NCBI GenBank assembly: GCA_012728015.1
Contig: JAAYFY010000026.1
Location: 1-60,219 of the forward strand
Direction of reading: 5' to 3'
Length of the DNA: 60,219 nt
Source: Clostridiaceae bacterium
GTDB lineage: Bacteria; Bacillota; Clostridia; DSM-8532
The notes under the pieces were generated by a model. That model worked only from the letters and a program-made list of their open reading frames with translations, was not told where the DNA came from and did not search any database. The translations under genes were made by a program, and so were the position numbers. Below are positions 1 to 60,219 of the stretch, piece by piece (position 1 is the stretch's first letter; every line of letters begins with the position of its first letter).

Positions 1-66
1 AGGCGCCACCCAAAAACATCATATCTTTTTTGCATAACTTATTTCCACTATATCTTTTTATCTGTT

Positions 67-122
67 TTTGAAAAACTAAATTCCGCTTTGTGCCTTTTTG
101 GAGTGGAATTTACTTTTTCAAA
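67..122. repeat. Imperfect inverted repeat upstream of the oxidoreductase operon
   Basis: TTTGAAAAA (67-75) and AAATTCC (78-84) are mirrored by GGAATTT (105-111) and TTTTTCAAA (114-122), with a small internal loop on each side. The stem could be the terminator of a gene to the left of the window or a regulatory fold. Apart from this and the promoter, no gene is visible in positions 1-237. Confidence 0.5.
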
Positions 123-165
123 TGACTTCATAATCTCAGTTCATAAGAAAAAAGCACCTTTACTA

Positions 166-193
166 TTCAAAACCGATCAATAAGTGCTATAAT
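166..193 (+). promoter_or_regulatory. Sigma-A-type promoter of the 2-oxoacid oxidoreductase operon
   Basis: A consensus -10 box TATAAT lies at 188-193. A weaker -35 box TTCAAA lies at 166-171, with a 16-base spacer. The first start codon of the operon is 45 bases after the -10 box. Confidence 0.55.
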
Positions 194-237
194 ATAAAAA
201 GTTATCTATAAGATTAATGATTGCGAAGGAGATACAT

Positions 238-444
238 ATGGCCAGAGTTACGTTCAGGGAGGACAGGTGCAAGGGTTGCGGCCTGTGCATCCATGTATGT
301 CCTAAGAAAATAATCCGTGAAAACAGGGACAGAATCAACGCAAAAGGGTATTTCCCGGCTGAGGTCGTGGAAATGGACAAGTGTATAGGCTGCGCTTTTT
401 GTGCCACCATTTGTCCCGATTGCGTAATCAAGGTTGAGAAGTGA
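238..444 (+). CDS. korD: 2-oxoacid:ferredoxin oxidoreductase, delta (2x[4Fe-4S] ferredoxin) subunit
   Basis: This 68-residue ferredoxin subunit passes electrons from the thiamine-diphosphate site of the oxidoreductase to soluble ferredoxin. Two CxxCxxCxxxC clusters are visible, CKGCGLCIHVC near residues 11-21 and CIGCAFCATIC near 46-56, each binding one [4Fe-4S] cluster. The ATG at 238 is chosen because AAGGAG lies at the right distance; an in-frame ATG at 217 has no ribosome binding site. It is the first gene of a delta-alpha-beta-gamma operon. The order fits 2-oxoglutarate (Kor) or branched-chain 2-oxoacid (Vor) enzymes, and the substrate cannot be settled from sequence alone. Confidence 0.85.
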   Translation: MARVTFREDRCKGCGLCIHVCPKKIIRENRDRINAKGYFPAEVVEMDKCIGCAFCATICPDCVIKVEK

Positions 445-457
445 GGAGGTAGCCGAA

Positions 458-1516
458 ATGGGAGAAAGACTTCTTATGAAAGGCAATGAGGTTATTGCGG
501 AAGCCGCGATCCGTGCGGGATGCCGCCACTACTTCGGTTATCCCATCACGCCTCAGACAGAGATCGCACACTACATGGCAAAGAAGATGCCCAAGGTTGG
601 TGGAGTGTTCCTCCAGGCCGAGAGCGAGGTATCTGCCATCAACATGGTGTATGGAGCCGCATCGGCGGGTAAAAGGGTTATGACATCATCGTCGAGCCCC
701 GGGATAAGCTTAAAGCAGGAAGGCATATCCTATGCATCGGGAGCGCAGCTTCCCGCGGTTGTGGTAAACATAATGCGCGGAGGGCCCGGCCTTGGCGGAA
801 TCCAGCCGTCCCAGAGCGACTATTTCCAGGCCACCAAGGGCGGGGGCCATGGCGATTACCGCCTTATAGTCCTTGCGCCTTCAAGCGTCCAGGAACTCTA
901 TGAGCTTACAGTGGATGCCTTTAACCTTGCCGACCAGTACAGGATGGTGGCCATGATCTTAGGCGACGGCGTTTTAGGCCAGATGATGGAAGTTGTAAAC
1001 TTCCGGGACGAAGAGCCCATAGTAGATGCGGACAAGTCATGGGCAGCCTGCGGCCATGGCATGAAGCGCGAGCACAACACCATCACATCAATACATCTGG
1101 ATCCTGCCGTGCTGGAGCAGTGGAACCAGGCCCTGCAGAAAAAGTACAAAACCATATGCGAGAAGGAACAGCGCTATGAGCTGTACAAGACTGATGATGC
1201 CGATATTATAATTGTTGCCTATGGCTCTGTGGCGCGCATCGCCAAGAATGTGGTCCATGTGGCAAGGGAGGAAGGCTTAAAGGTAGGGCTTTTAAGGCCC
1301 ATAACCCTTTGGCCGTTCCCGACTAAAGCCTTTGAGCAGGTTATGGATAAGACCAGGGCATTTCTTACCGTTGAGATGAGCTCGGGTCAGATGCTCGAGG
1401 ATGTCATGCTGACGGTAAGCGGCAGAAAGCCCGTTTACTTCACAGGCAGGATGGGCGGCATGATTCCGAGGGTGGACGACATCATGGCGAAGATAAAGGA
1501 GATCAGCGCCGGCTGA
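458..1516 (+). CDS. korA: 2-oxoacid:ferredoxin oxidoreductase, alpha subunit
   Basis: The alpha subunit helps bind thiamine diphosphate and 2-oxoacid in the cytoplasmic Kor/Vor complex, which makes acyl-CoA, CO2 and reduced ferredoxin. The 352 residues match the usual length of separate alpha subunits. The family signatures are the N-terminal pyrimidine-binding domain (GNEVIAEAAIRAGCRHYFGY, then TPQTEIAHYM) and a C-terminal domain ending in GRMGGMIPRVDDIM. The ATG at 458 follows a strong GAGGAGGT; a TTG further upstream at 434 lies inside korD and is unlikely. It is followed by the beta subunit after 27 bases. 2-oxoglutarate and 3-methyl-2-oxobutanoate enzymes are hard to separate here, so the symbol is provisional. 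Confidence 0.85.
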   Translation: MGERLLMKGNEVIAEAAIRAGCRHYFGYPITPQTEIAHYMAKKMPKVGGVFLQAESEVSAINMVYGAASAGKRVMTSSSSPGISLKQEGISYASGAQLPAVVVNIMRGGPGLGGIQPSQSDYFQATKGGGHGDYRLIVLAPSSVQELYELTVDAFNLADQYRMVAMILGDGVLGQMMEVVNFRDEEPIVDADKSWAACGHGMKREHNTITSIHLDPAVLEQWNQALQKKYKTICEKEQRYELYKTDDADIIIVAYGSVARIAKNVVHVAREEGLKVGLLRPITLWPFPTKAFEQVMDKTRAFLTVEMSSGQMLEDVMLTVSGRKPVYFTGRMGGMIPRVDDIMAKIKEISAG

Positions 1517-1543
1517 TCAGATTTTGGAAAGGAGATGTTGCAA

Positions 1544-2290
1544 ATGGCTGTTGTGTTCGACAGGCCTCATGCGTTAGTAGATATACCCATGCACTACTGC
1601 CCCGGCTGCACCCACGGCATTACCCACAGGCTGGTTGCCGAGGCGCTGGACGATTTGGGCATAGAGGGAAAGACTGTGGGGGTCTCCTCGGTGGGATGCT
1701 CCTACAACAACTATTTCTATTTCAACTGTGACATGATCCAGGCAGCCCACGGGCGCGCCCCCGCTGTGGCGACGGGCGTAAAAAGGAGCCTGCCAGATAA
1801 CATCGTGTTTACATACCAGGGTGACGGCGACCTTGCCGCCATAGGCACGGCGGAGATCGTCCATGCCGCGGCGAGGGGCGAGAACATCACCGTCATTTTC
1901 ATCAACAACACCATCTACGGCATGACCTCGGGGCAAATGGCGCCCACCACCCTGCTAAACCAGGTGACGACCACCACCCCTTACGGCAGGAGCGCGAAGA
2001 ACCACGGGAACCCCATAAGGGTCTGCGAGATGCTTGCAACTCTTGAGGGTCCGGCATACATCGAGCGTGTGTCTCTCCATGACATAAAGCATATCAAGAA
2101 GGCGAAGGAAGCCGTAAGGAAGGCCTTCAAGGTCCAGATGGCGGGTAAGGGTTTTTCGCTGGTTGAGATTCTTTCAACCTGTCCCACCAACTGGGGCATG
2201 GACCCCCTGGAATCCCTTGACCGCGTAAAGAATGAAATGCTTGAATACTATCCCCTTGGCGTGTTTGCGGGAGAGGATCTGGAGGTGTAG
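1544..2290 (+). CDS. korB: 2-oxoacid:ferredoxin oxidoreductase, beta (TPP-binding) subunit
   Basis: This subunit carries the diphosphate end of the thiamine cofactor. The binding motif starts at GDGDLAAIG and ends about 30 residues later at NNTIYGMTSGQ. Cysteines in HYCPGCTHG and SVGCSYN are typical of the family and may ligand an iron-sulfur cluster. The 248-residue length fits stand-alone beta subunits. The ATG at 1544 is preferred over the ATG at 1535, because AAAGGAG directly abuts 1535 but sits nine bases before 1544. The gene ends two bases before the gamma subunit, so translation is probably coupled. Confidence 0.87.
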   Translation: MAVVFDRPHALVDIPMHYCPGCTHGITHRLVAEALDDLGIEGKTVGVSSVGCSYNNYFYFNCDMIQAAHGRAPAVATGVKRSLPDNIVFTYQGDGDLAAIGTAEIVHAAARGENITVIFINNTIYGMTSGQMAPTTLLNQVTTTTPYGRSAKNHGNPIRVCEMLATLEGPAYIERVSLHDIKHIKKAKEAVRKAFKVQMAGKGFSLVEILSTCPTNWGMDPLESLDRVKNEMLEYYPLGVFAGEDLEV

Positions 2291-2292
2291 TC

Positions 2293-2826
2293 ATGTTTCT
2301 TCATGAAGTGATAATAGCGGGCTTTGGCGGCCAGGGCATCCTGTCTGCCGGAAGGCTTATAGCATATGCAGGGATGCTGGATGGAAGGGAGGTTTCCTTC
2401 TTCCCGTCCTACGGCCCTGAAATGCGCGGCGGGACCGCCAACTGCATGGTGGTGGTATCCGAAGAGCCCATTGCCTCGCCTGTGCTCAACAGCTGTACCG
2501 CGCTTATGGTGATGAACAACCCTTCCCTGGAGAAGTTTGAAAGCTATATTAAAAAGGGCGGTGTCCTTATAGCTGACAGCTCGCTGGTGCAGCAAAAACC
2601 AACCAGGGATGACATAAAGCATTTTGAGCTCCCCGCCACCCTTATGGCCAGTGAAGCGGGAAATAAAGCGTTCTCCAATATATACCTTATAGGAAAGCTC
2701 ATCAAAGAGACAGGCATTATCACGCCGGAGAGCTTTGAAAAAGCCCTTTACGGCGTGCTGTCCAAGAGCAAGCATCACCTGATACCCCAGGAGATGGAGG
2801 CCCTTAAGGCGGGAATGGAATATTGA
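2293..2826 (+). CDS. korC: 2-oxoacid:ferredoxin oxidoreductase, gamma subunit
   Basis: The gamma subunit binds coenzyme A and completes the four-subunit enzyme. It is recognised by the N-terminal glycine-rich segment GFGGQGILSAGRLIAYAG and the conserved SYGPEMRGGTANC, both standard for the pyruvate/ketoisovalerate oxidoreductase gamma family. The length, 177 residues, is normal. GGAGGTG overlaps the end of korB and serves the ATG at 2293. It is the last gene of the operon and an intrinsic terminator follows 14 bases after the stop codon. Confidence 0.86.
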   Translation: MFLHEVIIAGFGGQGILSAGRLIAYAGMLDGREVSFFPSYGPEMRGGTANCMVVVSEEPIASPVLNSCTALMVMNNPSLEKFESYIKKGGVLIADSSLVQQKPTRDDIKHFELPATLMASEAGNKAFSNIYLIGKLIKETGIITPESFEKALYGVLSKSKHHLIPQEMEALKAGMEY

Positions 2827-2840
2827 TAAGGCTGTATTTT

Positions 2841-2877
2841 ATAAGGCTCTGAAGTGTCAGGGCCTTATTATTTTATC
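2841..2877 (+). terminator. Intrinsic terminator of the kor operon
   Basis: ATAAGGCTCTGA pairs with TCAGGGCCTTAT around a four-base loop. A T-rich tail (TATTTTAT) follows. Confidence 0.8.
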
Positions 2878-2953
2878 GGGTATCCTTTTTTCGGTCAAAA
2901 ACAGCGCCTTATAAATGGCATGTGCATTTTACTGTTACATAAACCGAATTACA

Positions 2954-2983
2954 TTGACTTTTCATAAATGTATGAAGTAGAAT
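2954..2983 (+). promoter_or_regulatory. Promoter of the SPFH/zinc-ribbon/TPM operon
   Basis: TTGACT (2954-2959) and TAGAAT (2978-2983) are separated by 18 bases, each one mismatch from consensus. A second possible -10, TATAAC, begins at 2984. The remaining leader to 3098 contains a short GGCCGG/CCGGTC hairpin near 3018-3038 and no gene. Confidence 0.5.
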
Positions 2984-3098
2984 TATAACAGTATTTGTAA
3001 ATTCGAGCGTTGTCGTTGGCCGGTTCAGGCAGCCGGTCATTTTGATGCATGCAGATGCGATCATGCCAATAAGAATATTATGATAAGGAGATGGGCTT

Positions 3099-4424
3099 AT
3101 GGGAATTATCAGAGCAGCGTTTGAAGCGGTAAGGGGAGGCCTTGCCGACCAGTGGCTGGAAGTATTTGAGGCCAATAACATGAGTGACACCACGGTAATG
3201 ACCACAGGCGTAAAAGTACGTACCGACAAGAGGAACCGGAACATCAAGGGAACCGATAATGTTGTATCCCAGGGATCTATCATTCACGTCTACCCGAACC
3301 AGTTCATGATCCTGACAGACGGCGGAAGAGTGGTGGACTATTCGGCGGAGCCCGGATACTACAGGGTTGATAATTCATCTTCGCCATCCCTTTTCAGCGG
3401 ACAGTTCGGTGAGGCGCTAAAGGAGACATTTGGCAGGATAAAATATGGGGGAACCACTCCCTACGCCCAGAAGGTCATATTCATCAATCTCCAGGAGATC
3501 AAGAACATAGCCTTCGGCACTGTAAACCCTGTAAACTACTTCGATAACAAGTACAATGCCGAGCTGTTCCTGCGCTGCCACGGGTATTTTTCCATCCGTA
3601 TTGTAGATCCTTTAAAGTTCTATGCGGAGGCAATACCCAAGGACAAGGACAGGGTGGAAATTACCGATATACATAAGCTCTATCTCTCGGAATTTTTAGG
3701 AGCGCTTCAGACAGCCATAAACAAGATGTCTGCAGACGGCATCCAGATCTCCTTCGTCGCGTCAAGGACCATGGAACTTGCCCAATACCTGTCCGATGTC
3801 CTGGACGAGTCATGGACAGCCAAAAGAGGCATGCAGATAGAGTCTGTGGGGATCAACAGCATCTCATATACCGAGGAGTCCCAGAAGCTTATCACTATGC
3901 GCAGCAAGGGCGCGATGATGGCAGATCCGACAGTCAGGGAAGGTTATGTCCAGACCACCATTGCCGACGGCCTTGCGGCTGCCGGTTCAAACCCCTCGGG
4001 CGCCATGACCGGGTTCATGGGTATAGGCATGGGCATGAACACCGCCGGGGCCTTCATGGGCGCGGCCTCCCAGACAAACCAGTTCCAGATGCAGCAGATG
4101 CAGCAACAGCAGATGCAGCAGCCCCAGCCCCAGCAGGCACAGGCTGCCGGAGCGGGAACATGGATGTGCTCCTGCGGAACCAGCAATTCGGGAAGGTTCT
4201 GCATGAACTGCGGAAAGCCCAAGGCGGAAGACGGGTCCTGGAAGTGCTCCTGTGGAGCTTTAAATACCGGTAAGTTCTGTCCCCAGTGCGGAAGCAAGAA
4301 GCCTGAAACAGCGGCTAAGACATATAAGTGCGATAAGTGCGGATGGACCCCGTCCGATCCTTCCAGCCCGCCCAGGTTCTGCCCTGAATGCGGTGATCCT
4401 TTCAACGAACAGGACGCGAATTGA
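3099..4424 (+). CDS. SPFH (band 7-like) domain protein with C-terminal zinc ribbons, YdjI type
   Basis: The first ~270 residues form an SPFH domain of the subgroup often labelled virion core protein, typified by Bacillus subtilis YdjI. A glycine/methionine-rich stretch and a Q/M-rich linker (MQQMQQQQMQQPQPQQ) follow. The last ~90 residues hold three zinc-ribbon modules with paired cysteines, for example CSCGTSNSGRFCMNCG and CDKCGWTP with FCPECG. There is no signal peptide or clear membrane span, so it probably associates with the inner face of the membrane. In B. subtilis the homologue belongs to a PspA/zinc-ribbon/TPM set linked to membrane stress; here the next two genes match two of those partners and no PspA gene is visible. 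The exact role is unknown. Confidence 0.8.
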   Translation: MGIIRAAFEAVRGGLADQWLEVFEANNMSDTTVMTTGVKVRTDKRNRNIKGTDNVVSQGSIIHVYPNQFMILTDGGRVVDYSAEPGYYRVDNSSSPSLFSGQFGEALKETFGRIKYGGTTPYAQKVIFINLQEIKNIAFGTVNPVNYFDNKYNAELFLRCHGYFSIRIVDPLKFYAEAIPKDKDRVEITDIHKLYLSEFLGALQTAINKMSADGIQISFVASRTMELAQYLSDVLDESWTAKRGMQIESVGINSISYTEESQKLITMRSKGAMMADPTVREGYVQTTIADGLAAAGSNPSGAMTGFMGIGMGMNTAGAFMGAASQTNQFQMQQMQQQQMQQPQPQQAQAAGAGTWMCSCGTSNSGRFCMNCGKPKAEDGSWKCSCGALNTGKFCPQCGSKKPETAAKTYKCDKCGWTPSDPSSPPRFCPECGDPFNEQDAN

Positions 4425-4463
4425 TGGTATGATGGATAAAGGTGCCGGAAGGGAGAGTGTTCT

Positions 4464-5561
4464 ATGTCTGTAATGGTGTACAAGTGCCCCCAGTGCGGCG
4501 CTTCTCTGACCTTCAACGCGGACGTACAAAGGTGGGACTGTAAATTCTGCCTGGGTTCCTACGATGTGGAAACCCTTGAGAAACGTCTTGCCGAGGAGGC
4601 CGAAAAGGAAAAGGGTTTATTGTCCGAAGAAGCCGGCCATGAAGGGGAGGCGGAACAGGAGCAGATACAGGTTGATGAGGAGTTCAATCAGAACGCAAGG
4701 GCCTACAGGTGCCCCGACTGCGGCGCCGAGATTGTGACCGACGCCACCACTGCCGCAACCTTCTGTGTTTTCTGTCATAACCCAACCATTATCCCGGCAC
4801 GGCTGTCGGGCGAATACCGCCCTTCAAGGGTAATCCCGTTCAAGATAAGCAAAGAAGCCGCGCAGAAGGCCTTTATAAACTGGTGCAGGAAAAAGCCCCT
4901 GGTGCCGTCGGGGTTCAAGTCCAGGCCCCAGATGGAAAAGATCACGGGCATGTACCTGCCCTTCTGGCTTCATGACTGTTCGGTTTCGGGAACCCTGCAC
5001 GCTAATGCCCAGAAGATCAGGAAATGGCGCAGCGGCAGTTATGAATACACCGAAACCAGTTACTATGAGGTTTACAGGGAAGGCGACATGAAGTTCCAGG
5101 GTGTTCCTGCCGACGGATCGTCCAAGATGGACGATAACATGATGGACCTTTTAGAGCCTTATGACTACAGCCAGATGGTGGATTTCGCCATGTCCTACCT
5201 CTCGGGGTACCTGGCCGAGAAATATGATGTTGACAAGGATGTTGTCTGGCCCCGAGTCAAGGATAGGGTCGCGGAGGACACTGTAACCCAGCTCATGCAT
5301 ACCGCCAGGGGATATGACGCGATCCAGGTTACTCATCAAGAGGTCCGTATCAAAGAGAAGAAGGTCCATTACACGCTGATGCCGGTATGGATGCTTATCT
5401 ACAAGCACAAGGACAAGAAATACCTCTATGCCATGAACGGGCAGACAGGTAAGGTGGTGGGGAACCTTCCCATCAGCTTTGCAAGGGTGGCCGCGTGGTT
5501 CGGCGGCATAGCCGCGGCTGTCTCCACCCTTCTGTTCCTGATCGGGGGGGTGATAATGTGA
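4464..5561 (+). CDS. Zinc-ribbon protein with C-terminal membrane anchor, YdjG-like
   Basis: This 365-residue protein begins with a zinc ribbon (CPQCGAS with CKFC about 18 residues on). An acidic low-complexity spacer and a second zinc ribbon (CPDCGAE with CVFCHNP) follow. The central ~200 residues are a conserved region found in YdjG-like proteins, and the C-terminus is a single hydrophobic segment (AAWFGGIAAAVSTLLFLIGG) that should anchor it in the membrane. It lies 39 bases after the SPFH gene and overlaps the following TPM gene by four bases. The zinc ribbons echo those of the SPFH partner, suggesting the two act together. Biochemical function is unknown. Confidence 0.7.
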   Translation: MSVMVYKCPQCGASLTFNADVQRWDCKFCLGSYDVETLEKRLAEEAEKEKGLLSEEAGHEGEAEQEQIQVDEEFNQNARAYRCPDCGAEIVTDATTAATFCVFCHNPTIIPARLSGEYRPSRVIPFKISKEAAQKAFINWCRKKPLVPSGFKSRPQMEKITGMYLPFWLHDCSVSGTLHANAQKIRKWRSGSYEYTETSYYEVYREGDMKFQGVPADGSSKMDDNMMDLLEPYDYSQMVDFAMSYLSGYLAEKYDVDKDVVWPRVKDRVAEDTVTQLMHTARGYDAIQVTHQEVRIKEKKVHYTLMPVWMLIYKHKDKKYLYAMNGQTGKVVGNLPISFARVAAWFGGIAAAVSTLLFLIGGVIM

Positions 5562-6322
5562 AAAGACGGTTTTTCCTTATAATGATAGTTCTTTCCATTA
5601 TCATTTGCGCATTTCCCGCCCTTGCCCTGGATACCGACCTTAAGGTGTACGATTACGCTGACCTGTTTGACGATGATAAAGAGGAACTCCTCATGGAGAA
5701 AGCCCAGAAACTTGCGAAAAAAAGGCGCATGGACGTGGTTATTGTTACCGTAGACGATACGCGGGGCAAGAAGGCCAGGGACTTTGCCGATGACTTTTTC
5801 GACTACAACGGGTTCGGATACGGGCGCGACAGGGATGGCATCCTGCTCCTGATCGACATAAGCGACAGGATAGCCTGGATCTCCACCAGCGGGGAAGCGA
5901 TCGATATTTTCACCGATGACAGGCTGGAAAAGATTCTCGACAAAATGGAAGGGCATTTGAGAAATGACCGGTTTTATAACGCCGCAGACAGGTTTTTAAA
6001 AGAGGTGGATTATTACACATCCAGCGGCCTTGGAAAGTCAGCCCGGCACATCCCGGGGTATCTTATCGTGTCGGTTGTTGCCGCCGGCATAGCGGTGACC
6101 ATAATGGCCGTGCATAATAAAGGCAGGAAGACCATTACCGCCGATACATACCTGGACCGCGAATCGGTACATCTGAGGGACAAGCGAGACATCTTCATAA
6201 GAAAATCGGTTACAAAAAGAGACCTTAGCCGCAGTTCCAGCGGAGGCGGGGGAGGAAGCAGAAGCTCTACCCACAGGAGCAGCAGCGGACGCACCCACGG
6301 CGGAGCAGGAAGAAGGTTTTAG
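5558..6322 (+). CDS. TPM domain protein (YgcG/YdjH type), membrane-anchored
   Basis: The GTG start at 5558 overlaps the upstream stop as GTGA, which indicates translational coupling. The chosen start gives a normal signal sequence (VKRRFFLIMIVLSIIICAFP...ALA). A TPM domain follows (YADLFDDDKEELLMEKAQKL through the region near residue 150), facing outside the cell. A second hydrophobic segment (GYLIVSVVAAGIAVTIMAV) comes next, then a serine/glycine/arginine-rich tail ending GGAGRRF, which is typical of bacterial TPM proteins. TPM proteins are linked to membrane and photosystem maintenance; here it completes a set with SPFH and zinc-ribbon partners. An upstream TTG/ATG extension is possible but unlikely. 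Confidence 0.78.
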   Translation: MKRRFFLIMIVLSIIICAFPALALDTDLKVYDYADLFDDDKEELLMEKAQKLAKKRRMDVVIVTVDDTRGKKARDFADDFFDYNGFGYGRDRDGILLLIDISDRIAWISTSGEAIDIFTDDRLEKILDKMEGHLRNDRFYNAADRFLKEVDYYTSSGLGKSARHIPGYLIVSVVAAGIAVTIMAVHNKGRKTITADTYLDRESVHLRDKRDIFIRKSVTKRDLSRSSSGGGGGSRSSTHRSSSGRTHGGAGRRF

Positions 6323-6327
6323 GCAAT

Positions 6328-6365
6328 AAAAGGGCTGTCTTAAACAGAGTTTTAGACAGCCCTTT
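6328..6365. terminator. Bidirectional terminator between convergent genes
   Basis: AAAAGGGCTGTCT (6328-6340) pairs with AGACAGCCCTTT (6354-6365). It has A/T tracts on both outer sides, so it can stop transcripts of the TPM operon and of the HD-GYP gene. Confidence 0.85.
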
Positions 6366-6380
6366 CAATATATGTCTTTG

Positions 6381-7463
6381 TTATCCTATATCCCTGAGAT
6401 TGACTTTTATTTCACGAACAATCTTAAGTGAAAGCTCGTGCTGGAGGTTAATTATGTATGACCGGTCGTACTTGATGCCTGTTTTCGGGTTGTAGAACGG
6501 CCTTACAACGGGACGCGTCATGTAGACGGGGTTGTTTTTTACAACGATGGCGAACACGCCGTTGCTCAAAAGCACTATGGTCCCTTCAGGGTAAATGGGG
6601 ACAATCTTCATGAACATATCCACCAGGGACTTGTCAAATATATGGCCCGACCCGCCGATCAGGTATTCCACCGCGTCGGTGGTCTGGTACACATTCTTGT
6701 GGCGTTCGTCATTTATGGCCTGGTCATACGCGTCGCATATGCTTACAATCCTGGGCGAATAGTGTATGTAATCCCCGTTAAGCCCCATGGGGTAGCCCCC
6801 GCCGTTGATCTGTTCGTGGTGCATGAGCACGGTGATCTTTGCCGTGGCCGAGGCTTCCGAAATATCCTTGATCGCCTGGTAGCCCAGCAGGGGATGCTTT
6901 TTAATCTCATTCTGTTCGGCAGGGCTGGGGTCCTTCTTGTTCAGCAGGTCCTTGGGGATCAGGGCTTTTCCTATGTCATGCATGATGGCGCCCATGGCGA
7001 TGTTTTTTATCTTGGAGGGCGGCAGTGAAAGCTTATTGGCCAGCGCGATGGCCATGACGCAGACATTAATGGAATGGGCGTAAACCAATTCGTCCTCGGT
7101 GCGGATATCGTTGGCGTTAAGCACATCTATCCTGGTGGACAGCATCTCATCCATTATACACTCAACACATTTCTTTACGGCCCCATAGTCTATCTCGCCC
7201 TTGTTGGCCAGCCTGTTCATCTCGTTGCGGATGGTCATCTTCGCCTGGTTCCTGGTTTCGTCGGTTAAGACACCATGTATCTCTACGTCTTCAGATAATT
7301 CATCCTCGATATAAACACTTGAGACACCTTTATCCACAAGCCTTTGAATAATGGATTGGGTGAGTTTGACTCCGGCGTTTAGAAGCCTCCTGCCATCTAT
7401 ATCATAAATTGGGCGCGCTAGAATATCGTCATCCTGAATCTGTTCAATGCTGACTCGTCTCAT
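6381..7463 (-). CDS. HD-GYP domain protein, probable cyclic di-GMP phosphodiesterase
   Basis: The C-terminal ~200 residues are an HD-GYP domain. The metal-binding HD (IMHDIGKALIP), the helix motif HPLLGYQAI, the second histidine pair HHEQINGGGYPMGL and the region PRIVSICDAYDQA are all present. Residues 1-~120 form a DUF3391-like N-terminal region. Such proteins hydrolyse cyclic di-GMP to GMP or pGpG. The ATG at 7463 follows AAGGAG at the usual distance and is preferred over the upstream ATG at 7490. The third residue of the GYP motif is conserved, so activity is expected. No signal peptide or receiver domain is seen. Confidence 0.82.
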   Translation of the reverse strand: MRRVSIEQIQDDDILARPIYDIDGRRLLNAGVKLTQSIIQRLVDKGVSSVYIEDELSEDVEIHGVLTDETRNQAKMTIRNEMNRLANKGEIDYGAVKKCVECIMDEMLSTRIDVLNANDIRTEDELVYAHSINVCVMAIALANKLSLPPSKIKNIAMGAIMHDIGKALIPKDLLNKKDPSPAEQNEIKKHPLLGYQAIKDISEASATAKITVLMHHEQINGGGYPMGLNGDYIHYSPRIVSICDAYDQAINDERHKNVYQTTDAVEYLIGGSGHIFDKSLVDMFMKIVPIYPEGTIVLLSNGVFAIVVKNNPVYMTRPVVRPFYNPKTGIKYDRSYIINLQHELSLKIVREIKVNLRDIG

Positions 7464-7544
7464 TCCTAAGCTCCTTCGTAAGTGGGGCATGATATGACAT
7501 ACAATAATATTTACCCAACCATGCGCGAAAAAAACAAAAAGGAT

Positions 7545-8039
7545 TCATTCAATTGATATGCCAAGCGCCTCACTGATAATCCGGTTTTTTTTGACCAGGG
7601 CAATAAGCGGAAGGCCAAGGCAATAACAGATAATGGCTTCCGAAATGGCGATAAAAAGCATGGTAAGGGGCCAGGGATAGGTCCTGTCATACAAAAGGTA
7701 GACATACGTGCCCACGATGAGCCCGTTGAAAACCACGGGGGGCAGGGGGAGCAGAAAGGTACGCTTCTTAAGGAGCCAGGTTGAAAAACCGGCCAGGAGT
7801 GTCGCAAGGCTTCCAAAGACGATATCGGCCATACCGAACCCGCCGAGGAAATTTGCCAGGACGCATCCGACAAAAAGTCCGGGGATGGAAGCGGGTAGAA
7901 CTGCCGGAAGTACTGTGAGCACTTCAGAGATTCTGAACTGAATGGGGCCATAGGCAAGAGGTTTTATCAATAGTGTCAAAGACGCGTAAACCGCGGCAAT
8001 TACCGCAGCCTGGACAACGGTTCTGGTTTTAAGCTTCAT
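7545..8039 (-). CDS. queT: QueT family transporter, queuosine precursor uptake (ECF S-component)
   Basis: This 164-residue protein has about five hydrophobic spans and the QueT (DUF988) signature: YGPIQFRISEVLTVLPA near residue 30, then PGLFVGCVLANFLGG and DIVFGSLATLLAG. QueT proteins are substrate-binding components of energy-coupling factor transporters for queuine or preQ1. The ECF ATPase and T-component genes are not in this window. tgt and queA lie 17-19 kb to the right and use the imported base. The start follows GAAGGATG. The leader upstream is long and highly structured, which hints at control by premature termination. Confidence 0.82.
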   Translation of the reverse strand: MKLKTRTVVQAAVIAAVYASLTLLIKPLAYGPIQFRISEVLTVLPAVLPASIPGLFVGCVLANFLGGFGMADIVFGSLATLLAGFSTWLLKKRTFLLPLPPVVFNGLIVGTYVYLLYDRTYPWPLTMLFIAISEAIICYCLGLPLIALVKKNRIISEALGISIE

Positions 8040-8118
8040 GGTTCATCCTTCTTCCGCATGGAGGCCCATGCGGCCGGCCTTAATAACCTGAGCCGCCGGA
8101 AGCTCCGTAGTTTTGTTT

Positions 8119-8164
8119 CGGCTCAATAAAAAGGCCATAAGGCCGGGGCCTTTTTATTGAGCCG
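8119..8164 (-). terminator. 18-bp perfect hairpin in the queT leader, terminator-like
   Basis: CGGCTCAATAAAAAGGCC (8119-8136) is perfectly inverted at 8147-8164. Read on the minus strand, the GC core is followed by TTTTTATT, as in an intrinsic terminator. It stands 80 bases before the queT start codon and downstream of the likely queT promoter, so it could be an attenuator. Read on the plus strand it is equally symmetric. Confidence 0.65.
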
Positions 8165-8295
8165 GCCAGGATTTTGCGAACTGGCCGTGGGAATGCCACG
8201 GCAAGATTGTAACCTAAAAGGGCGCCAAAATCAACACGGGGATTCACCGCGCCCACAGGATAGTATTGTCCCATATGCCGCAAGGCTTATGCCCT
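8165..8295 (-). promoter_or_regulatory. Structured leader RNA upstream of queT, possible riboswitch
   Basis: On the minus strand this stretch folds into successive stems: GGGCGC with GCGCCC (about 8220-8254), CCGTGG with CCACGG (about 8185-8201) and GGCCAG with CTGGCC (about 8164-8187). The 18-bp terminator-like hairpin follows. QueT genes are often controlled by preQ1 riboswitches, but no preQ1-I consensus could be recognised, so the ligand is unknown. The whole 8040-8371 gap otherwise contains only the divergent promoters. A 67-codon open frame on the minus strand has no clear support. Confidence 0.35.
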
Positions 8296-8312
8296 GGGGC
8301 TTTATTTCGCTA

Positions 8313-8340
8313 TTGCCATGCATTGTCAATCTGATATAAT
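8313..8340 (+). promoter_or_regulatory. Promoter of the HD hydrolase gene
   Basis: TTGCCA (8313-8318) and TATAAT (8335-8340) have a 16-base spacer. A minus-strand TTGACA at 8324-8329 overlaps it and may be the -35 box of the divergent queT promoter. Confidence 0.6.
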
Positions 8341-8371
8341 TACCTTGAGAAGAAAGCTTTGGAGGTTGGCA

Positions 8372-8908
8372 TTGGATCGCGAAAAAGCGTTTGAAGCGTT
8401 AAAACTGAGAGTTGAGAGCCAGGACATCATCCTCCACAGCCTGGCTGTTGAAGCCATCATGAGAGCCCTGGCCAGGCATCTTCACGAAGACGTTGAATTG
8501 TGGGGGATTACCGGACTTGTTCACGATATTGATCTGGAAAGGGTCAACGGGGACATGGAAACCCATGGTATGCTGGGCGGAGACATCCTGGAAACCCTTG
8601 ATTTTGACCAGACCATTGCCTATGCCGTAAGGGCTCATAACCCCGCCAACAGCATTGCCAGGAGGAGGAGGCTGGATAAGGCTCTATATTGCGCGTCCCC
8701 CATGGCGAAGCTTATCATGGCGTGTGTTGAAAGCTCTCCCGAAAAATCCATCGACAGCGTGGACACCAAAAAGGTTATGAGTTGTTATGACGATCCACAT
8801 TTTGCGACCGATATAAAAAGGGACCGCATCGCCTCCTGCAGTGAGCTGGACTTAAGCGTTGAGGATTTCGCGGAGATCTCGCTTAAGGCTTTAAAGGAAA
8901 CCCTGTGA
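8372..8908 (+). CDS. HD superfamily hydrolase
   Basis: This 178-residue protein has the full set of HD-domain metal ligands. They are a first histidine in ILHSLAVEAIMRAL, the HD pair in GLVHDIDLERV, the THGMLGG segment and AVRAHN. The family (COG2316-like) is predicted to hydrolyse phosphate esters, possibly nucleotides, but no substrate is established. The start is a TTG at 8372 placed seven bases after GGAGG; upstream in-frame ATG codons lack ribosome binding sites and lie across the promoter. It is transcribed alone, between its own promoter and a terminator near 9024. Confidence 0.72.
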   Translation: MDREKAFEALKLRVESQDIILHSLAVEAIMRALARHLHEDVELWGITGLVHDIDLERVNGDMETHGMLGGDILETLDFDQTIAYAVRAHNPANSIARRRRLDKALYCASPMAKLIMACVESSPEKSIDSVDTKKVMSCYDDPHFATDIKRDRIASCSELDLSVEDFAEISLKALKETL

Positions 8909-9023
8909 TTTCCAGGCCTGGGCGGAGCGCCTTGTAGCCCGGGAGGTCCAATGGCTCCGGGAAAATGAATGCCAGCCCAGGGTATTGCATAAAAAATGAA
9001 ACAGATAACCAAGATAAGATGGG

Positions 9024-9050
9024 CGGCTATATAGAGCCGCTTTTAGTTTA
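9024..9050 (+). terminator. Intrinsic terminator after the HD hydrolase gene
   Basis: GCGGCT and AGCCGC form a stem around ATATAG and are followed by TTTTAGTTTA. It lies just upstream of rnr. Confidence 0.7.
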
Positions 9051-9083
9051 ATGATGTTACAGAATCGTGAAAGGAAGATCTGC

Positions 9084-11375
9084 TTGAACCTGATGGAAGA
9101 GAGAAAAAAGCGTATCCTGGCCTTTATGCGGGAAAAAGCGTATAAGCCGCTGCTCTTGTCCGAGCTCGTCACGGTCCTGGATGTTCCCGGGGAGGATATA
9201 CCGCTTTTGATGAGCCTTCTTGATGATATGGAAAAGGAAGGCCTGATCATAAGAACCAAGAAGGAAAGGTACGGCGTGCCCGAGAGGATGGGCCTTGTTA
9301 CGGGCAGGTTCCAGGCCCATGGAAGAGGGTTCGGTTTTGTCATGCCGGAAGCCGGGGGCGAGGACGTGTTTATCCCCGCTAACGCCATAGGCGGCGCCAT
9401 GCACGGCGACAGGGTGATGGCCCACATAACGAAGCCCGCCACTCCCACCAGGACACAGGAAGGCGAGATAGTAAAGATCCTGGCCCGCGCTCATAAAACC
9501 GTTGTAGGGACATTCGACATGAGCGGGAGCTTCGGCTTTGTCACCCCGGACCATTCCCGGCTGTTTAGGGACGTGTTTATCCCCAGGGATTCCACGGGCG
9601 GGGCAAAGCCAGGCCAGAAGGTGGTCGTGGAGATAACCAGGTGGCCCGAAGCCAAGCGGAACGCCGAGGGAAAGATTATTGAGATCCTTGGCGACAGCGG
9701 GGATGCCGGCGTGGATATAATGTCCATCATTAGGGCTTACGGTATCCCGTATGAATTCCCGGAAGAGGCGCTCGGTGAGGCGGGGATAATCCCGCAGGCC
9801 GTCAGGGAGGAGGATATCAAAGGCAGGAGGGATCTTAGGGATCTTAGGATGGTGACCATAGACGGCGAAGACGCCAGGGACCTGGATGACGCCGTATCAA
9901 TCGAGGTCCTGGAAAACGGCAGCTTTCTGCTTGGGGTCCATATAGCCGATGTTTCCCATTATGTAAAGGAAGGTTCCATGCTGGACCGCGAGGCGCTGCA
10001 TCGGGGGACCAGCGTATATTTCCCCGACCGGGTTATACCCATGCTGCCCAAGGAGCTGTCCAACGGCATATGCAGCCTGAACGCCGGGGAGGACAGGCTG
10101 GCATTCAGCGTCATGATGGAGATCGACAGAAACGGCAGGGTGAAGGACCATGAGATCTTTGAAAGCGTCATCCGCGTAAATGAGAGGATGACTTACACCG
10201 ATGTGTACAAGATCCTGGAGGAGGAAGACCCGGAACTCAAAGAACGGTACAGGGAACATATTGAGGACTTTTTCTCTATGAAGGAACTAGCCCTGATCCT
10301 CAAGCAGAAGAGGCTGGAAAGGGGAGCCGTTGACTTTGATTTCAGCGAGGCCAGAATTATACTTGACGAGAAGGGAAAGCCCGTTGAGATAAAGAAATAC
10401 AAGCTTAATATAGCCAGCCACATCATCGAGGAATTCATGCTGGTATGCAACGAGGTGGTATCCGAGCACTTCTACTGGCTAGGTGTGCCCTTCGTCTACA
10501 GGATCCACGAGAACCCCGATCCCGACAAGATGGAGAGCCTAAACCAGGTCCTGGGCGCTTTCGGATATCACCTGAAGGGCTACAGGGACGTTCACCCAAA
10601 AGCGCTACAGGAAATCCTAGGCCAGATCAGGGAAACCCCCGAAGAGAAGATTATTAGCACCCTTATGTTAAGATCCCTGCAAAAGGCCAGGTACAGCGAT
10701 GTCCACAACTGGCATTTCGGGCTCGCGGCCGAGTACTATTCCCATTTCACGGCCCCTATCAGGCGCTATCCCGACCTGATCATCCACCGGATCATGAAGG
10801 AGCAGATAAGCGGCAGGCTGGATGAGAAGAGGATTGAGCATTACAGGAGCATACTTCCCGAGATCACCGAGAGCAACTCGGAGAGGGAACGGGCGGCCGA
10901 GGACGCGGAACGCGACTGCGAGCAGATGAAGAAGGCCGAATACATGCGGGAGAGGCTTGGCGAGGAATTCGAGGGGATCATATCAAGCATCACCGCCTTC
11001 GGAATGTTTGTGGAGCTGGATAATACAGTTGAGGGCCTGGTGAGGCTTTCAAGCCTTGACGACGACTATTATGAGTTCGATGCCCGGGCCCTGACCCTTA
11101 TCGGGGAGAGGACCAAAAAAAGGTTCAGGATAGGCGACAGGGTAAGGGTCCAGGTGGTAAAGGCAACGCCCGAAACAAGGCAGATCGATTTTATCCTGCT
11201 GGATTCCCAAAACGGCAACCGATCCGGGGAAGACGCAGAGGGGTTTAAAAAGGCGAAGCCGGTAAAGCCGAAGAAGGCCATAGACCCCCGCATCCTCACC
11301 CACATCGGGGCAAATAAGAAAGTGAGCGCGAAGTTCAAGAAAAAGCGGAAGAAGAAGCTCAAAGGGAGAAAGTAA
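9084..11375 (+). CDS. rnr: Ribonuclease R (3'-5' exoribonuclease)
   Basis: RNase R degrades structured RNA, including mRNA and rRNA fragments. The protein has an N-terminal helix-turn-helix-like region and two cold-shock OB folds (RFQAHGRGFGFVMPE and FDMSGSFGFVTPD). The RNB catalytic domain with its aspartate cluster (IDGEDARDLDDAVSIE) follows, then an S1 domain (EFEGIISSITAFGMFVELD) and a lysine-rich tail, the usual order. The TTG at 9084 is chosen because AAAGGAAG stands six bases before it; the ATGs at 9051 and 9054 lack a ribosome binding site and sit on the preceding terminator. About 763 residues is a normal length. The usual neighbours secG and smpB are absent. Confidence 0.88.
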   Translation: MNLMEERKKRILAFMREKAYKPLLLSELVTVLDVPGEDIPLLMSLLDDMEKEGLIIRTKKERYGVPERMGLVTGRFQAHGRGFGFVMPEAGGEDVFIPANAIGGAMHGDRVMAHITKPATPTRTQEGEIVKILARAHKTVVGTFDMSGSFGFVTPDHSRLFRDVFIPRDSTGGAKPGQKVVVEITRWPEAKRNAEGKIIEILGDSGDAGVDIMSIIRAYGIPYEFPEEALGEAGIIPQAVREEDIKGRRDLRDLRMVTIDGEDARDLDDAVSIEVLENGSFLLGVHIADVSHYVKEGSMLDREALHRGTSVYFPDRVIPMLPKELSNGICSLNAGEDRLAFSVMMEIDRNGRVKDHEIFESVIRVNERMTYTDVYKILEEEDPELKERYREHIEDFFSMKELALILKQKRLERGAVDFDFSEARIILDEKGKPVEIKKYKLNIASHIIEEFMLVCNEVVSEHFYWLGVPFVYRIHENPDPDKMESLNQVLGAFGYHLKGYRDVHPKALQEILGQIRETPEEKIISTLMLRSLQKARYSDVHNWHFGLAAEYYSHFTAPIRRYPDLIIHRIMKEQISGRLDEKRIEHYRSILPEITESNSERERAAEDAERDCEQMKKAEYMRERLGEEFEGIISSITAFGMFVELDNTVEGLVRLSSLDDDYYEFDARALTLIGERTKKRFRIGDRVRVQVVKATPETRQIDFILLDSQNGNRSGEDAEGFKKAKPVKPKKAIDPRILTHIGANKKVSAKFKKKRKKKLKGRK

Positions 11376-11400
11376 AACCAGGGGGACGTTTCCTGCGGTT
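11375..11400. repeat. REP-like short repeat, copy 1
   Basis: AAACCAGGGGGACGTTT followed by CCTGCGGTT forms an imperfect palindrome overlapping the rnr stop codon. Related sequences occur at 11813-11838 and 31868-31885. This pattern is like palindromic repeats mobilised by REP-associated transposases. Confidence 0.45.
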
Positions 11401-11471
11401 CACTAAACCATCACCGCTTCCTTTAGCCAACTTCCTTCTCACGTATAAAAAGATGGGTGCGGCGAATCCTG

Positions 11472-11500
11472 TTGACATGGAGGAATAAGGCTGATACATT
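11472..11500 (+). promoter_or_regulatory. Promoter-like sequence upstream of the broken C_GCAxxG_C_C gene
   Basis: TTGACA (11472-11477) and TACATT (11495-11500) are spaced 17 bases apart. A terminator hairpin follows only 18 bases further on, so any transcript would be about 45 bases unless it reads through. Confidence 0.5.
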
Positions 11501-11517
11501 TGTAATAATAGTTAGTG

Positions 11518-11552
11518 GCAGCCGGGTGTGAAGACAATCGGCTGCTTTTATT
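11518..11552 (+). terminator. Intrinsic terminator
   Basis: GCAGCCG (11518-11524) pairs with CGGCTGC (11539-11545) and is followed by TTTTATT. It may end rnr transcripts or the short transcript from the promoter at 11472. Confidence 0.75.
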
Positions 11553-11801
11553 GTTTCCGGTCCGGTTATGACAATTGGTTTGAAATACGGAAAGTCGGAA
11601 TTCGATGATGCCGAATCCCATGAGAAGACTTATAAGATGATTGACAAGTTTTGCGAGATGTTCACAGAGAGAAACGGTTCCATAATATGCCGTGAGATCC
11701 TGGGCTGCGATTTAACAACGGCCAAAGAGAGAGGATTGTTCGGTACGGTATGCAAAAAGTGCGTCAGGGACGCGGCGGAGATAGTTGAGGAGTTATTGTA
11801 A
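11532..11801 (+). pseudogene. C-terminal remnant of a C_GCAxxG_C_C family protein
   Basis: The open frame holds the second half of a C_GCAxxG_C_C (split-Soret-like, redox-type) protein: VSGPVMTIGLKYGK, then FCEMFTERNGSIICREILGC and CKKCVRDAAEIVEELL, all matching the family's C-terminal layout. The N-terminal half with the GCAxxG motif is missing. The alignment runs upstream of the first ATG (11568) into codons read from 11532, and the frame meets a stop at 11529-11531. There is no ribosome binding site before 11568. It therefore looks like a 5'-truncated, dead gene, although a 77-residue product from 11568 cannot be excluded. Confidence 0.6.
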
Positions 11802-11840
11802 ACCACGGAGTAAACCGCGGGGGCCGTCCCCGTGGTTTTA
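11801..11840 (+). terminator. Terminator overlapping REP-like repeat, copy 2
   Basis: AACCACGG (11801-11808) can pair with CCGTGGTT (11830-11837), or AACCGCGGGG with CCCCGTGGTT, each followed by TTAT. The right arm is the reverse complement of AAACCACGGGGACGG seen again at 31868, so this terminator is also a member of the repeat family. Confidence 0.6.
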
Positions 11841-11848
11841 TAATGGGG

Positions 11849-11877
11849 TTGAAATATGTTTCAGCCCACGCTATAAT
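11849..11877 (+). promoter_or_regulatory. Promoter of tRNA-Val
   Basis: TTGAAA (11849-11854) and TATAAT (11872-11877) with a 17-base spacer. The tRNA begins 12 bases after the -10 box. Confidence 0.8.
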
Positions 11878-11888
11878 ACATAATGCAC

Positions 11889-11964
11889 GGGCAATTAACT
11901 CAGCTGGTAGAGTGTCACCTTGACATGGTGAAAGTCGGGGATTCGAGTTCCTCATTGCCCACCA
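11889..11964 (+). tRNA. tRNA-Val (anticodon GAC)
   Basis: A complete cloverleaf can be drawn. The acceptor GGGCAAT pairs with ATTGCCC, and the D arm reads CTCAGCTGGTAGAG. The anticodon stem TCACC/GGTGA encloses loop TTGACAT, and the T arm contains TTCGAGT. The CCA end is encoded at 11962-11964. Some T-stem pairs are imperfect but the fold is clear. It has its own promoter and terminator. Confidence 0.9.
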
Positions 11965-11966
11965 GG

Positions 11967-11998
11967 AAGCCGCCTTGTTACAGGGCGGCTTTCTTATT
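11967..11998 (+). terminator. Intrinsic terminator of tRNA-Val
   Basis: AAGCCGCC (11967-11974) pairs with GGCGGCTT (11984-11991), followed by TCTTATT. Confidence 0.85.
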
Positions 11999-12095
11999 AT
12001 CCATTCATGGTTTGCCTTTATTTTTTCCATAAACTATGTTAGAATCCTACCATAAAAACCGGGTATCAGGAAATGCCTTATGACGGGAGGCACAT

Positions 12096-13040
12096 ATGAA
12101 AGCTTTCATCGAAAAATCCATCAGTGAGATCAGGGCAGAGGTCGGAAACAAGAGGGTTTTATGCGCCCTGTCCGGAGGTGTTGATTCTGCTGTAGCGGCA
12201 GCCCTTGTGCACAGGGCTGTGGGGGACCAGCTTGTCTGCATATTTGTGGATCACGGACTTTTGCGCAAGAATGAAGCCGACCAGGTGGAGCGGGTTTTCA
12301 AAAACCAGTTCCGGATGAACCTGGTCCGGGTGGACGCCCAGGACCGTTTCCTCGGGAAACTGAAAGGTGTCACCGACCCGGAGCAGAAGCGGAAGATCAT
12401 AGGCGAGGAGTTCATCAGGGTTTTCGAAGAGGAGGCCAGGAAGATCGGCCGTGTTGAATTCCTTGCCCAGGGGACCATATACCCCGATATAGCCGAAAGC
12501 GGTACCGGCAGCAAAGGCCTCATCAAGAGTCATCACAACGTGGGCGGGATACCAGACCGTATGGATTTTGAAGGCCTTATTGAGCCTCTGAAAACCTTGC
12601 ACAAGGATGAGGTCAGGAAAGTTGGGCTGGAGCTGGGGCTTCCCGAGGAACTGGTATGGCGCCAGCCATTCCCCGGACCGGGCCTTGCGGTGAGGGTCAT
12701 TGGTGAATTGACAAAAGAGAAGCTGGATATCCTCCGCGAGGCGGATCATATCTTCAGGGACGAGATCGCTAAAGCCGGGCTGGACAGAAGCATAGGCCAA
12801 TACTTCGCCGTTCTCACCAACATGAGGAGCGTCGGGGTGAAGGATGGGCAAAGGACATACGACTACACCGTGGCACTTCGCGCCGTTGTCACTAAAGATT
12901 ATGTAACGGCCGACTGGGCAAGGATCCCGCATGATGTTCTGGCCAGGGTTTCAGAAAGAATTGTTAAGGAGACTGGGCACATAAGCCGCGTAGTTTACGA
13001 TATAACCGGCAAACCCCCGGCAACAATCGAGTGGGAATAG
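12096..13040 (+). CDS. guaA: GMP synthase, ATP-pyrophosphatase (synthetase) subunit without glutaminase domain
   Basis: The protein makes GMP from XMP, ATP and ammonia. Residues 1-~190 are the ATP-pyrophosphatase domain with the PP-loop SGGVDS at 26-31 and the [14 protein letters not shown] segment. The rest is the GMP synthetase dimerisation domain, ending in the conserved KPPATIEWE. Ordinary bacterial GuaA has about 510 residues with an N-terminal glutamine amidotransferase. Here the 314-residue protein starts directly at the synthetase domain with its own ATG and a GGGAGG site, and no amidotransferase gene is adjacent. It may use a separate glutaminase encoded elsewhere, as in archaeal split enzymes, or free ammonia. 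Confidence 0.87.
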
Positions 13041-13159
13041 TGTTAATGCCTTATTGAGCCTATTCTAATAAAACTCTAATGGTCCATGAAGATGCGCCTA
13101 ATACTTGCAGGGTACAATGAAAACGTAAGTTACCCCTTATGTTCTCGGAGGTGCTGAAG

Positions 13160-13612
13160 ATGGTAACCATTGAAATGGTGGAAGAGTTCAGAAGGCGCAC
13201 GAATTGCAGCTACGATGACGCGAAGTATTACCTGGAGAAGTATAATGGAGATATGCTGGAAGCCATTATAGCCTTTGAGCGGGACAGGAACCATGGCTAT
13301 CAGCATAAGCATGGAGGGCATGCTCACCGATACCGCAGGAGCCGGGTGGATTTGGGGCAAAGGATAACAAGGATAATCCAAAGGCTCCTGGACATCCGGG
13401 TTGTAATTGCCGATAATTCTGGCAGGAGCTTTAATATACCAATTCTGTTCCCGTTGATTCTTGCCCCCTTATGGCATGTTATTATCCTGGTGTCGGTTGG
13501 CATGATGATCCTGGGCTACAGGTTCAGCATACGTGAGATACGGGATGATAACTATAACCTCGACAGCATCATCAGCCGTATAAGGGAGAGGACCCAGGCA
13601 AGGAGCAAGTAA
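13160..13612 (+). CDS. UBA-like / DUF4342 membrane protein, first of two tandem copies
   Basis: The first ~40 residues (VTIEMVEEFRRRTNCSYDDA, then an NGDMLEAIIAFE motif) resemble the UBA-like fold at the N-terminus of elongation factor Ts and of DUF4342 proteins. A histidine/arginine-rich linker and a DUF4342-like segment follow. One strong hydrophobic stretch (PILFPLILAPLWHVIILVSV) probably spans or enters the membrane. The ATG at 13160 follows GGAGGT; the ATG at 13139 does not. A paralogue lies directly downstream and a two-component system follows. Function is not known; a role in binding a partner through the UBA-like domain is an inference. Confidence 0.65.
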   Translation: MVTIEMVEEFRRRTNCSYDDAKYYLEKYNGDMLEAIIAFERDRNHGYQHKHGGHAHRYRRSRVDLGQRITRIIQRLLDIRVVIADNSGRSFNIPILFPLILAPLWHVIILVSVGMMILGYRFSIREIRDDNYNLDSIISRIRERTQARSK

Positions 13613-13644
13613 TAACGGCGCGGCCTGGGCTGGAGGTGAGGCCT

Positions 13645-14193
13645 ATGATTACGATGGAACAGGTTGATGAGTTCAGAAAGCGAACCAACAGCAGTTATGA
13701 GGACGCCAAGTACTACCTTGAACGCAATAATGGAAATGTCCTGGACGCCATAATAGATTTTGAGCGTAGCAAGACGGGAAGGTCCGGGCAACGTGATGGA
13801 TACCACCACCATGCCCACAGTTTCCAGGATGGCAGGCCTGAGCAGAACCACGGGCAGGGGTTTTCCCACATACTGCAGAGAGGTTTTGACACCAGGATCT
13901 TTGTTGAGGACAGCAAATCGGTCCTGTTCAATATCCCGGTAATCTTCCTCCTGTTTCTGTTTCCCTTATGGTTCCTCGTTGTGGTGTTGTTCGTATTCTT
14001 CATATTGCTTGGCTATAGGGTGTCCATCCGTGATGTGAAGAGCCAGAATATAGATGTAGACGCCTTTTTCAGCAATATATCCGAGAAGATAAGGGAGAAA
14101 AACCAACCTGACAAGAATTCATCCATGCCGCCCAAGCCGAAATCCGGCAAGCAGGACAAAAAGGATGGCTACAAGGAGTATACAATCGAATAA
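13645..14193 (+). CDS. UBA-like / DUF4342 membrane protein, second tandem copy
   Basis: A 182-residue paralogue of the preceding protein with the same order of parts. The UBA-like head is TMEQVDEFRKRTNSSYEDAK with NGNVLDAIIDFE. A histidine-rich linker, a hydrophobic core (VIFLLFLFPLWFLVVVLFVF) and a charged lysine-rich tail follow. The tail is longer than in copy one. The two hydrophobic segments and the short YRxSIRx motif after them are the best-conserved parts besides the head. The ATG at 13645 follows GGAGGTG. Divergence of the tails suggests the copies have separate jobs or form a mixed complex. A hairpin (CACAGGA/TCCTGTG, 14225-14248) separates it from the response regulator. Confidence 0.65.
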   Translation: MITMEQVDEFRKRTNSSYEDAKYYLERNNGNVLDAIIDFERSKTGRSGQRDGYHHHAHSFQDGRPEQNHGQGFSHILQRGFDTRIFVEDSKSVLFNIPVIFLLFLFPLWFLVVVLFVFFILLGYRVSIRDVKSQNIDVDAFFSNISEKIREKNQPDKNSSMPPKPKSGKQDKKDGYKEYTIE

Positions 14194-14273
14194 ACGCATG
14201 GTATTTTGACTCTTAAGCGAATGGCACAGGATGGAGGGCTGTCCTGTGCTAAAAACATATCTTGGAGGCGTAT

Positions 14274-14960
14274 ATGGCGGAAAGGATTCTTATAGTGGAG
14301 GATGAAAGCAGGATAGCCAGGTTCCTGGAACTGGAGCTCAAGCATGAAGGCTATGAGGTGGAGATCGCTTCCGACGGCAGGAGCGGGCTGGAGCGCATAA
14401 AAGACGGGGATTTCAGCCTGGTGATCCTGGACCTTATGCTACCGATGATGAGCGGGATCGAGGTATGCAGGCGGGTCAGGAAGTTCTCGGATATTCCCAT
14501 CATCATGCTGACCGCCAAGGATGACATTTCCGATAAGGTTACGGGACTTGACAGCGGCGCCGACGATTATGTAACCAAACCCTTTGCCATAGAAGAGCTG
14601 CTGGCCAGAATCCGTGTGGCGCTAAAGCGCAAGGCGGCGAAAAAGGAGAACAACGAGGACACCATAACGTGCGGGAAGCTGGTGCTTTCCAAGATGCAGC
14701 ACAGGGTTACATATGACGGGGAGGAAATCCCCCTGAGCAAGAAGGAATACGACCTCCTTCTCTATTTCATGGAAAACAAAGGGATCGTGCTGGACAGGGA
14801 AAAACTCATTGAGAATGTCTGGGGATACGACTTTATCGGTGATACCAATGTGACCGACGTATATGTGCGCTATTTAAGAAGCAAGATCGATCAAAAATAC
14901 GGGGTCAGTTTCATCAGGACCATCCGCGGAGTGGGGTATATCTTTGAGCACCAAGAGTAA
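14274..14960 (+). CDS. Response regulator, OmpR/PhoB family
   Basis: A 228-residue DNA-binding response regulator. The receiver domain has the acidic pair E9/D10, phospho-acceptor D53 in VILDLMLP, T80 and K102 in VTKPF. The C-terminal winged helix includes LSKKEYDLLLYFMENKG and VYVRYLRSKID, typical of the OmpR group. Start at ATG 14274 follows GGAGG. The histidine kinase gene overlaps its end by 17 bases, so the two are cotranscribed and form one system. The stimulus is unknown; the upstream UBA-like membrane proteins are candidate partners or targets. Confidence 0.88.
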   Translation: MAERILIVEDESRIARFLELELKHEGYEVEIASDGRSGLERIKDGDFSLVILDLMLPMMSGIEVCRRVRKFSDIPIIMLTAKDDISDKVTGLDSGADDYVTKPFAIEELLARIRVALKRKAAKKENNEDTITCGKLVLSKMQHRVTYDGEEIPLSKKEYDLLLYFMENKGIVLDREKLIENVWGYDFIGDTNVTDVYVRYLRSKIDQKYGVSFIRTIRGVGYIFEHQE

Positions 14961-16344
14961 CGAGAATGTAAGAGGCCGGGAAGCCGGGGACAAGCCCAGG
15001 ATGTCCCTTGCCTCCAGAATCACATCTTCATATAACAGGATGTTCATACTCTGCATATCGACAGGGCTGTTCATCATGCTGGCTGTAACGGCCTTTTTCG
15101 ATTATTCCGGCCTTACGCGGAGGGCTGAGCCCGCGCTGGAAGGCATAAGGAGTTTAAGAAGGCTTGAGGATATGACGGCCGCTGTGAACCAGTCTCAGGA
15201 TCAGCTCCTTATCCTTCTGGACGAGGATTACAACATACTGGCGTCAAGTTTCCCGCAGGTCGGTACCGTCAGCTATTTTCCGGTCTACTTCCAGACCCTG
15301 GGGGACAGGATCTGGATGTCCCTTTCAAACAGGGTTGATCTTCCAGGCGGGCAGCGGGTTTATCTGCAAGCCTTTTTCGATGTGACCACCCACTTAAGAA
15401 AGCTGATGTTTTTAGGGATCGCCGGGATTCTGATCTTTACGGTGTCCATCACTGTCATAGGTTTCAGGGGGCATCTGGTCACCCGGAAGACCTTCGGGGT
15501 GATTGACGAGATGATAAGCAAGGCCAGCAGCATCTCCTCACAGAACCTGAACCTGAGACTCAATGTCAGCGATGCCACCGACGAGCTCCTTGAATTCGCG
15601 CTTACCTTCAACAGGATGATGGACCGCATCGAGAAGGCATATGAGAAACAGAACCAGTTTGTGTCCGACGCGTCCCACGAGCTGAGAACCCCCATCTCGG
15701 TGATCCAGGGCTATGCCGGGATGCTTGAGAGGTGGGGCAAGGACGACAGGGAGATCCTTGATGAGGCCATTTCCGCCATCAAGAAGGAATCGGTGAATAT
15801 GCAGGACCTGGTGGAGAAGCTGCTTTTTATAGCCCGAAACGACCAGGGTATGCTGATTCTGGTAAAAGAGCATTTTGACTTAAGCGGTATGATGGGAGAA
15901 CTGGTGAAGGAAACCGGAATGCTGAATACCGGCCATGAGATCAAGAGCTTTATTTCTCCCGGCATCAACATATACGGCGATGCCGCCAGGATCAAGCAGG
16001 CGCTCAGGATCTTTGCCGACAACGCCCTGAAGTTCACGCCTTCCGATGGGACCGTGACTTTCAGGCTGGACCAGGAAGACGGGTACGCGGTGGCGGTGGT
16101 GGAGGACACGGGCATAGGGATCCCTGAAAAGGACCTGCCGCTCATCTTTGACCGTTTCTACAGGGTGGACGCCGCCAGGGAACGCCAAACAGGCGGTCAT
16201 GGGCTTGGGCTTTCCATAGCCAGGATAATAATATTAAGGCACGGCGGCAGGATCAGGATAGCCAGCCGTGAGGGCGGGGGGACCCGCTTTTTCATCTACC
16301 TTCCCATAGGGGACGACCTCGGCGTACAGTCCCCGGAAGAATGA
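14944..16344 (+). CDS. Sensor histidine kinase
   Basis: A 466-residue membrane kinase. It has a first membrane span at about 33-55, an extracytoplasmic sensor region of ~95 residues, a second span at about 154-174 and a HAMP linker. The HisKA domain carries phospho-acceptor H245 (SDASHELRTPISVIQGY). The ATPase domain has N-box DNALKFTP, G1 box VEDTGIGIP, F-box DRFYRVD and G2 box GGHGLGLSIA. The TTG at 14944 is preceded by GGAGTGGGG and overlaps the response regulator; the ATG at 15001 is the alternative. All catalytic motifs are intact. It pairs with the regulator just upstream. Confidence 0.87.
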   Translation: MSTKSNENVRGREAGDKPRMSLASRITSSYNRMFILCISTGLFIMLAVTAFFDYSGLTRRAEPALEGIRSLRRLEDMTAAVNQSQDQLLILLDEDYNILASSFPQVGTVSYFPVYFQTLGDRIWMSLSNRVDLPGGQRVYLQAFFDVTTHLRKLMFLGIAGILIFTVSITVIGFRGHLVTRKTFGVIDEMISKASSISSQNLNLRLNVSDATDELLEFALTFNRMMDRIEKAYEKQNQFVSDASHELRTPISVIQGYAGMLERWGKDDREILDEAISAIKKESVNMQDLVEKLLFIARNDQGMLILVKEHFDLSGMMGELVKETGMLNTGHEIKSFISPGINIYGDAARIKQALRIFADNALKFTPSDGTVTFRLDQEDGYAVAVVEDTGIGIPEKDLPLIFDRFYRVDAARERQTGGHGLGLSIARIIILRHGGRIRIASREGGGTRFFIYLPIGDDLGVQSPEE

Positions 16345-16431
16345 TTTTTGTGTTTCAATAAAGTAAGGCTGATGCCATCCTGTTTTTCCCGGCTCAATTG
16401 ATAAAACCAGGCTGAAATGATATGATGAAGT

Positions 16432-16459
16432 AGCCTGCTAATACAGCAGGCTTTGTTTT
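16432..16459 (+). terminator. Intrinsic terminator after the two-component system
   Basis: AGCCTGCT (16432-16439) and AGCAGGCT (16445-16452) form a perfect 8-bp stem around AATAC, followed by TTGTTTT. Confidence 0.85.
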
Positions 16460-16530
16460 GGCGCATATTAAGGGGAGATCCCTCAGGATTTCCCGAAGGC
16501 TTTTCATAACTTGCCCGCACGGAGGTTTTT

Positions 16531-17412
16531 ATGAATAAGATAGTCATTTTAATCATAAGGCTTATCATCCCGCTAGTGATACTCTTCCTGGCCTTTACCT
16601 GGCTGGGGACCACAGGCGGTATCATCCTGGCAGTTCTATACCTGCTGCTCATGAACCTTCCAGTGTTATTCAGCACCATGGGATCACAAGCATACCGGAA
16701 GGGTGACTACGACAAAGCCATCAGGATGCTGAGAACGGCATTGAAAATGAGCCCGGGAAGCTACAGCCTCAGGGGTTCCTATGCGTGGCTGCTTTTGAAG
16801 CTGGGCAAAACAGAGGAGGCCGAAGCTCAGATTGACCAGGCCATATCGGACGCGGAAAAGGAAGATGAAAAAAATCCCCTCCTTGTGACAAAAGCCCTGG
16901 TCCTATGGAAGAAGGGAGAGCTTGACCAGGCCATATCCCTTATGGAGAAGGTTATCGTAAACTACAAGAATACCAACGTCTACGGCACCCTGGGCTTTTT
17001 ATACATTGAGAAGGGTGATCTGGATAAGGCCCTCAGCTTCAACCTTGAAGCCTATGACTACAATGACACAGGCCCGGTGATCCTGGACAACCTGGGGTAC
17101 ACACGGCTGCTCAGGGGAGAATACGAGGAGGCCCTGGAGATCTACCGGCAGCTTATTAAGCTCAGGCCCAATTTCCCCGAGGCGTTTCACAACTACGCCA
17201 GGGTACTGGCACATTTCGGTGAGATGGAACAGGCTCTTTATATGTGCCATACAGCCCTGACCTTCAGGTTCTGGCATACCAGCACCGTAACGCGGGAACA
17301 GGTGGAGAACACCCTGAAAGAGCTGGAGGAGGCAAGCGGGGAAAAGTCCGCAAAATCGGCGAAGCAAGAGGATCCCGAAGAAACCGGGGGGACTGAAAGT
17401 GCCGATATATAG
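16531..17412 (+). CDS. TPR repeat protein with N-terminal membrane spans
   Basis: The first ~50 residues form two close hydrophobic segments (IVILIIRLIIPLVILFLAF and GGIILAVLYLLLMNLPVLF). The remaining ~220 residues contain about five to six tetratricopeptide repeats, for example GDYDKAIRMLRTALKMSPGS and GEYEEALEIYRQLIKLRPNF. TPR domains mediate protein contacts, so this is probably a membrane-attached scaffold with a cytoplasmic repeat domain. The tail is charged and disordered. It starts at ATG 16531 after GGAGG. No specific family function is recognised. The next gene begins 27 bases downstream and may be cotranscribed. Confidence 0.65.
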   Translation: MNKIVILIIRLIIPLVILFLAFTWLGTTGGIILAVLYLLLMNLPVLFSTMGSQAYRKGDYDKAIRMLRTALKMSPGSYSLRGSYAWLLLKLGKTEEAEAQIDQAISDAEKEDEKNPLLVTKALVLWKKGELDQAISLMEKVIVNYKNTNVYGTLGFLYIEKGDLDKALSFNLEAYDYNDTGPVILDNLGYTRLLRGEYEEALEIYRQLIKLRPNFPEAFHNYARVLAHFGEMEQALYMCHTALTFRFWHTSTVTREQVENTLKELEEASGEKSAKSAKQEDPEETGGTESADI

Positions 17413-17439
17413 ATAAAAGGGATGTGTACAGGGGTATAT

Positions 17440-18726
17440 ATGAAGCATCGGATTAACATCTACGGGGAATTCGGGATAAAGGAGCCAATCCTGGCATTGG
17501 CAAGAGAAACAGAAGAGGCTGTGAAGGATGCCTTCGCGCGGATTGAGGCGGTAAGAGAGGTAAACCAGCTTAAAGTGATCCGCGCCCTGCAGCTTGAGAA
17601 AGTGAGCGATTCGCATTTTGCCGGAACAACCGGCTACGGATATAACGACAGGGGGCGGGAAATCATGGAAGCCGTGTACGCGCACGCTTTCGGGTGCGAG
17701 GATGCCCTTGTGAGGCACAGCATCACATGCGGTTCCCATGCCCTCGCCCTGTGCCTTTACGGCATCTTACGGCCGGGGGACGAACTGCTCTCGGTGACAG
17801 GGAAGCCCTACGACACGCTGGATGAGGTAATAGGCATAAGGGGAAAACCGGGGTCGGGGTCGTTGAAGGACTTCGGCATAACATACAGGCAGGTGGAACT
17901 CAAAGCCGGGGAGATCGATTTTAAGGCTATAACTGAGGCCATAAATGAGCGCACCAGGATGGTATTCCTTACACGGTCGAGGGGATATGCCAACAGGCCG
18001 CCTGCAACCATAGAGCAGATCGCCCGTGTGGTTGAAACGGTAAAGGCCATAAACAAAGACATCCTTGTAATGGTTGACAACTGCTACGGCGAGTTCGTGG
18101 AAACCCTTGAGCCCACCGACGCGGGGGCCGACGTCATGGCCGGATCCCTCATCAAGAACCCGGGAGGCGGGATCGTGCCCGCCGGCGGATACATCGCCGG
18201 AACCCGCGAGGCCGTGGAGATGATATCCTACCGCATGACCCTTCCGGGTATTGGCAGGGAGGTAGGGGCCACCCTCGGCCAGAACAGGCTCATGTTCCAG
18301 GGATTCTTCCTGGCGCCCCATATCGTCGCCGAGAGCCTCAAGGGCGCGGTTTTCACGGCCGAGATCATGAGAAGACTCGGGTTTGAGACCTGGCCGGGGC
18401 CATTCGACCAACGCTGCGACCTGATCCAGGCAATACGCTTCGACCGTGAAGACGCGGTTATAGCGTTTTGCCAGGGCATCCAGAAAGGATCGCCGGTGGA
18501 TTCCTATGTTACACCCGAGCCCTGGGAGATGCCGGGGTACGATGCGCCGGTTATCATGGCCGCGGGGGCTTTTATCCAGGGTTCCTCCATAGAGCTTAGC
18601 GCTGATGCCCCCATCAAGGCGCCCTATACTGCCTACATGCAAGGCGGGCTTGTGTACGAGCATGTCAAGCTGGGTGTCATGAGCGCCATACAAGAGCTGT
18701 CTTTACGGGGAATCATAAATTTATAG
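17440..18726 (+). CDS. PLP-dependent lyase, YnbB/aluminium-resistance (methionine gamma-lyase-like) family
   Basis: This 428-residue protein belongs to the Cys/Met-metabolism fold and is often annotated as aluminium resistance protein. It carries the cofactor-binding HSITCGSHALALCLYGILRP region, the aspartate in MVDNCYGEFVE, and the Schiff-base lysine in GSLIKNPGGGIVPAGGY. Members cleave or rearrange sulfur amino acids in principle, but the physiological substrate is not established. In Firmicutes the gene often lies near glnR or miaA/hfq; here it precedes the cell-division cluster. ATG 17440 after AGGGG is preferred; ATG 17422 is possible. Confidence 0.78.
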   Translation: MKHRINIYGEFGIKEPILALARETEEAVKDAFARIEAVREVNQLKVIRALQLEKVSDSHFAGTTGYGYNDRGREIMEAVYAHAFGCEDALVRHSITCGSHALALCLYGILRPGDELLSVTGKPYDTLDEVIGIRGKPGSGSLKDFGITYRQVELKAGEIDFKAITEAINERTRMVFLTRSRGYANRPPATIEQIARVVETVKAINKDILVMVDNCYGEFVETLEPTDAGADVMAGSLIKNPGGGIVPAGGYIAGTREAVEMISYRMTLPGIGREVGATLGQNRLMFQGFFLAPHIVAESLKGAVFTAEIMRRLGFETWPGPFDQRCDLIQAIRFDREDAVIAFCQGIQKGSPVDSYVTPEPWEMPGYDAPVIMAAGAFIQGSSIELSADAPIKAPYTAYMQGGLVYEHVKLGVMSAIQELSLRGIINL

Positions 18727-18745
18727 CCATTCCCCGGAGGTTGGT

Positions 18746-20092
18746 ATGCAAATGACAAAGAACCAGGGAAGAAACATACCGAGGGAAAGGGGCAAACTTG
18801 GCAAGAAGAAGAGAAGGCGCAGAAGGCTGTTCAGCCTGCTGGTCCTTGCTCTGGTAATAGTCTATATGCCTGCCCTGTGGAACTGGCTCTTTTCGTCCAA
18901 TTCCGATATCGCGGTCATCAGGAACGACACGCTTGAGGTCACTACACCGCTTAAAGGTGTTCTGGTAAGAAAAGAGCAGCTTCTCATATCTCCGGGATCA
19001 GGCTTTCTCGTACCCACGGTTCCCTATGGTGAAAAGGTTGGTGCCAACCAGGAGATCGCCGCCCTGATCAGCAGGGAGATGCGCGACATCGTTGAGAATT
19101 ACAGGCAGATGGAAATAGAGCTTTTAAAGCGCGTGATCAGCGAATACGAAACCTCTGCGGGAAGCGAGCGGAAGATCTGGGAGGAGGCCATCGAAAGACA
19201 GATCAGCAAGCTGGCCGATTACGCCAATTCCGGGGACCTCAGCGATATTGGATCGGTGAGGAACTCCATGGACAGGATCCTTGAAGCCAGGGCCCGCACC
19301 ATTTTGGAGAACCTTGGCTCCAACTCCAGGCTCGCCCGCGAGAAGGAGGAACTGGAAAGGCTGAAGAACAGCCAGGCCAAATCCATCCAGAGAGTAATAT
19401 CCCCTGCTTCTGGCGTTGTATCTTACTATTGCGATGGGTACGAGAGCTGGACGCCCGAAAACAGGTATTCCATAACCGTAAAGGAAATAGATTCGGTACT
19501 TGCCGCTGAAACCGGTCCCGAGAGCTGGATTACGCCAGCCGAGATAGAAGTGAAGTCACAGGAGCATTACGCAAAGCTGGTAACAAACGACGAGGCCTGG
19601 CTTGTTTTCTATGTCTCAAAGGATATGGAGGAAGAGCTGACGCTTCTGTACGAGAAACACAGGATGAACGAAAAACAACTTGAACTCCAGGTTGAAATTG
19701 ACCGACTGGGCCATCGCGTTCCGGTTGTAATAGAAGGGTTCGGGCAGAGCGACGGCGAAAGGTGCGTGGTTATCGCCAGAATGACAGAATATATCGAGCT
19801 TACAATAGATATGCGCGGCGTTACCGGGGATCTTATCATACAGAGCGTTACGGGGATGAAGGTTCCCTACGAGAGCCTGGTTAACATAAACCCTGTGGAT
19901 CAGACAGCGGACATAATAGTAATAGACATGAGCAAAGCCCGCTACAGGCGCGTCTGCATCCTGGCCAGGCAGGGCTATTACGCCATTATCGGGAACCTGC
20001 CGGGAGTGCCGGAGGAAGAACTAGTCAACATTTTCGACCTCTATATAGTCGATCCGAGAAACATTGAAGAGGGACAGGTGATAGACCATTGA
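18746..20092 (+). CDS. HlyD-family membrane-anchored adaptor-like protein
   Basis: A 448-residue protein with a highly basic N-terminus (KKKRRRRRLF), one membrane span at about 28-48, and an extracellular part. That part has a split lipoyl/barrel-sandwich region (GVLVRKEQLLISPGSGFLVP and VISPASGVVSYYCDG) around a helical coiled-coil segment (roughly residues 110-210). This is the HlyD/membrane-fusion layout. In Clostridia a gene of this kind is found just upstream of yggS-sepF-yggT-divIVA, as here, suggesting a role in envelope assembly at division rather than drug export. No transporter gene is adjacent. The stop overlaps the yggS start. Confidence 0.68.
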   Translation: MQMTKNQGRNIPRERGKLGKKKRRRRRLFSLLVLALVIVYMPALWNWLFSSNSDIAVIRNDTLEVTTPLKGVLVRKEQLLISPGSGFLVPTVPYGEKVGANQEIAALISREMRDIVENYRQMEIELLKRVISEYETSAGSERKIWEEAIERQISKLADYANSGDLSDIGSVRNSMDRILEARARTILENLGSNSRLAREKEELERLKNSQAKSIQRVISPASGVVSYYCDGYESWTPENRYSITVKEIDSVLAAETGPESWITPAEIEVKSQEHYAKLVTNDEAWLVFYVSKDMEEELTLLYEKHRMNEKQLELQVEIDRLGHRVPVVIEGFGQSDGERCVVIARMTEYIELTIDMRGVTGDLIIQSVTGMKVPYESLVNINPVDQTADIIVIDMSKARYRRVCILARQGYYAIIGNLPGVPEEELVNIFDLYIVDPRNIEEGQVIDH

Positions 20093-20790
20093 TCCGGGAA
20101 AACTCACAGCTTAAGGAGAATCTTGAATCGGTAAAGGGCAGGATCCGGGATGCTGCCATAAGGGCAGGCCGCAGCCCGGATGATGTTTTGCTTGTGGGAG
20201 TTACCAAAACCGTAAGGCCTGATATTATGCGGAACGCATATGACCTCGGGCTTGGTGATTTCGGCGAAAACAGGGTTCAGGAGTTCATCAGGAAGGCCGA
20301 TATTATTAACAGGGAATGCCGCTGGCATTTTATCGGACGTCTGCAGACCAACAAGGTGAAATACCTGGACCACCGGGTGAGCCTCATCCATTCCCTGGAC
20401 AGGGAGGAGCTTGCCAGGGCCCTTCAGGCGAGAGGCGAAAGAATAGGCAAGGTCTGGGATGTCCTTGTACAGGTAAATGTATCGGGCGAGGATACGAAGG
20501 CCGGTGTTCCGCCGAAAGATTTGAAAGATTTTGTTAGGGCTGTGGCAAAACTGGGTAATATTCAAATCAAGGGGTTGATGACTATTCCCCCTTATACTGA
20601 GGACCCCGAAGAGGTGCGTTGGGTTTTCAGGGAATTGCGAAAATTAGCTGTTGACATGCAGAGGGAAAGAATAGAAAATATTAATATGGAATTTCTTTCA
20701 ATGGGTATGAGCAACGACTTTGAGGTCGCCATTGAAGAAGGTGCCAGCATTGTCCGGGTTGGCAGCGCGATTTTCGGAGAAAGGGTCTGA
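20089..20790 (+). CDS. yggS: YggS/PLPBP family pyridoxal phosphate homeostasis protein
   Basis: A single-domain alanine-racemase-fold protein of 233 residues that binds PLP through K40 in LLVGVTKTVRPDIM. Other family signatures are GENRVQEF, WHFIGRLQTNKVKY, GLMTIPPY and the C-terminal LSMGMSNDFEVAIEEGA plus RVGSAIFGER. It has no known catalytic activity and maintains B6 vitamer balance. It starts with TTG at 20089, overlapping the preceding stop, in the conserved Gram-positive division cluster with sepF, yggT and divIVA. Confidence 0.9.
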   Translation: MIRENSQLKENLESVKGRIRDAAIRAGRSPDDVLLVGVTKTVRPDIMRNAYDLGLGDFGENRVQEFIRKADIINRECRWHFIGRLQTNKVKYLDHRVSLIHSLDREELARALQARGERIGKVWDVLVQVNVSGEDTKAGVPPKDLKDFVRAVAKLGNIQIKGLMTIPPYTEDPEEVRWVFRELRKLAVDMQRERIENINMEFLSMGMSNDFEVAIEEGASIVRVGSAIFGERV

Positions 20791-20846
20791 AGGTTCTGCC
20801 TGCCTCGGCCGGTTTATTTTACACAAGAGAACTGGAGGAAGATACG

Positions 20847-21299
20847 ATGGCTAAAGCGCTTGAGAAGTTTCTGAATTTCGTGGGCTGGGAATCCAACCAT
20901 GACGACGAGGACGACTATTATGATGACGACATGGTGGATGACGTGCCGCAAAGACACGAACTCCAGACCACACGCAAATCCCATCAAGGAAAGGTCCTCA
21001 GTATGCATAACAACAACAATCTGAAGGTTGTTGTCATGTCTCCCTCGAACATCCTTGAAGCCAGGGATCTCTGCGATAATCTCAAATCCAACAAACCCGT
21101 AATCATGAACGTGGAGAATGTGGAAACACCACTCGCCCAGAGGATGGTGGATTTTCTGAGCGGCGCTGTTTACTGCCTGGACGGTGATATCCAGAAGATC
21201 TCCAACGGCATTTTCATTGCCACACCGGCCAGTATAGAAATCACCGGCGATCTGAAGGATGATCTGAGAAACAAAGGTGTTTTTACCTGGGTAAAATAG
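20847..21299 (+). CDS. sepF: Cell division protein SepF
   Basis: SepF anchors and organises FtsZ at the division site. The protein has the N-terminal amphipathic membrane-binding helix (MAKALEKFLNFVGW), an acidic, tyrosine-containing linker and the C-terminal SepF core, from LKVVVMSPSNILEARDLCD to SIEITGDLKDDL. The length, 150 residues, is typical. ATG 20847 follows GGAGGAAG. It is followed four bases later by yggT. Confidence 0.92.
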   Translation: MAKALEKFLNFVGWESNHDDEDDYYDDDMVDDVPQRHELQTTRKSHQGKVLSMHNNNNLKVVVMSPSNILEARDLCDNLKSNKPVIMNVENVETPLAQRMVDFLSGAVYCLDGDIQKISNGIFIATPASIEITGDLKDDLRNKGVFTWVK

Positions 21300-21303
21300 G
21301 CCG

Positions 21304-21576
21304 ATGACAGTATTGCAGGCTGCCGGTTTCGCGCTTCGTTCGGTTATTTACGCGATGGAAGCCATTATCCTGCTGAGAGTGATTTGTGAGTTGTTTGTTG
21401 TGAAAAGAGATTCCGCGCCCATGAGATTCATAATACAGGTTTCGGAGCCTCTTTTAATTCCCACGAGAAGGCTTCTTAAGCGGATGTCCCGCAGGAGCAG
21501 GATAAGAATGAGGATGGACTTGTCGCCGATTGTTGTGATGATAGTACTGTATCTCTTAAGCCGCCTGCTCAGGTAA
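21304..21576 (+). CDS. YggT family membrane protein
   Basis: A 90-residue protein with two hydrophobic segments and the family pattern LRVICELFVVKRDSAPM, EPLLIPTRRLL and DLSPIVVMIVLYLLSRLL. It sits between sepF and divIVA, the conserved place for YlmG/YggT proteins in Firmicutes. The family is implicated in envelope processes and in division; its mechanism is not settled. The ATG at 21304 lies four bases after the sepF stop. Confidence 0.88.
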   Translation: MTVLQAAGFALRSVIYAMEAIILLRVICELFVVKRDSAPMRFIIQVSEPLLIPTRRLLKRMSRRSRIRMRMDLSPIVVMIVLYLLSRLLR

Positions 21577-21655
21577 GGTTTCGCAGGGGCAGCAAAACGG
21601 TTTGGGAAACGAGCGTGCATGGCCTTTACCCATGACGCAATCGGGGGTGAATGGA

Positions 21656-22129
21656 TTGAACTTTACGCCAAATGATATTCAAAACATTCTGTTCAAACGC
21701 TCTTTATTCGGCTTTAACCAACTCCAGGTGGAGGATGTGCTGGATAAGGTCGTTGAGGATCTGAGCGATTATATCAGGGAAAACAACAAGCTGAAGGAGA
21801 AGCTTGATGATATCCAGGACAAGCTCAACTACTACAAAGGGATTGAGCAGACCCTCCAAAACAGCCTGATCGTCGCCCAGCAGACCAGTGACGAGATTAT
21901 CAGCAATGCCAAGAAGAACGCTGAGAACATAGTGAAGGAAGCAGAGCTGACGGCCAGGAAGATAATCGAGGACGCCAACCATGAGGTGCTGTCCATCAAG
22001 TATGAGTATGAGAGGCTGCAGCGCGATGTGGAGGCCTACAGGGCCAAGGTGGAGAGCATAATCAGGGCGCAGCTCCGTTCACTCCAGAACCTGGGTGGCA
22101 AGGAGGAGGCAGAAAGCGAGGCCGTATAA
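21656..22129 (+). CDS. DivIVA domain protein
   Basis: DivIVA proteins bind negatively curved membrane at the poles and septum and recruit partners. The N-terminal domain NFTPNDIQNILFKRSLFGFN with QVEDVLDKVVED is the DivIVA membrane-binding signature. The rest is a coiled coil of about 100 residues. TTG 21656 is taken as the start because GGGGGTGA precedes it and it puts the domain at the extreme N-terminus, as usual. GTG 21647 is the alternative. It is the last gene of the division cluster and a terminator follows. Confidence 0.85.
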   Translation: MNFTPNDIQNILFKRSLFGFNQLQVEDVLDKVVEDLSDYIRENNKLKEKLDDIQDKLNYYKGIEQTLQNSLIVAQQTSDEIISNAKKNAENIVKEAELTARKIIEDANHEVLSIKYEYERLQRDVEAYRAKVESIIRAQLRSLQNLGGKEEAESEAV

Positions 22130-22157
22130 GGCGAAAGTCATGATATAAGGAAGGGAA

Positions 22158-22192
22158 GAGGGTGTTTCCGGTTGGAATATCCTCTTTTTTTA
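22158..22192 (+). terminator. Intrinsic terminator of the division cluster
   Basis: GAGGGTGTTTCC pairs imperfectly with GGAATATCCTC and is followed by TTTTTTT. Confidence 0.75.
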
Positions 22193-22251
22193 AAGCCTTG
22201 GCGCCTGTTTTGCCAGGGCCCCAGATCCGCCTTGCCAAAGCAAAAGGCTTT
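22192..22251. repeat. 60-base palindromic element between divIVA and htpG
   Basis: AAAGCCTT (22192-22199) is mirrored by AAGGCTTT (22244-22251), with further TTGGC/GCCAA pairing inside. It could be a small folded RNA or a repeat element; nothing else identifies it. Confidence 0.3.
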
Positions 22252-22272
22252 ACAGTCAGCAGCCGGCAGCTC

Positions 22273-22301
22273 TTGACATTCCCTGACCTTGATATTATTA
22301 T
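22273..22301 (+). promoter_or_regulatory. Promoter of htpG
   Basis: Consensus TTGACA (22273-22278) and TATTAT (22296-22301) with a 17-base spacer. No CIRCE element was seen. Confidence 0.65.
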
Positions 22302-22343
22302 ATTTCATGTGTCTACCACATGGATTTCAGAGGTGATATGACA

Positions 22344-24224
22344 GTGATTCAGGAAAAAGGCAGTCTATCCATACAGACCGGAAACATCTTTCCCATCATA
22401 AAGAAATGGCTCTATTCCGAAAAGGATATCTTCATCAGGGAACTGATATCCAACTCGGCCGATGCCATAAGCAAGCTTAAAAAGTTGTCGGATATGGGGG
22501 AGGCAAAGCTTGAGGATGGATTTACTCCCAGGATAGAGGTTATCCTGGACAAGGATAACGGGACCATAAGCATAGACGACAACGGCATCGGCATGACAGC
22601 CGAAGAGGTGAAAAAGTACATTAACCAGATCGCCTTTTCGGGCGCAAAGGACTTTATTGAGAAGTATCATGACAAGACAGACGACCAGCAGATCATAGGG
22701 CACTTCGGCCTCGGGTTCTATTCCGCTTTCATGGTGGCTGAAAGGGTTTATATAGATACCCTTTCATATACGGACGGCGCCGAGGCTGTGCGCTGGGAGA
22801 GCGGCGGTGACGCCGATTATTCCATGGAGGCATCCAGCCGCAAGGAGAGGGGCACCCGTGTAACCCTCAAGCTGGACAAGGATTCCCAGGAATTCCTGGA
22901 CCCGTGGAAGCTTAAGGATATTATAACGAAGTATTTCCAGTTCCTGCAGTATGAGATCTGGTTTAAAGAGCTCCCTGAAAAGGATGGGAAGAAGGACGAA
23001 AAGCCTCTCAACGACACAAGCCCGCTGTGGCTCAAGAATCCCAGGGACTGCACCGATGATGAGTATAAGAAATTCTACCATAAGGTCTTTACCGATTTTA
23101 ACGATCCCCTGTTCTGGATCCATATTAATATGGACTATCCTTTCAGGTTGAAGGGAATAATCTATTTCCCCAAGCTGCGGCACGAGTTTGACACCCTGGA
23201 GGGGAAGATCAAGCTGTACTATAACCAGGTGTTCGTGGCCGACAACATAAAGGAGGTAATACCAGAATTCCTGCTACTGCTCAAGGGCTGCCTGGACTGC
23301 CCGGACCTTCCGCTGAATGTTTCCAGGAGCTATTTGCAGAGTGAGGGCTACGCGCAGAAGATCTCGAATCATATCACCAAGAAGGTGGCCGACAAGCTCC
23401 AGCTTCTCTTTAAAAAGGACCGGGAAGGATATAATAAGTACTGGGATGACATCAATCCCTTCGTCAAGTACGGATGCATCCGGGAGGAGAAGTTCTACGG
23501 CAGGATCAAGGATATCCTCATCTATAAGACCATCCATGACAGGTATGTAACCTTAGAAGAGTACCTGGAGCCCCAGGAGGGCAGGGAAGAGAAAAAGGTG
23601 TACTATGTAAGCGATGAGAAGCAGCAGGCTCAGTACGTCAGGATGTTCAAGGACAACAACATGGATGCTGTAATATTGGATTCCCTGATCGACACTCACT
23701 TTATATCCTTCATGGAATCGAAGCTGGAAAAAGTGAAATTCCTCGGTGTCGATGCCGACATAAGCGGGGATATGAAGGATGACGGCAAGGAACTGGACGA
23801 GAAGGAGAAGAAAAAGATCCTTGAGGAAAGTGAGAAAATCTTCAGGCAGGCCACTTCAAAGTCCGGACTGAAGGTGAATGCGGAGAGCCTTAAAAATGAA
23901 ACTATACCTGCCATCATGCTGCTTTCAGAGGAATCAAGGCGCTTTCGGGAGATGGCCAGGAACTTCGGCAGGAATTTCGATGCGGATCTTTTCCCCGGCG
24001 ATGAAACCCTGGTCCTGAACATAAACAATCCCGTAGTCTCCAGCATAATAAAGCTGTACGGGGACGAAAGCAGGAAAGCTGACGTGCTCCTGGCGGCAAG
24101 TTACATTTACGACCTGGCCGTTCTCAACCACCGGCGGCTTGACCCGGAGAGCATGGTCAGGTTTATCGAAAAGAGCAATGACATCCTGGGCAGGCTGATC
24201 AAGACCGAAGAGGAGGCAAAATGA
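22344..24224 (+). CDS. htpG: Molecular chaperone HtpG (Hsp90)
   Basis: The bacterial Hsp90 dimer remodels client proteins in the cytosol. The ATPase domain shows FIRELISNSADAISKL, DNGIGMTAEEV, and GHFGLGFYSAFMV. The middle domain includes the DLPLNVSRSYLQ arginine motif, and a shorter C-terminal dimerisation domain follows. About 626 residues is a normal size. GTG 22344 gives the typical start just before EKGSLSIQTGNIFPI and has AGGTG at a good distance. The ATG at 22338 directly abuts the ribosome binding site and the ATG at 22320 lacks one. The gene stands alone with its own promoter. Confidence 0.92.
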   Translation: MIQEKGSLSIQTGNIFPIIKKWLYSEKDIFIRELISNSADAISKLKKLSDMGEAKLEDGFTPRIEVILDKDNGTISIDDNGIGMTAEEVKKYINQIAFSGAKDFIEKYHDKTDDQQIIGHFGLGFYSAFMVAERVYIDTLSYTDGAEAVRWESGGDADYSMEASSRKERGTRVTLKLDKDSQEFLDPWKLKDIITKYFQFLQYEIWFKELPEKDGKKDEKPLNDTSPLWLKNPRDCTDDEYKKFYHKVFTDFNDPLFWIHINMDYPFRLKGIIYFPKLRHEFDTLEGKIKLYYNQVFVADNIKEVIPEFLLLLKGCLDCPDLPLNVSRSYLQSEGYAQKISNHITKKVADKLQLLFKKDREGYNKYWDDINPFVKYGCIREEKFYGRIKDILIYKTIHDRYVTLEEYLEPQEGREEKKVYYVSDEKQQAQYVRMFKDNNMDAVILDSLIDTHFISFMESKLEKVKFLGVDADISGDMKDDGKELDEKEKKKILEESEKIFRQATSKSGLKVNAESLKNETIPAIMLLSEESRRFREMARNFGRNFDADLFPGDETLVLNINNPVVSSIIKLYGDESRKADVLLAASYIYDLAVLNHRRLDPESMVRFIEKSNDILGRLIKTEEEAK

Positions 24225-24283
24225 GAGGCCGGATGTAAAGGCGGCGTTGCCAGGGACGCTGAAGGGCAGAAAAGAGGCGTTTT

Positions 24284-25309
24284 ATGAAACTTAGGGACTT
24301 CTGGTATCCGCTCCCCAGCGAGCTTATAGCGCAGCACCCGGCAGAAAGGCGTGACCAGTCACGCCTTATTGTATTGAGCCGGAAGAATAAAAGCATGGTA
24401 CACAGGACCTTCCGGGATATCCATGAATACCTTGGGAAGGGTGATTGCCTGGTTATAAACAATACCCGGGTTATCCCTGCCCGGCTCCTGGGCGAGAAGG
24501 AAGGGACCGGCGGCAGTATAGAGTTTGTTTTGCTAAAAAGGCTGGAACCTGACGTATGGGAGGTCATACTAAAGCCGGGGCGCCGCGCCAGGGTCGGGAG
24601 CCGTTTTGTTTTCGGGGACGGAAGGCTTAAGACCGAGATCCTTAAGATCGTGGAACAGGGAAACCGCATCGTCAGGTTCCATTATGAAGGTGTATTTGAA
24701 GAAGTGCTGGACCAGGTGGGAATAGTGCCGCTTCCGCCCTACATCACCGCGGACCTTAAGGACAAGGAACGATACCAGACCATTTATTCCAGGGTAAATG
24801 GGTCGGCCGCCGCACCGACTGCCGGGCTCCACTTTACCGGGGAGCTGATGGACCTTCTGAAGGCAAAAGGGGTAGAGGTGGCCGAGGTTACCCTGCATGT
24901 GGGACTTGGGACATTCAGGCCGGTTAAGACCGAAAACATAGAGGAACATCACATGCACAAGGAATTCTACAGTATCCCTGAACAGGCCTGCGAGACAATA
25001 AACCGGGCCCGGAAACGCCATAACAGGGTGATCGCTGTGGGTACCACCAGCGTCCGGGTGCTGGAAACCGCGGCCGACGACCAGGGACTGGTCCGCCCGG
25101 GTCAGGGCGAAACCGACATATTCATCTATCCAGGGTACAGGTTTAAGGTGATAGATGCGCTTATCACCAACTTCCACCTTCCCGAGTCCACCCTTATTAT
25201 GCTGGTTTGCGCCTTCGCGGGGCGGGATTTCATTATCGAAGCGTATAAAGAGGCTATTGAACAGAGGTACCGCTTTTTCAGCTTCGGTGACGCAATGTTT
25301 ATTTATTAG
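24284..25309 (+). CDS. queA: S-adenosylmethionine:tRNA ribosyltransferase-isomerase QueA
   Basis: QueA transfers and rearranges the ribose of S-adenosylmethionine onto preQ1 in tRNA, giving epoxyqueuosine. The 341-residue protein has the family blocks [58 protein letters not shown] and [11 protein letters not shown]. It lies about one kilobase before tgt, with one membrane-protein gene between them. The presence of QueA suggests the cell works from preQ1 rather than only salvaging queuine. Confidence 0.93.
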
Positions 25310-25397
25310 TTTTAATCCAATTCTAATGGGCGTTACATTTTTTTATCATCTACCGGAGGTATAATTCTTTCAGAGGAACATGCGGAGGCGGTGCTCA

Positions 25398-26081
25398 ATG
25401 AATAACAGAAAATATGTGGCCGGCGTCCTGCTGGTGCTGTTGGGGATTGTAATAATAATAGGGAATGTGGGCTTATTTAACATGTCCTGGCTTTTCAGGC
25501 TGTCCTGGCCCATGATCATACTGATGATTTCCGGGTTCTTCTTCCTGGGCTTTGCGTCAAGGCGCCCGTATGGAACCGGACTGCTGGTGCCGGCGGGTTT
25601 TTTCCTGGTGCTGGGCGTGACATTCATTCTTGGCGAGATATTTGGTTACAGGCTGTTGTGGCCCGGGTTTGTGGCGGCACCGGCCATAGGGCTTCTTCTT
25701 TTATACCTGTATGGCTCGAGATCCAGCGGTTTGCTGGTCCCCGTCGGAGTATTGCTCAGCATCGCCAGCATATGCTTTATCTCGGAACTGTTCGGTATTT
25801 GGCGTGTTACCTGGCCAGGATTCATCCTGGCGCCCGCGGTGGGCCTGTTCTTGATGTATCTTGCCGATGGTCATAAGAACAGCGCATTGCTGATCCCGAT
25901 ATTCATCCTGACTTTTGTTTCCATGGTAGCGTTTACTTTTACGCTCTTCTCTTTCCGGGGATTCATGGATATGGTCAAGTACCTTTTCGGCGGCGTTCTG
26001 ATACTGGGAGGTATAATAACCCTTCTGGGAAGGCCGGCGCGCAGGGATCAATACAACCACGACGACCATATGTCGCCGTAA
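25398..26081 (+). CDS. Polytopic membrane protein, LiaI/LiaF-like (DUF5668) repeats
   Basis: A 227-residue protein made almost entirely of seven to eight hydrophobic segments with repeated short motifs such as LFRLSWPMIILMISG, RLLWPGFVAAPAIGL and RVTWPGFILAPAVGL. These internal repeats match the LiaI/LiaF-like transmembrane region. Such regions occur in envelope-stress proteins, but the soluble LiaF domain is absent, so no function can be assigned. ATG 25398 follows GGAGGCGGTG. It separates queA and tgt and does not look related to queuosine. Confidence 0.6.
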   Translation: MNNRKYVAGVLLVLLGIVIIIGNVGLFNMSWLFRLSWPMIILMISGFFFLGFASRRPYGTGLLVPAGFFLVLGVTFILGEIFGYRLLWPGFVAAPAIGLLLLYLYGSRSSGLLVPVGVLLSIASICFISELFGIWRVTWPGFILAPAVGLFLMYLADGHKNSALLIPIFILTFVSMVAFTFTLFSFRGFMDMVKYLFGGVLILGGIITLLGRPARRDQYNHDDHMSP

Positions 26082-26108
26082 GGACGGGCTGTATATATAA
26101 AGGTTTTT

Positions 26109-26157
26109 AAGGCAGGGCAGGGGGCCTTTATGGAAAACCTCTGCCTTTTGTCTTTTT
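26109..26157 (+). terminator. Probable intrinsic terminator
   Basis: AAGGCAG (26109-26115) pairs with CTGCCTT (26141-26147), followed by TTGTCTTTTT. It lies between the membrane-protein gene and tgt. Confidence 0.6.
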
Positions 26158-26262
26158 GGACATAAGCCCGCGGGAACTATAACCGGGCACGTTTTACCGC
26201 CCTGTCTGCATCTTAGCGAAAAGTGGTATAATATCCTCATGTGTCGGAAAAATTCGCTTTGA

Positions 26263-27396
<1,134 letters not shown>

Positions 27397-27455
27397 GCAA
27401 ACCGAAAATGTTCCCGGGCAGGTTATGGCCGATGCGAAATAATATGCCGAAATCA

Positions 27456-27484
27456 TTGCTAATCAACGGCAGATAATGTATAAT
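27456..27484 (+). promoter_or_regulatory. Promoter of yajC
   Basis: TTGCTA (27456-27461) and TATAAT (27479-27484) with a 17-base spacer; the ATG of yajC is 58 bases after the -10 box. Confidence 0.6.
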
Positions 27485-27541
27485 AACCGTGATATTTAAA
27501 TGGAGCAATACTTACGATATCTGTTATAGGAGGTTAACCGT

Positions 27542-27892
27542 ATGCAATTTCTCTTACCTTTCCTGGCAGAAGCTGCTGCCGATGTAGATCCCAACGCAAC
27601 CGGCGCTGAGCTGACAGGCGCTTCTTCAATCTACTCGATTCTTATCCTTATAGTTCCACTGGTTCTCATGTACCTGATCCTTATTGTGCCGCAGAGAAGA
27701 AGAGACAAGAAGATGCGCGAGCTGATCAACAGCACTATAGTCGGGGACGAGATCGTGACCATCGGCGGGCTGTGCGGTAAGATTGTAAATATTAAGGATG
27801 ACGAGGTTACCTTTGAGTCCAGCATAGAACGCACAAAGGTCACAATAAAGAAGTGGGGGATCAAGGAGGTTAAGAAACCCGTACAGGCATAA
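27542..27892 (+). CDS. yajC: Preprotein translocase subunit YajC
   Basis: A 116-residue protein with one membrane span (YSILILIVPLVLMYLILIVP), then PQRRRDKKMRELINS and a small cytoplasmic domain (GDEIVTIGGLCGKIVNI). This is the standard YajC layout. YajC associates with SecDF and helps protein export. The tgt-yajC order is common across bacteria, where secD and secF usually follow; they do not follow here. ATG 27542 follows AGGAGG. Confidence 0.9.
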   Translation: MQFLLPFLAEAAADVDPNATGAELTGASSIYSILILIVPLVLMYLILIVPQRRRDKKMRELINSTIVGDEIVTIGGLCGKIVNIKDDEVTFESSIERTKVTIKKWGIKEVKKPVQA

Positions 27893-28079
27893 CAGCGCGC
27901 AGGTAAGCGTTATCGCCGCGCTGGCATCATTGGGCGTTCATATGAATCTTCGCATAGTTTTGAGTCCCCGGCAAAATATCCGGGGATTCGATGTATAAGG
28001 GCGTTTATCGGTTGCAAAGCCGCTGCCTGAGGCATTTACCGGGCTTCAGGCGAAATACGCCGGAAGGAAAGGCAGGATA

Positions 28080-28604
28080 ATGGAGAACAGGGAAAGGGAT
28101 TTTCTGGCCATAGGAAAGATCGTAAACACCCACGGTGTCAGGGGTGAGCTTCGCGTCATCCCTATGACATCGGACATATCGAGGTTTGATTACCTGCTTT
28201 ACACCTGGATCAGGGTTGAAGGAAAACCCAGGGAGTACAGGGTGTCTAAGGTCCGATACCACAAGCAGTTTGTACTTGTAAAGCTTCAGGGTATCGACAA
28301 TATGACCGATGCCGAAGCCCTCAAGGGCTGTGAGCTCCTGGTTGACAGGCAGAATGCCAGGCCCCTGGAGGAGGATGAGTATTTTATCTGCGACCTTATA
28401 GGACTGATGGTATATGAGGGGGACAAGCTGCTGGGAGAACTGACCGAGGTCCTGGAAACCGGCAGCAACGACGTATACGTGGTGACAGGCGAGGATAGGA
28501 AGGAGATCCTGGTTCCCGCCCTGAAATCGGTCGTGACCCAGGTTGACCTTAAGAACAGGAGGATGCAGGTAAAGCTGCCGGAGGGTTTGCTGGATGAGGT
28601 TTGA
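28080..28604 (+). CDS. rimM: Ribosome maturation factor RimM
   Basis: RimM assists assembly of the 30S head and processing of 16S rRNA. The N-terminal RimM domain ([19 protein letters not shown]) and the C-terminal PRC-barrel ([20 protein letters not shown]) are both complete in 174 residues. The ORF overlaps trmD by 11 bases. The usual upstream genes rpsP and the KH-domain protein, and downstream rplS, are missing from this location. Confidence 0.9.
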
Positions 28605-29373
28605 CATACTTACGCTCTTCCCGGAGAGCATAGACCGGTTTCTTAACGAAAGCATCATAGGCCGGGCCAGGGAAAAGGGGATCCTGGACATCCGCACCGT
28701 GAATATCAGGGACTTCTCGGCGGACAAGCACAAGAAGACCGACGACTATCCCTATGGCGGCGGGAGCGGCATGGTCATGACCCCCCAGCCCATTTATGAC
28801 GCCTGGAAAAGCGTCGTTGATGAAGTCGGGTACAGGCCGAAGACCATTTACATGAGCCCCCAGGGAAGGCTGTTCAACCAGAAGATCGCCCGGCAGCTTA
28901 AGGAAGAAAAGCACATAATAATCCTGTGCGGTCATTATGAGGGCGTGGATGAGCGTGTCATTGAGGAGATCGCGGACGACGAGATATCCATAGGCGACTA
29001 TGTGCTTACCGGCGGGGAGCTTCCCGCCATGGTGCTGGTAGACTGCGTATCCCGGCTGGTGGACGGGGTTCTGGGCGCGAAGGACGCCTACGCGAACGAA
29101 TCCCACTACGACGGCCTCCTGGAGTATCCCCAGTATACCCGCCCGCCCGTTTTCATGGGAAGAGAGGTGCCGGAAGTGCTGCTATCCGGGCACCATGCGA
29201 ATATTGAAAAATGGCGCTACCTTAAGATGCTGGAGAGGACGAAGGCAAGGCGGCCGGATCTCTACGCCGCCTACGAGGAGAAAAACAGGGAAAAGGTGAT
29301 GGAGGCCTACGGACTTCTGTCCAAAAAGAAAAAAAGAAGAAAAAAATCCAACGGGGTGAACGATGCAGAATAA
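28594..29373 (+). CDS. trmD: tRNA (guanine-N1)-methyltransferase TrmD
   Basis: TrmD methylates G37 of tRNAs and prevents frameshifting. The SPOUT knot motifs are clear: [48 protein letters not shown], and [14 protein letters not shown]. The C-terminal helical domain ends in a lysine-rich tail. Length 259 residues. It overlaps rimM upstream and rarA downstream, so the three genes are read as one operon. Confidence 0.92.
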
Positions 29374-30682
29374 GGAGCCTCTAGCGTACAGGATGTCACC
29401 CAGGACCCTGGACGAATTTGTAGGACAGGAGCATATAATAGGTGAAGGCAAGCTGCTTAACCGCATGATCCAGGCGGACAGGATATCGTCGATCATCCTG
29501 TTCGGGCCGCCGGGCACGGGTAAAACCTCCATAGCCCGGATCATAGCCAATACCACCAAGGCGCCATTTTACCGGCTCAACGCCGTTACCGCCGGGGTGA
29601 AGGATGTCAAGCAGGTGGTGGAGGATACCCGGAACACATTCCTGAACCCGGCCGGCAAGTCGGTTCTGTTCATCGACGAGATCCACCGTTTCAACAAGGC
29701 ACAGCAGGATGCCCTTCTTCCCTTTGTTGAAGACGGCACCGTGGTGCTTATCGGGGCCACCACCGAGAACCCGTTCTTCGAGGTGAACAAGGCCCTGATC
29801 TCGAGGTCCACGGTGTTCATGCTCGAGCCCCTGAAGAAGGAGGATATATCCAGGATCATAGACATGGCGCTTGCCGACAAGGACAGAGGGCTCGGGAGCC
29901 TGCCGGTCCTGCTGGATGACGAGGCAAGGGAGTTTTTGCTTGAAGCGGCCGGAGGCGATGCCAGGATCGCCCTTAACGCCCTGGAACTCGCGGTCATGAC
30001 CACCAACATGGACAAGGACGGACAGTACCATATCACCCTGGATGTCATGGTAGACTGCGTCCAGAAGAAACCCGTCCGGTTCGACAAGTCGTCGGAGCAG
30101 CATTATGACAATATCAGCGCATTCATCAAGTCCATGAGGGGCAGCGACCCGGATGCCGCAGTATTCTACCTGGCCCGGGCCCTGTATGCAGGCGAGGACC
30201 CGGAATTCCTGGCAAGGAGGATAATGATCTGCGCCTCCGAGGATGTGGGAATGGCCAACCCAAACGCACTGCTTGTGGCGACGGCAGCCGCGGAGGCTGT
30301 CCGCATGGTGGGCATGCCCGAAGCCAGGATAATACTTGCCCATGCCGCCATCATGGTGGCTGCGAGCCCCAAGTCAAACGCTTGTTATATGGCCATAGAC
30401 AAGGCCCTGGAGGATGTGGAGAACAAGTATACAGGGGAGGTTCCCATGCACCTTAGAAACGCGCCGGCGAAGGGCATGGAGAAACTGGGATACAGCATAG
30501 GCTATAAATACGCCCATGATTATGTGGGTAATATTGTATATGATATGGAATATCTTCCTCCCGAGATGAAGGGTACCCGGTACTATAACCCAACATCAAA
30601 CGGCTATGAGCTCAGGATAAGGGAATGGCTGGAAAAGCGGAGAACGAAGCAGGTGGATATTAAAAAGAAACGAGAGGACTGA
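29363..30682 (+). CDS. rarA: Replication-associated recombination protein RarA (MgsA)
   Basis: A AAA+ ATPase of 439 residues related to clamp loaders. It acts at stalled replication forks. Walker A GPPGTGKT lies at 48-55, Walker B is [11 protein letters not shown] and sensor 1 is [13 protein letters not shown]. The C-terminal tetramerisation region includes [18 protein letters not shown]. It starts inside the end of trmD. The gene is intact. Confidence 0.92.
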
Positions 30683-30689
30683 GCTACTC

Positions 30690-31040
30690 TTGAAGGCGAA
30701 ACAATACATTATTATGCGAAGAATCCTGGCATGGATAATGCTTATCTTTTTTATTCTGCTATTTGTGAACCTCATGGTTTTCAGGCTGTATATGACCGAG
30801 TCGGTTATCGCATATGGCACTATTGTAGCCCTATTCCTTTTTACGAAGGGATTAAGCAGGGGAGGTACCGATTATGAAGCCGGAGCAGAAGGAGAAGAAG
30901 ATTCCGGGACAGAAGGAGGAGACTATCTCGGAGAAAATGAAGGATACCAGCCTGGAGAGGATGGGGGAGATGGACTCGGAACAAATGGAGAAGATGGGCC
31001 CGGAGCAGGAGAAAACAGCCGAAACTATGACCGGCAGTGA
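30690..31040 (+). CDS. Small membrane protein with acidic glycine-rich tail, overlapping the sortase gene
   Basis: From a TTG at 30690 the frame encodes two hydrophobic segments (ILAWIMLIFFILLFVNLMVF and SVIAYGTIVALFLFT), then about 60 residues rich in Gly and Glu. The last 167 bases overlap the start of the sortase gene in another frame, and the low-complexity tail may merely be the shadow of that purine-rich DNA. The membrane part ends about where the sortase ribosome binding site begins. It is probably real up to there, but I cannot assign a function. A missed frameshift or stop near 30860 would also explain the overlap. Confidence 0.4.
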   Translation: MKAKQYIIMRRILAWIMLIFFILLFVNLMVFRLYMTESVIAYGTIVALFLFTKGLSRGGTDYEAGAEGEEDSGTEGGDYLGENEGYQPGEDGGDGLGTNGEDGPGAGENSRNYDRQ

Positions 31041-31866
31041 AAGCGGAAGCGCAGCCGAAAAGGAAGCAAAGGGCGAGCCGAAGCCGGGAAAGAAGCCCAA
31101 ACCTAACACCCGCAACCTGGTATCGGCCGTACTCATTGTCGCCGGGCTGATCCTGATCGTTGTCCCTATTGTTATAACTCAAATGAATATGAGCCGGAAT
31201 GAGGATATAATTGACCAGTTTCTCAGGGAAGCTGAGGCGGCGATTGTAGATTACCAGGACGTTTCCCCCGAGGAGGAGATCGTGCTTCCTGTTTTCAGCG
31301 AGGAACAGGAGCCTGCTGAAACGCCTTCGCCGGAACCCGTCTCCGGTCCCGAAGCGACCCCGCCCGATACCACCGGTGATGACAGCCAGGAAGGCGCGTC
31401 AGGGAGCGGGGGCGCCGAAGCAGCGCCGGCGCCCACGAAGAAGCCCCTGATGTCGGAAGAGGAGATCCTGAGAAGGATGACCGGCGTGCTGATCATAGAG
31501 AAGATCAATCTCAGGATGATCATCATGGACGGGGTGGACGAGGAAACCCTACGCGTTGCGGCCGGAAGGATGCCCGAGACCGGGAATTTTGACGAGATCG
31601 GGAACGTGGTTCTGGCCGGGCACCGGAACTATACCTTCGGCAAGTATTTCAACCGGCTGGACGAGCTGGAGCCGGGCGACAGAATAATCGTGCAGACCAA
31701 GACCAGGAAGCTGGAGTACGAGGTATACAAGAAGCACATCATCGAGCCGACCGACCTGTCCATACTCGAGCAGAGCGAAACGGAGAAGATCCTGACCCTC
31801 TTTACCTGCCATCCCGTGGCGATAGCCTCCCACAGGCTTGTCGTCCACGCGAAGCAAATCAACTGA
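30874..31866 (+). CDS. Sortase, class D-like
   Basis: A 330-residue membrane-anchored transpeptidase. It has a charged Glu/Lys-rich cytoplasmic head (residues 1-80), a membrane span at about 82-103, a Pro/Glu/Ser/Gly-rich spacer (130-195) and the sortase domain (200-330). The catalytic triad is H250 in VVLAGHRNYTF, C312 in LTLFTCHPV and R321 in SHRLVVHA. GGGGAGGT before ATG 30874 supports the start. The long cytoplasmic head is unusual. No substrate protein with an LPxTG-like signal was found in the window, so its target is elsewhere. Confidence 0.85.
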   Translation: MKPEQKEKKIPGQKEETISEKMKDTSLERMGEMDSEQMEKMGPEQEKTAETMTGSESGSAAEKEAKGEPKPGKKPKPNTRNLVSAVLIVAGLILIVVPIVITQMNMSRNEDIIDQFLREAEAAIVDYQDVSPEEEIVLPVFSEEQEPAETPSPEPVSGPEATPPDTTGDDSQEGASGSGGAEAAPAPTKKPLMSEEEILRRMTGVLIIEKINLRMIIMDGVDEETLRVAAGRMPETGNFDEIGNVVLAGHRNYTFGKYFNRLDELEPGDRIIVQTKTRKLEYEVYKKHIIEPTDLSILEQSETEKILTLFTCHPVAIASHRLVVHAKQIN

Positions 31867-31867
31867 C

Positions 31868-31885
31868 AAACCACGGGGACGGTTT
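31868..31885. repeat. REP-like short repeat, copy 3
   Basis: AAACCACGGGGACGGTTT can fold with AAACC pairing to GGTTT. Its first 15 bases recur inverted in the terminator ending near 11838, and a variant starts at 11375. Confidence 0.5.
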
Positions 31886-31929
31886 GGGGTGACCCCCTGA
31901 CGGTGTACAGTTTGGGTACGGTAGAATTC

Positions 31930-32010
31930 ACTCGATTTTTATGCATTTTTATCCTATAGGCACTTGGGGACAATCCCCCAAGTGCCTTTTGTGGTCTATA
32001 GTTATCTTTA
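31930..32010 (-). mobile_element. Remnant of the C-terminus of an integrase-type transposase
   Basis: On the minus strand the codons read NYRPQKALGGLSPSAYRI, a good match to the end of rve-type (IS3/IS481-like) transposases, which end in RPHxALGGxTPxEYR. Nothing of the catalytic DDE domain remains, and no inverted repeat pair could be set. It marks the left edge of the A+T-richer accessory stretch. Within it, AGGCACTTGGGG (31958-31969) is mirrored at 31976-31987 and followed by TTT on the plus strand, so it may also stop sortase transcripts. Confidence 0.55.
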
Positions 32011-32048
32011 AGCCTGTTTTTCATAAGCCACAAGACTATCAGATATAT

Positions 32049-32807
32049 GTGAGGGTTGTTATTATTAAAAGAATATCCCCCAATAGCCATCAGCCAATTT
32101 ATTATCAGCTGAAGCAAATTATTATTGAGGCGATACAATCTGGCGAATATAAGGCAAATGATAAACTCCCAACGGAAAAGGAATTATGTGAAATGTACGG
32201 GATAAGCAAGGCTCCGGTTCGTCAAGCGTTGCAGGAACTGGAAGACGAAAACTTTATATATAAAATCCGTGGTAAAGGTTCGTACGTACTATCGGGTTAT
32301 ATCAAGGCGAAGGCCACAAAGCTGAGAAGTTTCAGTGAAGAAATAATTGATTTGGGCCATAAGCCGGGCGCGAAACTGCTTGATAAAAAAATTGTTAATG
32401 CAGACAGTGAGATAGCTGAGAATCTTAAGATAAATGAAGATGATGAAGTTCTTATGGTGGTCCGGCTTCGCTATATTGATGAAGAGATTTACTCTCTTAT
32501 ATACTCATTCTTCCCGATAAAAAACATCCCCAATTTGGATAAGGTTGATTTTAGCGCTGTGTCAATTATGGAAGAAGTAGAAAAGAAGCTTGGCATTGAA
32601 ATGACTTTTGCAACGGTTGTCTTAGAGGCCACCGCAACTATGGCAGAACATGCAGAAATATTGGAACGCAAAACGGGGAGCCCTTTACTGCTGATGAACA
32701 GGGTTACCTATTGCCGGATGAACCAGTCAGAAATTCCTTTTGAATTCGTTAAAGTTTATTTTGTACCAGAAAAATACAAGTTTGAAATACAATTAACAAA
32801 CAAATGA
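32049..32807 (+). CDS. GntR family transcriptional regulator, HutC/UTRA subfamily
   Basis: The N-terminal winged helix is clear (QPIYYQLKQIIIEAIQSGEY, KLPTEKELCEMYGISKAPVR, IYKIRGKGSYV), followed by a UTRA ligand-binding domain of ~150 residues. Such repressors sense small metabolites and usually control the neighbouring genes, here a nucleoside-type permease pair, an amidase and a Maf protein. The start is uncertain: GTG 32049 is chosen because the domain begins about ten residues later, but no good ribosome binding site is visible. The frame runs upstream into the transposase remnant, so the promoter and start may have been altered by the insertion. Confidence 0.75.
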   Translation: MRVVIIKRISPNSHQPIYYQLKQIIIEAIQSGEYKANDKLPTEKELCEMYGISKAPVRQALQELEDENFIYKIRGKGSYVLSGYIKAKATKLRSFSEEIIDLGHKPGAKLLDKKIVNADSEIAENLKINEDDEVLMVVRLRYIDEEIYSLIYSFFPIKNIPNLDKVDFSAVSIMEEVEKKLGIEMTFATVVLEATATMAEHAEILERKTGSPLLLMNRVTYCRMNQSEIPFEFVKVYFVPEKYKFEIQLTNK

Positions 32808-32823
32808 AAGGAAGGGTGATGTT

Positions 32824-33612
32824 ATGAACGTGTTTGATGAAACCTGTAATAAGCTGGTGCTGGGAGGCTTTGTGGCGGCCTTAATAGGGCTGTATTTCGG
32901 TACCGATGTACGCTTCGTAAACATTGTGGCAGCATTGATTGCAGCAAGTATAGCCGGTGCAATCTGGGCATACTGGCCTGCAGTGCTGAGGGTGAAAATG
33001 GGCGTAAGTGAAGTTGTAACCACCTTATTAAGCAATTACATAATTGTAAACTTTACCGAGTATTTCGTGAATTACCCTCTGAGAAGCAGCGGATCATCTG
33101 TGCCGAGGGCAGATTATATTCCGGACAATTTTCATTTCCCGAACCTTTCAGGAGGTCTGTCAGCGACAATAATTGTAGCCATTGCGGCGATAATCCTGGC
33201 GGAACTGTACCGGAAATATTTCGTGAAAGGTTATCAGTTCCGTGTGACCGATGGAAACGAACTGTTTGCGCTGCAGGGCGGGATTGATGTTGACAGGGTA
33301 AGAATCAGAAGCATGCTGATTGGCGGTGCTTGCGCAGGCCTCACAGGCGGTCTGCTGGTTCTTTCCTTAAATTACACCTATGAGGCAAACTTTTCTGCCG
33401 ATTACGGCTTTATCGGATTGCTGGTTGCCCTTATAGCAAATAACAAACCTATAGCAATATTTGTAATCACTATATTGTTTGCAGCCCTTCAGGTCGGAGC
33501 GATAGGCATGCAGGTCTTTACATCATTGCCTTCGGAAATTACAAGAGTCCTGCAGTCCACGATGGTCTTTATTATTGCGGCACAACAGTTCCGGAACAGC
33601 AGGAAGGGATAA
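32824..33612 (+). pseudogene. ABC transporter permease (purine/nucleoside type), N-terminally truncated
   Basis: The 262 residues match the C-terminal three quarters of NupP/YufP-type permeases (VKMGVSEVVTTLLSNYI, GFIGLLVALIANNKP). Full proteins have about 350 residues. The first two spans and the conserved NIGAEGQ segment are absent. The frame starts with a good GGAAGGGTGAT site and residues MNVFDETCNK that do not look like the family, as if an internal deletion fused another gene's start to the permease. The substrate-binding protein and ATPase genes that normally precede it are missing as well. A residual function is doubtful. Confidence 0.6.
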
Positions 33613-33638
33613 AGATAGAGGGGAGGGGGAGTATAAAT

Positions 33639-34531
33639 ATGTTGCAAAGTCTTTATAGATCTATGGTTATCATGGCAGCTCCCTTAATATTGGCATCGCT
33701 CGGAGGTCTGATAACCTATCATGCTGGAATAATAAATGTGGCAATGGAAGGGCTTATTCTTGCCGGCGCTTTTGCTGCGGTAACCTTTTCCTACATGTAT
33801 TCAAGCGGGTTTACTGGTGTGGTCGCAGCGATAATTGTCGGCATTTTATTTTCACTATTGTATTCGCTGTTTGTTACGACCTTGAAATCCGATAATTTTG
33901 CGATCGGATTTGCAATGAATATTTTTATAGAGTCGGCGACAGTTTACTTAACAAGGGTTTTGTTTGTCGGTGAAAATGCCTTTAATTCTCCCAAAATCCA
34001 GGCCATACCGGCGTTGAACATTAATTTCGGCGCTAATATATTGAATGTACTGCTGTCAAAATACAGCATTCTTGTATATATAGCAGTTGTATTATCTTTT
34101 GCGGTATCATATATGATATTTAAAACACCATACGGCCTTTGGCTCAGAGCTGCCGGGAGTTATCCCGAGGCCCTGTCCACGGCAGGAAAAAAGTCGGACT
34201 CACGCAGTATGGGGCAAGCATATTAGCGGGGATATTATGCGGGTTGGCAGGAGCCCAGTTGTCCCTTTCAAATGTTGTTATGTTCAACCGTGGAATGAGC
34301 GGTGGAAGGGGATTTATGTGCCTTGCCATAATCCTCATAGCCCAGGGAAGACCCAAAACAGTTCTGATATTATCGATTGTATTCGGTATGTTTGAAGCCC
34401 TTTCCATACAACTGAAATCCACCGATATACCTTCTCAGTTTTTAACCATGTTCCCGTATATTATGGCAATATGTACGCTCATTTTGCTGCAAGCCAGAAG
34501 GGGACACACACTAAAAGCCGAACAGGAGTGA
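33639..34531 (+). pseudogene. Second ABC permease (NupQ type), interrupted by a one-base frameshift
   Basis: Two frames together make one complete permease of ~297 residues. The first (33639-34226) runs from MLQSLYRSMVIMAAPLIL to EALSTAGKK. The second continues VGLTQYGASILAGILCGLAG and ends at 34531. The break falls in an A run at 34187-34192: six A are present and seven would restore the frame. It belongs to the same nucleoside or purine uptake system as the truncated permease before it. Decay, an assembly error or slippage on the A run are all possible. Confidence 0.75.
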
Positions 34532-34537
34532 GTTCAC

Positions 34538-35410
34538 ATGAAGAACGAATTGCTGAATGTGGTGCTGATTCAGAATAATCCTATTGACTGTAAAAACCTC
34601 GCGCAGGTCAGGCAAAATATCGATGCTACGCTTAACTGGATGGATAAAGCCTGTACCGCTTATCCCGATGTGGATATCATCGTTTTTAACGAATTCGTAA
34701 TTCAGGGCGGAAATCCCAGTCCAGATGAAGACATTGCCTTTGCGATTCCCTGTGAAGATATGATGCCGCTGCTCAATAAATGCAGGGAACGGGGAGTATG
34801 GGCGACCTTCAACTTTCAGGAAAAAGATGAGGGGAAACTGTACAATACGTCCATTATCGTTGATGATAAAGGTGAGATAAAGCTCAAATACAGAAAGGTA
34901 AACACCTTTGTCCCGCTGGAAACCAACTGCCCCGGTGATGAGTTCGTTGTATGCAAAGGCCCGAAAGGCGCCATTTTCGGCATGATGATATGTTATGACG
35001 GCGATTTTCCTGAAGCGGGACGGGAACTGGCATATAAAGGGGCAAATGTGTTTATACGCATGACAGGATACATGGAGCCCTATTCCGGTCCCTGGGGATT
35101 TACAAATCGAGCAAGGGCTTATGAGAATGCGGCTTATGTTCTGGCCTGCAATCGCAGCGGAAACGGTTCCATTTTCTCATGGTTCGGGAAAAGTGAAATA
35201 GTTGATTATGAAGGCAATGTAATTGCCAGGGCGCCGGAAGGCATCGAGTGGATGATGAAGTCGGAAATATGTCCATCCGCTGCCGATGAAAAGAGAAAAA
35301 AGAAAGCAGTGTTCAATCATTTGTACAATATTAAACACCGGGGCTATACAGCTCATGACGGCTGTGAGCATACGGTTAACCCGTATTCATATTATCGTGA
35401 CTGGAAATAA
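34538..35410 (+). CDS. Nitrilase-superfamily amidase (formamidase/aliphatic amidase-like)
   Basis: A 290-residue carbon-nitrogen hydrolase with an intact Glu-Lys-Cys triad: E52 in VFNEFVIQG, K120 in LKYRKVN and C152 in MMICYDGDFPE. The motif TNRARAYENAAYVLACNRSG and the general layout are closest to aliphatic amidase/formamidase branches. It would hydrolyse a small amide or an N-carbamoyl compound. It lies six bases after the permease gene and is probably cotranscribed with the purine-type permeases, which suggests the substrate is a nitrogen compound from purine or pyrimidine breakdown. That link is inference. Confidence 0.75.
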   Translation: MKNELLNVVLIQNNPIDCKNLAQVRQNIDATLNWMDKACTAYPDVDIIVFNEFVIQGGNPSPDEDIAFAIPCEDMMPLLNKCRERGVWATFNFQEKDEGKLYNTSIIVDDKGEIKLKYRKVNTFVPLETNCPGDEFVVCKGPKGAIFGMMICYDGDFPEAGRELAYKGANVFIRMTGYMEPYSGPWGFTNRARAYENAAYVLACNRSGNGSIFSWFGKSEIVDYEGNVIARAPEGIEWMMKSEICPSAADEKRKKKAVFNHLYNIKHRGYTAHDGCEHTVNPYSYYRDWK

Positions 35411-35497
35411 GCTGGGATAAGGCTGAAAACCGTTGCGCAGAACCTGGAATGAGTATGCGCAGGGTTAAAAATCAAGGGTACCAGATCGGAAGTAAGA

Positions 35498-36100
35498 ATG
35501 AACAGGGAAGTAACCTTGCTAATGGCGGATAAAGTATATCTGGCTTCGACTTCCCCAAGAAGAATAGAATTAATACACAAATATATACCTTCAGCCATTG
35601 TTCTGAAGCCTTTATGGGAAGAGCGCATGCCTTCGGGGCTGAATCCGGAAGAAACGGTAATGTTTTTGGCACGACAAAAAGCGGAAAGTGTTTTGAGCAT
35701 GTGCGACGAAGGGTTCATTATCGGATTGGATACGGTAGTATATAACGGAAGAATTATCGGTAAGCCCAGGGATAGAAACGAAGCCATACGAATCCTGGAG
35801 GAATTAAGAAACAGGGAGCATTTAGTATTGACCGGAGGAGCTGTAATCGGTGTTTCCAATGGTATGGTGAAAACACTCTGCGAAAAGACATGTATTCGAT
35901 TTGATGATTATTCGATGGAGGAAATTGAAAATTATGTGGATACCGGCGAGCCCTTCGACAAAGCCGGAAGTTACGCTTTGCATCTTGGATGGAGAAAGCA
36001 TACGATAGAGGTGAACGGGGATTTTGAGAATGCAATAGGTTTTCCATGGCGAAGGATTAAATCTACATTGGAGAGTATGGGGTATGTGTCTGAGGCATAA
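35498..36100 (+). CDS. Maf/YhdE family nucleotide pyrophosphatase
   Basis: Maf proteins hydrolyse canonical and modified nucleoside triphosphates to monophosphates. Signatures present are LASTSPRRIELI, the Glu/Lys-bearing central part with GLDTVVYNGRIIGKPRD, TGGAV and VDTGEPFDKAGSYAL. The 200-residue length includes eight residues before ATG 35522, the start usual for the family; ATG 35498 has the better spaced GGAAG. It is placed far from mreB/radC, its usual housekeeping neighbours, and closes the permease-amidase cluster, so it may act on nucleotides linked to that pathway. It is probably a specialised paralogue. Confidence 0.78.
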   Translation: MNREVTLLMADKVYLASTSPRRIELIHKYIPSAIVLKPLWEERMPSGLNPEETVMFLARQKAESVLSMCDEGFIIGLDTVVYNGRIIGKPRDRNEAIRILEELRNREHLVLTGGAVIGVSNGMVKTLCEKTCIRFDDYSMEEIENYVDTGEPFDKAGSYALHLGWRKHTIEVNGDFENAIGFPWRRIKSTLESMGYVSEA

Positions 36101-36178
36101 TTTGCATTTGTTGATACCCGGATATACAATCGGATGCATGGACTAGTGATTATAAAAGGGGCTTGCTTGAAATTTTAA

Positions 36179-36349
36179 AGGGGTTGTCTGAAAAAGACAG
36201 TTACCCGAGAACAGGGATTCGCAATAGACCATATCTTACCACCTGATGACAGGTGTTTTTTTTCTAAAGAGGTTTTATGTTTAGCCAAACATCTAATAGC
36301 AAGACAGGTATTGATAGTAGACGGTATTGATGTAGAACCAATTTCTTGA
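36179..36349 (+). pseudogene. Possible orphan coding fragment
   Basis: The 36101-36530 gap is 430 bases. A frame open for 56 codons reads TREQGFAIDHILPPDDR, then FFSKEVLCLAKHLIARQ and ends VDGIDVEPIS. It has no start codon and looks like the 3' end of a lost gene, but I could not assign a family. Inside it CACCTG-ATGA-CAGGTG (36240-36255) is followed by eight T, a textbook terminator, so the reading as protein may be a coincidence. The rest of the gap contains the promoter at 36346 and a 150-base leader. Confidence 0.25.
36240..36263 (+). terminator. Intrinsic terminator after the maf gene
   Basis: A perfect 6-bp stem CACCTG/CAGGTG with a four-base loop is followed by an unbroken run of eight T. 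Confidence 0.75.
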
Positions 36350-36374
36350 AGTATTATCCATCAGTTGTTATAAT
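36346..36374 (+). promoter_or_regulatory. Promoter of the AAC(6')-like gene
   Basis: TTGAAG (36346-36351) and TATAAT (36369-36374) with a 17-base spacer. It implies a leader of about 150 bases with a possible 16-codon peptide starting near 36400 (MNRGGNDALHQVSLLI). Confidence 0.6.
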
Positions 36375-36530
36375 CAACTCAACAAGTTCCAATGAATCGG
36401 GGTGGAAATGATGCATTACATCAGGTATCCCTGTTAATCTAGGATAAAGGCTAAAGCGCGAAGTCCTCCATATTGTTTTAACTTTATGCCTGGTTTTGTT
36501 CCATGTCAAAAGCTTAAGGGAGGATTTCAA

Positions 36531-37076
36531 ATGGAAATTATCAACATGACTCAACTGAACGAGACCCAGATAATCCAGGCCGCACAGATACTGACTGACA
36601 GTATTCCAATCGGTTGGCCGACGCTTCAGGATGCCCTGGATGAAATAAACAGGCTCATGATCCCGGAAAACACTTTGCTTGCGGCTATTGAAAACGGTAT
36701 TGTACTTGGCTGGGGAGGCATACTTCCGGAGTATAACGGAAATGTCTTCGAATTGCATCCGCTGGCTGTTCGCAGCGACAGGCGCAAGCAAGGCATTGGC
36801 AGGGCAATAGTTGCAGCATTGGAGGATGAAGCAAGAAAGCAGGGCGGCCTGACAATAATTTTGGGCGCCGACGATGAGAGGGGCGACGGCGAAACATCTT
36901 TTGCAAATGTCGATTTATATGATGATTTACCGGGGAGAATAAGGAGTTTTTCGCCCGGCACACATCAGTCAGGCTTTTACCTGAAGCTGGGATACAAGAT
37001 TATCGGCGTTGTGCCTGACGCAAACGGAATAGGAAAACCGGATATTTTTTTCGGAAAAAGTTTGCGCAAGCCGTAA
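36531..37076 (+). CDS. GNAT acetyltransferase, AAC(6')-Ii-like aminoglycoside 6'-N-acetyltransferase
   Basis: The 181-residue protein resembles the chromosomal AAC(6')-Ii of Enterococcus faecium along its length. Shared blocks are VFELHPLAVRSDRRKQGIG (acetyl-CoA binding and ELHPL), the GGLTIILGADDE segment, LYDD and the C-terminal FYLKLGYKIIGVVPDANG with KPDIFFGKSL. These enzymes acetylate the 6'-amino group of aminoglycosides, though many chromosomal relatives have other natural substrates. ATG 36531 follows AAGGGAGG. It has its own promoter and a long leader and lies in the accessory stretch. Resistance cannot be claimed from sequence alone. Confidence 0.72.
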   Translation: MEIINMTQLNETQIIQAAQILTDSIPIGWPTLQDALDEINRLMIPENTLLAAIENGIVLGWGGILPEYNGNVFELHPLAVRSDRRKQGIGRAIVAALEDEARKQGGLTIILGADDERGDGETSFANVDLYDDLPGRIRSFSPGTHQSGFYLKLGYKIIGVVPDANGIGKPDIFFGKSLRKP

Positions 37077-37199
37077 ATTTCTTGCCATAACATGAACGGG
37101 GCGGCTTCCTGCCGCCTTGTTCATACTCTTAATTAAATCCTTTCAGCACTCTCGGAACATGTTTAGAAGGCAGCATTTATTACAAAGGAGAATAAACCG

Positions 37200-37722
37200 A
37201 TGTACATTGAATTTAAGAACTGACAGATTATTATTGCGCCCGCTTAGTGTTTCGGATTTGCCTACGGTGTACGAATACGCTTCAGATCCGGAGACGACCA
37301 AATACATGTTTCGTTTGCCCAACAGGAACCTGGAGGAAACACGGAGTTTTCTCGAGCATGTCAGCGCGGAATGGCAAAAGGACGAGCCATCATTTTATGA
37401 ATTCGCGATTATTTATGATTCCATGCACATCGGTGCTGTGTCCGTGTACCTGAACGAAGACAGGACCGAGGGCGAGATGGGCTGGATTCTCAACAAAAAA
37501 TACTTGGGAAAGGGATTTGCGACAGAAGCTGCGCTTGCGGTCAAGTCATTTGCAGCGGAGCGGCTGAAAGTGAATAAACTGGTTGCCCACTGTGACAGCC
37601 GGAACCTTAGCTCTGCACGCATCATGGAGAAAATTGGGTTCTCGCTTGAAAGCAAAGGCGAGCGCCAATATCCCGATGAACGGGGATTGGCCTGCGAACT
37701 TGAATACTCCTGCCTGCTGTGA
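37200..37722 (+). pseudogene. RimJ/RimL-type GNAT acetyltransferase with a frameshift at the start
   Basis: The body (LRTDRLLLRPLSVSDLPTVY, GEMGWILNKKYLGKGFATEA, NLSSARIMEKIGF) is a complete N-acetyltransferase of the RimJ/RimL group. The natural start is ATG 37200, nine bases after AAAGGAG, but that frame reads MYIEFKN and stops at 37221-37223. Removing one A at 37218-37219 would give MYIEFKTDRLLLRPL, the usual family beginning. As written, translation could begin only at a TTG at 37207 in the body frame, which also lies within reach of the ribosome binding site. So the gene is either slightly damaged or mis-sequenced. Confidence 0.65.
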
Positions 37723-37801
37723 GGGAACGGTTCTCCCAGGCCAAGGGCGGCTCTCGTGATTCGTGTTTACCTCCGGTTTATAGAGAAATGAATACTCTAA
37801 G

Positions 37802-37851
37802 AAGGGGTTTTCAGACTTACGTAACAATAACGATTGCTGAAAACCTTTTTG
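37802..37851 (+). terminator. Intrinsic terminator after the acetyltransferase
   Basis: AAGGGGTTTTCAG is mirrored by CTGAAAACCTTTTT across a loop of about 22 bases. Confidence 0.7.
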
Positions 37852-37864
37852 TCTCTCGAAGATC

Positions 37865-37894
37865 TTGACAAAGATCCGTAAATGACCATAATAT
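37865..37894 (+). promoter_or_regulatory. Promoter of the ferredoxin-flavodoxin-PadR operon
   Basis: Consensus TTGACA (37865-37870) and TAATAT (37889-37894) with an 18-base spacer; TATAAT at 37894-37899 overlaps it. Confidence 0.7.
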
Positions 37895-37903
37895 ATAATA
37901 GCG

Positions 37904-37922
37904 ATATATCAAAATGATATAT
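37904..37922. promoter_or_regulatory. Probable PadR operator overlapping the transcription start
   Basis: ATATATCA and TGATATAT form a perfect 8-bp inverted repeat around AAA, beginning nine bases after the -10 box. Operators of PadR-type dimers are palindromes of this size, and a PadR gene is the last gene of this operon, which suggests autorepression. Confidence 0.6.
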
Positions 37923-37948
37923 TAGTTAATACGTTACGGAGCGAGTAT

Positions 37949-38689
37949 ATGAAACGGCAACCTGTCAGGAGATTAGTCTTATTGGTTTCCTTGCTGCTAT
38001 TTCCGGTAACGATGTGGTATTTTTCCCCCGCCATAATCATCATGGGAATGGCACGTCATATTTTGACCGGAAGCTTTTTTGCATTCTTGTCCATGCTGGT
38101 TCTGTCAGTGTTTCTGGGAAGAAGTTTTTGCGGCTATCTTTGCCCTGCCGGGGGATTGCAGGAATGTGCGGCCCATGTCAACAGCAAACCGGCAAAGCAG
38201 GGCAAAAGAAGGGCAATAAAGTACGTTATCTGGACCGTATGGATAGCCGTAATAGTAATTTCATTTGTTTTAGGTGAAGGAACCGTAGGCGTAGATGTAT
38301 TCTACATGACTGATCATGGCGTTTCGGTAACCGGAATAGCCAACTATATGGTTTACTACGCTGTTATTCTCCTGCTGCTTCTGCCTTCCTTGATTCATGG
38401 CCGACGCGCGGCATGTCATTACATATGCTGGATGGCCCCGTTCATGGTCATTGGTGAGAAAATCGGACAGATGATGCATATCCCTCAGCTTCATGTATCA
38501 GCCGATAACAGTAAATGCATTTCATGCAAAAAATGCGAGTCGGTTTGCCCGATGGGGCTTAGGGTGGAACAGATGATCAGGGAGAATAATAATAGTCAGT
38601 GTACCGATTGTATACAATGCGGAGCTTGTGTTGACAGTTGTCCGAAAAATGTGCTGTCATATTCATGGAAAGCGGAAAGGCGGTTTTGA
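37949..38689 (+). CDS. Membrane-bound 4Fe-4S ferredoxin-type protein, CcoG/NapH-like
   Basis: This 246-residue protein has about five membrane spans and three cysteine clusters. The first is CGYLCPAGGLQEC in a loop, as in NapH/CcoG-like proteins. Two C-terminal [4Fe-4S] sites follow: CISCKKCESVCPMG and CTDCIQCGACVDSCP. It should carry electrons across or along the membrane. ATG 37949 follows ACGGAG. The flavodoxin gene starts six bases after its stop, so flavodoxin is the likely soluble partner. The electron donor and acceptor are unknown. Confidence 0.78.
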   Translation: MKRQPVRRLVLLVSLLLFPVTMWYFSPAIIIMGMARHILTGSFFAFLSMLVLSVFLGRSFCGYLCPAGGLQECAAHVNSKPAKQGKRRAIKYVIWTVWIAVIVISFVLGEGTVGVDVFYMTDHGVSVTGIANYMVYYAVILLLLLPSLIHGRRAACHYICWMAPFMVIGEKIGQMMHIPQLHVSADNSKCISCKKCESVCPMGLRVEQMIRENNNSQCTDCIQCGACVDSCPKNVLSYSWKAERRF

Positions 38690-38694
38690 TTCAT

Positions 38695-39171
38695 ATGAAA
38701 AACCTGGTTGTCTATTTTTCATTGGAGGGGAATACCAGGCAGGCCGCAGAGATCATAGCTGACAGGCTTCATGCCGATATTCTCCAACTCGAAACCGTTT
38801 ATAAAATCCCGAAGAATAAAATGAAATATGTTATTGGCGGAATGCAGGCTGCTTTTGGCGTATGTGCAAAGATCAAGCCAATAGGGGTAAACCCGGAACA
38901 GTATGACAGGATAATTCTCGGTACGCCTGTATGGGCCGGCAAACCAGCCCCTGCCATTAATACATTTTTGAAGAATAATGTAAGTAATAAAGTTACTGCG
39001 CTTTTTACCTTAAGTGGCGGCGGCGATAACGAAAGATGCGTGCGGTACCTGAAAAAGAAACTTGATAATCTCGGAATGACAGTTGCCCTTGCCGACAGAA
39101 ATCATCCCTATGCATCAGAAAACCACGAAAAACTTAACCACTTCATGGAGGAACTTATCAATGGCAAATAA
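38695..39171 (+). CDS. Flavodoxin family protein
   Basis: A 158-residue FMN-binding protein. The phosphate-binding loop is SLEGNTRQAAEII and the later FMN-contact region is IILGTPVWAGKPAPAI, followed by LFTLSGGGD. It resembles the flavodoxin-like proteins that pair with ferredoxin-type membrane proteins in Clostridia. ATG 38695 is the natural family start (MKNLVVYFS); no strong ribosome binding site lies at the ideal distance, so translation is probably coupled to the upstream gene. It overlaps the PadR gene by 11 bases. Confidence 0.8.
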   Translation: MKNLVVYFSLEGNTRQAAEIIADRLHADILQLETVYKIPKNKMKYVIGGMQAAFGVCAKIKPIGVNPEQYDRIILGTPVWAGKPAPAINTFLKNNVSNKVTALFTLSGGGDNERCVRYLKKKLDNLGMTVALADRNHPYASENHEKLNHFMEELINGK

Positions 39172-39697
39172 AAAGAAGATAAATTATGTCATACTGGGAC
39201 TTCTTAATCATGAACCGCTTACAGGATACGAGATCAAAAAGAGGATCGATCTTTCGCTGAAGTTCTTCTGGAGCGGAAGCTTCGGGAGCATCTATCCCGC
39301 CCTGGATGCATTGGAAAAAGACGGCTGTGTTGAAAAGGAAGAGGAGAATTCAGGAAGGGGAAGAATAATATATTCCATCACTGATAAAGGACGGGCGCTT
39401 CTCAGGGAATGGCTCATGAAGCCTGCTGAAAAAGATGAGCTTAGGTATGAAACATTGCTTAAGCTTTTTTTCGGCGGTGAGCTTGGCAGAGAAGGCATCC
39501 TGGTTCATATTCAAAAGTTTGAAGAGAAAATAAGAAAAGAACTCCAGGTTCTTGAAAAGTATGCCGTGAACCTGGAAAAGGTCCAGGATGAGGAAGAGCA
39601 TAAATATTACCTGTTGACGGTCAGGTTCGGAATTGAAACATACCGGGCCTATCTTGGCTGGTGCGAGGAAGCAAAGGCTGTTTTGAAACAAGGTTGA
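39161..39697 (+). CDS. PadR family transcriptional regulator
   Basis: The N-terminal winged helix is characteristic (NYVILGLLNHEPLTGYEIKK, GSFGSIYPALDALEKDG, RIIYSITDKGRALLREWL) and is followed by the helical Vir_act_alpha_C dimerisation domain. PadR proteins are usually repressors released by small molecules or stress. ATG 39161 follows GGAGGAA and lies within the flavodoxin gene's end. As the last gene of a three-gene operon with a palindromic operator at the promoter, it probably represses its own operon. The inducer is unknown. Confidence 0.85.
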   Translation: MANKKKINYVILGLLNHEPLTGYEIKKRIDLSLKFFWSGSFGSIYPALDALEKDGCVEKEEENSGRGRIIYSITDKGRALLREWLMKPAEKDELRYETLLKLFFGGELGREGILVHIQKFEEKIRKELQVLEKYAVNLEKVQDEEEHKYYLLTVRFGIETYRAYLGWCEEAKAVLKQG

Positions 39698-39714
39698 ACA
39701 AGCGGATCACTTTG

Positions 39715-40983
39715 CTATTCACATTCCCATACTATATCGCCGTTCTTGTATATGTATATGAATTTCAGGCTATCATCAACCATCATTGCAACCCTTGCCA
39801 GTTCCCCGACAAACCCTGTGCTCCACTCTGAAATAAAAGTGTAGCCTCCGCCCCTGTCAATAACCAGGTTTTGGCTGGTTATAAAATCACCGTCTTTATT
39901 TATCAGCGCATAACCCATCGGGTTTTCGTAGTCAGTATTTCCCGGCATCCTGGCAAACGCGAAGCCGTTCTTGAAAGAAGTGGCACTTTCAAATCCAGGC
40001 TCTATAATGAACTCCCCTTTTGTATCGATATAACCGTAGAGCCCGTCGGCAAAAACAAGGGCCAATCCGTCACTGAACCGCTCCGCATAATCAAACACCG
40101 GTTCAATGGCAAAATCACCGTTCTTGTTAATATATCCGAATTTCCCGTCAATGCAGACGGCTGCAAGGCCGTTGCTGAATCCCTGGTATTGATAAGTGCC
40201 ATCTATGTAATGATCAAATCTGAAAGGTATTACAAGGTTTCCGTTTGTATCTATAAACCCGTGTTTATCATTCTCATCCGCAACCACGGCAAGACCCTCT
40301 GAAAAGTCATAAGCCATGTAGTACTCAGGTTCTATAACGATATCGCCGTTAGTGTCCACGTAACCGAAATTAAGATCCTTTTCAAAAACGGCAAGGCCAT
40401 CGTGAAAATCGCCGGTGTTGTTATCGAAATAGTCCTTATAAAAAGCATCTCCGTCTTTATTCATGAATCCGTGCTTTGAAGCGCCCGCCTCAATCTTGAC
40501 AACATGGGCCAGGCCTTCGCTGAAGTTCCCGATGTGTGCATACTGCGGCTCAACAATGGTCTCGCCGTCCAGGTCAATCAGGCCGAACCTGTCGTTCAGG
40601 CTTACTGCCGCCACACCTTCCGCGAAGAAACCTGCGTGATCATAGATAAAATCGACGACTACCTTGCCTTCGGAATCGATATATCCCCATTTTCCGTCAC
40701 TGTTCATGGCAGGGTAAAGGTAACGCTCTTCCCGGGCATTATCCGTTGCAGAGGCGGGTGTTGCCGGAATGTCAGGAATGGGGTCATCAAGAGCCGTACC
40801 TGGGGTATCCGCGGCTTCCGCAGTTATATCCGGGATATCTGCAGCTTCGGCGTCCGCAGCCGGTGTTTTTGCGGTATCGGAAGCCGTATCCGGTGTACTT
40901 GCGGCCTCCCGGAAATCTTCATCGCTTGTGTCCTCCGCAGGAACGGTTCTGCCGCATCCTGGAGGTAACAGCAATAGAATCAA
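39715..40983 (-). CDS. WG-repeat lipoprotein, start region frameshifted
   Basis: Residues 90-422 consist of about eight to nine WG repeats, for example KWGYIDSEGKVVVDFIYDHA and KFGYINKNGDFAIEPVFDYA, which form a repeat scaffold on the cell surface. The N-terminus has a lipobox (LLLPPGCG) and an Ala/Asp/Pro/Thr-rich linker. From the TTG at 40983 the signal peptide lacks its positive residues. A proper start, ATG 41012 with GGGGAAG, is out of frame by one base. One more A in the run at 41007-41009 would give MKTRIFTAVLLILLLLPPG, a normal lipoprotein signal. Function unknown. Confidence 0.7.
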   Translation of the reverse strand: MILLLLPPGCGRTVPAEDTSDEDFREAASTPDTASDTAKTPAADAEAADIPDITAEAADTPGTALDDPIPDIPATPASATDNAREERYLYPAMNSDGKWGYIDSEGKVVVDFIYDHAGFFAEGVAAVSLNDRFGLIDLDGETIVEPQYAHIGNFSEGLAHVVKIEAGASKHGFMNKDGDAFYKDYFDNNTGDFHDGLAVFEKDLNFGYVDTNGDIVIEPEYYMAYDFSEGLAVVADENDKHGFIDTNGNLVIPFRFDHYIDGTYQYQGFSNGLAAVCIDGKFGYINKNGDFAIEPVFDYAERFSDGLALVFADGLYGYIDTKGEFIIEPGFESATSFKNGFAFARMPGNTDYENPMGYALINKDGDFITSQNLVIDRGGGYTFISEWSTGFVGELARVAMMVDDSLKFIYIYKNGDIVWECE

Positions 40984-41222
40984 TAGTACGGCTGTAAATA
41001 TTCTAGTTTCATGCTCTTCTTCCCCATAAGTGATAAATTTTGCATCTACAACATTATAGCATGATTTGGGAGCAATAATGTGGCAAGGGAAAATTTTTTA
41101 CTTGAGCTTTTCCTTAATTAAGCCGAGATCCGGGAGATCCGCGGTTTTTGTCATGTAACGGATGGTTTGGACAAGCAATATTATGTAGTAGAAAACAAAA
41201 CCATAGAAGGGAGGTGCTCATA

Positions 41223-41663
41223 TTGTCGAGTATATTGGTTACTACCGGGGTAATGCGCTCTGACTCCACAATGGCCCAAATCGTTGTAGAGTTTGAAAAT
41301 ACAAGTAACGAGGACCATGAGGTTATATTGCATGTACTGAACTGGACTGCGAATACTCCTACCGATCTTCTTGCGCCTACCCGCATAACAATTCCTGTCG
41401 GACAGATCAGGGTACAATTCATAACTGCATTCGACGTCTTTGCTTATGAGGTTAGGGCAAGAATACCCAGGAATAACAAGGTGATTGTAACCTCTTTTGC
41501 CGAAACAATAAACAGTACGCTGATCCATGGCAACACGGTCCTGTTCCCTGATTTCAATCTATTATATTCATGCGATTCTGCCATTGATATCCCGATTCCG
41601 CCTCCCGGCATGCAGATCCTGGCTATGGAAGGTGCGGATGCGAATAACAGCGTAAAACCGTGA
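41223..41663 (+). CDS. Protein of unknown function
   Basis: A TTG at 41223 lies seven bases after AAGGGAGGTG, so the gene is very probably expressed. The 146-residue product is rich in beta-prone stretches (QIVVEFENTSNEDHEVILHV, ITIPVGQIRVQFI, YEVRARIPRNNKVIVTSF) and has no signal peptide, membrane span or cysteine motif. The pattern resembles a small immunoglobulin-like beta-sandwich, but I recognise no family. It sits alone between the WG-repeat lipoprotein, read the other way, and cutA. A strong hairpin follows at 41708. Confidence 0.55.
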   Translation: MSSILVTTGVMRSDSTMAQIVVEFENTSNEDHEVILHVLNWTANTPTDLLAPTRITIPVGQIRVQFITAFDVFAYEVRARIPRNNKVIVTSFAETINSTLIHGNTVLFPDFNLLYSCDSAIDIPIPPPGMQILAMEGADANNSVKP

Positions 41664-41707
41664 TAACAAAGGATAATTCATTATAATTGCCAATCAGCCC
41701 AAGAACG

Positions 41708-41751
41708 GTTCCCTGCTTTTCAGGCAAAGCTTAAGAAGAAAAGCAGGGAAC
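41708..41751. repeat. Perfect 14-bp inverted repeat
   Basis: GTTCCCTGCTTTTC (41708-41721) is exactly mirrored at 41738-41751. No T tract follows on either strand, so it is not a classical intrinsic terminator. It could still fold in RNA from the gene at 41223 or from cutA read-through. Confidence 0.6.
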
Positions 41752-41839
41752 TCATGGTGTTTGAATCGGATCACCCTCGCTGGTATTGGATCGGAGGGCA
41801 CCATGCCGACCAGTGGCTTGAATGAAAGCAGCCGGGTTG

Positions 41840-42160
41840 TCATTCCGGCCTGGTTTGCTCATCTATCCACGCAAGGTATGCGGCGCTTCCCTTTTCCGCG
41901 TCCACGAACAGGATTTCAGGCGTCTCATAAGGATGGATTTCCAGTAGTTTCTTCTCCAGTTCGGGGTATAACTCCTTCCTTGTTTTTAGAAGCACTAAAA
42001 CCTCATCCTCATGGCAGAGTTCGCCCTTCCATGCATAGTGGCTTTTTATCCTGATTTCCTGGACGCATGCCGCCAGTTTGCATCTTAGGATCTCATCTAT
42101 TACAGGCTTTGCCTGCTGCTCATTTTCAAATGTTGTCATCGCTATCCCGTACTTTCCCAT
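41840..42160 (-). CDS. cutA: CutA1 divalent cation tolerance protein
   Basis: A 106-residue trimeric protein. The signatures KLAACVQEI, SHYAWKGELCHEDEVLVLLKTR and HPYETPEIL are those of CutA1. It is tied to copper tolerance in E. coli, but its true role is unclear. ATG 42160 follows CAGGAGG; an upstream ATG at 42193 is not supported. It lies downstream of hppA but separated from it by a terminator. Confidence 0.9.
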   Translation of the reverse strand: MGKYGIAMTTFENEQQAKPVIDEILRCKLAACVQEIRIKSHYAWKGELCHEDEVLVLLKTRKELYPELEKKLLEIHPYETPEILFVDAEKGSAAYLAWIDEQTRPE

Positions 42161-42251
42161 GATCCGCCTCCTGGTACATATACTATATACCATTTATTAT
42201 TAATACCGGCCTGCCCTTGTCAAGCGGAAGGTCCTGATGGCAAAAATGAAA

Positions 42252-42284
42252 GAGGCCGGCGCCCGTTGTCGGGCATCCGGCCTC
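42252..42284 (-). terminator. Intrinsic terminator of hppA
   Basis: GAGGCCGG (42252-42259) pairs with CCGGCCTC (42277-42284), and an inner CCCG/CGGG extends the stem. On the minus strand TTTCATTTTT follows. Confidence 0.8.
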
Positions 42285-42313
42285 CACATTATGCTTTAAC
42301 CCTTGCACAACTC

Positions 42314-44395
42314 TTACTTCATCAGGGTATTGTTCATTATGAATGACGCGAACACGATGGAAACCATGGAGAGAAGCTTGATCAGGATGTTGATGGAAGG
42401 ACCGGACGTATCCTTGAAGGGATCGCCCACCGTATCGCCCACAACAGCTGCCTTGTGCTGTTCAGAGCCTTTTCCGCCAAAGTTTCCGGCTTCGATATGC
42501 TTCTTGGCGTTATCCCACGCTCCACCGGAGTTGGCCATCATGATGGCAAGTATGAACCCTGATACCGTTGCTCCGGCGAGCATGCCGGCAACACCGTTAA
42601 CACCAAGGAGGATTCCGACAAGGATGGGAGCTATAATGGCTATTATAGAAGGCAGCATCATTTCCTTCTGGGCAGCCCTGGTGCAGATATCTACACAGCT
42701 TGCGTAATCAGGCTCTGCGGTGCCATCCATGATGCCCACGATCTCCTTGAATTGCCTTCTTACCTCTACAACAATTTTCTGAGCTGCTCTGCCCACGGCT
42801 TCCATGGTGAGTGAAGCGAATAGGAACGGCAGCATGCTCCCGACGAACAACCCTACCAGCACGGGAGGATTGATCAGGTTAAGGTTGAGAACATAGCTGG
42901 GATCTATAATCGTAACCTGGTCGGTATACGCTGCGATAAGGGCAAGCGCCGTCAAAGCGGCGGAACCTATGGCAAAACCCTTGCCTGTTGCCGCTGTGGT
43001 GTTTCCAAGGGAATCCAGTGCGTCAGTGCGTTCCCTGACTTCAGGAGGCAGGTGTGACATCTCGGCGATACCGCCGGCATTGTCGGCCACGGGACCGTAA
43101 GCATCGGTAGCCAGCGTGATACCAAGCGTGCTTAGCATACCCACTGCCGATATACCAACACCGTACAGGCCCATGTTGAAGCTTTCTGCGCCTCCTGCCA
43201 GGAAGAAGCTTGCCAGCACAGCGGCGCCAACTATTATGACCGGAACGGCAGTGGACAGCATGCCCAGGGAAAGCCCGCCGATGATGATGGTCGCGGGACC
43301 TGTCAATGATGTTTTCGCAAGTCCCCTGGTAGGTTTATAGGTATCCGAAGTGAAATACTCGGTTACAAAGCCTATGAGGTTACCGGCGACAAGTCCGCTA
43401 ACGATTGCCCAGAAAATACCCATTTTATCTGGGAATATGCTGCGTACAAGGAAGAAAGACACGATGAAGATAAGGGCTGAACTGATGTAAACACCGGTCC
43501 TCAGTGCCCTCAGCAGGACCTTCTGCTCGGCTTTTTCACCGGAGCGCACGAAGAATGTGCCGATGATCGAGGCGATTACGCCAACGCCCGCAATAACCAT
43601 GGGAATGGTTACTCCATTTACGCCAAGGCCGGCAGCAACTGCCAGAGCGCAGGTGGAAACGATGGAGCCCACATAGGATTCATAAAGGTCAGCGCCCATA
43701 CCGGCAACGTCGCCTACATTATCACCGACGTTATCAGCGATAACAGCGGGGTTCCTGGGGTCATCCTCGGGAATTCCCGCTTCAACCTTACCAACAAGGT
43801 CTGCGCCCACATCGGCAGCCTTGGTGAATATACCGCCGCCTACGCGCGCGAAAAGGGCCATGGAACTGGCGCCCATACCGAAGGTGAGCATGGCGCTTGT
43901 GATTTTCTGGATCTTATTCGGATCAGCTCCATAGAACCAGTCGAGGAAGAAGTACCAAATGCTCAGATCCAAAAGTCCAAGACCAACAACAATCAGTCCC
44001 ATAACGGCACCGCTGTTGAACGCCACGCGAAGCCCGCTGTTAAGGCTGGACTTCGCCGCGTTGGCGGTCCTGGAATTCGCTGCCGTAGCAATCTTCATAC
44101 CGAGGAATCCTGAAAGACCGGAGAAGAAACCACCGGTCAGGAATGCGAAGGGTACGAAGGGGGTTAGATATCCTGCTATTGCAAGTGCTGTGAGAATAGC
44201 AACCATAACCGCAAAGAATATTGCCACTCCTGAATACTGCCTTTTCAGGTAGGCATTGGCGCCCTGACGAATGGCGTCTGCAATCTTTTTCATTGCATCT
44301 GTGCCCTCGCTCTTCTTAACCACGCTATATGCCAGGTAGCCGGCAAAGCAAAGCGCAAGCACAGAGCCTACAGGGGCAAGCAAGATTAAGTTCAT
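42314..44395 (-). CDS. hppA: Membrane-bound ion-translocating pyrophosphatase
   Basis: This 693-residue integral membrane enzyme couples pyrophosphate hydrolysis to export of H+ or Na+. It has about 16 spans, the substrate site DVGADLVGKVEAGIPEDDPR, the metal-binding DNVGDNVGDVAGMGADL, and the late site GDTVGDPFKDTSGPS. In the segment GNTTAATGKGFAIG the residue after GNTTA is alanine, which marks the K+-dependent subfamily. Whether Na+ or H+ is pumped cannot be told with certainty. ATG 44395 follows AGGAGGG; the upstream ATG at 44428 is not needed. It has its own promoter. Confidence 0.93.
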   Translation of the reverse strand: MNLILLAPVGSVLALCFAGYLAYSVVKKSEGTDAMKKIADAIRQGANAYLKRQYSGVAIFFAVMVAILTALAIAGYLTPFVPFAFLTGGFFSGLSGFLGMKIATAANSRTANAAKSSLNSGLRVAFNSGAVMGLIVVGLGLLDLSIWYFFLDWFYGADPNKIQKITSAMLTFGMGASSMALFARVGGGIFTKAADVGADLVGKVEAGIPEDDPRNPAVIADNVGDNVGDVAGMGADLYESYVGSIVSTCALAVAAGLGVNGVTIPMVIAGVGVIASIIGTFFVRSGEKAEQKVLLRALRTGVYISSALIFIVSFFLVRSIFPDKMGIFWAIVSGLVAGNLIGFVTEYFTSDTYKPTRGLAKTSLTGPATIIIGGLSLGMLSTAVPVIIVGAAVLASFFLAGGAESFNMGLYGVGISAVGMLSTLGITLATDAYGPVADNAGGIAEMSHLPPEVRERTDALDSLGNTTAATGKGFAIGSAALTALALIAAYTDQVTIIDPSYVLNLNLINPPVLVGLFVGSMLPFLFASLTMEAVGRAAQKIVVEVRRQFKEIVGIMDGTAEPDYASCVDICTRAAQKEMMLPSIIAIIAPILVGILLGVNGVAGMLAGATVSGFILAIMMANSGGAWDNAKKHIEAGNFGGKGSEQHKAAVVGDTVGDPFKDTSGPSINILIKLLSMVSIVFASFIMNNTLMK

Positions 44396-44433
44396 AGCAA
44401 CAACCCTCCTAGAAGTTAAGACATTCAAACTAT

Positions 44434-44462
44434 ATATTATCTTTTATTCACAACAATATCAA
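44434..44462 (-). promoter_or_regulatory. Promoter of hppA
   Basis: On the minus strand TTGATA (44462-44457) and TAATAT (44439-44434) have a 17-base spacer. Confidence 0.65.
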
Positions 44463-44509
44463 TCAGAATTTTGCATAATAAACTTATAGAAACTTATAGC
44501 CTAAAATTG

Positions 44510-45973
44510 CTAAGTAAGCGCCTTTTCCAAACGTTCAATCCCTATCCTGATACGCCTGAGGCTTTCCTTCTTACCCAGAATGTCCGCTATTTCTATGGCG
44601 CCGCCCGGCGTAACCTGCCATCCTGACAGGGCAGTTCTGACGGGCCATAGCATTTGCCCATTCTTGATCCCCAGGGATTTCACCAAAGACAGCAATGCGC
44701 TATGGACGGTTTCTTCGTTCCACGGTTCAAGCTTCTCAAGGACGGGAAGCGCGGCTTTAAGGTTTTCCAGCGAATTTTCGAGAGTAGTCTTCATCTTTTT
44801 ATGCTCATATATGCCAAGGTCATAATCCTCCAGCCCATTGAAAAAGCCTACCTTGGACGGGATTTCGGAAAGCACTTCGGTCCTGGCATGAAGCAGCCTG
44901 CTTACCTTGAAAAGGTCAATTGCCTTGTTGGTTATGGCTTTCTCCAGGTAGGGCAGGGCATAGCTGTGGAACTTCTCGGGAGTCATTGCCCTGATATATT
45001 CCGCGTTGAACCAGCGAAGTTTTTCCATGTCAAAGCACGACGGGGATTTGCTGATTCGTCTTATGTCAAAAGCCTTTTCAAGGTCTGCAAGGGAGAATAT
45101 CTCCTGGGTTCCTTCCGGGGACCATCCCAAAAGGGCGATGTAGTTGACGACGGCTTCAGCAATGAACCCCATTCCGAGCAGGTCCTCAAAGGACGCATCA
45201 CCCTTCCGCTTGGAGATCTTGCTTCCATCGGGCTTTACAATCAGCGGCAGATGGATGTATACAGGCTTTTCCCAGCCGAAGGCATCGTAAAGAAGGTTGT
45301 ATTTCGGGGTTGAGGTAAGGTATTCGCTGCCGCGGACCACATGGGTGATCCCCATAAGATGGTCGTCTATGACGTTGGCAAAGTTGTAGGTAGGAAGTCC
45401 GTCCGACTTTATCAGGATCTGGTCTTCCAGCATATTGTTCTCGATGGTGATTGTGCCATAGACCATATCCTCGAATGTGGTGGATCCTTCCCGGGGCATT
45501 TTCTGCCGGACAACCCAGGGCTCGCCTTTGGCCAGCTTCTCTTCAACCTCCTCCTTCGACAATCCAAGGCAGTGGCGGTCATACATGAAAGTTTCACCTT
45601 TGGACTCGGTTTCCTTCCTCATGTTATCGAGCCTTTCCCTTGAGCAGAAGCAATAATAGGCATGGCCTTTTTCAACCAATTCCCTGGCATAGGGAAGGTA
45701 GATATCCTTCCTTTGGCTTTGGACATATGGTCCGTAAGGACCTCCAATATCGGGACCCTCATCGTGTTTCAGGCCACAAAGCCTGAGCGTTTTATATATA
45801 ACGTCCACCGCGCCTTCGACTTGCCTCTCCTGGTCTGTATCCTCTATCCTCAGTATGAATTTGCCGTTCATTGAGCGAGCGATAAGGTATTCATAGAGGG
45901 CAGTCCTCAGATTTCCGATATGGACATACCCGGTAGGGCTTGGCGCGTAACGTGTCCTCACCTGTCTTCCCAT
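44510..45973 (-). CDS. gltX: Glutamyl-tRNA synthetase
   Basis: A 487-residue class I aminoacyl-tRNA synthetase. The HIGH motif is in [20 protein letters not shown] and the KMSKS motif is KISKRKGD. The zinc-binding/insert region [14 protein letters not shown] and the anticodon-binding C-terminus are present. In many Firmicutes this enzyme also charges tRNA-Gln with glutamate. ATG 45973 is preferred because GGAAGAGG is well placed for it; ATG 45979 directly follows the ribosome binding site. Normal length and no damage. Confidence 0.93.
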
Positions 45974-46055
45974 ATTCATTACCTCTTCCGTATAAATAAA
46001 TATAATCGATTCCATAATAAAAACAACCTGATTTTAGGCTGCCTGAAACATAATC

Positions 46056-46084
46056 ATTTTATCAGAAGTGTTTTTCCCTTTCAA
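46056..46084 (-). promoter_or_regulatory. Promoter of gltX
   Basis: On the minus strand TTGAAA (46084-46079) and TAAAAT (46061-46056) are spaced by 17 bases. No T-box leader was seen. Confidence 0.65.
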
Positions 46085-46168
46085 ATATTTATACACCCGA
46101 GAAAGCCAAGACCTTTAAACCCGGTAAAAGACCGCCGCAGCCGAAACGGCCCGATACCGCTTCAGCCT

Positions 46169-47170
46169 TTACAGCAGGCAGGCGGAGGCCAGGGCTGATA
46201 TAATTGATGGGATGGAAGCTGCCTGGGCTCTAATGACTGAAAAGGTGGAAGAAGCCGGGTCTGAAACAACTGGAGAGATGGAAGCGGACTGGGAAGGTTC
46301 TGCCATAAGCTGCAGACGGTTTGCAGCGACAATCGCTGACGCCGTCAGCATGGCCTGTTCCTTTTCAAACCCGGGAAAGGATTTTCCGAGCTTTAAAAGG
46401 CTCATGGTGTCCATGGCGTCCAATACGGTGCGATTGCTGTCGTGGTCTGACAGTGCCAGAAAGCCCATGGTCCCATAGAATAGGGAAGGGGATCTGAAAT
46501 TCATTTTTTCAAGAATCGGGAAGATCTCGGCACAGCGCACGGCTGTCTCCTCCAAAGGATCGGCGCCATAGGCAAGGATTTGATAAAGAAAGTGAAGGCC
46601 TCTGGCTTGGCTCGCATCCCGGATATGAAGGCGCCTGGAGACCCTTGCCACATGGCTTATTATTTCTTTTCCCCACAGCTCGGAACAGGCCATGAACACG
46701 GCGGGCGCGAAAAGCTCCTTCCCGGTTCGGGCCGTATGCCATCTTTTCATGCTTTTATATACCGAATAGGACCGGCTTGCCAGGAGCCGTTCGGAGCCTT
46801 CGGCCGAGGCGGCATAAAGGGCCATGGAAGCGGGGACAAGGCGGGATGAAGCTCTAAAGCCAGCGATTTTAAGCGCTTTGCAACAGAAGGCGAGCCGGTT
46901 GAAAGCCTTGTAAAATGTTTTTTCAGGCGTGATGGCAAAGGCGGCAGCTGGTGCCATGCAGGACCTGAACGGTGAATACCACTGGGTGTGCCGCTTTATG
47001 TAATCAAGGCTTTTCCGGAATTCCTCAATCTCGATCCGTATGCCTTTCAGGGACAGTATAAGGGAAGAGAGCCGCAAAGCCTTGGAGTACGCCCCTAAAC
47101 GCAGATGTTTCCTGAGATCATGATAATTATCTATAAACAGGCAAATTACCTGGCTTCTGCGGATATCCAT
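46169..47170 (-). CDS. DUF4003-like protein of unknown function
   Basis: A 333-residue, largely helical soluble protein that resembles the DUF4003 family of Firmicutes (FIDNYHDLRKHLRLGAYSKA near the start; TGKELFAPAVFMACSELW; SLFYGTMGFLALSDHDSNR). The C-terminus ends in a Ser/Ala-rich hydrophobic tail. No catalytic residues stand out and no function is known. ATG 47170 follows AGGGGGT and is preferred over the longer frame from 47251. It is divergent from the ECF sigma gene, with 246 bases between the start codons. TGATAAAATTCTATCA at 47281-47296 is a possible operator between them. Confidence 0.6.
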   Translation of the reverse strand: MDIRRSQVICLFIDNYHDLRKHLRLGAYSKALRLSSLILSLKGIRIEIEEFRKSLDYIKRHTQWYSPFRSCMAPAAAFAITPEKTFYKAFNRLAFCCKALKIAGFRASSRLVPASMALYAASAEGSERLLASRSYSVYKSMKRWHTARTGKELFAPAVFMACSELWGKEIISHVARVSRRLHIRDASQARGLHFLYQILAYGADPLEETAVRCAEIFPILEKMNFRSPSLFYGTMGFLALSDHDSNRTVLDAMDTMSLLKLGKSFPGFEKEQAMLTASAIVAANRLQLMAEPSQSASISPVVSDPASSTFSVIRAQAASIPSIISALASACLL

Positions 47171-47360
47171 CCAGTTACCCCCTGCGGATTCTATGCTCGC
47201 TGCGACTATTATACATCGCCCTTTCATATTTCTCATTGTTTCCCGGGGCATTTGAAAGACTTCCTTTTTTCTGCCGTGTTTGATAAAATTCTATCAGACT
47301 GTATCCGTGCGTAGGGTTCTTTTGCAGGTTTTGCGATATTTGTCGTTTGTCTTGCGAATA

Positions 47361-47385
47361 TGAACCAAACCGGATGTATTGCGTC
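47361..47385 (+). promoter_or_regulatory. Probable ECF-type promoter (autoregulation of the sigma factor)
   Basis: TGAACC (47361-47366) and CGTC (47382-47385), 15 bases apart, fit the TGAAC/CGTC pattern recognised by many ECF sigma factors. It lies 31 bases before the GTG of the sigma gene, and no TTGACA/TATAAT pair competes. Confidence 0.55.
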
Positions 47386-47416
47386 AAATTAGATGAAGAA
47401 GGAGGGTGGCTATCAG

Positions 47417-47932
47417 GTGGCTCCTTCTGAAAAAATGAACGAGATTACCAGGCTGGTGGAGCAGTACGGCAACGATGTACTGAGGACGGCGTTTGTCATA
47501 CTGAAGTCCAGAGAACTGGCCGAGGATGCATACCAGGAAACATTTTTGAGGGTATGCAGGTATTATGACAGCTTTCGCAGAGAGTGCAGCGAGAAAACGT
47601 GGGTGACAGGCATTGCCATCAATGTTTGCAGAGATATTCTAAGAAGCGCTTGGAAGAGGAGGGTTAATGTAACCGACGATTTCAGCTTCCAGGCTTCTGA
47701 AAGCGGTACAGAGGAGATAGTTGAGAATAAGGATGAAAAAGAGGAGTTGGTTCGCTCCATTATGAAATTGCCGGATAAATATCGCGAAGTGATCCATTTA
47801 TACTACTACCAGGAGTTAGGCATAAAAGAGATTTCCCGGATTCTCAAGATACCGGGGGGGACTGTGAAAAGCAGGCTGTACAAGGCACGGAGCCTGCTTG
47901 CGGAGATGATGGGAGGTGAGGCTAATGGCTGA
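47417..47932 (+). CDS. RNA polymerase sigma factor, ECF subfamily
   Basis: A 171-residue ECF sigma factor with region 2 (YGNDVLRTAFVILKSRELAE and DAYQETFLRVCRYYD) and region 4 (LPDKYREVIHLYYYQELGIK, EISRILKIPGGTVKSRLYKA). GTG 47417 follows AAGGAGGG at nine bases and is preferred over ATG 47393. The next gene overlaps by eight bases and encodes a membrane protein with the position and shape of an anti-sigma factor. The signal sensed is unknown; ECF factors of this type usually respond to envelope stress. Confidence 0.87.
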   Translation: MAPSEKMNEITRLVEQYGNDVLRTAFVILKSRELAEDAYQETFLRVCRYYDSFRRECSEKTWVTGIAINVCRDILRSAWKRRVNVTDDFSFQASESGTEEIVENKDEKEELVRSIMKLPDKYREVIHLYYYQELGIKEISRILKIPGGTVKSRLYKARSLLAEMMGGEANG

Positions 47933-49076
47933 GAACAGGAACAGCCGCCAGGATAATGTAATCCTGAACGACGACAGTTTTAAGGAAGCATACAGGGCTG
48001 GGCTTGATCAGCTCAAGGCCTCCGATGAACTGATTCAGACCACCCTGAACAAGTGCAGGTTGGAATTGGAATCAACGGCTAAGAAAAAAAGACCGATAAA
48101 CATATCTTTCAGCCGGATAGCCTTAAGGTATGCCGCTCCCTTTGCGGCCTGCCTGCTTGTATTGGTTCTTCTGCTCTATTCACCCATGCGTGAAAGTCCA
48201 AAAACTGCGGATTCCGCACCTGCCCCGGGCCGATGGGAGCAGCCTATGGGGAGCGCCGATACAGCAGCGGCGGAATCGTTGCCTTCTGCTGATATTATGT
48301 TTACTGATGAGCTTAGGGATGGAGAACCCCAATACACAGAAGAACAAGCGGGAACCGACAGTGCGCCTCCCGATGGAAGGGAAAAAAGCTTTATGCATTC
48401 GTTTACCTCTGGTGATATCATATTGAACTCCATGGATTTTCACGGTATTCGGACGCCTGTCGGAGGCCACATGCCATCTGAGGCGGTCAACGCCATCCTG
48501 GACGCCTATAATTCGGAAAGGGGAACACAGTATACCTGTGACGAAAACAGCGTGCTGACCATTTCCACCCTGAAAGCCGGCGGGATAGGGGCAGATGCTC
48601 TCCGTGAAGCAACAGGATTCGGTGATTTACTTGGAGACCAGCGGTATTACCTGCTGCCGCTTCAGGATGAGAGCCAGGAATATGCTATCCTTCTTCCCGC
48701 AATTGAAACAGCTGTACCCTATGATGATACCTCTGTCTCGCTGCCTCTTGATATCGTTTTCAGCCAAGGAGGCAGAACATGGCTTACATCCCAGTATATC
48801 GGGATATACACAAGCCACAGCCACGCGGCATTCCTCCTTGACAGGGAAGGGCATATACAGCTTGTCCGGGATACATTCAATGTGGGGAGAATCACCGATT
48901 ATATTACTGTTGACATCAACTGTGGCCATGACTTTATCATTATCATAGAAGCCGATGACGAGGAGTATGCCATCCCTTGTATCGATACGGGTTCTGTTGG
49001 CTCCATTGAAAACAATAAGCCCTATCCTGCGCGGGATGTGATAAACGGTCTGGCGGACAGCCTTGTAGCCCAGTGA
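47925..49076 (+). CDS. Membrane-anchored probable anti-sigma factor with large extracellular domain
   Basis: A 383-residue protein. It has a cytoplasmic head of ~70 residues, one membrane span (YAAPFAACLLVLVLLLYS), a Ser/Ala/Pro/Glu-rich linker and a ~230-residue extracytoplasmic domain. It starts inside the sigma factor gene, as anti-sigma genes do, and the head carries the helical YRAGLDQLKASDELIQTTLN segment common in Firmicute anti-sigma proteins. The extracellular domain matches no family I know; it may sense the signal. No zinc-binding HxxxCxxC motif is present. A terminator follows. Confidence 0.65.
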   Translation: MAENRNSRQDNVILNDDSFKEAYRAGLDQLKASDELIQTTLNKCRLELESTAKKKRPINISFSRIALRYAAPFAACLLVLVLLLYSPMRESPKTADSAPAPGRWEQPMGSADTAAAESLPSADIMFTDELRDGEPQYTEEQAGTDSAPPDGREKSFMHSFTSGDIILNSMDFHGIRTPVGGHMPSEAVNAILDAYNSERGTQYTCDENSVLTISTLKAGGIGADALREATGFGDLLGDQRYYLLPLQDESQEYAILLPAIETAVPYDDTSVSLPLDIVFSQGGRTWLTSQYIGIYTSHSHAAFLLDREGHIQLVRDTFNVGRITDYITVDINCGHDFIIIIEADDEEYAIPCIDTGSVGSIENNKPYPARDVINGLADSLVAQ

Positions 49077-49113
49077 TGAAAAAACAGGCATGTATTCTGT
49101 TCGTTAGCAACAA

Positions 49114-49140
49114 GGCAGGCCATTCGTGGTCTGCTTTTTC
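49114..49140 (+). terminator. Intrinsic terminator of the sigma/anti-sigma operon
   Basis: GCAGGCC (49115-49121) pairs with GGTCTGC (49128-49134) around ATTCGT, followed by TTTTT. Confidence 0.8.
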
Positions 49141-49209
49141 ATTATCGGTTTTGGGGGCGTAGATACTTTCCAATAGTTTACAGGCACATCATACAGTATT
49201 CGTTGAAGT

Positions 49210-49238
49210 TTGACATTATTTGTACGATGGTTTAATAT
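49210..49238 (+). promoter_or_regulatory. Promoter of the AraC regulator gene
   Basis: Consensus TTGACA (49210-49215) and TAATAT (49233-49238) with a 17-base spacer. Confidence 0.75.
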
Positions 49239-49308
49239 TGAGTTAGCATAATTGGTATTACCAGCTAATTTTCATAGTTGTGGCATCTTTTGGGAAAGGA
49301 AACCCAGG

Positions 49309-50226
49309 ATGAATGAGTTTTATATCTTCGAGGATATTGAATATCATGAAAAAATCCCTGTAAAACATTTTATCGCAGCCATTGAGGAGTCCTGGGGGCA
49401 CTGGCACAATGAGATTGAAGTTCTATTCGTATTGTCGGGGACGCTTCAGATAACCGTGGAAGAGTCCAGGTATGATCTGAATACGGGCGACATCATCCTC
49501 ATCAACAGCAACCGTATCCATTCAATAAAAAGCGAAGGCAATCTTACCTTTGTCCTCCAGTTTGTGCCCGAGTTGATTTACCAGATCTATGGTAAAGACC
49601 AGACCTATTACTTCAACCTGAATACCGCGGTCTCGGAATTGAATAAGGAAACCGCCGACAAGCTGAAATCGGTGCTGGCGAGGATCGGTATTGAGTATTC
49701 GAGGATGAGGGATGGATACAAGTTTTTCCTGTGGTCATACTTTTACGAGTTTGTCGGGTGCCTGTTCCGGTACTGCGATTACAAGGCACAAACCAGTGAT
49801 CCGAAAATGAGTGAAGACCTGAAAAAGGTGACTGCCATCATCAACCATATCAACAAGCATTTCAAAGAGGATCTGTCCCTGGAAACCATCGCTGAAGCCG
49901 TCAATATGAATGTGATGGCGTTAAGCAAGTTCTTCCGGAAGAAAACCGGGCTGTCCATACTGTTCTATCTGAAGATGGTGCGGATCAACCATGCAAAGCA
50001 GCTCCTTGAATCATCCGATGCCCCTGTCATTGAGATTGCCCAGGAGTGTGGCTTTTACAGCTTGCCTACTTTTTACAGGGCATTCAATGAAATAGTCGGA
50101 ATATCTCCCAAAGAATACAAGAAAACAAGGAAGAGCCATGCGTTCAAGGATCATATCCAGCTTGTCCAGGGGTATCTGATGGTTGATTCGGTAAACGAAT
50201 ACGCGCTTTTGCACAAGTACCTGTAA
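49309..50226 (+). CDS. AraC family transcriptional regulator with cupin domain
   Basis: The N-terminal cupin domain (WGHWHNEIEVLFVLSGTLQI, GDIILINSNRIHSIKSEGNL) probably binds a sugar. The C-terminal double helix-turn-helix (EDLSLETIAEAVNMNVMALS, CGFYSLPTFYRAFNEIVGIS) is typical AraC/XylS, followed by an unusual ~40-residue tail. ATG 49309 is chosen over 49252, which overlaps the leader. It is read in the same direction as the glycosidase-transporter genes and is the obvious candidate activator for them. A terminator separates it from the first GH3 gene. Confidence 0.85.
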   Translation: MNEFYIFEDIEYHEKIPVKHFIAAIEESWGHWHNEIEVLFVLSGTLQITVEESRYDLNTGDIILINSNRIHSIKSEGNLTFVLQFVPELIYQIYGKDQTYYFNLNTAVSELNKETADKLKSVLARIGIEYSRMRDGYKFFLWSYFYEFVGCLFRYCDYKAQTSDPKMSEDLKKVTAIINHINKHFKEDLSLETIAEAVNMNVMALSKFFRKKTGLSILFYLKMVRINHAKQLLESSDAPVIEIAQECGFYSLPTFYRAFNEIVGISPKEYKKTRKSHAFKDHIQLVQGYLMVDSVNEYALLHKYL

Positions 50227-50264
50227 CCTGGTATATATAAAGTATTATATCTACAGGTTTTCGG

Positions 50265-50303
50265 CGGTTGCGGCGGGGGATCCGGGCAACCGTTTTATAT
50301 TTT
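50265..50303 (+). terminator. Intrinsic terminator after the AraC gene
   Basis: CGGTTGC (50265-50271) pairs with GCAACCG (50286-50292), followed by TTTTATATTTT. Confidence 0.75.
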
Positions 50304-50399
50304 AGGGTAAAAAATGATAAGCCGGCTTTCGCAAACTGAGAAGAAATATGAAGATCATAGGGCTACAATAAATAAAACAGGCTGCCAGGGGGGAAGAAA

Positions 50400-52811
50400 A
50401 TGGCTGGCCGGGGCAGATCAAAATCTACGGAAACCAGGATCAACGAGTTTCTCCGGAAGATGTCTCTGAGGCAGAAGATAGCCCAGTTGCAATGTCTCTT
50501 TTCTGTTTTTATTCCCCGTTCAAATCCCAATTTCAGCGGTATAATGCCCGATGGCATAGGTGAAATCGCTTTCGGGTACCAGCTTGACAGCCCTGAAAAG
50601 AGCGCGGAGTTTATTGAGAGGCTTCAAAGATACCTTGTGGAGGAGACTGAACTCGGAATTCCCGCGATCATCCATACCGAAGCCATTTCAGGCGGCATCA
50701 TATCCGAAATGACCCAGTTCCCGTCCCCCATCGGACTGGGCGCCACATGGGATCCCGACGGTGTTCAGAAGATGGCCGAGCTCATTCGCAGGCAGGTAAT
50801 GGCTGTTGGCATCAGAAGAGTATTGTCGCCGGTGGTGGATGTAGCCCGCGATCCTCGCTGGGGCCGGATGGGCGAAACATTCGGGGAGGATCCTGCCCTG
50901 TGCAGCCAGATGGCCGTCGCGTATGTCAGGGGCATGCAGGGAGAAAGGCTTTCGGAAGGTGTCCTGGCATGCGCAAAGCATTTCATTGGATACAGCATGA
51001 GTGAAGGCGGGCTGAACCAGTCCCGGAATCCCATCACACCAAGGGAACTTCGTGAAGTATATGCCAAGCCCTTCCAGGCGGTCATCACCGAAGCCGGGAT
51101 CGGTTCCATCATGGCCCAGTATGGCGCCATAGACGGCGAGATGGTGATTGGCTCAAAGCCGCTTCTTGATAATCTTCTGCGCAGGGAAATGAAATTCAGG
51201 GGAACCGTGGTATCCGATTATATGGCCATCAACCGCATGGTAGCCATGAAGGTTGCCGAGAATATGGGAAAAGCAGGCATCATGGCAATAAAAGCCGGGC
51301 TTGATCAGGAATTTCCTGTCCCCGCAGGATTCAAAACCCAGCTGTTGATAGACGCGGTTGAAAACGGGGAGCTTGACGAAGAAATTATCAACCGTTCGGT
51401 AAGGCGGGTCCTGCGCCAGAAATTCCAGCTGGGCCTTTTCGAAAACCCGTATCCTCGTAGAAATGATATTAAGAAATATTACTACAATACTGACAACGAC
51501 AGGATGAGCTTTGAGCTCGCGCAGAAGTCGCTGGTCCTGCTAAAAAACGATGGTGTTCTTCCGCTGAAAAAGAATATAAAGAGCATAGCAGTTATAGGAC
51601 CGCACTCGGATTCGCTCCGCCTGATGTTCGGCGGTTATACATATCCTGCCGTTCTGGATATGACCCTCGAGGCAAATGTTATAGCTGAAGGTATGGAAGA
51701 GTATGCCTCTTACTCAAGGAGCGAAAAGAAAGCGCTGGAGACATACCCCGGCTCCAATATCACCGTGGAAAACCCGATGGTAGAGAGCATGCTGCGAAGC
51801 ATGTTTGAAAAATCCCAAACCATTCTGCAGGCAATCCGCAACACATGCAAAAACGCAAAGATTATCCATGCCAGGGGCTGCGATTATGCGGGCTGTGACA
51901 GGAGCGGCTTTAAACAGGCCGTGGAAACGGTAAGAGCCGCGGATGTGGCAATACTGGTCATCGGCGGAAAACTGGGATGGGCCCAGTCGTCCACTATGGG
52001 AGAAAACCTGGATTCAATGAATATAGGACTTCCGGGTGTGCAGGAAGACCTTGCGCGGGAGGTTCTATCAACCGGGAAACCCACAGTGGTCTTGCATCTC
52101 AGCGGTAGGCCGCTAAGCAGCGAATTCATCGCTGAGAACTGCAACGCGCTGCTGGAATGCTGGTCACCTTCGGTATGGGGCGGCCAGGCCATCGCGTCGG
52201 TATTGTTCGGAGACTTCAATCCTTCCGGAAAGCTGCCGGTAACGGTAGCACGGAATGCGGGACAGATTCCCTTATACTACAATCACGTCAATGGCGTCAG
52301 CTATCATAACAAGAGCATCTTCAAACAGGAGAACATGTATGTTGACGGCTCGGAAAAGCCCCTGTTCTACTTCGGTCAGGGACTCAGCTACACGCGCTTT
52401 GAATACTCGAATCTAAGGCTGGATAAGGAAGTCTGCAGTGACGGAAAGCTTACGGTCAGCGCTGATGTCCGGAACGCCGGCAGAAAAGACGGCGCCGAGA
52501 TTGTCCAGCTGTATATCGCAGATGAGTTGGGCTCAATGCTGCGTCCCAACAAGGAACTGGCAGGTTTCAAACGGGTAGAGCTTAAGGCTGGGGAGACAAA
52601 AACAGTAGTTTTCACGGTCAAGGTTTCCCAGTTCGCTTTTCTCGACGTCAGTATGAAATGGAAAGTGGAAGCCGGGGACATGACGGTCATGATCGGCTCT
52701 TCATCGGAGGACATACGCCTCAGGGATACATTCAGGATTATCGGCAATTCTTATGTGGACGCCTCAAAGAGAGGATTCTACGCGGACACAAGCATAATCA
52801 CATTATCATAG
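50400..52811 (+). CDS. Glycoside hydrolase family 3 protein (beta-glucosidase/xylosidase type)
   Basis: An 803-residue cytoplasmic exo-glycosidase. The (alpha/beta)8 domain carries PVVDVARDPRWGRMGETFGE, the KHF substrate loop in ACAKHFIGYS and the nucleophile D273 in GTVVSDYMAINR. The alpha/beta sandwich domain follows, with the expected LVLLKNDGVLPL and GFxNPSGKLPV-like FGDFNPSGKLPVTV. A C-terminal fibronectin III-like domain is also present. No signal peptide, so it acts on imported glycosides. Start ATG follows AGGGGGGAAG. It precedes the ABC transporter by 60 bases and shares the locus with a second, clearly different GH3 protein. The sugar specificity cannot be read from sequence. Confidence 0.88.
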   Translation: MAGRGRSKSTETRINEFLRKMSLRQKIAQLQCLFSVFIPRSNPNFSGIMPDGIGEIAFGYQLDSPEKSAEFIERLQRYLVEETELGIPAIIHTEAISGGIISEMTQFPSPIGLGATWDPDGVQKMAELIRRQVMAVGIRRVLSPVVDVARDPRWGRMGETFGEDPALCSQMAVAYVRGMQGERLSEGVLACAKHFIGYSMSEGGLNQSRNPITPRELREVYAKPFQAVITEAGIGSIMAQYGAIDGEMVIGSKPLLDNLLRREMKFRGTVVSDYMAINRMVAMKVAENMGKAGIMAIKAGLDQEFPVPAGFKTQLLIDAVENGELDEEIINRSVRRVLRQKFQLGLFENPYPRRNDIKKYYYNTDNDRMSFELAQKSLVLLKNDGVLPLKKNIKSIAVIGPHSDSLRLMFGGYTYPAVLDMTLEANVIAEGMEEYASYSRSEKKALETYPGSNITVENPMVESMLRSMFEKSQTILQAIRNTCKNAKIIHARGCDYAGCDRSGFKQAVETVRAADVAILVIGGKLGWAQSSTMGENLDSMNIGLPGVQEDLAREVLSTGKPTVVLHLSGRPLSSEFIAENCNALLECWSPSVWGGQAIASVLFGDFNPSGKLPVTVARNAGQIPLYYNHVNGVSYHNKSIFKQENMYVDGSEKPLFYFGQGLSYTRFEYSNLRLDKEVCSDGKLTVSADVRNAGRKDGAEIVQLYIADELGSMLRPNKELAGFKRVELKAGETKTVVFTVKVSQFAFLDVSMKWKVEAGDMTVMIGSSSEDIRLRDTFRIIGNSYVDASKRGFYADTSIITLS

Positions 52812-52871
52812 GACAGCACAGTTTCAGATACTTCACCGGAAGTAAACTAAAACTTAAAAAGGGGTGTGTTC

Positions 52872-54374
52872 ATGGGAGATCAGGTGTTGCTGACCGTAAA
52901 GAAGATCAGCAAAGCATTCGGACCGACTCGTGCATTGATCGATGTGGACATGGAAATCCGGCGCGGAGAGATCAGGGGACTTATCGGCGAGAATGGCTCC
53001 GGAAAATCAACGCTTGCATCCATCATCGCGGGCGCGCAGTTTGCCGACAGCGGTTCCTTTGAGCTCAAGGGAAAGCCCTATGCACCCAGGAATATGGTGG
53101 GCGCCCAGAACCATGGCGTAAGCATGATCATCCAGGAGATGGGCACCATTCCGGGGATTACCGTAGCGGCCAACATCTTTACCGGAAGGCTTGAGGAGTT
53201 TACCAGGTTCGGCTTTATCAACATGAAAGCCATCAACAGGCGCGCGGCTGAATTGCTGCAGGAAATCGGCGCAGGAGACATTCATCCTGAAACCCTTATC
53301 AACAGGCTCAACTTCGAGGAGCGCAAGATCGTGGAGATTGCAAGAGCCATGGTGGCAAACCCGGACCTTCTGATTGTCGACGAAACTACTACGGCGCTGG
53401 CCCAGAGAGGCCGGGAATTGCTTTACCGGCTGATAAGAAGGCTTCACGAAGAAAACAAATCCGTTCTGTTCATATCCCACGATCTCCACGAACTTATGTC
53501 CATCTGCGATACCATCACGGTCCTGCGTGACGGCATCGTGATCGACACGCTTGAGAAAGAAGAGATAAGCGTGGACAGGATGAGAAGCCTCATGGTCGGG
53601 AGAGAACTCAGCGGGAGCTACTTTCGAAGCGACTATGACGGAAGTTATAGCGATGAGGTGGTACTGGAGGCCAAACGCGTAACCTCAGGCATACTGGAGG
53701 AGTTTAACCTTGAGCTTCACAAGGGTGAGATCCTTGGTGTCGGCGGGCTTTCAGACTGCGGGATGCATGAACTGGGCCGCGTGCTTTTCGGTATCGACAA
53801 ACCCATCACTGGAAGCGTTACGCTGAAGAAGAACAATGTCCAGGTGAAGGACCCCCATGTGGCGACAAAGAACAATATGGCCTATGTGTCCAAGGAAAGG
53901 GACAGGGAGGCCATCATACTTAACGCCAGCATAAAGGAAAACGTGGTGCTGCCATCCCACAGGCAGCTCAGGAAAGTCCTGGGGCTTATTACAAGGCGGT
54001 CCGAGACAAACCTTACCAACAAGCAGATTGAAACCCTGAGGATCAAGTGCCGCAACGGCAAGCAGATCTGCAATGAGCTTTCGGGCGGAAACAAGCAAAA
54101 GGTAGTGTTCGCCAAGTGGCTTGGCAAGGAGAGCGATATCCTGATCCTGGACTGTCCCACGAGGGGTATTGATGTGGGTGTTAAGGCTGCGATGTATAAG
54201 CTCATGACCGAGCTGAAAGCACAGGGAAAATCCATTGTCATGATCTCCGAAGAACTGCCGGAGCTCATCGGAATGAGTGATCGCATACTGCTTCTTAAGA
54301 ACGGACGCCTTCAGGCGGAGCTCAGGCGAAGCCCGGACATAAGCGAGAAGCAGATCATCCAGTACATTATCTGA
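52872..54374 (+). CDS. Sugar ABC transporter ATP-binding protein, RbsA/MglA type
   Basis: A 500-residue protein with two nucleotide-binding domains in tandem. Domain 1 has Walker A GENGSGKST at 39-47 and Walker B LLIVDETTTAL. Domain 2 has a degenerate Walker A (GVGGLSDCGMHELG) but a good signature LSGGNKQKVVFAKWL and Walker B LILDCPTRGIDVG. This asymmetry is typical of the CUT2 family for monosaccharides and related compounds. ATG 52872 follows AAGGGGTG. It powers the two permeases encoded downstream. Confidence 0.88.
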   Translation: MGDQVLLTVKKISKAFGPTRALIDVDMEIRRGEIRGLIGENGSGKSTLASIIAGAQFADSGSFELKGKPYAPRNMVGAQNHGVSMIIQEMGTIPGITVAANIFTGRLEEFTRFGFINMKAINRRAAELLQEIGAGDIHPETLINRLNFEERKIVEIARAMVANPDLLIVDETTTALAQRGRELLYRLIRRLHEENKSVLFISHDLHELMSICDTITVLRDGIVIDTLEKEEISVDRMRSLMVGRELSGSYFRSDYDGSYSDEVVLEAKRVTSGILEEFNLELHKGEILGVGGLSDCGMHELGRVLFGIDKPITGSVTLKKNNVQVKDPHVATKNNMAYVSKERDREAIILNASIKENVVLPSHRQLRKVLGLITRRSETNLTNKQIETLRIKCRNGKQICNELSGGNKQKVVFAKWLGKESDILILDCPTRGIDVGVKAAMYKLMTELKAQGKSIVMISEELPELIGMSDRILLLKNGRLQAELRRSPDISEKQIIQYII

Positions 54375-54387
54375 GGAGGTGGCAGGC

Positions 54388-55386
54388 ATGCGAGCAACCG
54401 CTGAAACAATTGATATTCAGGAGATACTTAACAGGAAAGCCAGAAGGAAAGACCTGCTAAGAAACATAATACCGTTTTCCGGCCTGGTTTTCATATTCGT
54501 GTTCTTTACGGTGGTTACACAGGGAAAAATGCTTAGCAGCAGCAACCTGACCAACCTGATCAGCCAATGCTTCTCGGTTACCATCGTAGCCGCAGGCGCC
54601 TCATTCGTATACGCCCATGGCGGGATGGACTTTTCCATCGGCCCGAGTTGCGGCGTAGCCCAACTGGTGGCCGCGCTTATCATTACGAGAAGCGATTTGC
54701 CCATATGGCTGGCAATCGCCGCATGCATACTTGTGACGGTCGTGACTTCCACCATGGTTGGAGCCACCTCCGCATATCTCAGGGTGCCTGTTTTCGTGGT
54801 ATCGCTGTGTATGCGCGCCATATGCTCGGGCATTCTGACAGTGGGCATTGCTGAGAGCGACATAGCCATAGATTATGCAAGGTTTTCCGGGTTTAACAGC
54901 GAAGTATTGAAAGCTGTGGTCCTTTTAGTGGTAATCGGCGTGAGCTATTACCTGTTTGAATATACCTCCCTTGGCAAATACGAAAAGGCGATGGGCGGAA
55001 ATGTAGTTACCGCTTTCCAGGCAGGTGTCGTGGTCAAAAGGACACAAATTGCAGCCTATACGCTGATGGGGCTATGTGTGGGAATTGCCGGCTTCTTCCA
55101 GCTGACAAGGACAGCAGGCGTAACTGGCGGCAGCGGTAGCGGACTCGAATTTGACATCATGGTAGCCATCGTACTGGGCGGGTTCCCCATGATGGGCGGC
55201 AGCGCGGCAAGACTGAGGTCGGTGATCATAGGCGCGCTAACAATTACCATACTCTCCAATGGCCTTGTTCTGTGGGGACTTGATTATCTTCTGGTCAACG
55301 GCGTAAAGGGATTGCTGTTCCTGATCATAGTGGCGATTACCTATGACCGCACAAATCAGAACCAGATGAATTTCACTTCGGCCTGA
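54388..55386 (+). CDS. Sugar ABC transporter permease 1, RbsC type
   Basis: A 332-residue permease with about eight to ten spans. Family blocks are GGMDFSIGPSCGVAQLVAAL, VGATSAYLRVPVFVVSLCMR and the C-terminal VAIVLGGFPMMGGSAARLRS, typical of BPD_transp_2 permeases of CUT2 transporters. ATG 54388 follows GAGGAGGTGG, 13 bases after the ATPase gene. It is only distantly similar to the second permease gene of this locus, so the two probably form a heterodimeric channel. Confidence 0.86.
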   Translation: MRATAETIDIQEILNRKARRKDLLRNIIPFSGLVFIFVFFTVVTQGKMLSSSNLTNLISQCFSVTIVAAGASFVYAHGGMDFSIGPSCGVAQLVAALIITRSDLPIWLAIAACILVTVVTSTMVGATSAYLRVPVFVVSLCMRAICSGILTVGIAESDIAIDYARFSGFNSEVLKAVVLLVVIGVSYYLFEYTSLGKYEKAMGGNVVTAFQAGVVVKRTQIAAYTLMGLCVGIAGFFQLTRTAGVTGGSGSGLEFDIMVAIVLGGFPMMGGSAARLRSVIIGALTITILSNGLVLWGLDYLLVNGVKGLLFLIIVAITYDRTNQNQMNFTSA

Positions 55387-55429
55387 GCCGGTCAATCCGG
55401 TTATTATAGGGAAAATGGAGGAGGATGTT

Positions 55430-56653
55430 ATGAAAAAGTTAATGAGGAGCATTTGCCTTGTTTTGGCGACTGTTATGCTTTTGACGTGTTTGGTTGGGTG
55501 CGGCGATGAAGCTGCCCCAAGTGCAACAGAATCCCCAAGCGGATTCGCAACTCCGACCCCAAAGCCTGCTTCGGATGATCCCGGAGCCGAAGGAGGGGAG
55601 GAAGCGTCCGGATCAAAGATTAAGATACCGGACAACCTGCCCAGGTACCGCATCGGTGTTATGTATTATACATTCACCGACAAGCTTGGTTCACAGATGA
55701 AGAATGCCCTGGATTACCTGGCTGGTTCCTTCAACGTAGAATTTGTTTACATCGAAGCCACATGGAGTTCCGAAGCAGGTATAGCCGCCCTGGAAACAAC
55801 GCTGCAGACCGGTTTGGACGGCGTCATAGCGGTTACCAGCGGAGTGCCTTTTGTTGAGGCATGCAAGAAAGCGGGCGATGTGCCATGCGTATCCATACAG
55901 ATTGAGCCCATCGATGAACAGGTGGCAAAGGAGATGGCGGCATATGACAACTACCTGGGCGCTGTATGTGAAAACGACTTCCAGGTAGGCGCGAACGCTA
56001 TTGACGCTCTTTATGCAAGCGGTGTGCGCAATCTTGGCATCGTCGGCCTCACACCCGGTCTCGCCAGGTCCCATGACGAACGAATCAGGGGAGTTAAGGC
56101 CGCGCTGGAAAAGTACAGCGATATGAAGCTGGTTGCCGAGGATTACACCATGGCTGAATACTCCAAATCCATATCGTCATTTGCGGCGGCTTATCCGGAA
56201 ATGGACGGTATGTTCTGTTCCCAGGGTGTTGAAGCCATTTACCAGACCATGAACACCGAAGGCCTGATCGGCGACGTAAAACTGGCAACGGTGGATATTT
56301 CCGAAAGCACGGGCGACTATTTCGACAACGGCACGCTGGTCAGTATTGCGGGCGGACAGTATGGCACGACAATGATAGGCTTTGCGGTACTCTACAATTA
56401 CCTGTACGACGGCACACGCATCATTCCCGATACGTCGGTGACGCTGCGCCGTCCGTTTGTGGAGGTTAAGAGCAGCAACGAATATGAGCAGTACCTGAAA
56501 TATGTTGACAGCTCCATCCCGGTTTATACAGTCGACGAGATCGCCGCGATGATTCACGGGTTCAACCCGGAAGTAACCTTTGAAACCTTTACCAAATCAG
56601 CCGATGAGTACTCCCTCGCTGATATTGTCAGCAGGCATAGCGGTTTGTTCTAG
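55430..56653 (+). CDS. Sugar ABC transporter substrate-binding lipoprotein, RbsB type
   Basis: A 407-residue lipoprotein. The signal peptide ends in the lipobox LTCLVGC, and an acidic/Pro/Ser linker precedes a periplasmic-binding-protein type 1 fold (IGVMYYTFTDKLGSQMKNAL, GLDGVIAVTSG, EMDGMFCSQGVEAIY). In the Gram-positive cell it is tethered to the outer membrane face and delivers the ligand to the permeases. ATG 55430 follows GGAGGAGG. Placing it between the two permease genes is a little unusual. The ligand cannot be identified from sequence. Confidence 0.86.
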   Translation: MKKLMRSICLVLATVMLLTCLVGCGDEAAPSATESPSGFATPTPKPASDDPGAEGGEEASGSKIKIPDNLPRYRIGVMYYTFTDKLGSQMKNALDYLAGSFNVEFVYIEATWSSEAGIAALETTLQTGLDGVIAVTSGVPFVEACKKAGDVPCVSIQIEPIDEQVAKEMAAYDNYLGAVCENDFQVGANAIDALYASGVRNLGIVGLTPGLARSHDERIRGVKAALEKYSDMKLVAEDYTMAEYSKSISSFAAAYPEMDGMFCSQGVEAIYQTMNTEGLIGDVKLATVDISESTGDYFDNGTLVSIAGGQYGTTMIGFAVLYNYLYDGTRIIPDTSVTLRRPFVEVKSSNEYEQYLKYVDSSIPVYTVDEIAAMIHGFNPEVTFETFTKSADEYSLADIVSRHSGLF

Positions 56654-56698
56654 TTGACAGTCTAAAATAATCGGACTTCAGTCTTGAGAGGTGATAAC

Positions 56699-57685
56699 GT
56701 GGGTGATAAGCTGAAGCGCTATGCCATCAACACAATAAAAACCCTGATCCTGCCTGTGCTGGTTATCGCGCTGTTCGCGGTGCTTACGGGAGGAAGGTCG
56801 CTCAGCAAGCGCATGCTGCTGGTTACGGCGCGGCAATCGGTTATGCCAATCATTATATCCATGGCTCTTGTAGGCAACCTGACGCTTGGCATGTGGGATT
56901 TTTCCGCAGGCGGTGTGGTGTTGTCAGCGGCCATAATCGGAGGCAACCTGATGAAGCTGACCAACACAGGTACTGCAGGACTCGTGGTGATCTGCCTTGT
57001 GATCGGTGTGGTAATGACAACACTGACGGGATTTCTGAACAACAGGCTCCGCGTGCCCACCATCGTGGTGACAGTCGGACTGGTGCTCATTTATGAAACC
57101 ATCCCGCGCCTGATCTATCCGGGAGGCGTCACCATAACGGCAAAGTACACCTTTCTGGCGTCATCACCGTACTGCTTTATCATACTTGCCGTAATGTTCG
57201 TATTCTTTTACCTGCTGTACAACAAGACGGCATATGGACATAACCTTCGCGCCCTGGGCGGAAGCAGGGAGATTGCCAGAAGTGCCGGGCTTAAGGCCTC
57301 CAGGATAATACAGACAGGTTTCTCCATCAGCGGTATTTTTCTGGGCATAGGCGCTGTGCTGCATATTTCAACAAATGGGCAGCTGCTGACCGTGTCGGCT
57401 CTTGGCTCGGTGCCTTTGATCTTTGAACCCATGATGGGTGTGTTTCTCGCGTTCTTCCTGTCCAGGTTCTGCAACCTGACGATTGCCCTGGTGGTGGGAA
57501 CCTTTACAATGACTGCGCTTACCAACGGCTTGGTGGCGTTGGGGCTGCCGGCTACCATGAGAAGCATCACATCAGGATTGTTCCTTTTAATCCTGCTGTG
57601 CATTTCCGGCAACCAGGCGAGGATCATTAAATGGCGTGAAGACAGGAAGCGTGCTCGCATGCTCGACGCGAAGCATAATACCTGA
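56699..57685 (+). CDS. Sugar ABC transporter permease 2, RbsC type
   Basis: A 328-residue CUT2-type permease, with GNLTLGMWDFSAGGVVLSAA, NNRLRVPTIVVTVGLVLIYE and the EAA-like YNKTAYGHNLRALGGSREIA loop. GTG 56699 follows GAGGTGAT. Many CUT2 importers use a homodimeric permease; here two different permease genes flank the binding-protein gene. A terminator follows 50 bases after the stop, before the second GH3 gene. Confidence 0.85.
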   Translation: MGDKLKRYAINTIKTLILPVLVIALFAVLTGGRSLSKRMLLVTARQSVMPIIISMALVGNLTLGMWDFSAGGVVLSAAIIGGNLMKLTNTGTAGLVVICLVIGVVMTTLTGFLNNRLRVPTIVVTVGLVLIYETIPRLIYPGGVTITAKYTFLASSPYCFIILAVMFVFFYLLYNKTAYGHNLRALGGSREIARSAGLKASRIIQTGFSISGIFLGIGAVLHISTNGQLLTVSALGSVPLIFEPMMGVFLAFFLSRFCNLTIALVVGTFTMTALTNGLVALGLPATMRSITSGLFLLILLCISGNQARIIKWREDRKRARMLDAKHNT

Positions 57686-57735
57686 ACTTGTTGCTTTATA
57701 TTGATGCAAGCATAAGTTTACATAATACTTATCAT

Positions 57736-57774
57736 CGGCGGGAAGTGAAAAATTCCCCCCTTCCCGCCGGTTTT
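57736..57774 (+). terminator. Intrinsic terminator after permease 2
   Basis: CGGCGGGAA (57736-57744) pairs with TTCCCGCCG (57761-57769), followed by GTTTT. Some read-through to the second GH3 gene is likely, since no strong promoter is seen before it. Confidence 0.75.
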
Positions 57775-57833
57775 CCTATATTTTAAAGCAGGGAGAGGAA
57801 CCAGCCTATTATTGAGGAAAAGGGGAGGTATAT

Positions 57834-59894
57834 ATGACCAGGCAGGAAAGAATGAAATATGATGAAAGAGCCAGGGAAATTGTGAGGAAGATGACCTTTG
57901 AGGAGAAAGTACACCTCATGAGCGGTTCTCTTACCCCGCAGAAGATGCTGGAGGATTTCAGCACTCCGGGATACCATTACAATATGGTGCCGTATCCGGC
58001 CGGCGGGAATGAGAGACAGGGCGTACCAAGTCTCAGGTTCTGCGATGGCCCCAGGGGCGTGGTATGCGGGAACAGCACCTGTTTCCCTGTCACCATGGGA
58101 AGGGGCGCCACCTTTGATACCGACCTGGAGGAAAGAGTGGGAAAGGCCATCGGACGCGAGATAAGGGCCCATGGCGGGAACTTCTACGGCGGTGTTTGCA
58201 TCAATCTGCCTTATAACCCGGGATGGGGAAGAAGCCAGGAGGTATATGGCGAGGATTCGTTCCACCTGGGCGAAATGGGAAGGGCATTGGTCCGCGGCGT
58301 TCAGAGCCAGAATGTCTTGGCATGCATAAAGCATTATGCGTTCAACAGCATGGAGATATCACGGTTTAAGGTCAGTGTAACATGTGACAAAAGGACTGAA
58401 CAGGAGGTATTCCTGCCCCATTTCAAGGCATGCATCGATGAAGGGGCAGCCAGTGTCATGACTGCCTACAACCTTTACAATCAGGTGCATTGCGGGCACA
58501 GTGAATACCTGCTGGAAAAGGTATTGCGGGAAGATTGGAGATTCGATGGCATCGTAATCAGCGACTTTGTCTGGGGCATCAAGGATACAGTGGCAGCCGC
58601 CAACGGCGGAATGAACGTTGAGATGCCATGTACAATGCTTTTTGGCGACAGGCTTGTGAAAGCGGTGAGGGACGGTTTTGTGCCCGAGGAAAAGATAAAT
58701 AAGGCGGCTGTATGTATAATCCGCACACTGCTGGCTTTCGAGGAAGCGCCCGATCCCGAGGGATACCCCGAAAGTGTAATATGCTGCGAAGAACACATAA
58801 AACTGGCCCTGGAATGCGCCCGAAAATCAATCACACTTATGAAGAACGAAAGTGTGCTGCCCTTTGACTCCTCGGTGAAGAAGGTGGCAGTGATCGGAAG
58901 GCTGGCGGACAAGGAGAACATCGGAGACCACGGCTCCAGCCGGGTATTTCCGCCCTATGTCGTGACCATTCCGCAGGCCCTGAGAAAGCGCGGCCTTGAG
59001 GTTGTGGTTTGCGATGGTTCTGATGCTGAAAAGGCGAGGAAGGCAGCGGCTTTTGCCGATGCGGTGCTTATCGTGGCAGGATATGACCATGACGATGAAG
59101 GGGAGTATGTTGCTCCGGAGCAGACTTCTGATATGGGTGGGACAACACTTGACAGCATAGGCGGTGACAGGGAATGCCTTGGGCTTAAGGTTGAAGAAGC
59201 TGCCTTGATCAACACTATCGGCAGGGTAAATCCGAAAACGGCAGTTGTGCTCATCGGGGGTAATACCATTATTACCTCCAACTTCGATCACAATGTTCCC
59301 GCAATGCTGATGGCCTACTATCCCGGCATGGAAGGCGGCACGGCAATAGCTGAGATTGTCTTCGGGGATGTCAACCCTTCAGGCAAGTTGCCCTTCGTGG
59401 TGCCATACAGCGCTGATGATCTGCCATATGTAAACTGGAATACCGACCAGCAGCACTACGAGTACTACCATGGCTATGCCAGGCTGGACAAGAGGGGAAT
59501 CAGACCTGAATACCCGTACGGCTTTGGCCTGAGCTATACTACATTCTCAGTGTCAAGTCCCGCGGTCAGTATCGGAAATGACGGGATTTCCGTGTCCTGC
59601 AGGGTTAAGAATACCGGAAGGGTCTCCGGGGACGAAGTGGTCCAGTTGTACATCGGGTTTGAGAATTCGAAAATCGACCGGCCCAAGAAACTGCTGCGCG
59701 GGTTCAGGCGTGTTTCCCTCGATCCGGGAGAAGAGAAGGAAATAGCCATATTATGCCCCTTTGAGAAGCTGATGTATTATGACCCGGTATATGCGGTGTG
59801 GAGGCTTGAAGACATCGTATACAGGGCATACATCGGAACCAGTAGCGACATGAAAGATCTTTTGGCTCTTGATTTTAGGCTTAACCAGGCATAA
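57834..59894 (+). CDS. Glycoside hydrolase family 3 protein, second type
   Basis: A 686-residue GH3 enzyme without a signal peptide. The catalytic domain has SLRFCDGPRGVV, YNPGWGRSQEVYGEDSFHLG, CIKHYAFNSME and the nucleophile D244 in IVISDFVWGIK. The sandwich domain with SITLMKNESVLPF and VFGDVNPSGKLPFVV and the C-terminal fibronectin III-like domain (VVQLYIGFENSKIDRPKKLL) follow. Its domain order and subfamily differ from the first GH3 protein. It therefore probably cleaves a different linkage of the same imported material. ATG 57834 follows AAAAGGGGAGG. Confidence 0.87.
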   Translation: MTRQERMKYDERAREIVRKMTFEEKVHLMSGSLTPQKMLEDFSTPGYHYNMVPYPAGGNERQGVPSLRFCDGPRGVVCGNSTCFPVTMGRGATFDTDLEERVGKAIGREIRAHGGNFYGGVCINLPYNPGWGRSQEVYGEDSFHLGEMGRALVRGVQSQNVLACIKHYAFNSMEISRFKVSVTCDKRTEQEVFLPHFKACIDEGAASVMTAYNLYNQVHCGHSEYLLEKVLREDWRFDGIVISDFVWGIKDTVAAANGGMNVEMPCTMLFGDRLVKAVRDGFVPEEKINKAAVCIIRTLLAFEEAPDPEGYPESVICCEEHIKLALECARKSITLMKNESVLPFDSSVKKVAVIGRLADKENIGDHGSSRVFPPYVVTIPQALRKRGLEVVVCDGSDAEKARKAAAFADAVLIVAGYDHDDEGEYVAPEQTSDMGGTTLDSIGGDRECLGLKVEEAALINTIGRVNPKTAVVLIGGNTIITSNFDHNVPAMLMAYYPGMEGGTAIAEIVFGDVNPSGKLPFVVPYSADDLPYVNWNTDQQHYEYYHGYARLDKRGIRPEYPYGFGLSYTTFSVSSPAVSIGNDGISVSCRVKNTGRVSGDEVVQLYIGFENSKIDRPKKLLRGFRRVSLDPGEEKEIAILCPFEKLMYYDPVYAVWRLEDIVYRAYIGTSSDMKDLLALDFRLNQA

Positions 59895-59926
59895 ACAAAT
59901 CTACGGGGATGAACCGGGCTGCGTTG

Positions 59927-59950
59927 TCGAAAAAGCCGGCGCAGCCCGAC
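59927..59950 (+). other. Hairpin after the second GH3 gene
   Basis: GGGCTGCG pairs with CGCAGCCC across a loop of about 16 bases. There is no clear T run, so termination here is uncertain. The stretch to 60086 contains no gene. Confidence 0.45.
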
Positions 59951-60086
59951 TCCATTTATATTGATTCCAAGGGTCTGCAACAACATATCCAATTGTGTGC
60001 TTTGGCTGATGAAAAAGGGCACAGGAAGACGATACAAGGCACAAAAACCAGCAATATTCGGCAAATGAATTAATGATTAAAAAGTG

Positions 60087-60115
60087 TTGACAAAACAATT
60101 GGCCTCATGTAATAT
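60087..60115 (+). promoter_or_regulatory. Promoter of tRNA-Tyr
   Basis: Consensus TTGACA (60087-60092) and TAATAT (60110-60115) with a 17-base spacer. A 10-bp perfect inverted repeat, ATGCGGCTTT/AAAGCCGCAT (60121-60142), begins at the expected transcription start. Confidence 0.75.
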
Positions 60116-60153
60116 AGTTTATGCGGCTTTTGAAAGCCGCATGAACAGAATAT

Positions 60154-60219
60154 GGGAGGATTCCCGAGTGGCTAAAGGGGGCAGACTGTAAATCTGTTGT
60201 CGGACGACTACGGTGGTTC
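60154..60219 (+). tRNA. tRNA-Tyr (anticodon GTA), 3' end beyond the window
   Basis: The 5' acceptor strand GGGAGGA, TT at positions 8-9, D arm, and anticodon stem-loop CAGACTGTAAATCTG (anticodon GTA) are clear. The long class II variable arm (TTGTCGGACGACTACGG) is also visible. The T arm and 3' acceptor strand lie beyond the right edge. Confidence 0.88.

Follow-up and report, generated by a model that had tools for sequence, protein, structure and literature searches.

The 60,219-nucleotide stretch of Clostridiaceae genomic DNA analysed here (the window) raises the question of what a strong hairpin is doing in front of queT, whose product is identified as QueT by a PF06177 match (E = 7.6e-46). 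The first-pass annotation had described a densely folded queT leader with a perfect 18-bp, terminator-like hairpin, T-rich in its 3′ arm, about 80 bases before the start codon. The hairpin is present on the minus strand (arms 8164–8147 and 8136–8119, 10-nt loop, T-rich 3′ arm) with its 3′ end 79 nt upstream of the queT ATG at 8039. The dense folding also held, since minus-strand 8104–8199 (z = −5.6) and 8040–8199 (z = −3.6) each folded better than all of 200 dinucleotide shuffles, and the leader is structured, conserved and covarying. Judged from sequence comparison, the leader is very probably a preQ1-I type I aptamer that bears a hairpin at the P1 end before L3 and controls queT (Table 1). 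The 18-bp hairpin is most likely an insertion within this aptamer, neither a terminator nor the sign of a new preQ1 class.

Table 1. Predicted elements of the queT leader and related genes in the window
Feature	Position	Strand	Basis or remark
queT	7545–8039	minus	164 aa; PF06177; ATG at 8039
Likely Shine-Dalgarno AAGAAGGAU	8045–8053	minus	sequence
P5 hairpin CCGCAUGG-GCCU-CCAUGCGG	8054–8073	minus	fold; abuts Shine-Dalgarno region
PK2 helix S2: CCGGC 8099–8095 with GCCGG 8078–8074	8074–8099	minus	parse and covariation
PK2 helix S1: GAGC 8105–8102 with GCUC 8093–8090	8090–8105	minus	parse and covariation
A-rich L3 and P2 3′ strand AAACAAAACUACG	8106–8118	minus	comparison and covariance model
Inserted hairpin, 17–18 bp, 10-nt loop	8119–8164	minus	between P1 and A-rich tail; C8164 common to P1
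Aptamer P1 3′ strand CUGGCC	8164–8169	minus	fold
Aptamer loop UUCGCAAAAUC	8170–8180	minus	UU after P1 5′ strand, UC before P1 3′ strand
Aptamer P1 5′ strand GGCCAG	8181–8186	minus	final G is pocket-floor G5
P0, 5′-terminal hairpin GUGG-CAUUC-CCAC	8187–8199	minus	fold; abuts P1
Sigma-70-like promoter TTGATT-17-TACAAT	8206–8234	minus	9/12 matches; start expected near 8199
queA and tgt	24293–25303 and 26320–27381	plus	same contig, about 16 kb from queT

The queT promoter call is weak on its own, three such sites being found in the region against 1.9 expected. It is strengthened by the near-constant spot of a TANAAT box upstream of the aptamer in all 26 leaders examined from the window's family, f1 (31–34 nt upstream of the loop in the window's genus g1 and its sister genus g2, 21 nt in other genera). 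Since this promoter (8234–8206) predicts a start near 8199, only P0 (8199–8187) and P1 (8186–8164) would precede the hairpin, rather than the three consecutive stems that had been proposed. Likewise, the leader had been drawn over 8119–8295, of which 8206–8295 is mostly promoter and upstream DNA. The promoter-based start lies upstream of the hairpin; a start downstream of it had been named by the first-pass annotation as fatal to its reading. At the P0 position, the best stem abutted P1 or overlapped its outer pairs in 14 of the 18 g1/g2 leaders, counted without a shuffle control. On the other side of the intergenic region, the divergent HD-domain gene has its own promoter (TTGCCA-16-TATAAT, 8305–8340 plus strand, 11/12 matches), and the sequence TTTCGCTATTGC surrounding its −35 box, retained in three of four sister leaders, might contain an operator.

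On the minus strand, P1 encloses the loop UUCGCAAAAUC, the hairpin follows immediately, and then comes the tail AAACAAAACUACGG. Related queT leaders have in common a stem around UUCGCAA(A/U)AUC, a variable hairpin and an A-rich tail ending in CUACG, and the same kind of stem and tail without the hairpin makes up the ordinary preQ1-I type I aptamer in other Clostridia families. In sequence, the P1 stem, the UUC...UC loop and the AAACAAAACUA tail agree with those of insert-free queT aptamers. The type I signature is UU after the P1 5′ strand and UC before the 3′ strand (type I passages of PMC11625349), and the structure passages of PMC8752633 likewise support UU, UC and C before UA. In the window, P1 has its G-C pair at the pocket floor, UU and UC stand at these same two places, and the A-rich L3 ends in C-U-A (AAACAAAACUACG, 8118–8106); by manual placement, it also has counterparts of residues U6, U7, U16, C17, A30 and C31 as numbered in the structure passages of PMC8752633. 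L3 does not follow P1 directly as in a plain two-stem H-type pseudoknot, a hairpin of 44–46 nt intervening, and the window leader was therefore filed as a variant in which L3 is separated from P1 and P2 is putative. Thus the preQ1-I consensus, which the first-pass annotation could not fit, fits as type I once the hairpin is taken to be inserted after P1, ahead of the A-rich L3.

The window loop falls one base short of the usual 12, and it has no CC, a dinucleotide that in most other members is able to pair with GG. A CUACG tail was found in all 32 short-loop aptamers (25 from f1, 7 others) vs 25 of 78 aptamers with other loops, and few P2 pairs vary. The short loop without CC suggests that P2 here consists of CG/CG plus non-canonical contacts. 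P1 shows pair changes among the leaders, but the counts of its pairing are biased, since the motif scan required at least four Watson-Crick pairs.

We built a covariance model with only P1 paired, using every second one (38) of the 76 distinct insert-free queT aptamers and none from f1. Its top match in the 60-kb window was 8103–8162 (19.2 bits, E = 0.0018), the tail half, in which the tail fits the consensus and the hairpin arms take the place of P1. The second was the P1-loop half at 8164–8186 (12.1 bits, E = 0.13), which ties with a chance match at 59889. The two matches share strand and stand in the right order with the hairpin between them. With filters off over 7900–8500, the tail (8103–8122) scored 17.0 bits and the P1-loop half 12.2 bits, all others staying below 1 bit. 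Each of 31 relatives with an insert had at least one half found in its leader at E up to 10 (8 of 31 at E < 0.0001), and three decayed leaders scored 7.9–12.8 bits under the same model.

The leader was also scanned with the Rfam preQ1 models, as the first-pass annotation had suggested, and none of preQ1-I, II and III matched it. Even at E up to 5, RF00522 (preQ1-I) did not pick up the window leader. On 11 relative loci, 10 of them insert-free, it matched six, all insert-free, at 21.6–25.2 bits against a cut-off of 39, and at that cut-off none of 61 relative genomes passed. Since insert-free relatives also score well under the cut-off, the miss in the window says little. More generally, many of the queT leaders surveyed carry clear type I aptamers, and the RF00522 model or threshold seems to undercount this type in Clostridia. 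RF01054 (preQ1-II) and RF02680 (preQ1-III) had no match in the window at gathering score and none in the leader at E up to 5, nor did they match in 30 distinct relative loci (20 at gathering score, 8 of those again at E up to 5, and 11 at E up to 10), so that the earlier suggestion of another preQ1 class gained no support. A ZTP-like Rfam match at 8057–8129 (19.8 bits, E = 0.56) was set aside, being below its cut-off of 39 and resting on the hairpin arm and G+C-rich words of PK2, the second pseudoknot.

The spread of the motif was surveyed in queT leaders from 98 regions, hand-picked among the matches listed, together with earlier loci; 264 genomes had a match in all. Scanning 238 leaders left 215 after removal of those shorter than 150 nt, with an identical aptamer core or with identical last 150 nt, and two copies of the window (L031, L032) had been left out of the 238. 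The loop and tail motif was recognised in family leaders first and then used to write the scan. A simple scan found it in 113 of the 215 distinct leaders, 34 with a P1-tail gap of at least 15 nt, and in none of 5 x 215 dinucleotide shuffles; stricter criteria left 110 motif leaders, 33 with an insert. The gap was 1–7 nt or at least 15 nt and never 8–14 nt in the 215 leaders. Among the strict inserts, 25 of 33 were in f1 and eight elsewhere: three in f52 (L179, L235, L262), one each in f61 (L183), f26 (L199), f66 (L210) and f18 (L261), and L055, titled Lachnospiraceae and without a family label, so that inserts occur in at least five families beyond f1. Five short hairpins (L016, L017, L018, L021, L023) of the 33 are individually non-significant, since more than 5% of shuffles fold as well. 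Both states occur within genus g32, where L199 is inserted and L196, L226 and L227 are insert-free with the same P1 and loop.

Within f1, the exact loop pattern had one copy in each of 26 of 32 genomes, against 0 for the reversed control. Of the six genomes without it, G005 and G013 had no QueT match, G020 (L009) has the motif with a one-base P1 variant, and G007, G010 and G015 have QueT behind decayed or divergent leaders (L019, L020, L024). The motif thus precedes queT in 27 of 30 QueT-bearing family genomes. In L020 and L024 (genus g7), the promoter and the AAACUACGGGAG tail are kept, P1 and loop are lost or scrambled and queT remains; in G019 of the same genus the aptamer is intact. A broken queT as the cause of the decayed G010 and G015 aptamers was rejected, the flagged stop lying outside the aligned stretch (query 8–142 and 8–144). 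The nearest named relative among 80 loci is Thermoclostridium caenicola (L036; QueT identity 83%). A class-wide pattern written for a 12-nt loop, and therefore missing the 11-nt loop of f1, matched 3 of 391 genomes against 14 for the reversed control and was discarded as lacking specificity; one of its three matches, in G279 (L141/L261), proved to be a genuine inserted aptamer followed by queT, and the other two look like chance. Two other loci are worth recording. L028 (genome G058) has a THF riboswitch (Rfam, 82 bits; 1301–1408 minus strand) just downstream of queT, and L094 has an ordinary type I queT leader with the tail CUACGGU, followed downstream by ACCGUAG and a second CUACGGUUU, a layout as for an antiterminator/terminator pair.

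PreQ1 had been named as the likely ligand, and type I aptamer features, queT downstream and the presence of tgt and queA without a QueC match all point to it. The QueC model TIGR00364 had no match in the genome (99.87% complete) at E up to 0.001, so preQ1 or preQ0 probably must be imported, and the source bacterium, with tgt and queA, is plausibly a preQ1 salvager. It is improbable that the preQ1-I-like scaffold senses another 7-deazapurine or related base, such as preQ0, queuine or guanine. The UUCGCAAWAUC subtype does have a shorter loop, no CC and an altered P2, and the ceiling position A12 is without certain placement; however, both preQ1 sites retain counterparts of their pocket residues, the gene is queT, queA and tgt without a QueC match make preQ1 the useful import, and the same subtype occurs insert-free before queT in other families (L155, L161, L257, L263).

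Downstream of the preQ1-I aptamer, the leaders fall into two layouts. In g3, g5, g6 and g7, the tail continues without a break into the Shine-Dalgarno sequence, reading CUACGGAGG in eight of nine leaders and CUACGGGAGA in L025; AAACUACG starts 17–30 nt upstream of the start codon in the 8 leaders measured. A tail fused to the ribosome site is the usual class I layout for translational control. In f1, the span from P1 to AAACUACG is 42–50 nt in g1 and 14–35 nt in other genera. The g1 and g2 leaders have their ribosome site about 50 nt further downstream, with the H-type pseudoknot PK2 in between (GAGC-UU-CCGGC-G-GCUC-L3-GCCGG in the window). A strict parse recovered PK2 in 17 of the 18 g1/g2 leaders, for each of which 0–9 of 200 mononucleotide shuffles scored as high; in the remaining leader, L006, S1 appears by eye shorter and shifted by one base. 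A stem of 6–9 bp stands at the P5 position in 18 of 18 g1/g2 leaders, again counted without a shuffle control. In the window, P2, S1/S2, P5 and the Shine-Dalgarno sequence follow one another without a free linker (8106/8105, 8074/8073, 8054/8053).

Covariation of PK2 was evaluated on an unfitted MAFFT alignment of 17 of the 18 tails, L004 being omitted because its tail is identical to that of L003. Paired cells (94.1% vs 88.3% shuffled), covariation score (0.301 vs 0.186) and cells changed on both sides (15 vs 6.2) were reached by none of 500 shuffles, and slid versions of PK2 were at most 49% paired. On the other hand, pairs with both-side change (4 vs 2.3, reached by 33 of 500) and further pair types (9 vs 8.9, reached by 342 of 500) did not clear the shuffles. 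Since two of five measures fail, we regard the PK2 covariation as moderate. Covariation among homologous leaders was thus found, whereas its absence had been named beforehand as evidence against the first-pass reading. Two competing pairings were tried and rejected: a hairpin of the tail CGG with the PK2 CCG as the ligand-free form, which is not conserved, five of 18 leaders having a base other than G directly behind CUACG, and pairing of the Shine-Dalgarno sequence with UUCC of PK2, judged by eye not to be conserved. In three of those five leaders (L002, L015, L016), the base after CUACG changes together with its S1 partner. The analysis turned up no alternative fold that would bury the Shine-Dalgarno site.

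PK2 might instead be a second aptamer in a tandem riboswitch, a reading compatible with the aptamer part of ours. What speaks for it is a compact H-type pseudoknot in 17 of 18 g1/g2 leaders, above most shuffles and with covariation. We nevertheless consider it unlikely, since few bases beyond the paired CCGG are invariant and the PK2 L3 varies in length and sequence (17 tails), the window leader has no Rfam match, and PK2 abuts P2 without a linker, as suits an expression platform.

The hairpin that precedes the tail could also be, as the first-pass annotation supposed, the intrinsic terminator of queT under an upstream sensor, given its strength and the UUUUUAUU in its 3′ arm, and preQ1 riboswitches elsewhere do act on transcription (passages of PMC11625349). 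An intrinsic terminator, however, has a G+C-rich stem followed by an unpaired U-tract on the transcribed strand, whereas here the T-run sits within the paired 3′ arm and GAGCCG follows it. The terminator scan listed zero minus-strand terminator-like sites between promoter and start codon, which makes termination at this leader unlikely; only a weak 5-pair plus-strand site at 8139–8152 was listed in the leader. The inserts of four sister species contain no run of four T, and the hairpin lies within the aptamer rather than downstream of it. The terminator-like label is thus not borne out, and a transcription attenuator appears very unlikely. The remaining reading, a mobile or REP-like element or a bidirectional terminator for the divergent gene, is suggested by the near-palindrome, strong on both strands, and by the weak plus-strand terminator call, but is hardly credible, because a genome search finds the hairpin itself and its own inverse with no second copy, all four g1 relatives have an insert of differing sequence at the same place, and the promoter of the divergent gene (8313–8340 plus) starts downstream of the hairpin and is directed away from it. 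The window insert folded better than each of 200 mononucleotide shuffles. Insert length and sequence differ among relatives, and by sequence comparison the hairpin is a variable, tolerated insertion in the preQ1-I aptamer.

With the hairpin taken as an insertion, the leader would repress queT, probably at the level of translation. By analogy with known class I riboswitches, preQ1 would bind between P1 and P2 and lock the tail CUACG into P2, with repression as the outcome. The hairpin may stack on P1 or point outward, away from the pocket. In g3, g5, g6 and g7, where the tail is continuous with the Shine-Dalgarno sequence, this would block translation directly. In g1 and g2, the P2 strand abuts S1, and P2 made by the ligand might steady the stack of PK2 and P5, lowering ribosome access, and preQ1 would thereby shut off its own importer. 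A relay of the ligand signal through PK2 to the ribosome site is, in our view, a tentative proposal with the odds somewhat against it.

The window leader can be compared with the known preQ1 riboswitches. Like preQ1-I type I (RF00522; Carnobacterium antarcticum structure), it has the G-C floor of P1, UU and UC, an A-rich L3 with C before UA, and a position before queT; unlike it, it has a 17–18 bp hairpin between P1 and L3, a loop one base shorter without CC, and a P2 tail that is not fused to the Shine-Dalgarno sequence but leads into PK2 and then P5. PreQ1-II (RF01054) is also a pseudoknot before queT in which an additional hairpin separates the first stem from the returning strand. The insert recalls P4 of this class, deletion of which had only a minor effect on binding (class II passages of PMC11625349); preQ1-II differs in its HLout fold and pocket bases, whereas the window loop and tail follow class I, and has no Rfam match here. 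PreQ1-III (RF02680) occurs before queT in Clostridia with two pseudoknots and a Shine-Dalgarno sequence far from the pocket (class III passages of PMC11625349), all of which the window shares; however, an anti-Shine-Dalgarno loop of class III is predicted to pair with the Shine-Dalgarno sequence, which PK2 does not, and this class too has no Rfam match here. Three-stemmed H-type pseudoknots have an extra stem embedded in a loop, as here, and the passages of PMC11262651 name fluoride and preQ1-II as examples, class I being absent from those named there. In the portions of the literature covered, which do not extend to the 2014 survey defining the types, no mention was found of an inserted, additional or extra hairpin in preQ1-I riboswitches, and the word 'insertion' is absent from the main text of the 2024 review (PMC11625349) and of the type I structure paper (PMC8752633).

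A natural form with up to 18 bp between its halves points to a fold that can accept large insertions at a single fixed position. Such a form offers a starting point for engineering or crystallisation and goes some way towards explaining why these leaders are missed in model searches. The displaced Shine-Dalgarno sequence and PK2 raise the question of how the signal crosses about 50 nt to the ribosome. The preQ1-I class is noted for its small aptamer. It is conceivable, though in our view less likely than not, that this smallest riboswitch aptamer class repeatedly became a three-stem pseudoknot by acquiring a hairpin after P1, ahead of L3, and so came by convergence to resemble class II in layout, and that Thermoclostridium and its sister genus lost the built-in ribosome site and gained a relay of PK2 and a hairpin, which would be a new expression platform for preQ1-I.
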